35,958 nt of DNA from Coriobacteriales bacterium (lineage in GTDB: Bacteria; Actinomycetota; Coriobacteriia; Coriobacteriales; UMGS124). How positions within the stretch are numbered: the stretch's first letter is position 1; the number at the start of each line of letters is the position of its first letter. Positions 1-35,958 of this stretch are shown here, one piece after another. The notes under the pieces are model-generated. The model had not been told where the DNA came from and did no database searches. It was given only the letters and a program-made list of their open reading frames with translations. The position numbers were made by a program, and so were the translations under genes. Where the stretch lies: assembly GCA_017515595.1 (NCBI GenBank), contig JAFWFL010000102.1, positions 1 to 35,958 on the forward strand, written 5' to 3'.

Positions 1-88
1 CCTTATCCCAAAACCACACACAACCCCCGTCCCTCTGTGTTATTCCTTATCCCAAAACCACACACAACCCCCGTCCCTCTGTGTTATC
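1..88. repeat. Two tandem 44-bp repeats at the window edge
   Basis: Copy one spans 1-44 and copy two 45-88; they differ only at the last base. The repeat is pyrimidine-rich on this strand (CCCCCGTCCCTCTGTGTTAT) and its end overlaps the stop codon of the adjacent minus-strand glycosidase gene (87-89). The array may continue to the left, outside the window. It could act as a weak 3' structure for that gene (ACACA/TGTGT pairing in the minus-strand RNA), but there is no U-run, so this is speculative. Confidence 0.85.
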
Positions 89-2006
89 AGAATAACTTGT
101 GAACGCGGCGGTCATAGGTGAGAATACCGTTGATTTCTTCTTCTATGTCTGAGAGTTGTGTGTAAACGTAGCCTGAAAGACCCTGTGACTCGAGGGTATC
201 CATGTGTGCGAGTGTATTCTGAACGGTTGTACGCCAGTCCTCAATGCTCTTGGTGTTCCCGTAGCCGTAAGAGCCTTCAAACATGGTGTGACCGCTTACC
301 GGGCAAGTGAGTCCTCCAAATTCTGAGATGAGCTTTGCACGGTTATCTTTGCTCTTGGTACGGGGCACCGTGAGGTCTCTAAAGTAATTATGCTCGCTTA
401 CAAAATCGCCGCAGCCCTGGTCATACCAGCCGCTTGTTGCATCCAGAGGCCGGGTGGGGTCAAGGTCTCTGACCATAGCTACCGCTTGGGCCGCATTAAA
501 CTGTCCCCAGCCTTCGTTAAACAGGCACCATGAGATAATGCTAGGATGAGAGCCCAGATGCTGAATGGTGTCTCTGCAGCTTGTACGCCATTCCTCCTGA
601 TACTCAGCGGATATCGCACCGTATTTGGTCTGGTGAAAGCGCGATGTGTCATTAATCAAGCGCTGCGCTTTGTAGATAAGAGTAGGAATGCGCGAGGTGT
701 AGAGCAGACTGTAATGACCGCCGCCAGATACCATGTCCTGCATAACAAGCATGCCTAGGCGGTCACAGTGGTAATACCAGCGCTCGCGTTCAATTTTAAT
801 ATGCTTGCGGACAAAGTTAAAACCGCACTTCTGCATTGCCTCAATGTCATACACCAGGGCTTCGTCAGAAGGCGCCGTCATAATGCTCTCGGGCCAATAT
901 CCCTGGTCAAGCGTGCCACGTAAGAATAGTGGTTCTCCGTTGAGCATAAAGCGCATACACCCGTGAGTATCAGGTTTCACGCTTACTGTTCTGAAAGCAA
1001 CATAGCTGTTTACCGTGTCAAAAAGCATATCGCCGTTTTCAGAAACAAGCTCGGCTTCAATGCGATAAAGCACCGGGTGTTCAGGAGACCATTTTTCTGC
1101 CGAGAAGCCCTCTAAGTTGCAAACAGCTTTTGTATCTGTTCCCGATTGAATGATAATTGCAGATTCTGTCTGGGAGAGTACACGCGAGTCTTCCCTGAGA
1201 TTCTCCTTTATGCGCGTAATCAACTTCAGATGGAGGGGAGCGGCTTGGTTTTCAGAAAGCTGTTTATTAATGTTTTTCGTGACTGTGGCTTGCACGCATA
1301 CAGCAGTGCCTTCTGCATTTGGTGTGAGTTCAAGAGCAGTTATATGTTCCTGTTTATGGGTCCAGTCAATCCATACGGGCTGCCATATACCTGAGGTTGC
1401 CGTGTACCAAATGCCCTCAGGCTGCAGGCTCTGCTTACCGCGTAAGATGGGGGCTGACTCACTCGGATCATAAACGGCGACAACAAGCTCATTGGTACCC
1501 TCTGCTACCAGCGGTGTTATGTCTATGTCAAAGGGGAGGTAGCCTCCCACATGAGAGCCTGCTGCCTGCCCATTAAGCCATACGGCGCATGCATAATCTA
1601 CAGCTTCAAAGTGGAGCTCAATATGCCCGGAATTCTCAGGAGTTTCAAAGTAACGCCTGTACCAGGCAATATCACCGGGCATGACCTGTTGCTGAACACC
1701 AGAAAGCGGAGCCTCAGGACTAAAGGGTACAAGAATATGCAGGTTCCACGACTCCGGTTGGGATGCATTAAGCACCGCCTGACGTGCAGCATCTCCCATC
1801 AAACCGGGTTCAACACAACCACGCACAATTTCAAAATCCCACTCCCTATGCAAAACCGCATACGTAGGCCGGGAAAACCTTGGCCGCGGATGTTCGGGCA
1901 AGACATTCTGTGCATCGAGTTTCTCACCCCAAGGAGTGATCATATTCTCGTTCCGCTTCCCTGCAGCTCCCGAGTGTGCCGCTTTTAACATGCGCATTAA
2001 ATCCAT
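87..2006 (-). CDS. Glycoside hydrolase family 2 protein (beta-galactosidase/beta-glucuronidase type)
   Basis: This 639-residue protein should hydrolyse a beta-linked sugar from an oligosaccharide or glycoside. The order is that of GH2: an N-terminal jelly-roll sugar-binding domain (about 45-215, ending in the typical YTATSGIWQPVW at 201-212), an Ig-like domain (about 220-340) and a TIM barrel. The acid/base glutamate is E498 in FNEGWG and the nucleophile is E562 in ISEFGG. There is no signal peptide, so it is probably cytoplasmic and acts on imported substrate. The ATG at 2006 follows AAGGGG on the minus strand; a second ATG three codons in is possible. An extended -10 (TGCTATAAT) at 2037-2045 gives it its own promoter downstream of the alcohol dehydrogenase gene. 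The exact sugar cannot be told from sequence. Confidence 0.9.
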   Translation of the reverse strand: MDLMRMLKAAHSGAAGKRNENMITPWGEKLDAQNVLPEHPRPRFSRPTYAVLHREWDFEIVRGCVEPGLMGDAARQAVLNASQPESWNLHILVPFSPEAPLSGVQQQVMPGDIAWYRRYFETPENSGHIELHFEAVDYACAVWLNGQAAGSHVGGYLPFDIDITPLVAEGTNELVVAVYDPSESAPILRGKQSLQPEGIWYTATSGIWQPVWIDWTHKQEHITALELTPNAEGTAVCVQATVTKNINKQLSENQAAPLHLKLITRIKENLREDSRVLSQTESAIIIQSGTDTKAVCNLEGFSAEKWSPEHPVLYRIEAELVSENGDMLFDTVNSYVAFRTVSVKPDTHGCMRFMLNGEPLFLRGTLDQGYWPESIMTAPSDEALVYDIEAMQKCGFNFVRKHIKIERERWYYHCDRLGMLVMQDMVSGGGHYSLLYTSRIPTLIYKAQRLINDTSRFHQTKYGAISAEYQEEWRTSCRDTIQHLGSHPSIISWCLFNEGWGQFNAAQAVAMVRDLDPTRPLDATSGWYDQGCGDFVSEHNYFRDLTVPRTKSKDNRAKLISEFGGLTCPVSGHTMFEGSYGYGNTKSIEDWRTTVQNTLAHMDTLESQGLSGYVYTQLSDIEEEINGILTYDRRVHKLF

Positions 2007-2036
2007 ACCTGAGCCCCTTACATAGATGACCCCGGT

Positions 2037-2045
2037 ATTATAGCA
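2037..2045 (-). promoter_or_regulatory. Extended -10 promoter before the GH2 gene
   Basis: The minus strand reads TGCTATAAT about 30 nt upstream of the GH2 start, a consensus extended -10. No good -35 is visible, which is usual for this class. Confidence 0.5.
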
Positions 2046-2099
2046 TTGATTATGTTGCAGTATCTCTTTTTAACAAGAGATGTCAGGGAAGCTCAGGTT

Positions 2100-3323
2100 T
2101 TAAAGAGCAGATGTATATATGGCACGGGCGTCTTCGAGAGTGAGTTTCTTGAAGGCTCCAAATTCTTTGCCCTTGTTTTGCTCGAGAGTTACCAAGAGTG
2201 CGTCAATGTCTTTCTCGGCTATACCAAAGTCTGCAAGCTTAGCCGGCATTCCCCATGATACGAATACGCGCTGAAGTTCATCTATTGCAGCGGTAACAGC
2301 GTCTTCCTCGGCCTCTTGGGGATCCTCAAACTCCGAGTAGGCAGGCTCAATACCAAAGACCTGAAATGCGAAGTCTAAGAAGCGCTGCGGGTCAGCCTTC
2401 CAAACAAAGCGCATCCAGGCAGGCATCATGACGGCAAGACCTGCGCCGTGGGTAATCTTGGTATCAAAGGCCGAGAGCTCATGCTCAAGACCATGACTCT
2501 CCCAGCCGCCTGCACGCTGACCGTATACGAGGCCTCTTCCTGCTCCGGCAAGGCCGTTATGTGCGAGAGTTGATGCCCACATGATGCCGGCCCGGGCTTC
2601 GTAATCCTGAGGATCCTTAAGTGCGCGCGGAGTCAGTTCCATAATTGAGCGAACAAGACTTGCGGCAATACCATCTGTTACGGGGGCTGCCGGAGCACCG
2701 CTGAACCAGCGCTCAAGAATATGAGCAATCATGTCAGAAGAGCCGGCTGCGGTTTGATACGGCGGGAGTGTAAAGGTAAGCTCAGGGTCCATAAAAGCGA
2801 TTTTTGGCCTGAACGCATCTCCGTTCATGCCGCGCTTGAGACCAAGCTCATCATTGCTGATAACGCAGGAGTCGCTTGATTCCGAACCGGCTGCGGGGAT
2901 GGTAAGCACTGCGGCAATAGGCAAAAGTGGAGTTACGCCAACTGCGGCCTTTTTGCTGAAAAAGTCCCAGGGGTCGCCGTCATAATTGAATGCTGTTGCG
3001 ATGGCTTTTGCGCAGTCAATGGAGCTGCCGCCACCAATGGGAACCATGACGTCTGCTCCAAATGCGCGTGCTTTTGCGAGTCCTTCTCGGACACTGGTAA
3101 TCTCAGGGTTAGGACGGACACCGGGCAGCTCGTCATACGCAACGCCGGCAGCTTCAAGAGAAGCCTTAATGCGGTCAAGTGTTCCGTTGCGCACAACCGA
3201 ACCTTTGCCGTATACCAAAAAAGCGCGTTTGTAGCCAGCACCGGCAAGCACCTGACCTACTTCATCAGTTGCCTTGCGCTTAAAGACAAAACGTGTTGGG
3301 ATGTACAGGGTAAAGTCTTTCAT
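2100..3323 (-). CDS. Iron-containing alcohol dehydrogenase (YqhD/butanol dehydrogenase type)
   Basis: This 407-residue enzyme should reduce aldehydes or oxidise alcohols with NAD(P)H. It has the group III metal-dependent ADH fold: the nucleotide-binding GGGSS at 97-101 followed by IDCAKAIA, and the metal ligands D197, H201, H277 and H292 (H281 is the further conserved histidine of this segment). Length and the N-terminal LYIPTRFVFKRKA are close to the BdhA/YugJ/YqhD branch, which usually takes NADPH and broad aldehydes. The start is preceded by GAAGGGA. It lies 41 nt downstream of an unknown gene on the same strand and may be co-transcribed with it. It probably serves fermentative redox balance or aldehyde detoxification. 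Confidence 0.92.
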   Translation of the reverse strand: MKDFTLYIPTRFVFKRKATDEVGQVLAGAGYKRAFLVYGKGSVVRNGTLDRIKASLEAAGVAYDELPGVRPNPEITSVREGLAKARAFGADVMVPIGGGSSIDCAKAIATAFNYDGDPWDFFSKKAAVGVTPLLPIAAVLTIPAAGSESSDSCVISNDELGLKRGMNGDAFRPKIAFMDPELTFTLPPYQTAAGSSDMIAHILERWFSGAPAAPVTDGIAASLVRSIMELTPRALKDPQDYEARAGIMWASTLAHNGLAGAGRGLVYGQRAGGWESHGLEHELSAFDTKITHGAGLAVMMPAWMRFVWKADPQRFLDFAFQVFGIEPAYSEFEDPQEAEEDAVTAAIDELQRVFVSWGMPAKLADFGIAEKDIDALLVTLEQNKGKEFGAFKKLTLEDARAIYTSAL

Positions 3324-3364
3324 AAATGGTCCCTTCTCTCAGCTCATGCTGTCCAAAAGTGTAA

Positions 3365-3823
3365 TTAGAGCCAGCGTACAAACGAGCCGTTTGTATCGTA
3401 AGCTGCCCAGGCGGTTTCGCCACCTATCTCGGGTCTTGCCTGAAGGCCATCGTCTGTCCACAGAGCTGGTTTGTATTGTTTGAGCTGATCATCATATTCG
3501 TCAGTAAAGATTCCATGGATGGTTGACCCACCGTATGTCAGGAAATAGAAATTGCCCACGCTATCCCAAACACAAAAAACGGTACGTATGTATTGCGGTG
3601 TCGCAGTTGGGCTTACATACCCGGCTGTGTTGGTGACTTCCCAACGCAGGAAAGTGACCTCATCTCCTTCTTTACCGCTTGCTGGTTTTGACGGGAGAAT
3701 TCCCGGCTCAGTATAAGAAAATGTTTTGCGGTTAAAGGAGAGGCGCGCAAGATCATCGTTCCCGCCAAGGGAGTGTCGTAATTGAGAAAGCTTATCTTCG
3801 AGTGTCATCTGCTGACTTGCCAT
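3365..3823 (-). CDS. Unknown 152-residue protein
   Basis: I do not recognise this family. The start is set at the ATG at 3823 because AAAGGAG lies seven bases upstream; a longer reading to 3892 has no ribosome-binding site. The protein begins MASQQMTLEDKLSQL, a short amphipathic helix, followed by a beta-rich region with many aromatic residues (for example TVFCVWDSVGNFYFLTYGG), and ends in FVRWL. No signal peptide or membrane segment is seen, so it is probably cytosolic. It sits just upstream of the alcohol dehydrogenase gene on the same strand, so the two may form an operon. Confidence 0.75.
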   Translation of the reverse strand: MASQQMTLEDKLSQLRHSLGGNDDLARLSFNRKTFSYTEPGILPSKPASGKEGDEVTFLRWEVTNTAGYVSPTATPQYIRTVFCVWDSVGNFYFLTYGGSTIHGIFTDEYDDQLKQYKPALWTDDGLQARPEIGGETAWAAYDTNGSFVRWL

Positions 3824-3987
3824 GACAAACTCCTTTTTTGCTCTATTGATATTATTTACATAGTGCCAAAACCACTCACATTGTAACCGCACCTGCTATC
3901 TAAGGCAACATCCCAATGATATACCTCAAACAGACTGCATAACCGGGACTGTCGTTGTGTGATTGTGACGTAATATGGTTTTACCCT

Positions 3988-4016
3988 TTGCATTTGCAAA
4001 GAAATACTTGTATTGT
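3988..4016 (+). promoter_or_regulatory. Promoter of the riboswitch-terC transcript
   Basis: TTGCAT at 3988-3993 and TATTGT at 4011-4016 are separated by exactly 17 bp. Transcription would start at about 4023, just before the riboswitch aptamer. Confidence 0.5.
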
Positions 4017-4023
4017 TTGCGCA

Positions 4024-4120
4024 ATCAACGGGGGAGTAGTGGGCACGTGTGATCATGTGTGGCGAAACCAACAGCAAGGTGCAAAGAGTGCCTGGTGAGT
4101 CTTAAACGGCGAGACCCGCG
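4024..4120 (+). ncRNA. yybP-ykoY manganese riboswitch (aptamer)
   Basis: The leader holds the hallmark GGGGAGTAG (4030-4039) of the yybP-ykoY class near its start and CGAGACC near its end (4110-4116). Between them lie arms that can pair (TGGGCAC with GTGCCT, for example). P1 is probably CGGG with CCCG at 4115-4118. This class binds Mn2+ and commonly controls TerC/Alx/MntP-type exporters, which matches the gene downstream. The 3' strand of P1 is also part of the terminator stem that follows, so ligand binding should prevent termination and switch the gene on. The identification rests on motif, order and context; no covariance search was run. Confidence 0.85.
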
Positions 4121-4165
4121 ATGCAACAGCCAGATAGGGCTGATTTGCGTCGCGGGTCTTTTTTG
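4112..4165 (+). terminator. Riboswitch expression-platform terminator
   Basis: The left arm begins AGACCCGCGATGCAACAGCC (4112-4131) and pairs with 4138-4159, giving a stem of about 20 bp with one bulge and an AGATAG-like loop, followed by six T. Its 5' arm overlaps the end of the aptamer, so aptamer and terminator are mutually exclusive. Confidence 0.85.
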
Positions 4166-4193
4166 GCATTTGGTACGAAAGGAGCGTTTCTGC

Positions 4194-5000
4194 ATGGATT
4201 TCTCGATATTTGCAGAGCCTGAAACCTGGATCACCATGATCACACTGATATTCTTGGAGATAGCTCTCGGTGTTGACAACCTGGTATTTATTACCATAAC
4301 CACAGACAGGCTTCCTCCTGAGAAGCAGCATCTTGGCCGTAAACTCGGCCTGGCAGGCGCTTTGGTTTCGAGAATTCTCTTTTTGAGCTTTGCCTCATTT
4401 TTGGTCCATATGGTTGACCCGCTTTTTACCGTGGACCTTGGGTTTTATACCCACGGGTTTGCGGTACGCGACCTCGTGCTGTTTATTGGCGGCGCCTATC
4501 TTATTTATAAAGGTATTATCGAGCAAAAAGAGATGCTTGCTCTCACTGAGGAGCGCGCCGAGCATGGCGAAGAGACTGATACAAGGACTATAGGTTTTGC
4601 CCGTGCCATTGGCACTATCATGGTAATGGACATCGTATTTTCTATTGACTCGGTGATTACGGCCGTAGGTCTTGCAGACCATCTCATTGTTATGATCATT
4701 GCGGTTATGCTCGCAGTATTCTTAATGATGGCATTTATAGACCAGGTCTCGGGCTTCATCAATGCCCATGCCGAGGTCAAACTTCTTGCGCTGGCATTTA
4801 TTACCGCAATTGGTCTCTTACTTGTTATTGAGGGCCTTGGTCTTACCACGGGAATCGAAGTCTTTGGTATGGAGCTCGAGAAGCTCGTAGTCTACTTCGC
4901 CCTGGTCTTCTCCTTCATCCTCGTATTGGTCCAAATGCGCTACCGCACCAACCTCGAAGCTTACCAAGCCCAAAAAGCCGTAGAAGAAGCTCAGGAGTAA
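4194..5000 (+). CDS. TerC/Alx-family membrane protein, likely manganese exporter
   Basis: This 268-residue integral membrane protein has about seven transmembrane segments. It carries the two acidic motifs of the TerC family, EIALGVDNLVFI near the N-terminus and MDIVFSIDSVITAVG in the middle, whose acidic residues are thought to bind the metal. The start is the ATG at 4194, behind GAAAGGAG; an upstream in-frame reading from 4059 runs through the riboswitch and is not used. Control by a Mn2+ riboswitch points to manganese efflux, or metal supply to exported enzymes, rather than tellurite resistance. The C-terminal tail (YQAQKAVEEAQE) is cytosolic. No partner gene is adjacent. Confidence 0.9.
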   Translation: MDFSIFAEPETWITMITLIFLEIALGVDNLVFITITTDRLPPEKQHLGRKLGLAGALVSRILFLSFASFLVHMVDPLFTVDLGFYTHGFAVRDLVLFIGGAYLIYKGIIEQKEMLALTEERAEHGEETDTRTIGFARAIGTIMVMDIVFSIDSVITAVGLADHLIVMIIAVMLAVFLMMAFIDQVSGFINAHAEVKLLALAFITAIGLLLVIEGLGLTTGIEVFGMELEKLVVYFALVFSFILVLVQMRYRTNLEAYQAQKAVEEAQE

Positions 5001-5002
5001 GA

Positions 5003-5352
5003 CGATCTGGCAAAAAGGTGACGATCGGTTGTCTCAAGCAAGTGTCGAGAACGTCTCGGCTAGCGTATGGTGGCAAAAAGGTGACGATCGGTTGTCTTGA
5101 AGCGATATTTTGACTCCGTGAGCATATTAAAATGGCAAAAAGGTGACGATTCGTTGTTGTGATTGGCCTGTAGCGAGAGCGCTTATCAGTATGTCAAATA
5201 TATAATGCCAGTTAAATACGTATTACGAGATTTAAATATTATTCAAGGAGGCATTCACTGACAACGAATCATCACCTTTTTGCCATCACACTCTGGTCGA
5301 GAAGCCAAATCCTCGCTTCAAGACAACCGATCGTCACCTTTTTGCCAGATCG
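5003..5352. repeat. Symmetric array of five 25-27 bp repeats
   Basis: The unit starts TGGCAAAAAGGTGACGATCG and continues GTTGTC. Three copies lie on the plus strand (5003-5034, 5071-5097, 5133-5157) and two on the minus strand (5261-5285, 5321-5352). Neighbouring copies are 62-63 bp apart. Copies 2 and 3 mirror copies 5 and 4 about a centre at 5209. The two inner copies share a variant (GATTCGTTGT) and the outer ones share GATCGGTTGTC. The centre (5160-5260) is AT-rich with the palindrome AATACGTATT at 5215-5224. No gene is seen here. Possible roles are a multi-site operator, a structured RNA or a mobile repeat. Confidence 0.9.
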
Positions 5353-5464
5353 CTTCTGTCGAGAATAACCAGGCGCAAAAACCGTTCAACAGTATTTTGC
5401 TTACTCCTAAAAAAATGTTTTGAATAATACTGTACAGCAAAAACAGACGGAACTATACTTCGCA

Positions 5465-5523
5465 CAACCGGTGGCATGTTGGGATGCCGCCGTTGGACAA
5501 AACGAATGACAGCCGTTTTGTCC
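5465..5523 (+). promoter_or_regulatory. Two consecutive leader hairpins before the first FAD oxidoreductase
   Basis: Hairpin one pairs 5469-5477 with 5484-5492 (loop GTTGGG) and can be extended to 12 bp past a bulged C. Hairpin two is a perfect 10-bp stem, GGACAAAACG (5495-5504) with CGTTTTGTCC (5514-5523), with a 9-nt loop. Neither is followed by a T-run, so they are not terminators. They end eight bases before the AAGGGAG ribosome-binding site and may affect mRNA stability or translation. Confidence 0.6.
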
Positions 5524-5544
5524 CTGTCGAAAGGGAGTAATACT

Positions 5545-7365
5545 ATGAGCGTTGATCGTCGTACATTCCTTGAGGGTGCCGCTGCAACCGCTGCTGTTGG
5601 TGCAATGGCCACTGTTGTGCCTGCAGGCGTTGCTCTTGCTGATGAAGCCGAGGAAGAGTCCCCCCTCGGTACTCCTATTGTTCCCGGTTATACGTGCTTC
5701 AGCGACTGGCTGGGCCAGCCTCCAGAGATTGATCCGTCAGAGATTGTAGCTACTTATGACACTGAAGTGCTGGTAGTTGGCGGCGGACATGCCGGTTCAC
5801 AATGCGCGCTTGCCGCAGCAGAATGCGGCGCTCAGGTTATGGTACTTGAGATGCAGGCGCTCGAGACGTATTCCGCAAAGGGCGGCGATGTATGCACCTT
5901 CAACTCTAAGATCCTTACTGACCGTGGCTTTGGCGGCTATGACACCGGCGCTATTGTAGCTGAATATGTACATCGTGGAGGCCAAACGGTACAGCCGGCT
6001 CTTGTCAGCTCCTTCGTAATGAACTCAGGCGAGATGCTCGATCATCTTGCAGTCATTATGGAAGGCACCGGCATGTTTGACTTCGAGGGCGAGAATTGTC
6101 AGGTGCAACAGGCATACGGATGCCCCGATGCCAGCTATTACCCGGTTGAGCTTGGTGGCTTCAAGATGTGGGCTTCTTGCCTTGAGACCATGGGTACCGC
6201 CAGCAACGGCCCCATCTTTGGGCATGAAAGCCCAGTTTCACGTCTTACCGAGGTTGACCTTGTTTGTGCCGAGAAGTCCCGCGAGCTTGGTGCCCAGTGG
6301 TTCTATGAGACCGAAGCGATTAAGCTCGTCCAGAACGAGGATGGCGACGTGACCGGCGTCATCGCCGAGGGACCCGACGGTCTCGTCCAGTTCAACGCTT
6401 CCAAGGGCGTTGCGATGACCACCGGCGACTTCTCAGGCGATGCCAAGATGATCATCAACCTCATTGACCATGTTAATGAGATGGACCTCCGCGCAGGCTT
6501 CCTTGATCCAAAGGCGCTCACCACCATAGGCGTACTCAAGGGTACCGGTCATAAGATGATGTGCTGGGCCGGCGGTTATATTGAGGGACATCCACGTCCG
6601 TCACTTTCGACCATTATGGCGCATCCCGGCCCCTGGGGTTCTACACCGTACCTGCTGCTTAATGCTCAGGGCAAGCGCTTCATGAACGAGGCACAGGGCC
6701 ATTACACCCGTGTTTGCATGATGCACCAGCCTCACGGTATTGTAGCTTCCATCACTGATGCAAACTATATGCAATCCATTCGCATCCCTGCCTGCGACCA
6801 CGGCTGCGCCGTCTTTGGCCCAATTACTGATAAGTACCTGATGCCTGCATTCGAAGAAGCCATGGAGGCATTGGTATCAGGCCCCGAGCCCGGTGACGTT
6901 CCCGGCATCATCCAAGGTATGAAGTCAAGCGGCACCTCGAAGGTCTATAAGGCCGACACAATTGAGGATCTTCTTACTTTTATTGGCTATGAGGGCGAGG
7001 CGTATGACCAGGCGCTCAAGAGCATCGAGGCCTACAACGAGATGTGCCACAATGGCTGCGACTCCCAGTATGGCAAGGATGCCATAGCCATGGTACCTAT
7101 TGAGACCCCGCCATTCTATGCTGCTATCCGTATGGAGACCGGCACATGCAACGGCGGTATGGCCACCTTCGCCGGCATGGTCGCCGACGATCACTTCAAT
7201 GTACTCCAGGCCGACGGCACTACCCCCATTAAGGGCCTCTATGTAGCCGGTAACACCCTGGGCAACCGCTTTGGCACCGGTTACAACACACCGACCGCAG
7301 GCAGCGCCATGGGCATGGCGTTAACTCACGGCCGCATGCTCGGCAAGTACCTGGCTGCTCTGTAA
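5545..7365 (+). CDS. Tat-exported FAD-dependent oxidoreductase (fumarate/urocanate-reductase type)
   Basis: This 606-residue flavoprotein should reduce an organic acceptor outside the membrane. The Tat signal is DRRTFLEGAAATAAVGAMAT with a likely cut after ALA (about residue 32). The Rossmann FAD motif is VVGGGHAG (77-84) with the ribose-binding glutamate near E102, and the C-terminal FAD motif is GLYVAGNTLGNRFGTGYN. It is an FAD_binding_2 protein with no CxxCH haem motif and no FMN-binding domain, so electrons must come from a separate protein not seen here. The start is the ATG at 5545 behind AAGGGAG, which puts the twin arginines at residues 5-6. It is a close paralogue of the convergent gene at 8482-10296. 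The substrate is unknown; related gut Coriobacteriia enzymes use cinnamates, catechols or urocanate. Confidence 0.9.
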   Translation: MSVDRRTFLEGAAATAAVGAMATVVPAGVALADEAEEESPLGTPIVPGYTCFSDWLGQPPEIDPSEIVATYDTEVLVVGGGHAGSQCALAAAECGAQVMVLEMQALETYSAKGGDVCTFNSKILTDRGFGGYDTGAIVAEYVHRGGQTVQPALVSSFVMNSGEMLDHLAVIMEGTGMFDFEGENCQVQQAYGCPDASYYPVELGGFKMWASCLETMGTASNGPIFGHESPVSRLTEVDLVCAEKSRELGAQWFYETEAIKLVQNEDGDVTGVIAEGPDGLVQFNASKGVAMTTGDFSGDAKMIINLIDHVNEMDLRAGFLDPKALTTIGVLKGTGHKMMCWAGGYIEGHPRPSLSTIMAHPGPWGSTPYLLLNAQGKRFMNEAQGHYTRVCMMHQPHGIVASITDANYMQSIRIPACDHGCAVFGPITDKYLMPAFEEAMEALVSGPEPGDVPGIIQGMKSSGTSKVYKADTIEDLLTFIGYEGEAYDQALKSIEAYNEMCHNGCDSQYGKDAIAMVPIETPPFYAAIRMETGTCNGGMATFAGMVADDHFNVLQADGTTPIKGLYVAGNTLGNRFGTGYNTPTAGSAMGMALTHGRMLGKYLAAL

Positions 7366-7373
7366 ATAAACCC

Positions 7374-7452
7374 TGCATGCAATAACTGCATGCACTGACA
7401 TAGCACATTAAATAAAGATGCCCCGCTCAACACTAGCGGGGCATCTTTATTT
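7374..7452 (+). terminator. Terminator of the first FAD oxidoreductase gene
   Basis: A stem of about 18 bp runs from 7410 (AAATAAAGATGCCCCGCT) to 7452, with loop CAACACT and a T-rich 3' arm; it can work in both directions. Just before it, TGCATGCA at 7374-7381 and 7387-7394 form a second small palindrome. Confidence 0.9.
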
Positions 7453-7553
7453 GGGTTTTCGACTGACCGCGACGCACGAGACAGCGAGCAGGTTGGATGG
7501 TAAAACCTCCGGCCTTCTTTTGCACAAGGCGCTATCTGTTTCCCACATTTATA

Positions 7554-7629
7554 GATGGCACGAAAACGGGTGTTTGTCATCCCCAACAACAATGACAAAC
7601 ACCCGTTTTCGTGCCATCGCTGGTTTTTT
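7554..7629. terminator. Perfect 27-bp hairpin with trailing T-run
   Basis: The arms at 7554-7580 and 7592-7618 are perfectly complementary over 27 bp, with an 11-nt loop (CCCCAACAACA). Six T follow after five bases on the plus strand, at about 7624-7629. It lies between the end of a plus-strand gene, which already has its own terminator, and the end of the minus-strand DUF2442 gene. A transcriptional barrier is the simplest reading, but it is longer and more perfect than needed. Confidence 0.65.
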
Positions 7630-7930
7630 AACTTGCAAACAGTTGTTCAGGCAATTCATATGAATGCTCGTATAACCCTTCAGGAGCAATGTCAATATTA
7701 CCATTATCCCATGTAATAACTCCATGGTCTATGGTGTAATTATTAAAGACAGCAACATCCTGAAGCGGTTTAAAAACTGGATAATCTAATATCTGAGTAG
7801 CATCGAATACACGTCTCTCGCCGGTATTAAACGTAACAAGCATATAATAGGCATCAAGAATACGTGCATTTTCTACTTTTAAACCATTAATTGGTTCTCC
7901 GGCATAAATATAATCACCAAGTATAAACAT
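7628..7930 (-). CDS. DUF2442 domain protein
   Basis: This 100-residue protein matches the DUF2442 pattern: a short beta-rich fold with LVTFNTGERRVFDATQIL (roughly residues 32-49), an acidic/aromatic middle and ITWDNGNIDIAPEGLYEHS at the C-terminal end. It starts nine bases after the DUF4160 gene, so they form a two-gene operon. DUF4160 and DUF2442 genes are frequent neighbours and have been suggested to be toxin-antitoxin-like, without an established biochemical role that I can cite. It is cytosolic, with no signal peptide or membrane span. Confidence 0.85.
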   Translation of the reverse strand: MFILGDYIYAGEPINGLKVENARILDAYYMLVTFNTGERRVFDATQILDYPVFKPLQDVAVFNNYTIDHGVITWDNGNIDIAPEGLYEHSYELPEQLFAS

Positions 7931-7939
7931 ATGCCACCT

Positions 7940-8206
7940 CTATGCAAGCGGGTTGATTTTTGCAACGGGCAAATTCCTTACTGCATTATTCCATGCAGCA
8001 TATAGTTCATCTTCATGAAGCACAAGCCATGCAGCAACCAATTTGTATTTATTAGTTGGCAGTTTACCTGAGAGTATTTCGCCATCAAGTCCAATTTGAG
8101 CTTCATCATCACCGTATAATACATGAATATGGGGCTTGTGATGTTTTCCGTCATCATTGTAATACATTTTAATAATGATGCCTTCAAATCTGCTTAACTC
8201 TTGCAA
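7940..8206 (-). CDS. DUF4160 domain protein
   Basis: This 88-residue protein has the DUF4160 signature: ELSRFEGIIIKMYYNDDGKH followed by HKPHIHVLYGDDEAQI, with the conserved paired histidines, and an HEDELYAAWN helix near the C-terminus. I place the start at a TTG (minus strand, 8206-8204): it has a GGAGG site six bases upstream and gives the family's usual short N-terminus before SRF. A TTG at 8224 would bring the ribosome-binding site inside the gene. It is the first gene of a pair with DUF2442. The function is unknown; a toxin-antitoxin-like role is a guess from the context of the family. Confidence 0.82.
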   Translation of the reverse strand: MQELSRFEGIIIKMYYNDDGKHHKPHIHVLYGDDEAQIGLDGEILSGKLPTNKYKLVAAWLVLHEDELYAAWNNAVRNLPVAKINPLA

Positions 8207-8388
8207 TATTATCCTCCAATGCAATATGCTTTAACCAATATCAATGATAATGGTAGCAAGGAATGAATTGCTAAACAAGGCATTTTGATCATGAACAATG
8301 ATTTTTATCACATTTTGTCAGTGCATAAACACTCGAAGTACATCCCGGCCTTGATCAGGGTTGCTTTTGGCCTTATCATCACCCGATA

Positions 8389-8434
8389 TAACAAAGGAGC
8401 TGTAGCAATTATTAATGCTACAGCTCCTTTGTTA
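8389..8434. terminator. Bidirectional terminator of the second FAD oxidoreductase gene
   Basis: A perfect 19-bp stem (8389-8407 with 8416-8434) with an 8-nt AT loop lies 47 bases past the end of the minus-strand flavoprotein gene. Its outer bases are A/T on both sides, so the RNA from either strand ends in a U-rich arm. Confidence 0.85.
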
Positions 8435-8481
8435 ACTATGTATCATTCTTGCGCATGCATGCTCTGCAAGCGTAATCCCTA

Positions 8482-10296
8482 TTACAGTGCTGCGAGGTAC
8501 TTACCGAGGACGCGGCCGTGGGTTAATGCCATACCAATTGAGCTGCCGGCGGCCGGTGTGTTGTAACCGGAGCCAAAGCGGTTGCCCAGGGTGTTGCCGG
8601 CTACATAGAGGCCCTTGATGGGGGTTGCGTCGGCACGGACGACGTTCATATTATTGTCGGTGGACATGCCGGCGAGAGTTACCATGGTCTCGTTGGCGGT
8701 AGCTGTCTCGTTGCGCTTCGTACCATAGAACGGCGGTGTCTCAATGGGGATCATCGCAGCGGTGTCCTTGCCGAACTCGGTGTCAAAGCCGCCGTGGCAA
8801 AGCTCGTTGTAAGCCTCGATGCTCTTAAGTGCGGTGTCAAGCGCTTCGCCCTCATAGCCCAGGTAGCCAAGGAGCTCTTCGAGGGTATCGGCCTTCCAAG
8901 TATCGTAGTACTGCTTGAAGGAGGAACCGCAGCCGGCTACCTTGCCGGGCTCGGGACCGGCTTCAAGGGTTTCCATGCCGTTTTCGAAGTCGCCAATGAG
9001 GTTGACATCGCTTACCAGGCCAAAGCACGGGCTGCCATGGTCGCAAGCCGGAAGGGTGATGGTCTGCATGTAGTTTGCATCAGTGATGGTAGAAATGATG
9101 CCCGGTTCATACATGTAGTGCATACGCTGGAACGGACCGTATGCCTCGTTCATGAAGCGCTCGCCCTTTGCGTTGAGCATAAGGAACGGAGCGGAACCAA
9201 AGGGAGAACCCTTTGCATAGGTTGACAGCGAAGGACGAGGAGCGTCCTCGATGTAACCGCCGGCCCAGCACATCATCTTGTGGCCGGCGCCATTCTCTTG
9301 ACCGGCACCCAACTTGGCAAGAGCCTCGGGATCGTCCTTGAAGGCACGCAGGTTCTTCTCGTTCGTAAGGGTCATAAGGTTAAGAAGCATCTCGGAGTTG
9401 CCCGCAAAGTCACCGGTGGTCATCGCAACGGCCTTGGAGGCATTGAACTGTACATAGCCCTCAGGAGTGCTGGCAATAACGCCGGTCACGTCGCCATCCT
9501 CGTTCTGGACGAGCTTGACGGCCGTGGTGTCATAGAACCACTCTGCGCCGAGTTCTTTGGCAGCCTCGCGGCACCAAAGCTCGATCTCGGTCATTCTGCC
9601 AACCCTCTTCTCGCGACCAAAAATGGGCTCGAGGGTGTAATCGCTCATTACCAGCAAGCAGGCAGCCCACATCTTGAAGCCGCCCAGTACAGCCGGGTAT
9701 TCGCTTGCGGGCGGGTTACCATAGGCATACTGAACCTCAAACTTGGCATTTTCATAATCAAAGATGTTGCTCTTGTCACCAATGATCTCTACGAGGTGGT
9801 CCATCATCTCGCCGGAGTTCAGAACATACTTGCTGACGAGCGACGGACGGACCGTCTGGCCGCCGCGCCTGCAATACTCTGCGACAATCTCGCCAAGCTC
9901 ATACGGGCCAAATCCAAGACCAGTCAGGAACTTCGAGTTGTAGGTAGCAAAACCGCCGCCCTTTGCGGAGTAGGTGTCTTCAGCCTGCTTCTCAAGCACC
10001 ATAACCTTGGCGCCGCCCTCGGCAGCAGCAAGAGCGCATTGAGTTCCTGCATGGCCTGAACCAACAACCAGGACTTCAGTGTCATAGGTAGCAACAATCT
10101 CGGAGGGGTCAATCTCGGGCGGCTGGCCCAGCCAGTCACTGTAGCAGGAGTAACCGGGTACTACGGGCATGGGGAAGCTATCGGCAGCTGCTTCATCAGC
10201 AACAGCTGTCACTGCGGGAACTACGCTTGCAACCGCACCTATAGAAGCAGTAGCAGCAGCACCCTTCAAGAACGAACGACGATTGATATCTTTCAT
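8482..10296 (-). CDS. Tat-exported FAD-dependent oxidoreductase, paralogue of the 5545-7365 gene
   Basis: This 604-residue flavoenzyme begins MKDINRRSFLKGAAATASIG, a clear Tat signal with a cut after TAVA. It carries the FAD motif VVGSGHAGTQCALAAAEGG (about 76-95) and the C-terminal GLYVAGNTLGNRFGSGYN. It aligns with the gene at 5545-7365 over the whole length, including the stretch WLGQPPEIDPSEIVATYDTE just before the flavin motif. Differences cluster in the middle (residues 150-260 and 420-520), where the substrate side would lie, so the two may have different acceptors. There is no haem or FMN domain. The start has AAAGGAGGCG upstream. The two paralogues point at each other, 1.1 kb apart, around the DUF4160/DUF2442 pair. 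Confidence 0.9.
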   Translation of the reverse strand: MKDINRRSFLKGAAATASIGAVASVVPAVTAVADEAAADSFPMPVVPGYSCYSDWLGQPPEIDPSEIVATYDTEVLVVGSGHAGTQCALAAAEGGAKVMVLEKQAEDTYSAKGGGFATYNSKFLTGLGFGPYELGEIVAEYCRRGGQTVRPSLVSKYVLNSGEMMDHLVEIIGDKSNIFDYENAKFEVQYAYGNPPASEYPAVLGGFKMWAACLLVMSDYTLEPIFGREKRVGRMTEIELWCREAAKELGAEWFYDTTAVKLVQNEDGDVTGVIASTPEGYVQFNASKAVAMTTGDFAGNSEMLLNLMTLTNEKNLRAFKDDPEALAKLGAGQENGAGHKMMCWAGGYIEDAPRPSLSTYAKGSPFGSAPFLMLNAKGERFMNEAYGPFQRMHYMYEPGIISTITDANYMQTITLPACDHGSPCFGLVSDVNLIGDFENGMETLEAGPEPGKVAGCGSSFKQYYDTWKADTLEELLGYLGYEGEALDTALKSIEAYNELCHGGFDTEFGKDTAAMIPIETPPFYGTKRNETATANETMVTLAGMSTDNNMNVVRADATPIKGLYVAGNTLGNRFGSGYNTPAAGSSIGMALTHGRVLGKYLAAL

Positions 10297-10675
10297 ACTG
10301 CGCCTCCTTTGGCATCAAGTCCTTGTCTCGCTGGCTGCACGTGTTGTGAAACGAGACATAAAACATAGACATTTTATATGTTTTAAAAAGTGTATGCATC
10401 ATACATAGTTAAGTATTTGCTACAAATATAGATATAAACCATAGTGAACTCTATGCTCAACTTATAATACCCGTTGTGTTACCCGTCTCTGAGCTGTAAA
10501 ACATATCCGGAACATGACATTCAGATGAATAATGACATTATATGAGTGTCATTATGTGAGATTTTCTTAATTTGAGTGCATAAGCCAAGAAAATAGGGTA
10601 AAACATGCGCATTATAAAACAGTGCCCCGGCAAAAGCGTTGGGGCGTCTTTTTTGTATTGTAGGAGGTTGTCTCT
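10297..10675. promoter_or_regulatory. Divergent promoter region between the FAD gene and htpG
   Basis: The left half (10340-10460) is AT-rich and holds the palindrome TGTATG-CAT-CATACA at 10391-10405, well placed for control of the minus-strand flavoprotein gene. An inverted repeat with 9-bp arms and a 9-bp spacer, ATAATGACA (10529-10537) and TGTCATTAT (10547-10555), lies further right; ATGACATT also occurs at 10514-10521. For htpG, TTGAGT (10572-10577) and TAGGGT (10594-10599), 16 bp apart, are a possible promoter. The arm/spacer geometry equals that of CIRCE, but the sequence is not CIRCE. Confidence 0.5.
10624..10654 (+). terminator. Terminator-like hairpin in the htpG leader
   Basis: GCCCC (10624-10628) pairs with GGGGC (10641-10645), extended inwards by GGC/GTT, and a run of six T follows. 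It lies seven bases before the TAGGAGG ribosome-binding site of htpG. No gene upstream on the plus strand needs a terminator here, so it may be an attenuator in the htpG leader. Confidence 0.6.
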
Positions 10676-12646
10676 ATGAAACAGTTCAAAACCGAGAGCA
10701 AAAAGCTTCTCGACCTAATGATTAATTCTATTTATACCAACCGCGAGATCTTCTTGCGCGAGCTTGTCTCGAATGCTTCTGACGCCATTGATAAGCTTGT
10801 ATTTAAGAGTCTCACCAACAATGACGCCGCTATTGACCGTGACAGCCTCTTTATCCAGGTCGCATTTGACAAAGACGCCCGCACCATTACCGTGAGCGAC
10901 AACGGCATTGGTATGACCCAGGACGAACTTGACAAAAACCTCGGCACCATTGCTCACTCGGGCAGCCAGCAGTTTAAGCAAGAGAACGACGCCAACAGCG
11001 AAGTCGAGATCATTGGTCAGTTTGGCGTTGGCTTTTATTCGGCATTTATGGTTGCGTCTAAAGTACGCGTTATTAGCCGCGCCTTTGGCAGCGATGAGGC
11101 TTTTGTCTGGGAGTCTGACGGTGTAGAAGGCTATACCATTAAACCCGCAACAGAGACTGAGGCCAAGCTTCTTGGCGAACATGGCACCAGCGTTATTCTT
11201 TACCTGCGTGAATCGAGCGAAGCCTTTAACACTGACCAGCTTTTGAGCGAGTGGAGGCTCAAGGAGCTTATTCGCACCTACTCCAACTATGTGCACCATC
11301 CCATTAAGATGGAAGTTTCTAAGCGCCGTCAGCTCCCCAAACCTGAGGATGCAGGTGATGACTATAAGCCCGAGTACGAGAGCTATCTTGAACTCGAAAC
11401 CATTAACTCAATCAAGCCCATTTGGCGCAAAAACAAGAGCGAGGTTTCGCAGGAAGATTATAACGAGTTCTACAAGTCAACATTCCATGACTGGTCCAAC
11501 CCCACCCGCACCATCTCGTTCCATGCCGAGGGCCGCATAAGCTACGACGGACTTCTCTTTATCCCAAGCATGGCTCCGTTTGACCTTTACAGCAAAGATT
11601 ACGAGAAGGGCCTCGCGCTTTACTCCTCGAATGTCCTTATTCAGGAAAAGTGCGCTGACCTGGTGCCCGACTACTATAACTTTGTGCGCGGCGTTATTGA
11701 CTCTCCCGACGTCTCTCTCAACATTTCGCGCGAAACCCTGCAGCAAGACAGCCAGCTCAAGGCTATTGCCCGTCATGTCGAGAAGCAGATTCACACCGAC
11801 TTGGTGAAAATGCGCAATGAAGACCGTGAGGCATACGAAAAGTTCTTTGAGAACTTTGGCCGCGGCCTCAAGTTTGGCATTTACGCAACCTACGGCATGA
11901 AGGCAGGCGAGCTCGCTGACCTCATTCTCTTCTGGAGTGCCCGCGAGTCCAAGATGGTTACTTTTGCCGAGTACATCGCAGCCATGGCAGAAGGCCAGGA
12001 CAAGATTTATTACGCCGCAGGCGACTCGCGCGACCGTCTCTCCAAGACACCTGCCGTTAAGAATGCCCTTGACCATGGCTTTGATGTTCTTTTGTGCACG
12101 GCTGATGTTGACGAGTTTATGCTCCAAGCCATGATGCGCTACCACGTAGCCGGTACCCCTGCAGATGATGACCATGAAGCTACCGAGGACCGCGATCTCG
12201 AGTTTGTGAACATTGCCACAGCCGGTCTTGACCTTGCAAGCGAAGACGAAAAGCAAAAAGCAGAAGAAGCAACCACCGAGAACCGCTCGCTCTTGGATGC
12301 CATCAAAGAAGCTCTGAGCGAGAAGGTCTCCGACGTGCGCATTGCCGCGAGCATGGGCGATGCCCCCGCGCAGGTTGCCGCCGAAGGCCCCATTTCACTC
12401 GACATGGAGCGCGTCATGGCCGCCGAGTTTGACGGCGAAACTCAGGGTATGCCCCGCGCAATGCGTGTTTTAGAGCTCAATGCAAATCACCCGGTATTCG
12501 CCAAACTCATTGCCGCCAACACAGACAATGATACCGAGAAGCTCGCCCTCTACGCAGGCGTTCTTCTCGACTCGGCCCTCTTAGTAGCGGGTCTCCCCGT
12601 AGAAGACCCCGTTGCCTTTGCCGAGAATGTTGGCAAGCTCATGTAA
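10676..12646 (+). CDS. htpG: Hsp90-family chaperone HtpG
   Basis: This 656-residue protein is an ATP-dependent cytosolic chaperone that acts as a dimer on late folding intermediates. The GHKL ATP-binding site is complete: ELVSNASDAIDKL near residues 29-41, DNGIGMT near 76-82 and GQFGVGFYSAFM near 116-127. The arginine of the middle-domain catalytic loop lies in LNISRETLQQD. The C-terminal dimerisation domain is present but the linker between N and middle domains is short, as in bacteria. TAGGAGG lies nine bases before the ATG. It stands alone as a single-gene unit with its own terminator. Confidence 0.97.
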   Translation: MKQFKTESKKLLDLMINSIYTNREIFLRELVSNASDAIDKLVFKSLTNNDAAIDRDSLFIQVAFDKDARTITVSDNGIGMTQDELDKNLGTIAHSGSQQFKQENDANSEVEIIGQFGVGFYSAFMVASKVRVISRAFGSDEAFVWESDGVEGYTIKPATETEAKLLGEHGTSVILYLRESSEAFNTDQLLSEWRLKELIRTYSNYVHHPIKMEVSKRRQLPKPEDAGDDYKPEYESYLELETINSIKPIWRKNKSEVSQEDYNEFYKSTFHDWSNPTRTISFHAEGRISYDGLLFIPSMAPFDLYSKDYEKGLALYSSNVLIQEKCADLVPDYYNFVRGVIDSPDVSLNISRETLQQDSQLKAIARHVEKQIHTDLVKMRNEDREAYEKFFENFGRGLKFGIYATYGMKAGELADLILFWSARESKMVTFAEYIAAMAEGQDKIYYAAGDSRDRLSKTPAVKNALDHGFDVLLCTADVDEFMLQAMMRYHVAGTPADDDHEATEDRDLEFVNIATAGLDLASEDEKQKAEEATTENRSLLDAIKEALSEKVSDVRIAASMGDAPAQVAAEGPISLDMERVMAAEFDGETQGMPRAMRVLELNANHPVFAKLIAANTDNDTEKLALYAGVLLDSALLVAGLPVEDPVAFAENVGKLM

Positions 12647-12685
12647 ACTCACGTTAGAGAATTAACTAAATACCAGTATTGAAAG

Positions 12686-12720
12686 GTACAGCCCGGCCAA
12701 AGAACCGGGCTGTACTTATT
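12686..12720 (+). terminator. htpG terminator
   Basis: GTACAGCCCGG (12686-12696) pairs perfectly with CCGGGCTGTAC (12705-12715), with an 8-nt loop and a T-rich tail (TTATTT). Confidence 0.92.
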
Positions 12721-12804
12721 TACTAACCATCATTTAGTATTATACAATAGTTTTGGTTGAACATTTATAGTTATGACATGCGGCGGTAAGAAGGGAACGG
12801 ACCT

Positions 12805-15800
12805 ATGGAAGCCTTGCAACATGGTATGACTTTGAACAGGCGCAGTTTTGTTGCGATGGCAGGGCTTTGTCTTTGCTCAATAGCCGCAGGTCAAGTTGAG
12901 CGCCTTTTTGCGAGCGAAGATGAGGGGTATGAGGTTAACGATGTCGCTCCGTATGGAGTGAGCGTTCCTTATTCTCGTCTTGCGAGCAGGCATGCGTTTG
13001 AAGACCCGGTTTTTGAGGCGGGAATGCACTATAGTGTTTATGATGCTGCAACGGGGCTGACATATAAGTTCTATGCCAATGAGCCTTTTGTTGCCAATCC
13101 TGTTGCTGACATGTGCTATGCAGTGGGTGGCCCTGCTTACACAATGCTCACAGGTTTTACCGCAGATGAAAGCGCAGCATCATTTGCAGCTAAGGTTCAC
13201 CTTGCCAACCATCCTGCTGCAAAAGGAGCGGCAACTATCCATGATGGGCCAGGCAATGTTTATATTTCACAAACGTTTTTGCAGGTAGAGCTTGATGCTG
13301 AAGGTGTGCATGACGGGTATATTGGTGAGTTTGCATATCTTCAGGTTGTCCTTGACGAGGACGCTACACCTGACAATGCCGTTGTCTATGCTGATTCATG
13401 GATGGAGCTTCATGGAGCAAGTGCACCGCAAGAAACCATAACCGGGATTATAGATACTGAAAATGCAGGCCTGACTCCGCTCGAAAAGCAGGTTATAGCG
13501 CGCGCACAAGAGCTATATGACAACGCAATCGATACCTATGGCTCAGTGAATGGATATGTGAGTGCTGTCAAGACAAGAAAACAGTACTATGATCAGACGC
13601 TTGGCCAGGCTAAATGGTACAACCAGGTATATAAAACCGTCTGCAACTTTAGTGAGGCTTTTATATGTGTGGCGGTTGGTGCTATTCAACAAAACCCGGG
13701 GAAGATTGCATCCCCGCTACTTGATATGCTTGCGGACGAAGCTATTGAGCAGTCATTCCTGAATGAAGTCAGCAAGAAAACCCAGAGCATGGGTGCTGTA
13801 GATTTTGTATATAGTCAGGCAACTCTCGGCAGCCAGATGATTCGTATTGGCGGGCTGAGAGACGTAATGGAGCCTGCCCAAAACAACGGCGGACGTTTTG
13901 CCAACGCCGCTGATGCTGCGAGGTTTATTCTGGTTTACCAGCGCAATGAAGCAGGATTTGCGGCGCTTGGTATGGGCAGGTCCTTTTATATGGACCAGCT
14001 CAATAAGGGCCCGCTTGAAACTCTCAATGATATTCTTTTGCACCTTGTGATTTCACTCGGAGTTGGAGAGCTCTTACCGGATGATTGGGCTACCGGTTAC
14101 ATTTCCGGCAAAGCGCTCGAGAATCTGGAAAACCGACTCGATACCATTGTGACCAAGCTCAAGAACCCCCATGTAACTGCCAGGTACAATGAGCTTTTAA
14201 GGATAGAACGAGAAACCAGGGCAATCTTTACAGCTCCTCTCTATTACACCGTGTCCCGTAAAGACGGCCTCATGGGCGAACCCACTTGGTGGGGCGAAAA
14301 GCAGACGCCTACACCTCAGCAGCTCGAGGAACTTGGTTGTTATACGGGTTTTGACCCTGCGCCGGGTTTATCAAAAGAAGCCGCTGCGGCATTTTTGAAG
14401 ATAGTTGATGACTTGATCAATCAGTACGGTCCTGAATACATAGCCTATGATTCCAGTAACGGTACGTATGATAAAAACGGCTTAACCGGTGGGTACATTA
14501 CAGATCTCAACGCTGACGGTGTGCCCGAGATGCTCGTAGTGTATCGTCGTAAACAATCATGGCTTCCCGATCAAACCAAATCCATGCAATATGAATTCTG
14601 GACCTGGGAATACAACCAACCGTTCAAAATATTCTTTGGAGAACTTGAATACGGTGAATATCTGAATATCTGGGAGGGACAAGGCAAACAATATCTCGAG
14701 ATGGGGTATTCAGGAGAAGCATCAGATCACTGGTTTATGGAGCTGAGTTCTGACCGAGTTTTTGGCCGTTGTAAAACACCGCCCACCTCGGCCCAAATGA
14801 CAAGGCGTATACCGGTAGGGCAGGGAGAACGTGCATATTTGGCGAACAGCGACGCATTTATTAAGTATCTCGCAAATACCGCAGCGGGTCTTGCTCAGAA
14901 TGATCCCACAAGTGTGTTTGACCTGGTGAGATACGTAGGTGATCCAACCAAATGTGCCATGGGCGCCAATAGAGCGCGTGCGTACGCAGACTCCACCGCC
15001 GCAGACTTCCATCCTGATGTTAATGATATTGACAGCCGCTTTTTGCAGGCAATACTTGTTGATGCCGGAGAAGACGGATATCCCTTGCTCATCAAATTTA
15101 TTCCCAATTCATACTATTTACTTGATGAAGAAGGTACTCACTTTATTTCTGATGCGATTCTCTGCTGGTATCACGAGGGCCAAGTCAGGGAATACCCGTT
15201 TATTGAGCAGATTGGGTATATCAGCAAGCCCGGCTATATCTCGGTAAGTTTAATTAGCCCCAAACAGCGCGGAGGCGGTGTACCGGTACTCTTAATCAGA
15301 ATGACCGGCTGGGTTTTGGGCGGAGAAGAGTCGGGAGCGGTTGACGCCTATTACTTCTGCGACCAAGGCAAACTCACGCTTTTCCATACGATGCTGCAGG
15401 TATACGGTGGCTATAACGAGGATACTTGGTATTGGGACGGAGAAGAATGCTTTGACCCGGATGCAGCCCTTTACGCAGCGGCGCTCGATTACACGGGATA
15501 CCCAAAAACCTTCTTTGCCATGAACTTTGCAGATCAAAATGCCGGTCCGGGTACCTATGCCACTATTATGGAGACAATGCTGAGGGCCTATGCCGCATCA
15601 GGAGTTCCTGACGAGGATATTGTTTATGACCCGGTTGCACCTGACCCCGGTTTTATTTGGTACGAACGTTATGGAAAACGCACATCAGTGAATTTTGGCA
15701 CCTCACTTGCAAGGCTTATTAAGGACAACATCCCAACCGAGTATTCACCTCATCTCGCATATGTCTTCGCGGTTCTGGCGGCGTCTGCGTATAACGAGTC

Positions 15801-16632
15801 AGATATTAATGAGTCTTTGCGCAATTTAGGCCTGTTTTCTATTGAGCAGCGCAACTATTACACAGATCACTCTGATCCAAATTATCCAAAAGACGGTGTG
15901 GCATTTAGTATTGCGACCGGGAAAACCGTAGACGGCCGGCCCCTGGTATGCGTACCTATACGAGGTACCTATGGTCCCATTGAAGAATGGTCCAAAGACT
16001 GGGCGAGCGATTTTAATCTAGGCCTGGCAGGTATCCCTGTTGTTGGAAACTCGTGGCATCAGGGCTTTAAAATTGCCTCCCAAGAAGTTTTTGACGCAAT
16101 TTCACACGGTTCAAATAAGGTTGATAAGTCCGCAACATATGTTATTTGCGGTCACAGCCGAGGAGGCGGCGTGGGTAACTTGCTGGCAGTACGCCTGCGC
16201 GATGCCGGTGTGTCTAAAGAGAATATCTACTGCTATAACTTTGCGTGTCCCGATACAGCACGCGGAGCTTTTTATGATTGGAATACTCTGAATCAATATA
16301 GCAACATCTGGAACATTGGCAGACCGGCAGACCCTGTAACTTTGGTTCCCGGCATTGCCGATGTTCTCACCTTGCCCACCAAAGCCCTCTCCGGATGGGG
16401 AAAGTTTGGTAACAGCTACTGGTATACGCCTGACTGGGATAATACAAATGAGCTCATTCCTGATCTCTCATTTGCACCGCATTATTGCGAAGGTTACATT
16501 GATATCTTATCAAAAGAACCCTCTCTCAAAGATATGCACACATGGTCTGAGCTCGTAGCGCTCTTGCCGCTTACTACTTCAAAGCAAGCATTCACAGACC
16601 TTGCCAATTTTATCCAGCAGCATGCGACATAG
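12805..16632 (+). CDS. Large Tat-exported protein with C-terminal lipase-like alpha/beta hydrolase
   Basis: This 1275-residue protein should act outside the membrane on a lipid or other ester. NRRSFVAMAGLCLCSIAAGQ is a Tat signal (twin arginines at 12-13). Residues about 50-540 match no family I know. TDLNADGVPEMLVVY (about 567-581) and the surroundings look like a calcium-binding FG-GAP/VCBS repeat. The C-terminal part (about 970-1275) is a class-3-lipase-like fold with the nucleophile S1118 in GHSRGGG. The acid is probably in PADPVTLVPG, and a histidine of FAPHYCEGY completes the triad. The start at 12805 follows AAGAAGGGA; an ATG seven codons later would keep the Tat signal. It is a single gene between htpG and the ABC operon. 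The second lipase in this window (27734-30487) shows the same pattern around the nucleophile. Confidence 0.82.
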   Translation: MEALQHGMTLNRRSFVAMAGLCLCSIAAGQVERLFASEDEGYEVNDVAPYGVSVPYSRLASRHAFEDPVFEAGMHYSVYDAATGLTYKFYANEPFVANPVADMCYAVGGPAYTMLTGFTADESAASFAAKVHLANHPAAKGAATIHDGPGNVYISQTFLQVELDAEGVHDGYIGEFAYLQVVLDEDATPDNAVVYADSWMELHGASAPQETITGIIDTENAGLTPLEKQVIARAQELYDNAIDTYGSVNGYVSAVKTRKQYYDQTLGQAKWYNQVYKTVCNFSEAFICVAVGAIQQNPGKIASPLLDMLADEAIEQSFLNEVSKKTQSMGAVDFVYSQATLGSQMIRIGGLRDVMEPAQNNGGRFANAADAARFILVYQRNEAGFAALGMGRSFYMDQLNKGPLETLNDILLHLVISLGVGELLPDDWATGYISGKALENLENRLDTIVTKLKNPHVTARYNELLRIERETRAIFTAPLYYTVSRKDGLMGEPTWWGEKQTPTPQQLEELGCYTGFDPAPGLSKEAAAAFLKIVDDLINQYGPEYIAYDSSNGTYDKNGLTGGYITDLNADGVPEMLVVYRRKQSWLPDQTKSMQYEFWTWEYNQPFKIFFGELEYGEYLNIWEGQGKQYLEMGYSGEASDHWFMELSSDRVFGRCKTPPTSAQMTRRIPVGQGERAYLANSDAFIKYLANTAAGLAQNDPTSVFDLVRYVGDPTKCAMGANRARAYADSTAADFHPDVNDIDSRFLQAILVDAGEDGYPLLIKFIPNSYYLLDEEGTHFISDAILCWYHEGQVREYPFIEQIGYISKPGYISVSLISPKQRGGGVPVLLIRMTGWVLGGEESGAVDAYYFCDQGKLTLFHTMLQVYGGYNEDTWYWDGEECFDPDAALYAAALDYTGYPKTFFAMNFADQNAGPGTYATIMETMLRAYAASGVPDEDIVYDPVAPDPGFIWYERYGKRTSVNFGTSLARLIKDNIPTEYSPHLAYVFAVLAASAYNESDINESLRNLGLFSIEQRNYYTDHSDPNYPKDGVAFSIATGKTVDGRPLVCVPIRGTYGPIEEWSKDWASDFNLGLAGIPVVGNSWHQGFKIASQEVFDAISHGSNKVDKSATYVICGHSRGGGVGNLLAVRLRDAGVSKENIYCYNFACPDTARGAFYDWNTLNQYSNIWNIGRPADPVTLVPGIADVLTLPTKALSGWGKFGNSYWYTPDWDNTNELIPDLSFAPHYCEGYIDILSKEPSLKDMHTWSELVALLPLTTSKQAFTDLANFIQQHAT

Positions 16633-16677
16633 CGACTGGGTCTTCAATTCTTCTATATATACCTGTGGTTATCGTTG

Positions 16678-16700
16678 ATGCACTCCTGCATTTTGTTGTT
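16678..16700 (+). terminator. Weak terminator after the large lipase gene
   Basis: ATGCA (16678-16682) and TGCAT (16687-16691) form a 5-bp stem with loop CTCC followed by TTTTGTTGTTG. It is the only candidate between two convergent genes, and it is weak. Confidence 0.35.
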
Positions 16701-16726
16701 GTCATATATCGTGTAGTTTGCTCCTT

Positions 16727-17530
16727 TCACAGGGCAAAATGATAATTCTGCTCGGTCAGAGAGCGAAGCGGGTTCAGGATGGGAATTCCGTCGTGAGCAA
16801 GGTGGATGCTTACTTCTACGCCGTATGCGTTACGGATATTTTCTTCTGTTATCACTTCGCCGGGAGTACCCGTGGCAAATACCTTGCCGTCTTTAAGAAG
16901 TACAAGTTTGTCGGCAAAACGGGATGCCATATTGAGATCATGCAGCGTGAGCAAAGAAGCTGTTTTACGCTGGTGAGTATAAGCTCGTACCAGCTGCAAA
17001 ACCTCAAGCTCATGCTGCATGTCGAGGTTGGCGGTAGGCTCGTCCATCACAAGGATTGTAGGGTCTTTCACGAGCGTTTGGGCAATTGAGACCATTCGTC
17101 GCTGGCCTCCGCTCAGCGCTCTCACGGGGCGTGTTGCGAGGTTGTCAATTCTCAGCACCCGCATGGTTTCCCAGGCCTTCTCGAGGTCTTCATCTGCAAC
17201 TTTAAGTGAAAGCGTTTGAATGCGGCCCAGGAGAACCACGTCCATAACACGAAGCTCTGATTCGGTTAATTCTGACTGTGTCATATACGAGATATGCTTG
17301 AGTCTGGCCTCTTTATTGAGGTCACCAATCTCCGGCACGCTGAATGTTACCGTGCCCTGCCCTTGACGAAGCCCCAGAATAACTTTGAGCATTGTCGATT
17401 TGCCTACGGCATTCGCTCCGATGAGTGCGGTAAGCTCGCCTGTCTCGGCGGTAAAACTCACTCCTTTAAGTGTTGGCTGCTTGGCGTGAGGGTAGGTGTA
17501 CTGAAGGTTTTCTACTACAATGCCGCTCAT
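16727..17530 (-). CDS. ABC transporter ATP-binding protein (FecE/BtuD type)
   Basis: This 267-residue subunit powers an importer for iron-siderophore, haem or cobalamin. Walker A is GANAVGKST (38-46), the signature is LSGGQRR (139-145), and Walker B with its catalytic glutamate is ILVMDEPTANLD (159-170). The D-loop follows and the H-loop histidine is in LLTLHDLNMA. It is the last gene of a three-gene operon; its ATG overlaps the permease stop codon (ATGA at 17527-17530), which suggests translational coupling. Substrate cannot be fixed from this subunit. Confidence 0.93.
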   Translation of the reverse strand: MSGIVVENLQYTYPHAKQPTLKGVSFTAETGELTALIGANAVGKSTMLKVILGLRQGQGTVTFSVPEIGDLNKEARLKHISYMTQSELTESELRVMDVVLLGRIQTLSLKVADEDLEKAWETMRVLRIDNLATRPVRALSGGQRRMVSIAQTLVKDPTILVMDEPTANLDMQHELEVLQLVRAYTHQRKTASLLTLHDLNMASRFADKLVLLKDGKVFATGTPGEVITEENIRNAYGVEVSIHLAHDGIPILNPLRSLTEQNYHFAL

Positions 17531-18582
17531 TTGCCACCCCTCCTTGCTCTCGCCACAATCGCAAAGAAGAACGGTACGCCAATAATTGACGTAATGATGC
17601 CAATGGGGAAGATAAGCCCGGGTCTGATCAGTTTAGAAATAATAGACGCAATTGAGAGCAGCGCCGCTCCGCATATTGTTGAGACCGGGATATAAAACCT
17701 TTGATCTTCTCCCACAAGCGTACGCGCAATATGCGGGCCTGCGAGGCCAATAAAACCAATGGATCCCGTGAAGCACACTGCTGATGCCGCAAGCAGGCTC
17801 ACAAGCACAAAAGCGCGCATCTTAAGCGGGCCTACTTTGACACCGAGTCCCTCGGCTTTTTCGTCACCGAGCATAAGAGCGGTGTACTTCCAGGAATCGC
17901 GCATAATAAGCGGCAGGCATACCGCCACGATACCTGAGGTAATGGCAAGCTTGATCCAGTCGGTTTTTTGCAGGCTGCCAAATGACCAGAACACAATGTT
18001 TTGGTTTTGGGTTTCGCTTGCACCGTACTGTACAAGCGCTTGCAACGCCTGGAATAAAAAGAGCAGCGCGATACCGGTTAAAACCAAGGTACCGCCCGAG
18101 ATATCTGATTTGCGGTTCATGGCCCAAATAAGCATGCATATGCTCATGGAGAAAACAAAAGAGAGCACGGCTGAACCCGTGTTGCCCAAGCCCATGACAA
18201 TTGCAAGCGAAGCGCCAAAGCCTGCTGCTGCACCAATACCCAGCGTGTATGGACTTGCAAGCGGGTTATGAAGAATTGTCTGCATAACCGAGCCCGCACT
18301 CCCGAGCGCGCACCCTACGGCTATTGCCATAAGCGCAATGGGCAGGCGCATCTGCCAGATAATCACATAAGTTCCTGCAGAAGCTCCGCCCGGATTAAAA
18401 AGGGTCGAAAGTACCTCTTGCGGGGTGAGCATCGCAGCTCCGGTCAAAACATCAATAATAAGCGAGACAAACACGAGCACTGCCAAAACAGCAATAACAA
18501 TATATTTCTTTTTATTTGCGCCAAGATAGGTTGCACGGGCTTGCGATACCTTCTCGGCAGTTTGCTCCGAGATTTGGTTCAT
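17527..18582 (-). CDS. ABC transporter permease, FecCD family
   Basis: This 351-residue permease has the FecCD/BtuC pattern: a cytosolic N-terminal tail of about 26 residues, some nine to ten membrane helices and GSAGSVMQTILHNPLASPYT, the typical loop after the early helices. GFIGLAGPHIARTLVG near residue 280 is the conserved coupling segment that meets the ATPase. Its start codon shares one base with the stop of the binding-protein gene (TAATG at 18580-18584). It acts as a homodimer with the neighbouring ATPase and binding protein. Confidence 0.93.
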   Translation of the reverse strand: MNQISEQTAEKVSQARATYLGANKKKYIVIAVLAVLVFVSLIIDVLTGAAMLTPQEVLSTLFNPGGASAGTYVIIWQMRLPIALMAIAVGCALGSAGSVMQTILHNPLASPYTLGIGAAAGFGASLAIVMGLGNTGSAVLSFVFSMSICMLIWAMNRKSDISGGTLVLTGIALLFLFQALQALVQYGASETQNQNIVFWSFGSLQKTDWIKLAITSGIVAVCLPLIMRDSWKYTALMLGDEKAEGLGVKVGPLKMRAFVLVSLLAASAVCFTGSIGFIGLAGPHIARTLVGEDQRFYIPVSTICGAALLSIASIISKLIRPGLIFPIGIITSIIGVPFFFAIVARARRGGK

Positions 18583-19718
18583 TAGAGGGCAATCATCCAG
18601 GCGCCTTCGAGTTCTACGGGCATAAACTTCTCAAAGAACTCGGCAAGTACGGCCTGAGGATCAAGGTCTGCAAACAGTTCGGGCTGAATCTGCTTTGCGA
18701 GGAACTGTGCTCCGGCAAAGTCAAAGATGTGGCGCGAAAGGTCATGGTAAAGCGCACCCATGCGGTTGTTCTTGACAGCCGAGAGCGACGCCCAGCCCTT
18801 ACGGTCTTTATATGCCTCGAGAGCACTGAGGGCTTTCTTCTCGTCACAACCGTAACCAAGTACAACGTTGTTATCAATGTCGGTCTGAGGACTTGCGGTA
18901 AAGATAATGATTTCAGGATCAGAGGCAATGATCTGCTCGGGTGCAATGTCAACGCTGTTGGCGTCACCCAGGTCAGCGGCGATATTGGTACCGCCGCATT
19001 GGCCAATGAGTGCACCCCACATGCGGGTTGACCAGGTGTTACCGTACTCATTAACACCACGGCTGAACTCCATGTAGACCTTTGGACGAGGATCGTTTTC
19101 TCCAAGCATGGCAATACCGTCAGAGACAAGCTGCATTTGTGCCTCATAGAAGTCGGCAATCTCTTTTGCTCTCTCCTCCTGGCCCATGATCTGGCCAAGC
19201 ATCTCTGTGCTCTTGCGATGCATCTCGAGTGTTTGCTTGTGGTAGTTCACAAAGGCGACCTGAATACCGGCAGCAGCAAGCTTGTCAAGATGCGGCTCAA
19301 TAAAGGTCTTGTTTACGGGACTTGACATAATAACTACGTCGGGCATGAGAGCGATAATGGCCTCTACGTTAATGGTGTCGTTATAACCAATGTCGTTAAT
19401 CTCGGCAAGTTTGGGGAATTTGGCTGTAAAGGTGTCCCATGCATCCTGGCGGCGGCCCTTCCAATACGAATGACTAAAGCCAACGAGTTTCTCAATGCCT
19501 TCTTCTCCGGCTACGGCTAAGTATTCTTCGAGGTTAAACGTGACAACAACACGTTTTACCTCGGCAGGCAGGGTAATGGTGCGACCATCTACGTCGGTAA
19601 CTTCTTTTGTAGCACTATCGTTTGCCAAAGCCGGCTGGCGCAAGGCGGCCACTGCTCCGACAGCAATCATTGGCGTTACAGCAGCAAGTTTTAAGAATGT
19701 CCTACGTGTCGTTTCCAT
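18582..19718 (-). CDS. Tat-exported substrate-binding protein of the iron/siderophore ABC importer
   Basis: This 378-residue protein begins METTRRTFLKLAAVTP, a Tat signal with a cut after ALA (about residue 32), rather than the lipoprotein signal usual in monoderm bacteria, so how it stays near the permease is unclear. The mature part has the helical-backbone, two-lobe pattern of the BtuF/FhuD cluster: LPAEVKRVVVTFNLEEYLAV, then LMPDVVIMSSPVN, then ASDPEIIIFTAS. It starts behind AAGGAGG and leads the operon with permease and ATPase. A 34-bp inverted repeat in its leader (19751-19784) is a likely regulator site. Ligand could be ferric siderophore, haem or corrinoid. Confidence 0.9.
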   Translation of the reverse strand: METTRRTFLKLAAVTPMIAVGAVAALRQPALANDSATKEVTDVDGRTITLPAEVKRVVVTFNLEEYLAVAGEEGIEKLVGFSHSYWKGRRQDAWDTFTAKFPKLAEINDIGYNDTINVEAIIALMPDVVIMSSPVNKTFIEPHLDKLAAAGIQVAFVNYHKQTLEMHRKSTEMLGQIMGQEERAKEIADFYEAQMQLVSDGIAMLGENDPRPKVYMEFSRGVNEYGNTWSTRMWGALIGQCGGTNIAADLGDANSVDIAPEQIIASDPEIIIFTASPQTDIDNNVVLGYGCDEKKALSALEAYKDRKGWASLSAVKNNRMGALYHDLSRHIFDFAGAQFLAKQIQPELFADLDPQAVLAEFFEKFMPVELEGAWMIAL

Positions 19719-19750
19719 AGCTGATCCTCCTTGTTATCCTGCTTAACCAC

Positions 19751-19805
19751 AATAATTCAGAGTTATTACCAATTCTGAATTATTAATACCGGCGAGAGTA
19801 TACCA
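19751..19805 (-). promoter_or_regulatory. Promoter and operator of the ABC importer operon
   Basis: AATAATTCAGA (19751-19761) and TCTGAATTATT (19774-19784) are perfect 11-bp inverted arms with a 12-bp spacer. On the minus strand an extended -10, TGGTATACT, lies at 19797-19805, so the arms lie just downstream of the transcription start. That position suits a metal- or ligand-dependent repressor. It is neither a standard Fur nor DtxR box, so the regulator is unknown. Confidence 0.6.
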
Positions 19806-19932
19806 GGCAGACCAACCCTTGTGAGAGGTAATACGTATATGCGATTAATAATACTCATTATTCCATAAATGTTAGCAGCCTTTGACAAGTAAGTTGGCCA
19901 GCATGACTTCATATTCAAATCAAATATCTACT

Positions 19933-20067
19933 ATTATGCTTGATCTGACCGGATATTGTGGATTTTAGGCTGAATAAAACAATTTCAACCACACCTTTAC
20001 TCCTAACTCGAACGCCGGTTTTATCATAGTATTGTCCGGGTTTCCGCACTACGGAAGGCAGTACGGT
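19933..20067 (+). promoter_or_regulatory. Leader copy A with a hairpin over the ribosome-binding site
   Basis: This stretch is about 75% identical, by eye, to 25058-25189 before dpaL. The best-kept parts are TGATCTGACCGGATATTGTG, TTTTAGGCTGAATAA and ATCATAGTATTGTCC. A small hairpin pairs TTCCG (20042-20046) with CGGAA (20052-20056). The Shine-Dalgarno GGAAGG (20053-20058) is in its right arm, nine bases before the ATG at 20068. Confidence 0.7.
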
Positions 20068-20769
20068 ATGCAGTATGATCAAGATCTCAAGAATAATCTT
20101 CTTTCATTTTTAGCCGGGAACGGTGCTGCTTTGGCGGGAGTTGCAGACCTCAGCGATCTTGAGGCTGCCGAGTTGCCGCTTGGAGTGATTATTGCCCGGC
20201 CCATGCCTAAAGAGGTAGTATGTGACCTTATGACACAGCCAACGCCTGCTTATGTTGCGGCATACAAGGCAAACAATGACTTTTTGAGTGACCTTGTTGA
20301 GAAAGCGGTAGATTACCTGGAACAAGCAGGCTATGAGGCTATTCCCCATACCTCGCGCACCGTAAAAGTTCCCGGTCCCGGGTTTGCGCCGCTTCCGCAT
20401 AAAACGGTTGCCACCCGCGCAGGTCTTGGTTGGATTGGCAAGTGCTGCCTGCTTATAACGCCTGAATATGGCCCAAGTGTGCAGTTGTCGCACCTTGTGA
20501 CCAATGCTCCGCTAGAACCTGATGAGCCTATTCTCAAAAGTAAGTGCGGTAAATGCACCAAGTGCGTTGACCGTTGTCCTGCACACGCCATCAAGGGTAC
20601 GCTCTGGGAACCGGGCATGACGCGTGATCAGATTCTTGATGCCTATGCCTGCGATGATATCCATACTGGATACATGAAAAACCTTACCGGCCTCGAAGAA
20701 TGCGGCCTCTGCCTCGCAGCTTGTCCCTATACCCAGCGCAGACTCAAAAGAGAAGGAGTTGCTTTATAA
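20068..20769 (+). CDS. QueG-like 4Fe-4S protein (epoxyqueuosine-reductase related)
   Basis: This 233-residue protein has two 4Fe-4S motifs in its C-terminal third, CGKCTKCVDRCP (160-171) and CGLCLAACP (212-220), arranged as in the double-cluster domain of epoxyqueuosine reductase. The upstream TRAGLGWIGKCCLLI (117-130) is also QueG-like. It is much shorter than true QueG (about 310-380 residues) and lacks the HEAT-repeat C-terminus, so it is probably a redox protein of the QueG-like group rather than the queuosine enzyme. The start is the ATG at 20068, nine bases after GGAAGG; a TTG-started reading from 20032 would lie in the leader. It is a single-gene unit. Confidence 0.82.
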   Translation: MQYDQDLKNNLLSFLAGNGAALAGVADLSDLEAAELPLGVIIARPMPKEVVCDLMTQPTPAYVAAYKANNDFLSDLVEKAVDYLEQAGYEAIPHTSRTVKVPGPGFAPLPHKTVATRAGLGWIGKCCLLITPEYGPSVQLSHLVTNAPLEPDEPILKSKCGKCTKCVDRCPAHAIKGTLWEPGMTRDQILDAYACDDIHTGYMKNLTGLEECGLCLAACPYTQRRLKREGVAL

Positions 20770-20825
20770 AAGATAGCTGGGTGAATGTTCACTGAGCAGC
20801 CAAGCGCCAAGCTATAAAACTGCTC

Positions 20826-21015
20826 TGTGCACAGAAATCTCCCGTATATGACTACTCAAACGCATTTGAGTAGTCACTTTGGAAGCCATGCGAACTTATG
20901 CCGAGAAGAACGCGCAGGTCAAAAGCGTGGGCTTCTCGGTATATGGGTCTTCATGAAGAAAATTTGACTACACAAATGCGTTTGAGTAGTTATAGACAGG
21001 CAAAATCTGTGCACG
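20826..21015. repeat. Palindromic element 1 (long inverted repeat around a hairpin core)
   Basis: Two 51-nt arms (20826-20876 and 20965-21015) are inverted copies with 42 of 51 positions matching. Each holds a 28-bp palindrome: TGACTACTCAAA-CGCA-TTTGAGTAGTCA at 20849-20876, and a near copy in the opposite orientation at 20965-20992. In the middle, ATGCCGAGAAG (20898-20908) pairs with CTTCTCGGTAT (20932-20942), with a nested ACGC/GCGT stem. The outer arm ends, TGYGCACARAAAT then CCCGT, are shared with element 2 at 26477-26705. There is no coding sequence in it. Confidence 0.8.
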
Positions 21016-21036
21016 GGAATAAGCGAGCAAAGATTA

Positions 21037-21056
21037 GTACCGCCGCATTGGCCAAT
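21037..21056 (+). other. 20-nt intergenic stretch antisense to the binding-protein gene
   Basis: GTACCGCCGCATTGGCCAAT occurs here and again at 18988-19007 inside the minus-strand ABC binding-protein gene. A plus-strand RNA from here would be fully complementary to that mRNA. The flanks differ apart from three bases of ATT before it, so it may be a gene remnant or an RNA seed. Confidence 0.6.
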
Positions 21057-21153
21057 AGGAACATCGTGCAATAGAGGATAATCTATATAAGGTGTTCAAT
21101 TTGCGTTACTATTTACGTGTTAGCCAGAGTCATCAGATTAAAGGAGATGCGTG

Positions 21154-21696
21154 ATGGTTAGTTATGAGCTTCTTGTACAGCAGATACGCGAACTTGCGAA
21201 GATTGACCGTACCTATTTACCGGTACTTGCAAACACCGCTGCCTTGCTCTATGAAACTCTTGATGATATCAATTGGGCAGGCTTTTATCTCTTGAACCAT
21301 GGCAGTCTTATGCTTGGTCCGTTTCAAGGACGTCCGGCATGTGTACGTATCCCGGTAGGCAAGGGCGTATGCGGGACAGCTGTTAAAAACAATTCGATTC
21401 AGTGCGTTGCGAATGTTCACGAATTCCCCGGTCACATTACTTGCGACTCAGCCTCAAACTCTGAGATTGTCATACCCATCCATAAAGATGATCATGTTAT
21501 TGGAGTTCTTGATATCGATAGCCCTTTGTTTTCAAGATTCGGCGCATCAGACGAGAAAGGCTTGCAGGATCTGGTCACTGTGCTCGAAGAAGAAACTGAC
21601 TTTGCCGGAGTACAAACCCAGCTAAGCCACAAAATAATAAGAGCATATTTGTATGGAAGAAAGAGAACTCATTATCAAACCTGCCAGACCAGCTAA
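21154..21696 (+). CDS. msrC: Free methionine-(R)-sulfoxide reductase (GAF-domain, MsrC type)
   Basis: This 180-residue enzyme reduces free L-methionine-(R)-sulfoxide to methionine with thioredoxin as electron source. The whole body is one GAF domain. The conserved cysteines are present: C63 in GRPACVRIPVG, C73 in KGVCGTAV and the catalytic C97 in HITCDSASNSEIVIPI. The C-terminal tail after residue 155 is longer than usual and basic (KIIRAYLYGRKRTH). AAGGAG lies seven bases before the ATG at 21154; the in-frame GTG just before it is less likely. It probably supports redox-stress repair in an anaerobe. Confidence 0.92.
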   Translation: MVSYELLVQQIRELAKIDRTYLPVLANTAALLYETLDDINWAGFYLLNHGSLMLGPFQGRPACVRIPVGKGVCGTAVKNNSIQCVANVHEFPGHITCDSASNSEIVIPIHKDDHVIGVLDIDSPLFSRFGASDEKGLQDLVTVLEEETDFAGVQTQLSHKIIRAYLYGRKRTHYQTCQTS

Positions 21697-21748
21697 GCTT
21701 TTTTATTCTTTAAATTCCGAACACATTCAAAGAGGCTTTATTTCTTAA

Positions 21749-21781
21749 AAGGCCCGGCAGTGCAAGAGACTGCCGGGCCTT
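21749..21781. terminator. Bidirectional terminator between msrC and the third FAD gene
   Basis: AAGGCCCGGCAGT (21749-21761) and ACTGCCGGGCCTT (21769-21781) form a perfect 13-bp stem with a 7-nt loop, between convergent genes. Confidence 0.88.
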
Positions 21782-21919
21782 ATCTGGCTTAAACACCAGA
21801 TCAATCAGCAGAGAGCTTACTCCAAGGCTTCGAGCTCGCCGCAGGAGCGTGCAGCTACATGGTTTGAGTTATTGTGGTTGCTGCGTCTTTGAGAAGATCC
21901 CCACAGGTTACCTTTTTAT

Positions 21920-23485
21920 TTACAACAGTGTGCATGCATGATTGGCGGCGTTGCGGCCGGAGTTAACGTTGTTAGCCATGGCGGTGCCGGCCATGTTTTG
22001 GGTATAGACATCGCGCCAAAGCATGGCACCGTCAAGACCTACGGCGTAAAGACCTGGTATTGGATAAAGATCCTTGTCGAGAACCTGAGCATACTTATTG
22101 GTCTTGATGCCACCATCAACAGCGACAAGAAGCATTACGAGCTTGGCAATATAGAAAGGTGGGTTTGCAATAGGAACCATAAGCTGGGGCATTTTACCAA
22201 AGTCCGTATCGATTCCGGTTGCACACAGCTCGTTGTAGCGTGCAATGGTTGTAGTGAGTGTCTCGGCATCAAGGTTAAAAGCCGTTGCTAAGCCTTCAAT
22301 GGAATCTGCTGTTGCAATACAATCAGAAAACTCACCTGAAAGTGCGCTCTCTATTGCGGCAATGTCGTCGTCATTGGTTTTATAGGAGTCAAGAACTGAT
22401 TGGTCAAATACGATGTAGCTCTCGCGGTTTCCAATACATGCCGGACCGGTGGCAGCCATGTTGACATACGCTATACCTTCATTGGTAAAGCGGTCTGCAT
22501 CCTGGTTTATCCAAATAAGGTTTCCTGCAGCAGCAATACCAAAACCACCGTTAAGCGGACTGTCATAGGGAGGCGTCATATCAACGCCAAAAGCTTTGAC
22601 TGCTAAAAATGTTTGATCACAAGTGTGTCCAAGCTCACTACGGCCTCCCGCTGCGATTGCCATAGTATATCCGTCACCTTCCACGGCGGGCATACCTTGG
22701 ACAATCATCTCGTCTAAATGCTGGCGTGTCCAGCCTTTTTGAGCAAGCAGCTTTTCATTATGGCCAATTCCGCCGGTTGCAAGAATAACAGCCTTGGCAT
22801 TGATACGCACTATACCGTTTGAATCTTCAGCAAGAAGACCTGCGACCTTGCCGTCTTCCAAAACAATCTCAATACCACGGGTATCGGTACGAATCTCACA
22901 GCCGTTCTTCTCGGCAGCTGCTTGCATGGGCGGAACATAGCCTATAGCGCCGGCGCTTCCTTCCCACCAGTGCATAGTCTGGTAAAGGCCGGTATGATAG
23001 TTATCAACAATGCCGCTAAAGAGGACGCCGTTCTCCTCAAGCCAGTCGATGTTCGCTGCTGAGTGTGAAACCATGTCATACCACATAGAGCCGTCAGCAC
23101 GGAATTGGGCTTCTTCGAGCTCCTTCGAAAGAATGTCGGCAGGAGCAATTTCAATTCCCTGTTCAATCTGGTAGTGTGAGTCGATGGCAAAGATCCCCTC
23201 GGTTCCCATGCCATTACCGCCTACAAAGCCTGCCTTCTCAATTAAGAGAACTTTGGTACCGTTTTCTGATGCCTGAACAGCTGCGGCAAGTCCTGAGATG
23301 CCGGCGCCTACTACACAAATGTCACAATCTATTTGGTCATAAGGCTCAACCGGTGAATCCTTTGTTTCTTCAGGGACATCAGCCAAAGCTGTGCTTACCA
23401 AAGTGGAAATTGCTGCAGTCGCTGCTGAGGCAGCAACAAATCCACGCCTTGATATGGCGCTTTTAAGACTGTTAGACATACTCAT
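21920..23485 (-). CDS. Tat-exported FAD-dependent oxidoreductase (third paralogue, smaller type)
   Basis: This 521-residue flavoprotein starts MSMSNSLKSAISRRGFVAAS, a Tat signal with a cut after ALA (about residue 35). The FAD site is VVGAGISGLAAAV (58-70) with E83 at the end of the second strand, and the GG of GFVGGNGMG (86-94) resembles the fumarate-reductase group. The C-terminus is GLYAVGLDGAMLWRDVYTQNMAG. It is about 85 residues shorter than, and clearly distinct from, the two genes at 5545 and 8482. No haem or FMN domain is present. GGAGGAT precedes the ATG. The tandem winged-helix regulator gene just upstream on the same strand is the likely controller. Confidence 0.9.
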   Translation of the reverse strand: MSMSNSLKSAISRRGFVAASAATAAISTLVSTALADVPEETKDSPVEPYDQIDCDICVVGAGISGLAAAVQASENGTKVLLIEKAGFVGGNGMGTEGIFAIDSHYQIEQGIEIAPADILSKELEEAQFRADGSMWYDMVSHSAANIDWLEENGVLFSGIVDNYHTGLYQTMHWWEGSAGAIGYVPPMQAAAEKNGCEIRTDTRGIEIVLEDGKVAGLLAEDSNGIVRINAKAVILATGGIGHNEKLLAQKGWTRQHLDEMIVQGMPAVEGDGYTMAIAAGGRSELGHTCDQTFLAVKAFGVDMTPPYDSPLNGGFGIAAAGNLIWINQDADRFTNEGIAYVNMAATGPACIGNRESYIVFDQSVLDSYKTNDDDIAAIESALSGEFSDCIATADSIEGLATAFNLDAETLTTTIARYNELCATGIDTDFGKMPQLMVPIANPPFYIAKLVMLLVAVDGGIKTNKYAQVLDKDLYPIPGLYAVGLDGAMLWRDVYTQNMAGTAMANNVNSGRNAANHACTLL

Positions 23486-23662
23486 AGTATCCTCCTCAAT
23501 TTGAGTGGCCTCTAGTTGAGAAGATGATACGAAGCAAAACTAGTTAACTCAAGAATAAGGTTTAAGGAATTTTCAGATTAATAACTCAAGGTATATGCAT
23601 TGCTGTTTGTTTATAAATCACATATTAATTAATACCGTAGTAGTATTTTATCATCTATTTGA

Positions 23663-24619
23663 TTATGTATCGCGATGTATCGCAGTATATTTTCTTAGAT
23701 TGCTGTACATACGCATGTACCAAACATTGACTACCATGATACCGTTATCGTCAAGTCCGGTGTGCGCCATGCGGGTCGCTTCGCTGAGTCGGTATGTCGC
23801 AGTTTGAAATGCTGTTCTTCCTTCTTTTGTTGGTTGAACTATTGAGCGTCTCCTGTCAAATGGGTCGCAAGCTTCACGCAAGAGCCCGCGTTCAATCAGT
23901 TTTGTTTTAAAGACAGAAACACTGCTACGTTCAATGAAGAGCTTTTGGGTAATATCTGCAGGATACATGGTGCCGTATTCGTCAAGTATCTGCAGCATAC
24001 GGTATTCAGTCAGAGCAAACTGTGACTCATGAGTTGTTTTTTCCCACACCTCTGCAATCGCACGCCAATATACTAAATACTCTGCGCCAAACCTTAAATC
24101 TGCCGGTTTTGGTCTTAATTCTTCCGGAATAGTATGTCCTCGGAGTGCATCATTGCTGTACTGTACCGAGTCTTTAAACTCAGCATGTTCTTTCGAAGAA
24201 AGAGATGGCATAAACACTACTTCAATAAGCCTATTAAAATCTTGTATTGCTTGCTCGGTAAGTACCTGACCTTGCGGAGAAAAACTACAAAGCATTGAGC
24301 GCATATCATCATGGAGGCTTTGTTTACACAAAATACCTCGGTCTTCGAGTTCCAGCATCATAGTCCAAAGGGTTTGCCGCTTGAGCATCAAAAAATCTGC
24401 CATAGGTTCCACAAGAATTGGTCTTTTTGCCTCAAACATAGCAACCAACAAGGATAGTTCACCATATGTAAGGTTATAGCCTTGCTTGACACATTTGGCA
24501 ATTAGACGAAGGTGCTCAAGAATAACCGTAATCATTTGGCTGGTACAAGCGACGTTTTCAACTTGATTTATGGAATGCGGGTATTTCACGGTTATAGACC
24601 TCTGCCAGACTAACTCCAT
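23663..24619 (-). CDS. Transcriptional regulator with two MarR-type winged-helix domains
   Basis: This protein of about 318 residues reads as two MarR-like DNA-binding units in one chain. The first (roughly residues 30-150) holds LTYGELSLLVAMFEAKRP and then LKRQTLWTMMLELEDRGIL. The second (roughly 195-315) holds FALTEYRMLQILDEYGTMYP and then RSSVSVFKTKLIERGLL and FDRRRSIVQPTKEGRTA, a classic wing. Single MarR proteins dimerise, so one chain could act as a pseudo-dimer. I give the ATG at 24619; a GTG at 24589 has AGAGG upstream and may be the true start. It lies between the Tat-FAD gene and the candidate selenoprotein gene, all on the minus strand. Confidence 0.75.
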   Translation of the reverse strand: MELVWQRSITVKYPHSINQVENVACTSQMITVILEHLRLIAKCVKQGYNLTYGELSLLVAMFEAKRPILVEPMADFLMLKRQTLWTMMLELEDRGILCKQSLHDDMRSMLCSFSPQGQVLTEQAIQDFNRLIEVVFMPSLSSKEHAEFKDSVQYSNDALRGHTIPEELRPKPADLRFGAEYLVYWRAIAEVWEKTTHESQFALTEYRMLQILDEYGTMYPADITQKLFIERSSVSVFKTKLIERGLLREACDPFDRRRSIVQPTKEGRTAFQTATYRLSEATRMAHTGLDDNGIMVVNVWYMRMYSNLRKYTAIHRDT

Positions 24620-24641
24620 TGATAACAAAGTAAAAGATATT

Positions 24642-24959
24642 TTAAGGTGCAACACCAAATACTATGTCTTTAATGCCGAGAAATGCTTTCATGTCTAATA
24701 AGAGTTTTCCATGAGGCCAAATACCTGCTTCTGTCCAGTCACGTACGTAAGCGCTGCTTATGTATATATTACCCAGTTCACCATGGATGATGTTTGTTGC
24801 GCATGACTCCAGGCGTTGAGCTTCTTCATCTGATAGCAGGCGAGCCAACTGCTCGTTCATCCCTGTTCAAGCCTTTGCGCAATAGGTATCCAAAAGGATA
24901 TGCTTCTTATTCTTTTTGCGCATGTATTTTGTTAGAGCGTCGCTGTATATTACTTGCAT
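24642..24959 (-). CDS. Candidate selenoprotein of the HesB-like/CC-Se motif type, with in-frame TGA
   Basis: Reading from the ATG at 24959 (AGAGAGG eight bases upstream) gives 30 codons (MQVIYSDALTKYMRKKNKKH...CAKA), then TGA (24869-24867), then 74 more codons in the same frame to a TAA at 24642. As one chain of 105 residues it has the build of the small HesB-like family that carries Cys or Sec in the middle: an N-terminal strand/helix with a basic patch, a Cys/Sec region, and a C-terminal LLLDMKAFLGIKDIVFGV. Eleven bases after the TGA comes a 5-bp stem CGAGC/GCTCG with loop AGTTG, the same spacing as the minimal SECIS of E. coli fdhF. The residue would be Sec31, with Cys27 nearby. If TGA is a stop, there are two tiny genes or a pseudogene. 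Its end lies 23 bases before the regulator start. Confidence 0.65.
24840..24856 (-). promoter_or_regulatory. Candidate bacterial SECIS hairpin
   Basis: After the TGA the minus strand reads ACAGGGATGAA (11 nt), then CGAGC, loop AGTTG, then GCTCG. A guanine in the first two loop positions, as SelB needs, is present. An alternative stem AGCAG/CTGCT with a larger loop also exists. Support is from position and shape only. Confidence 0.5.
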
Positions 24960-25057
24960 CTTACATACCTCTCTCAGATACAGCCATTCCATCATTCTTA
25001 TATGTAGGCAACAAGCTGTCTGTATCAAGTCATTATACCTCACCTCGTAACAAAATT

Positions 25058-25243
25058 ATTATGTTTGATCTGACCGGATATTGTGAATTTTAGGCTGAAT
25101 AATTCTAGCCACATCTTTATATCTGACTAAAATACCGGTTCCATCATAGTATATTGTCCAGGTTTCTGCGTTACAGAAGGCATTATGGCATGTTACGTGA
25201 TATAGTAAGGACAATGACATTGGATTAACGGGGAGGCTTTATC
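25058..25243 (+). promoter_or_regulatory. Leader copy B with a covarying hairpin and a 12-codon reading frame before dpaL
   Basis: The first 130 bases match leader copy A (19933-20067). The hairpin is kept as TTCTG (25164-25168) and CAGAA (25174-25178): the C-G pair of copy A is a T-A pair here. GAAGG is nine bases before an ATG at 25190, just as in copy A, but this ATG opens only a 12-codon frame (MLRDIVRTMTLD) ending at 25228. The ribosome-binding site of dpaL (GGGGAGG, 25230-25236) follows at once. It could be a leader peptide, or the relic of a duplicated promoter. Confidence 0.65.
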
Positions 25244-26455
25244 ATGGAATTTCGTTTTAGCGATTTTACTGTTTTGGCAAACGAGACAGCGCCGGGTATG
25301 CCTCAAGGCCAGCAAGCTATGTTCAATGATGATGTTGCCAAAAACGTTGTGAGATTCCATCAAAGTGTGCCGGGGTATGAGCCAACCGAGCTTATCTCGT
25401 GGCAGGATTATGCCAAAGAGAATCATATAGCAGGGCTGTTTATAAAGAATGAGTCGACGCGTTTTGGACTCAAAGCTTTTAAAGGGCTTGGCGGAAGCTA
25501 TGCAATGTTCAGGATTTTATGCCAAGAGTTTGGATTCGATCCTTTAACTGCTGATTACCGTGATTTCCGGACTCCGGAGATTCAAAACAGATGCAAAGAT
25601 ATCCATTTCATCACCGCAACTGACGGAAACCACGGGAAGGGCGTCTCCTGGGCGGCAAAACTTTTTGGGTGCCCGGCAACCGTGTTTATGCCGGCAGGTA
25701 CGGTAGAAGCGCGCCGCAAAGCCATTGAAGATGCCGGCAACGCAACTGCTGAGATTACACCGTGGAACTATGACCGCACGGTAGCCTACGCAGCTGAAGT
25801 CGCAGCTAAAAACAACTGGATTCTTATTCAGGATACTGCCTGGGATGGTTATGAGCTTTATCCGGAGTGGGTTATTGACGGATATATGACCCTTGCTCTT
25901 GAGATGGCCACGCAACTGGGCGATATGCATCCAACACACGTATTTCTCCAGGCAGGAGTGGGTTCAATGGCGGGTGGCATCATGGAATACCTGTATCATC
26001 ACTACAGCAGCAAGCCTCCGCTTTTTACGATTGTGGAGCCAACCGAGACGGCCTGTATTTATGATTCAGCTTTAGCGGGTGACGGCCGCATGTATACCAC
26101 CAAGGGCCATGCCTCGACCATCATGGCAGGTCTCAACTGCGGCACTCCCTGTAAAACCGTGTGGCCGGTCCTGCGCGACATGGCTTCATATTATTGTGCC
26201 TGCAAAGATGATGTCACCAAACTCGGAATGATCACTTATGCTCATCCGCTTGGCCGTGACAGAGCCATAACAGCCGGAGAATCAGGTGCTGTGACCGGCG
26301 GCTTGGTTTTTGAGATTCTCAAAGACGAGAAATGCAGGCAGCTGTTCCGTATAGACGAGAAATCCGTGATTCTCCTCATCAACACGGAAGGCGATACCGA
26401 TCCCGAGAATTACCGGAGTATCGTGCACCAGAAGCAGCCTGTACATGAAGTATAG
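25244..26455 (+). CDS. dpaL: Diaminopropionate ammonia-lyase
   Basis: This 403-residue PLP enzyme splits 2,3-diaminopropionate to pyruvate and two ammonia. It shows the fold-type II pattern: the PLP lysine is K80 in GLKAFKGLGGSYAMF, the phosphate and catalytic region is ATDGNHGKGVSW (D127), and QDTAWDGYELYPEW carries the second catalytic aspartate (about D197). AGVGSMAGGIMEY is the glycine loop for the PLP phosphate. Length matches the E. coli YgeX family. GGGGAGG lies seven bases before the ATG. No YgeW/YgeY/hydantoinase genes are adjacent, so it is a stand-alone catabolic gene behind leader copy B. Confidence 0.95.
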   Translation: MEFRFSDFTVLANETAPGMPQGQQAMFNDDVAKNVVRFHQSVPGYEPTELISWQDYAKENHIAGLFIKNESTRFGLKAFKGLGGSYAMFRILCQEFGFDPLTADYRDFRTPEIQNRCKDIHFITATDGNHGKGVSWAAKLFGCPATVFMPAGTVEARRKAIEDAGNATAEITPWNYDRTVAYAAEVAAKNNWILIQDTAWDGYELYPEWVIDGYMTLALEMATQLGDMHPTHVFLQAGVGSMAGGIMEYLYHHYSSKPPLFTIVEPTETACIYDSALAGDGRMYTTKGHASTIMAGLNCGTPCKTVWPVLRDMASYYCACKDDVTKLGMITYAHPLGRDRAITAGESGAVTGGLVFEILKDEKCRQLFRIDEKSVILLINTEGDTDPENYRSIVHQKQPVHEV

Positions 26456-26476
26456 CTTTGCTCTGTTTCGAGCTGC

Positions 26477-26705
26477 TGCGCACAAAAATGACCCCGTTTT
26501 GGCCACAAATTTTGAATGTGTGGACATCTAGCGCCTGATCTCTTCTTCACTACAACAAGCAAATACTTTTGCCGAGAAGAACACGCAGGTAGAAAGCCTA
26601 ACACTTTTCGAGGGTTCATCGGCTAAAGAGGTTTGGGCTATGATTTGGCTTCAAGTGGCCACACATTCAATATTTGTGGCCAAAACCGGGTTATTTTTGT
26701 GCGCA
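26477..26705. repeat. Palindromic element 2 (47-bp inverted repeats around a hairpin core)
   Basis: The arms at 26477-26523 and 26659-26705 match at 44 of 47 positions as inverted copies. Each arm holds an inner GGCCACA...TGTGG palindrome. The core has GCCGAGAAGAACACGCAGGT (26571-26590), nearly the same as GCCGAGAAGAACGCGCAGGT in element 1, and CGAGAAG pairs with CTTTTCG (26604-26610) across a 24-nt loop. The arm ends share TGYGCACARAAAT and CCCGT with element 1, but the inner palindromes differ. No transposase gene is present. Confidence 0.82.
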
Positions 26706-26744
26706 AAAGATTCTTTGGACAGTCTGTTTTCTTATCTTTAATTT

Positions 26745-26761
26745 GTCAACTGGCAGTTGAC
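26745..26761. promoter_or_regulatory. 17-bp perfect palindrome upstream of the vWA gene
   Basis: GTCAACTG-G-CAGTTGAC is a perfect palindrome with a single central base, typical of a dimeric repressor site. It includes TTGACC, which could be a -35 for the vWA gene 93 bases downstream. Confidence 0.45.
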
Positions 26762-26853
26762 CAAATGGGTTTTAAAACGGTGCACAATTCTTCTTGTAAC
26801 AACGGAGGTGCCAAAGACAGGCGCCGGGTGTTTATGAGAGAAAGGACAGCACC

Positions 26854-27567
26854 ATGAAAGAGAACCTCACTGAGCTCGTATTTATTCTTGACCGCAGCGG
26901 CAGCATGGGTGGGCTTGAAGACGATACCATTGGAGGCTTTAACTCAACGCTTGATACCCATAAGGCAGAAGAAGGGGAGGCGGTTGTCTCGACTGTGCTT
27001 TTTGACCATGAGACAAAGGTACTTCATGACAGGGTTCCAATCCAAAAAGTAGAGCACATTACCCGCAATGATTACCAGGTACGCGGGAGCACTGCTTTGC
27101 TCGACGCGGTTGGTTCTTCTATCCGCCACATTGAGCGTGTACACTCCTATCTTCCTGAGGAATATCGTCCGGCACGTACTATTTTTGTGATCACCACTGA
27201 CGGATATGAGAACTCAAGCCACAAATATACCTACGGTGCAATCAAAGAGACCATTGAGCGCAAGCGCAAGGAGGACTGGGAGTTTTTGTTCTTAGGCGCT
27301 AATATTGATGCTGTTAAAGAAGCTGAGCGTATTGGTATTCACCAAGACAGAGCTGTTACTTACATGGCAGATTCTCAAGGTCAGCGTCTTGCTTATGAAT
27401 CAGTGAACGGCGCCCTTAGTGAGATGCGTTGCTCTAAAAAAATGTCTGCCGTATCGGGCGCCTGGAAAGCTGCGGTAGAAGCAGACACGGCAGCCCGTGG
27501 CAGCAAGCCTGATAAACATACCTCAGATCAGGGCTCAAAGCTTCACAAGCTCTTCTCGAGGAAGTAA
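26854..27567 (+). CDS. vWA-domain protein (TerY-like)
   Basis: This 237-residue cytosolic protein is essentially one von Willebrand A domain. The metal-ion-dependent adhesion site is complete: DRSGS (D13, S15, S17), T80 in RGSTALLDA and D116 in ITTDGYENS. It would bind a divalent metal and a protein partner. The C-terminal 40 residues are charged and low in order (ARGSKPDKHTSDQGSK). GAAAGGA lies seven bases before the ATG. No TerY-cluster kinase, phosphatase or MoxR ATPase is nearby, so its partner is unknown. Confidence 0.88.
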   Translation: MKENLTELVFILDRSGSMGGLEDDTIGGFNSTLDTHKAEEGEAVVSTVLFDHETKVLHDRVPIQKVEHITRNDYQVRGSTALLDAVGSSIRHIERVHSYLPEEYRPARTIFVITTDGYENSSHKYTYGAIKETIERKRKEDWEFLFLGANIDAVKEAERIGIHQDRAVTYMADSQGQRLAYESVNGALSEMRCSKKMSAVSGAWKAAVEADTAARGSKPDKHTSDQGSKLHKLFSRK

Positions 27568-27602
27568 TTTAAAGATACCTGTCCTGCTGTGAGATAACAA
27601 TA

Positions 27603-27642
27603 AAAAATGCAAGAGAGAACGCAAATTCTCTCTTGCATTTTT
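27603..27642. terminator. Terminator after the vWA gene
   Basis: A perfect 17-bp stem, AAAAATGCAAGAGAGAA (27603-27619) with its complement at 27626-27642, 6-nt loop, ending in five T on the plus strand. Confidence 0.92.
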
Positions 27643-27733
27643 CTGCTGATAATTACAACCGTGACACCCGTGTAAGCTGCTATACTATACCGTTGTCTGA
27701 ATACTCTTGTCGGTCGCAGATAAAGGACATGTT

Positions 27734-30487
27734 ATGAAGCAGCTTTGCGGGCGGGGATATGGTTTACCGTACGGTTCTCCGGGTTATGGCAAAGTATTAA
27801 TTATTGCGGTATTGATGGCTGGTATCGCGCTTCTGTACCTTGTATTCTCTATAGCTCTTAAGAGTGTATATGCCGGTGAAATTCAGCAAGCAGATACGGT
27901 GTTAAATGCAGACTCCGAGTCCCGTGTTATCCCGGTCTATTTTGATTCCTATACAGATGGGCAAAATAAGACATTCGAGATGGTCATGGATGATGACTGG
28001 TTTGATGCTTCTGCCGAGGAATACAACCATAAGCTTGCGCAGCTCTCCATGTGTATGGCTATTTCTGCATTTCGCCCGAGTTCGGTTTCTGATGCAGCGA
28101 TTGACCCTGACAAGCATCTCGAAGAGTTTTTAACAGAGGCCGGATTTACGAACCTGCGCAGCGATGACTATGATAAAAATCCTTCTCCGTATACGGTGGC
28201 GACCGTCATTGGCAGCCAGGTGCTGGCAGATGAAGATGGTCCGTACACCCTGGTTGCTTGTGGTGTATGCGGCGGCAGGTACAAAAATGAATGGATGTCA
28301 AATTTTACCATCGGTACGGATGCGCGCCATAAAGGATTTAATGATTCGGCCCTGCATGTTGAGGATCGTATTTTTGGATATATTGCTCAAAACGGTATCA
28401 CCGGCCGGATTAAGCTTTGGATCAGTGGTTTTAGCCGCGGTGGAGCCATTAGCAACATTGTCGCTGCCGACATGGTTGACTAAGCTGTAATGGCTCGTAA
28501 AGATATTTTTGCGTATACGTTTGCAAGCCCTCGTACTACAAAAAATCCTCGATACGGAGAATACCCCAATATTTTTAATATCGTAGGCAAGATGGATATA
28601 GTTCCCCAGGTACCGCTTGAGGACTGGGGGTATGAACGTTACGGTACGGACCTTTCGACTCCCGCGCAAGAAACCGACAGTGATTATTATAAGCTCCAGC
28701 AGGCTGCCAATAAGGTATATCACGAGATCATTGGTACTGATTTTGATTTTTGGAACAATGTTGAGCTTAATGCACAGCTTAAAACGGTTCTCAGTTATAT
28801 CCTGGCTATTTCGCCCACAAATGAAGTTTATGCTGAGCATATGGAGGACCATATTGTTCAAATTTACGGAGAGCGGGATATTGCAAACATCCTGACTCAG
28901 GTTTTGGCAATGGCCAATGATTCCGAGTTTATAACACCTGAGAACATCGAAGAAGCAAGTGCGCTTTTGGACTATATTACTGCTTCTGTCGCAGGCTTTG
29001 TGACTCGCAGCGGCTATGCCTATAGTAACTGGCATGCAGTAGGAATTGGAGCGAACCTCTTCCATGAGCATAATCCTGACGTGTATTTGGCATGGCTTTT
29101 CTCGTCAGATGATCCTGCCAGCATCTTCTCGGATAATGGGTTTTATTACCGCTTTGTTGTTGAAGGAGATGTTAACCTTGTTCTTTATGATGAGGAAATC
29201 AAAGTTTTGCAACAGATGGACAACACCGGGACTGTTCAATATGAGTTCAACAATAATGAAACCTCAGCGCTCAGTACGACTCCGGGTGAGCAAACGCATA
29301 TCTTTATGCTCAGGGCTGGGGGTCGGAGCATTTGTGTTATTCCTTGTGACAAAAAGTACCACCTTGGTATAATTGCAAACAGCGATCAGACAGTGTCGTT
29401 TTACGAAGTAAGCAATTATGTCGGTTTTACTGAAGGTGCGGTAAGCAAACAAATCTCTTTGGATATGAAGCAAGGGGATGAGCAGCTTGCGGACATACTT
29501 ATAACCGCAGGTGAATATGCCGAGCATAGCGGTGAATCTCTGGAGTCCTTCTATACCGGGTACCGCCAAACCGAACTATCGTATTCTCCCGGTCTTTTGA
29601 CGCGACTCGAGAATATCAATGTTTTTGGCCTTTCTTGGACACAGATGCTTCTGGTTCTTGGATTGATTATTATCCTGGTATTTACGCTCATTGTGACAAT
29701 TTGTATGCTTTTGGGCCGCAGACATGACCGTAAGATTCAAGAGATGGATATCGAGAAGATCCCCACTTCTGTGCCGCTTCCGAGTGTACACTGGCTTTTT
29801 ATTGTGTTTATGCTGATTGTACTTTGTTATGTTATGAGTGAAGTCTTGGCATACCGGTTTGGTACGTTAAATCCTGTGCGTATTTTCTTTAAAGTAACGG
29901 CTACGGCGCTCGTGGTGTTCATTGCTTTATCGGCGACAGTGAGAACGCGCTGGCTGAGAGATGTCGTGGTATGCTTTGGCCTGATTCTATGCTGTGTGGG
30001 AGATCTCCTGCTTAACATTATGCCCTTACCGGGCATGATTGCTTTTGGCCTTGCCCATGTGGTGTTCCTCACTGCATTTATAGCAGATGAGCACCCAAGC
30101 CGCACACAAGTAATTGTATGGGTTACTTTTGTTGTTGTAACCATAGTTGTCTGTATTCTTATACGCAGCAAAGTTGGTATGTACTTGATTCCCGCTATGA
30201 TTTATGCTTCGCTTCTGTGGGCACTGCTCGTATTTGGCTGGCGTCAGCCTCCGATTTTGCGTTTGGCAATTGTATTCTTTATCTTGAGTGATGCGATGAC
30301 CGCTTGGGCTACTCTATATGGACTTGGTCAGACCCCGTTTAGAACGCTTGAACTGGCGTTCTATTATGCTGCGATTTATCTGTTTGCATACGAGATTTGG
30401 CGCCGTTCGTTTGGTCCAAAGCCTGCTCACATTCTGAGTACAAAAGCTCCGGCGGTAGTTGCGGCAGAATCAGCTGCCGCCCAATAA
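27734..30487 (+). pseudogene. Membrane lipase fused to a YhhN lysoplasmalogenase domain, broken by one in-frame TAA
   Basis: The reading frame is open for 917 codons apart from TAA at 28481-28483 (codon 250). Part one (27734-28483) has a signal/anchor helix (about residues 19-42) and a class-3-lipase core with the nucleophile S234 in GFSRGGA. Part two restarts in the same frame at ATG 28490 and continues the same fold with KDIFAYTFASPRTT, the strand that normally follows the nucleophile helix. One helix near codon 637 then leads to about seven more helices (codons 680-890) with GDLLLNIMPLPGMIAFGLAH and FFILSDAMTAWATLYG, the YhhN/TMEM86 signature. AAAGGA precedes the ATG at 27734. The intact product would join an extracytoplasmic lipase to a lysoplasmalogenase. 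Readthrough, reinitiation six bases on, a recent mutation or a sequence error are all possible. Confidence 0.8.
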
Positions 30488-30495
30488 GTAACAGA

Positions 30496-30534
30496 GGGGA
30501 GAAAACGAGGTAATCACTACCTCGTTTTCTCCCC
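30496..30534. terminator. Bidirectional terminator between convergent genes
   Basis: GGGGAGAAAACGAGGTA (30496-30512) and its exact complement (30518-30534) form a 17-bp stem with loop ATCAC. It serves the lipase-YhhN gene and the ArsC-like gene. Confidence 0.9.
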
Positions 30535-30542
30535 AGATCTGA

Positions 30543-30893
30543 TTATCCTTCTTCAATCCAAGCTTTCCAGGTATCAGGTGCGTTACCAACGGTTGCTTTT
30601 TTGGCATTGCGCACAATGGGAGTGCGCAAAAGCTGCTGGTTTTCGAGCAGCTTATCAAACTTCATTGCCTCGGGCGTGTATTTCAAGAGAGCAAGCGTAT
30701 CCTGGTCATGAGCTTTCTCGTTAATAAGTGCGCTGATGCCGCCTACGCTCTGAATGACACTTTGAAGTTCACCTTTACTGAGGCCCTTCTCGGCCAGATC
30801 AATATATTGATATTTGATGCGGCGTTCTTTAAAGAACCGCTCGGCCTTACGGGTATCCTGGCACTTCTTGGTTCCAAAAATCTGGATGTTCAT
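30543..30893 (-). CDS. ArsC/Spx-family thioredoxin-fold protein
   Basis: This 116-residue protein has the ArsC-like fold: MNIQIFGTKKCQDTRKAERF with a single active-site cysteine C11 in place of a CxxC pair, and LLRTPIV (88-94) with the conserved cis-proline. It resembles the YffB/ArsC-related reductases rather than true arsenate reductases, and its substrate is unknown. I use the ATG at 30893: the family begins here, and a longer reading would run into the DUF853 gene. It lies four bases after that gene, in the queD operon. Confidence 0.85.
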   Translation of the reverse strand: MNIQIFGTKKCQDTRKAERFFKERRIKYQYIDLAEKGLSKGELQSVIQSVGGISALINEKAHDQDTLALLKYTPEAMKFDKLLENQQLLRTPIVRNAKKATVGNAPDTWKAWIEEG

Positions 30894-30897
30894 AGCG

Positions 30898-32553
30898 CTA
30901 TCTTCTGGTTCCGAATATTCCGCGCAGGATGTCTTTACCTGCCTGCTTGCCAATTTGGTCAAAAATTGAACCGGCAGTCTTAAGAACCTGCTTTCTCATT
31001 TGTTCCGCCTCTTTTTGACGTTCGCGAGCGCGGCGTTCCTGCTCCTTTTGTGCTTCGCGCGCTCTGCGCTCCTGTTCTTTTTGGGCTTCACGTGCGCGGC
31101 GTTCAGCCTCACGCTCGAGTTCGCGGCGCGCCTGTTGAGCCTGTCTTTCGATCTCTTTCAGACGTTTCTCTTCTTCATTGGCTCGTTCTGCCTCGAGTTT
31201 TGCGCGTTCTTCTTCTATGCGTTTGCGTTCCTCCTCAAGAGCTGCTTCCTGAGCGGCTTTTAAGGCGGTTTCGGCAATGATTTCGTACGCGCTTACGCGG
31301 TCAATGGACTCGGCGTACTTGATGTTGAGATACATCTGCTGCTCAAGACAGGAGTTAATTACTTCCTGCGAAGCAGCTGCCATGAGGCACTGCGGAGGCA
31401 AAACCTTAGCGTTTTCTACAATACAGGGAGCGCCTTTCTCGTCTAAGAAACTCACGAGGGCTTCTCCGGTACCAAGCTCCAGGAGTACCTGTGCAGCATC
31501 AAAGTTGGGATTGACCCTAAAGGCTTGTGCGGCAGCCCGTACGGCTTTTTGCTCCTGAGGAGTGTAGGCACGCAAACCGTGCTGGACACGGTTCGAAAGC
31601 TGGGCCAGGACTTCATTGGGGATATCGCTCGGCGACTGGGTAATAAAGTAGACGCCCACGCCCTTGGAACGAATAAGCTTAATGATCTGAACAATTTTAT
31701 CGATGAGCGCTTTGGGAAGGTTATCAAAGAGCAGGTGAGCCTCATCAAAGAAGAAGACAAACTTGGGTTTCTCGGGATCTCCTACCTCGGGTAAGGTCTC
31801 AAACAGGTAACTCAGAATATAGAGGAGGAACATCGAGTAGATTTGAGGAGTCTGCATGATCCTCATGGCGTTGAGCACGTTTACGTACCCGCGGCCGTCA
31901 GGAGCGCAGGCAAAGAGGTCGTGTACATCAAGTGCGGGTTCGCCAAAGAAGTGGTCGCCACCCTGCTGTTCAATGGAGAGCAGCGAACGCAGAATAGCGC
32001 CTACGCTTGCTTTGGCAACATGGCCATAAATGGTTTCGAAGTCATCGGAGTGCTCGTAAACGTAGTTGAGAAGAGCGCGCAGGTCTTTGAGGTCTATGAG
32101 CAAAAGACCCTGGTCATCGGCCACACGGAAAACAATGTTCAAAATGCCTTCCTGAACATCGGTCAAACCGAGGAGGCGTGCCAGCAATACCGGTCCCATA
32201 TCCGAGACGGTAACGCGTACGGGCATACCCGAGCCTGTTAGCATATCCCAAAAACGAACCGGACAGCCTCTGTACTCCCAATACTCGCGGATGCCAAACC
32301 TGTCGATGCGCTTTTGCATACCCTCGTTGTCGACGCCAGGCTGGGCCATGCCGCTGATGTCACCCTTAACGTCTGCCATGAACACGGGAACGCCTGCCGC
32401 GCTAAAGCCCTCGGCCATAACCTTAAAAGTAACCGTCTTACCCGTTCCGCTTGCTCCCGCTATGAGACCGTGGCGGTTTGCCTGGTTCAGCAACAGGTTG
32501 CAGGGATTGCCGGTGTCTCCTAAGGCCATATAGATGCGGTCATTAATAAGCAT
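30898..32553 (-). CDS. HerA-like ATPase (DUF853)
   Basis: This 551-residue protein is a hexameric FtsK/HerA-type motor ATPase. Walker A is GASGTGKT (33-40), with Walker B in FVFFFDEAHLL near residue 270, and ITQSPSDIPNEVL follows as sensor region. Residues 430-535 are a long charged coiled coil (for example REAQKEQERRAREAQKEQER) rich in Arg and Glu, coded by internally repeated DNA. This tail is a usual feature of the YjgR branch. AAAAGGAGG precedes the ATG. No NurA nuclease or restriction partner is adjacent. It sits 12 bases after queD and is followed by the ArsC-like gene. Confidence 0.9.
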   Translation of the reverse strand: MLINDRIYMALGDTGNPCNLLLNQANRHGLIAGASGTGKTVTFKVMAEGFSAAGVPVFMADVKGDISGMAQPGVDNEGMQKRIDRFGIREYWEYRGCPVRFWDMLTGSGMPVRVTVSDMGPVLLARLLGLTDVQEGILNIVFRVADDQGLLLIDLKDLRALLNYVYEHSDDFETIYGHVAKASVGAILRSLLSIEQQGGDHFFGEPALDVHDLFACAPDGRGYVNVLNAMRIMQTPQIYSMFLLYILSYLFETLPEVGDPEKPKFVFFFDEAHLLFDNLPKALIDKIVQIIKLIRSKGVGVYFITQSPSDIPNEVLAQLSNRVQHGLRAYTPQEQKAVRAAAQAFRVNPNFDAAQVLLELGTGEALVSFLDEKGAPCIVENAKVLPPQCLMAAASQEVINSCLEQQMYLNIKYAESIDRVSAYEIIAETALKAAQEAALEEERKRIEEERAKLEAERANEEEKRLKEIERQAQQARRELEREAERRAREAQKEQERRAREAQKEQERRARERQKEAEQMRKQVLKTAGSIFDQIGKQAGKDILRGIFGTRR

Positions 32554-32565
32554 AAAGCCCTCCTT

Positions 32566-32904
32566 TTACTCGTCGCGTTCCCAAACGGCGATGTTTGTCT
32601 CGGTTTCGGCAACTTCTACTTTATAACAGGTTTCACCAATTTGCTCGGCACACCAACGCGCGATATTCTCGGCAGTTGGGTTATAAGGAAGAGTTTCATT
32701 AAGATTGGTATGGTCAAGTGTGCCATGAATAAGCTTTTTAATGCGGGTGAAGTCTATAACCATGCCGTCTTCATTAAGCTCTTTGGATTTGCAATGTACG
32801 GTAATAATCCAGTTGTGGCCATGGAGAGCCTCGCAATATCCCTCTACACAGCTGTCTACCGCATGAGCTCCGCTGATTTCGAGCCGCTTACTTACGTAAT
32901 ACAC
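32566..32904 (-). CDS. queD: 6-carboxy-5,6,7,8-tetrahydropterin synthase (QueD)
   Basis: This 112-residue enzyme makes carboxytetrahydropterin from dihydroneopterin triphosphate for queuosine/7-deazapurine synthesis. The zinc histidines are H14 (SGAHAV), H28 and H30 (LHGHNW); the catalytic cysteine is C24, with D64-H65 (LDHTNLNE) and the binding glutamate in VAETETNIAVW. I choose a GTG start (32904-32902): it has AGGAG five bases upstream and gives the standard MYYVSKRLEISGAH. An upstream ATG at 32931 has no such site. No other queuosine gene is adjacent; the QueG-like gene at 20068 is 12 kb away. Confidence 0.92.
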   Translation of the reverse strand: MYYVSKRLEISGAHAVDSCVEGYCEALHGHNWIITVHCKSKELNEDGMVIDFTRIKKLIHGTLDHTNLNETLPYNPTAENIARWCAEQIGETCYKVEVAETETNIAVWERDE

Positions 32905-33018
32905 AGACGCTCCTAACCAATCCTCAATCACAGTATACGTAACTCTTCATTTTACCTCACAAAAAGAAGAATAAGCGGCACAGTATGAAGGCATAGTCAT
33001 TCTCACAAAAATCTCTGC

Positions 33019-33103
33019 TACAATAGGTCCTATTATGAGTCTGAGCGGTCTTGTGATTTTGTTAGACTTTTTGTTTGTGCGTGAGATTTGCGGCTTGAAT
33101 TAG
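33019..33103 (+). promoter_or_regulatory. Extended -10 promoter and possible 22-codon leader frame
   Basis: TGCTACAAT ending at 33024 is an extended -10. Just downstream, ATG at 33035 opens 22 codons (MSLSGLVILLDFLFVREICG...) that stop at 33103, inside the ribosome-binding site of the next gene. No ribosome-binding site precedes it, so the peptide is doubtful. Confidence 0.35.
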
Positions 33104-33118
33104 GGAGCTGAGTAGTCT

Positions 33119-33688
33119 ATGAGTTCGAGTACCATGGTTACGCTGGGCTTTTGTATATTCCTCTGCCTGGTTGGTGTTGCGGCTTTTATAGCAGGCGCTG
33201 TGCAGTTTTTGAGAGCGAAACAACGAGAACACCGGTGTACCGAGACAGTCATGGGTTCGGTTTCGTGCATAGAAGACGAGAGTGCAAAGGGCGGTTTGTT
33301 AGCAAAGTTCAAACCCAAAGAAAAAGAAGAAACAGTTGTAGCGGCAAATGACGCCATAGCCCAGAAGAAGCAAGCATATCTTGCTAAAAAAAGAGCCCAG
33401 GCCAAAAGCGAAGCAATGGCTGCCTCAGCCACGTGGCGTCCCTATGTACAATATACCATAAATGGACAAAAGTACGAGAAACCCGCCGTACGTCTTGTCC
33501 CCCTTAAAAGACTTGATGTAGGAACAGCCTGCATGGTGCACTATGATCCCAAAGACCCTGATTACGCATGGTTTGGCATCGATGGCCTGACCAAAGGCAT
33601 GGGCGTAACACTCATGCTTTCAGGGATTTCACTCATAGCCGTATCAATAATCAGCTGGCTTATGGTGCCATATCTGAGCGAAATGTAA
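33119..33688 (+). CDS. DUF3592-like two-helix membrane protein
   Basis: This 189-residue protein has a membrane helix at about 8-31, a charged Ala/Lys-rich stretch (TVVAANDAIAQKKQAYLAKK), a small beta domain with WRPYVQYTINGQKYEKPAV and VGTACMVHYDPKDPDYAWF, and a second helix at about 163-183. The beta domain and the phrase 'VHYDPKDP' fit the DUF3592 family, whose function is unknown. The charged insert is longer than in most members. AGGGAG is 11 bases before the ATG. It is a single-gene unit. Confidence 0.72.
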   Translation: MSSSTMVTLGFCIFLCLVGVAAFIAGAVQFLRAKQREHRCTETVMGSVSCIEDESAKGGLLAKFKPKEKEETVVAANDAIAQKKQAYLAKKRAQAKSEAMAASATWRPYVQYTINGQKYEKPAVRLVPLKRLDVGTACMVHYDPKDPDYAWFGIDGLTKGMGVTLMLSGISLIAVSIISWLMVPYLSEM

Positions 33689-33700
33689 GTATTGCGAACT

Positions 33701-33726
33701 TAAGACAGGGGCCGTACTCTGTCTTA
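33701..33726 (+). terminator. Hairpin after the DUF3592-like gene
   Basis: TAAGACAG (33701-33708) and CTGTCTTA (33719-33726) form an 8-bp stem with a 10-nt loop 12 bases after the stop codon. The T-run is poor, so it is a weak terminator at best. Confidence 0.5.
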
Positions 33727-33758
33727 TTCTGCTGTCTTACGTTCCTGTTATACAAAGA

Positions 33759-33797
33759 TGTCGAGAAGTATATGCGAGGTGCATGTCCTTCTCGGCA
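33759..33797. repeat. Short hairpin of the CGAGAAG family (third copy)
   Basis: TCGAGAAG (33761-33768) pairs with CTTCTCGG (33788-33795) over a 19-nt loop that holds a nested ATGC/GCAT stem around GAGGT. Element 1 has ACGC/GCGT around GCAGGTC in the same place. There are no long outer arms here. It lies upstream of the antitoxin promoter. Confidence 0.6.
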
Positions 33798-33848
33798 TTT
33801 ATATTTGTATATGAGTTTTTAGCGCTTATGCATCTTAAGAACTATTGT

Positions 33849-33872
33849 TGCTATAATGTATACGATGTATAC
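33849..33872 (+). promoter_or_regulatory. Promoter and operator of the RelB-PIN operon
   Basis: TGCTATAAT (33849-33857) is a consensus extended -10. It is followed directly by GTATAC-GAT-GTATAC (33858-33872), two palindromic half-sites 9 bp apart. This is a typical operator for autoregulation by a ribbon-helix-helix antitoxin. Confidence 0.7.
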
Positions 33873-33891
33873 ATACTTGGAAGGAGTATAT

Positions 33892-34185
33892 ATGGCAACG
33901 GTAATAGTATCGGGCAGAATAGAAGAAACGGTTAAACAAAAAGCTGCTCAATATATCGAGGCCTTGGGACTTACCGCGGCTGATGTTATCAAGAATGTTT
34001 GGAATACTATAGCGCTTACCGGTGAGGTACCATTGTCTCCGGAACAGAATACTATGCAGGTAAAACAAGCTAAACTGTTGGATGAGTTTGAATCTTTTAC
34101 TGACTCTTTACCTCAATGCTCTCAGGAATTTGTAAATATGAGTGAAGAGGATATGAGAAAGCTCTTGGTGGACCGTTATGTATAG
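33892..34185 (+). CDS. RelB/DinJ-family antitoxin
   Basis: This 97-residue protein has the ribbon-helix-helix N-terminus of RelB/DinJ: the strand ATVIVSGRIEE then VKQKAAQYIEALGLTAADVI, and WNTIALTGEVPLSP typical of that family. It should bind its own operator (33858-33872) and neutralise the toxin with its C-terminal acidic region. The start is the ATG at 33892, five bases after AAGGAG; a longer reading from 33856 would begin inside the promoter. Its end overlaps the toxin start by eight bases. RelB/DinJ antitoxins usually go with RelE/YafQ-type toxins; here the partner is a PIN protein. Confidence 0.88.
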   Translation: MATVIVSGRIEETVKQKAAQYIEALGLTAADVIKNVWNTIALTGEVPLSPEQNTMQVKQAKLLDEFESFTDSLPQCSQEFVNMSEEDMRKLLVDRYV

Positions 34186-34600
34186 GTTGCTGTTTGATAC
34201 AAATGCAATGCTCGATGTTGTAATGCCCGGCAGACCGCTTCACCAAGAGACACTTGAGGTTCTTAAGCTCTGCAACGGTGCCGGTGATCTGGGTATGACA
34301 GCGTCGCTTTCACTTAAGGATGTTTATTACGTTCTTGAGCGCGCCTATGATAAAGAAACCGCACAAAAAGCCATTGATTACCTTATGGATCTCCTTGTTA
34401 TATGTCCTGTAAGTGCGGAGGAATGCCATATGTCCCTGCAGTCTAATGAGCCTGATTTTGAGGATGGCCTTATTCGAGCCGTTGCAGAGCTTGAGGGAGC
34501 AGATTTCATTATTACCCGTGATAAAAAGGCTTTTGCCAAATCAAAAGTAAAAAGTGTAGATGCAAAGGGATATCTTGAGATAGTAGAGTGTAAATGGTGA
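34178..34600 (+). CDS. PIN-domain toxin (VapC-like)
   Basis: This 140-residue protein is a PIN-type ribonuclease: D7 in LLFDTNAMLDVV, the central acid near E54, the EPDFEDGLIRAVAE helix (91-104) with D93/D96, and D115 in FIITRDKKAF. This set of acids chelates Mg2+/Mn2+ for RNA cleavage. The gene overlaps the antitoxin gene (ATG within the last eight bases), as in most toxin-antitoxin operons. The RNA target is unknown; VapC toxins often cut tRNA or the rRNA loop. Confidence 0.9.
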   Translation: MYRLLFDTNAMLDVVMPGRPLHQETLEVLKLCNGAGDLGMTASLSLKDVYYVLERAYDKETAQKAIDYLMDLLVICPVSAEECHMSLQSNEPDFEDGLIRAVAELEGADFIITRDKKAFAKSKVKSVDAKGYLEIVECKW

Positions 34601-34777
34601 CAAAATAGGATTACCGCAGACCAGACGGAGTGACGAATACGGTTCAAATTTTTAAATTGAATAAAGACATTCAAATCACTTTTGATGGGATTCGACCGCG
34701 CTGCTTTTAGATCAAGCTGTGGAACAGCCTCTTTATTGTGATATCCTATATAACGCCTATTTGAGGAGGAGGCCAAC

Positions 34778-35653
34778 ATGATTAATATTTGCAAAAAGCG
34801 TGCGGCTTGTTATACGGTTTTTGTTTTGGCTGTGATATTGATTGTTTGTATGTTGTTCCAGACTTCAGCTTATGCATCAGGAATGAAGGATTTCATACAT
34901 GCCGCCATTGTAAATGAACCGATGGAATCTGTGAGTTCGGCAAAATATGTTATAACGAGCGAGAAAATTTACAATTCACAAGGTGAACTCCATATGACAT
35001 GGGATGCCGAGCTGGACGAAAATGGCAATATTGTTGTCTCAAAGCTAGACGTAGGTCCATTATATTCTGATGGAACAGGTCCAAGTATATCTACCTATAC
35101 CTATGATGAGCTTGGTGGGATTGTTGACTGTGTAGTAAAATCAAGTACATCAGATACTGCTTATAATAGCATTGTTATTGTTGACGAGCGCGATGGGCGT
35201 GTTACCTCATATTATGCGGGTGAAACTGTTGTTTTATTTGAATACGGAGCTACAGGGAAGATACAAAAACAAACCTATCTTTATAATGGATACAGTGGTT
35301 TTAGTATAGTATATGATGTGCAGGGATTACCTGTAGTTGTGTCATATGCAAACGCTGATGAGGGGTCATTGGAGATTATTCCCTGGGCTGAGCTTGATTG
35401 GGAATATAATGCTGAGGGGCTGCCATCAGGAGTTATTGTGCGCAATGTGAATACTCGGGCAGAATGGCACTATCCCGTTGATTCTGATATTCACGGCAAT
35501 GTTCGCGCAATTTATGATTTGTCAGGCAATATTGCCTATGAATTTGAATACGAGCTTGTCGAGAATCCCTCGCCGTTTGTTGCTGCGATGCCGCCTGAGT
35601 ATGTTGCTGACATCTGTGTCTTTCCTGGCTATCTTCCCGACGAGAAATATTAA
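34778..35653 (+). CDS. Secreted or membrane-anchored protein with YD-repeat-like beta pattern
   Basis: This 291-residue protein begins with a basic N-terminus and one hydrophobic helix (about 12-32) ending AYA, a Sec signal peptide with a likely cut near residue 33, or an anchor. The rest is beta-rich with repeats of the form TYTYDELGGIVDC, FEYGATGKIQKQTYLYNGYS, WEYNAEGLPSGVIV and YDLSGNIAYEFEYEL. These resemble the YD/RHS repeats of extracellular shell proteins, but too few are present for a full shell. No toxin tip or immunity gene follows. AGGAGGAGG gives a strong start. The family name is not known to me. Confidence 0.72.
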   Translation: MINICKKRAACYTVFVLAVILIVCMLFQTSAYASGMKDFIHAAIVNEPMESVSSAKYVITSEKIYNSQGELHMTWDAELDENGNIVVSKLDVGPLYSDGTGPSISTYTYDELGGIVDCVVKSSTSDTAYNSIVIVDERDGRVTSYYAGETVVLFEYGATGKIQKQTYLYNGYSGFSIVYDVQGLPVVVSYANADEGSLEIIPWAELDWEYNAEGLPSGVIVRNVNTRAEWHYPVDSDIHGNVRAIYDLSGNIAYEFEYELVENPSPFVAAMPPEYVADICVFPGYLPDEKY

Positions 35654-35958
35654 ACCTGATTCAATGATCAACAAAGGAATAAACCTGAAATAAGTCCAGT
35701 CCTTTCGTTAGATTATGTCCATTCTGTGATATGAAAAATAGTTCTTGCATTGGGCGATGGAGGGGAGTAATGTACAACCTTGCGCCGCGGCACAGTCCAA
35801 CGCGCAGATGTACCTTGAGAGCCGGATAGTTGAATATGTAAGTGAGACACTTATAATAGTGTGACAGTGCACAAATTACAAGAACAAAGTAAGACTTTTC
35901 TTGCTTTCGTTCAATTCCTTTATTTTTATTTAATTAGCTTTACACCAGCGTTTCTTGA
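35654..35958 (+). promoter_or_regulatory. Gene-free end of the window with a promoter reading outwards
   Basis: TTGAAT (35830-35835) and TATAAT (35852-35857), 16 bp apart, are a good promoter. The -10 lies inside the palindrome ACACT-TATAAT-AGTGT region, so a regulator could cover it. Upstream, ATG at 35770 with GGAGGGGAG before it opens a 19-codon frame ending at 35829; it may be a chance frame. Any gene served by the promoter is outside the window. Confidence 0.45.

Follow-up and report, generated by a model that had tools for sequence, protein, structure and literature searches.

The locus studied here raises the question of whether a TGA codon inside a small reading frame is read as selenocysteine (Sec) or ends translation. 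It lies in the window, by which we mean the whole analysed stretch of 35,958 nt of a Coriobacteriales bacterium (contig JAFWFL010000102.1 of assembly GCA_017515595.1). A preliminary description, made from the DNA letters alone, had proposed a small selenoprotein gene at this position; its coordinates were correct, and the strand, which it left unstated, is the minus strand. There, the frame 24959-24642 comprises 30 codons, the TGA (24869-24867), 74 codons and a TAA, and an AGAGAGG sequence is found about 8 nt 5' of the ATG. Thus, both the proposed codon layout and the ribosome-binding site are borne out. The plus strand of 24642-24959 has stops throughout. Translated with TGA as Sec, the minus strand gives a chain of 105 residues (MQVIYSDALTKYMRKKNKKHILLDTYCAKAUTGMNEQ...FLGIKDIVFGVAP) that carries YCAKAU up to residue 31 and ends with FGVAP before the TAA. 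An ATG closely after the TGA opens an ORF of 72 amino acids (24642-24860), which matches the 72-residue tail that automatic gene calling had been expected to yield. The features of the locus are listed in Table 1.

Table 1. Positions in the window of the selenoprotein gene, its signals and its neighbours.
Feature	Position	Strand	Basis
Selenoprotein gene, 105 residues, Sec31	24642..24959	minus	translation with TGA as Sec, full-length homologues across the TGA, AlphaFold2 model
Start codon ATG of the selenoprotein gene	24959-24957	minus	
Stop codon TAA of the selenoprotein gene	24644-24642	minus	
In-frame TGA, residue 31, predicted Sec	24867..24869	minus	TGA in the same alignment column of 11 other homologues, Cys in most of the rest
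Shine-Dalgarno-like AGAGAGG	24968..24974	minus	sequence
SECIS hairpin CGAGC-AGTTG-GCTCG, 16 nt from UGA to apical loop	24841..24855	minus	bSECIS rules, homologue comparison
Double winged-helix MarR-type regulator, downstream	23663..24619	minus	Pfam MarR and SarA/Rot-type domains; in-frame ATG at 24619
FAD_binding_2 flavoenzyme with SRRGF Tat signal	21920..23485	minus	domain and sequence

With the protein as query, relatives were found in all three genomes of its own family and in 12 of 298 genomes of its own class; a profile search detected them in 32 of 397 genomes of its own order, where about fifty homologues were found. A phylum-wide sample of 396 genomes gave two matches, both from the same order. 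The plasmid search returned no match, and the sequence search of the PDB nothing relevant. Matches to Streptomyces and Kitasatospora in a single-protein contig scan spanned only 20-36 residues, were chance-like and were set aside. Twelve TGA forms from several genera (the window gene included) each contain one in-frame TGA, which falls in the same alignment column throughout, within the motifs YCAKAU, YQPQCU, CYAKTU, TAHTU, TPHTU, KPKGU, KPKVU, PPMGUC, PPSGUC, CKSUGG and CVNUG. Among the 36 aligned members, this column at residue 31 is occupied by Cys (18), Sec (10) or one of Glu, Ser, His and Ala (8), so that 28 of the 36 have Sec or Cys, and homology runs across the TGA on both sides.

A hairpin follows the TGA. 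Its stem (CGAGC/GCTCG, 5 bp) begins exactly 11 nt past the codon and closes a 5-nt loop (AGTTG) with G in second position, precisely as the preliminary description had stated. The rules published for bacterial SECIS elements (PMC13188914) ask for a 3-9 nt loop with G among its first two bases, a 4-16 bp stem, a UGA-to-loop distance of 16-37 nt and an MFE <= -7.5, and the window hairpin agrees with all of them (5-nt AGUUG, 5 bp, 16 nt, -10.9 kcal/mol). Within the window, 0.4% of positions fit this exact geometry (a 5-bp stem at 11 nt, a 5-nt loop with G among its first two bases, G-U pairs permitted). When the peptide was recoded synonymously, 5-7% of the versions formed a qualifying hairpin, and the z-score of the single-sequence fold energy is ordinary (-0.9). 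Taken alone, the window hairpin is mildly unusual and weak evidence. What lifts it beyond chance are the homologues, because their TGA falls in one column and the strict hairpin is specific to TGA forms. A loose definition with G-U pairs was too permissive; with the strict definition used instead (5 bp with no more than one G-U pair, a 4-6 nt loop with G among its first two bases, a distance of 10-14 nt to the codon), 10 of the 12 TGA forms have a hairpin and none of the 24 Cys forms does (Fisher p = 2.6e-7, not corrected for kinship). Column-by-column stem covariation was not above shuffles in an ungapped alignment that had three sequences out of register and one G136 codon omitted; this was a weak test, and no weight is placed on it. 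An Rfam search of the whole window gave no match.

The source genome (3.3 Mb, 134 contigs, 97.7% complete) was searched for selA, selB, selD and tRNA-Sec, as had been suggested, and all four are present on one contig (C32). The three protein genes scored above their cut-offs (selD 341.7 bits), and tRNA-Sec reached 63.5 bits, over its curated cut-off. A molybdopterin oxidoreductase gene (L095:6417-8753 on C32; PhsA-like match, below cut-off) adjoins this cluster. Among the 11 genomes carrying a TGA form, selA was found in nine but not in G389 and G378, whose assemblies are 72% and 79% complete. The preliminary description had also named findings that would speak against Sec, namely a genome lacking selB or tRNA-Sec, close relatives with a sense codon plus frameshifts, or homology that stops at the TGA, and none of them was encountered. 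Given TGA or Cys at the same spot in the relatives, the RNA hairpin and the full machinery, the TGA almost certainly stands for Sec. The earlier prediction of Sec31 is therefore backed by the machinery, by homology across the codon and by the SECIS rules. Judging from sequence, machinery and homologues, SelB and Sec-tRNA-Sec would be recruited by the hairpin after the UGA and would insert Sec at position 31.

An AlphaFold2 model computed from 36 sequences (mean pLDDT 93.6, pTM 0.83) was compared with known structures. The top seven PDB structure matches are chains of IscA, YneR, SufA, AQ_1857 and DsrR, the best being IscA 1r94 (E 3.1e-3, probability 1.00, TM ~0.5), and the two viral matches that reach significance are both IscA-type by name (best E 1.9e-4). 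In the model, Sec31 occupies the beta-hairpin loop that in IscA bears Cys35, the first metal/cluster ligand. A profile-profile comparison with IscA was not significant (probability 0.5%), yet it aligned residue 31 opposite Cys35. Therefore, the link to IscA is structural only.

We hold with high confidence that the product of the gene is a selenoprotein of 105 residues with a HesB-type fold, and readings in which the TGA ends translation have to be weighed against this. The TGA could be an ordinary nonsense mutation or a sequencing error, the gene being a decaying Cys form of which only a fragment is made. Such decay may have occurred in the G378 homologue (L093:201-404), where the frame with a TGA at the motif is shortened, the strict hairpin is absent and selA was not found. 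In G257 and G377, of the same genus, the site holds Cys. Possibly, the G378 gene is decaying, or the machinery is missing from the 79% complete assembly. For the window gene, decay appears highly improbable: the TGA column is common to 12 homologues from several genera, the frame 3' of the TGA is conserved and unbroken, only TGA forms have the strict hairpin, and the genome has the full Sec machinery. Even more improbable is an arrangement of two genes, in which a 30-codon leader precedes a separate 72-aa protein starting from the ATG at 24860. The closeness of this ATG to the TGA favours such an arrangement, but the homologues are single chains across the TGA point, unbroken in the Cys forms, and the model places residues 1-30 inside the fold, as its first strand, helix and second strand.

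A further alternative concerns the role only and is compatible with a selenoprotein: the protein might carry an Fe-S cluster or iron in the manner of IscA/SufA, with Sec as cluster ligand. The IscA/SufA-type fold and the position of Sec in the IscA Cys35 loop point in this direction; however, the Cys99-x-Cys101 pair of IscA is without counterpart, some paralogues have no Cys at all at the site, and Fe-S assembly genes are absent among the neighbours scanned. We regard such carriage as rather unlikely. As the most likely role, though with somewhat less than even confidence, we infer that the selenoprotein may instead perform thiol/selenol chemistry on a HesB scaffold at the Sec31 loop, rather than classical [2Fe-2S] carriage. 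Sec31 might be reversibly oxidised, or might bind a soft metal or a persulfide/selenide, often together with a nearby Cys, and could plausibly form a reversible selenylsulfide or a soft-metal site. A Cys is often found close to Sec, at varying positions, being adjacent in G001/G002 and G390/G392 and four residues before Sec in the window protein. This latter residue, Cys27, had been put forward as the partner of Sec; it is present in one of 36 aligned sequences, the window protein alone, and is thus not conserved.

Sec forms are scattered over several distinct regions of the tree, a pattern that takes no fewer than four changes of the Sec label. This scatter fits repeated exchange of Sec and Cys. 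In some paralogues the site is taken by His, Glu, Ser or Ala, so not every member needs a chalcogen there. The family includes paralogue clades in which the Sec/Cys site holds His (GHM) or Glu (VETAVEAG), comprising L079, L080, L081, L083, L085 and L076, L086, L087, L089; in several genomes, GHM paralogues adjoin a copy with Cys or Sec. The source genome itself harbors a Cys paralogue (contig C61, 703-1014), which suggests related yet separate duties of the two proteins. Next after this paralogue on C61 come azlC, azlD and a gene for a DtxR-type metal-dependent regulator (L096:664-2700). It is tempting, if doubtful, to regard these proteins as a separate HesB-fold (seleno)protein family, found in one order within the phylum as sampled, whose site swaps between Sec, Cys, His, Glu, Ser and Ala and whose Sec and non-Sec copies in one genome might represent a redox or metal-handling division of labour not described before.

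The ATG of the downstream regulator lies 22 nt past the selenoprotein stop, so the two genes are probably co-transcribed and probably form one operon, to which the gene of the Tat flavoenzyme perhaps also belongs. Both neighbours had been recognised as a tandem-wHTH regulator and a Tat flavoenzyme in the preliminary description, which considered a redox role plausible on their account. The neighbours are real, but the same context was not seen around the homologues, and the redox role is therefore backed weakly. A conserved gene neighbourhood was sought around the homologues and none was found; genes observed there include AzlCD with a DtxR-type regulator, a cytochrome c552 protein, a pyruvate:ferredoxin-oxidoreductase-type enzyme and a flavodiiron-rubredoxin protein. 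Given this variety, the context does not define function.

None of the NCBIfam models recognised the window protein, and Pfam gave chance matches only for this protein and 36 homologues. TIGR01911 (HesB-like selenoprotein, curated cut-off 66.35 bits) did not match the window protein and had no match at E<=1 in 16 genomes; the window protein is not a member of that family. NF041239 (CC/Se, cut-off 40 bits) likewise gave no match to the window protein. Its best match among the relatives was the Cys form of G408 (32.1 bits, E 1.6e-7, whole length, below the 40-bit cut-off), the Cys paralogue of the source genome scored 16.8 bits, and no family member in 32 genomes passed 40 bits. All matches being below the cut-off, the group is only remotely related to the CC/Se family and, by the curated rule, not part of it. 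Thus, a proposed HMM comparison with the HesB-like and CC/Se families places the window protein in neither, and of the label "HesB-like/CC-Se" the HesB-like fold stands, whereas the label merged two distinct families and neither curated model matched. Since the group is unnamed by current Pfam and NCBIfam models at their cut-offs, annotation would split or miss such genes. The selenoprotein gene at 24959-24642 is real and overlooked, and with it comes a divergent group of small selenoproteins, tied by structure to the IscA fold. The natural series of Sec, Cys and no-chalcogen forms, with Sec and Cys copies in one genome, provides a test bed for Sec on the HesB scaffold.

Compared with known systems, the IscA/SufA A-type carriers (1r94, 1s98, 2d2a) have the same fold and a reactive residue in the equivalent loop. 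However, they share only ~10% identity with the window protein, and of the three conserved Cys of IscA (35, 99, 101) only the first has a counterpart, Sec31, while the C-terminal CxC is missing. The HesB-fold proteins YneR and DsrR, fold matches of the model (9a4q_B and 2k4z), are to our knowledge without the conserved Cys set. The CC/Se family NF041239, or Moor_selen_rel, was first predicted in Moorella thermoacetica and resembles the window protein in its length of ~100 residues and in having Sec or Cys-Cys at a comparable site. The HesB-like selenoprotein (TIGR01911) was 75Se-labelled in Methanococcus maripaludis and described as a distant IscA relative whose function was called unclear (PMC11097638). 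It differs in its UxGP motif (listed in PMC13188914), which is absent from the window protein. Both are small, with a single Sec, and the distant relationship to IscA described for the one agrees with the IscA fold that the model gives the other; what Sec contributes to the HesB scaffold is a question that applies likewise to the archaeal HesB-like selenoprotein.
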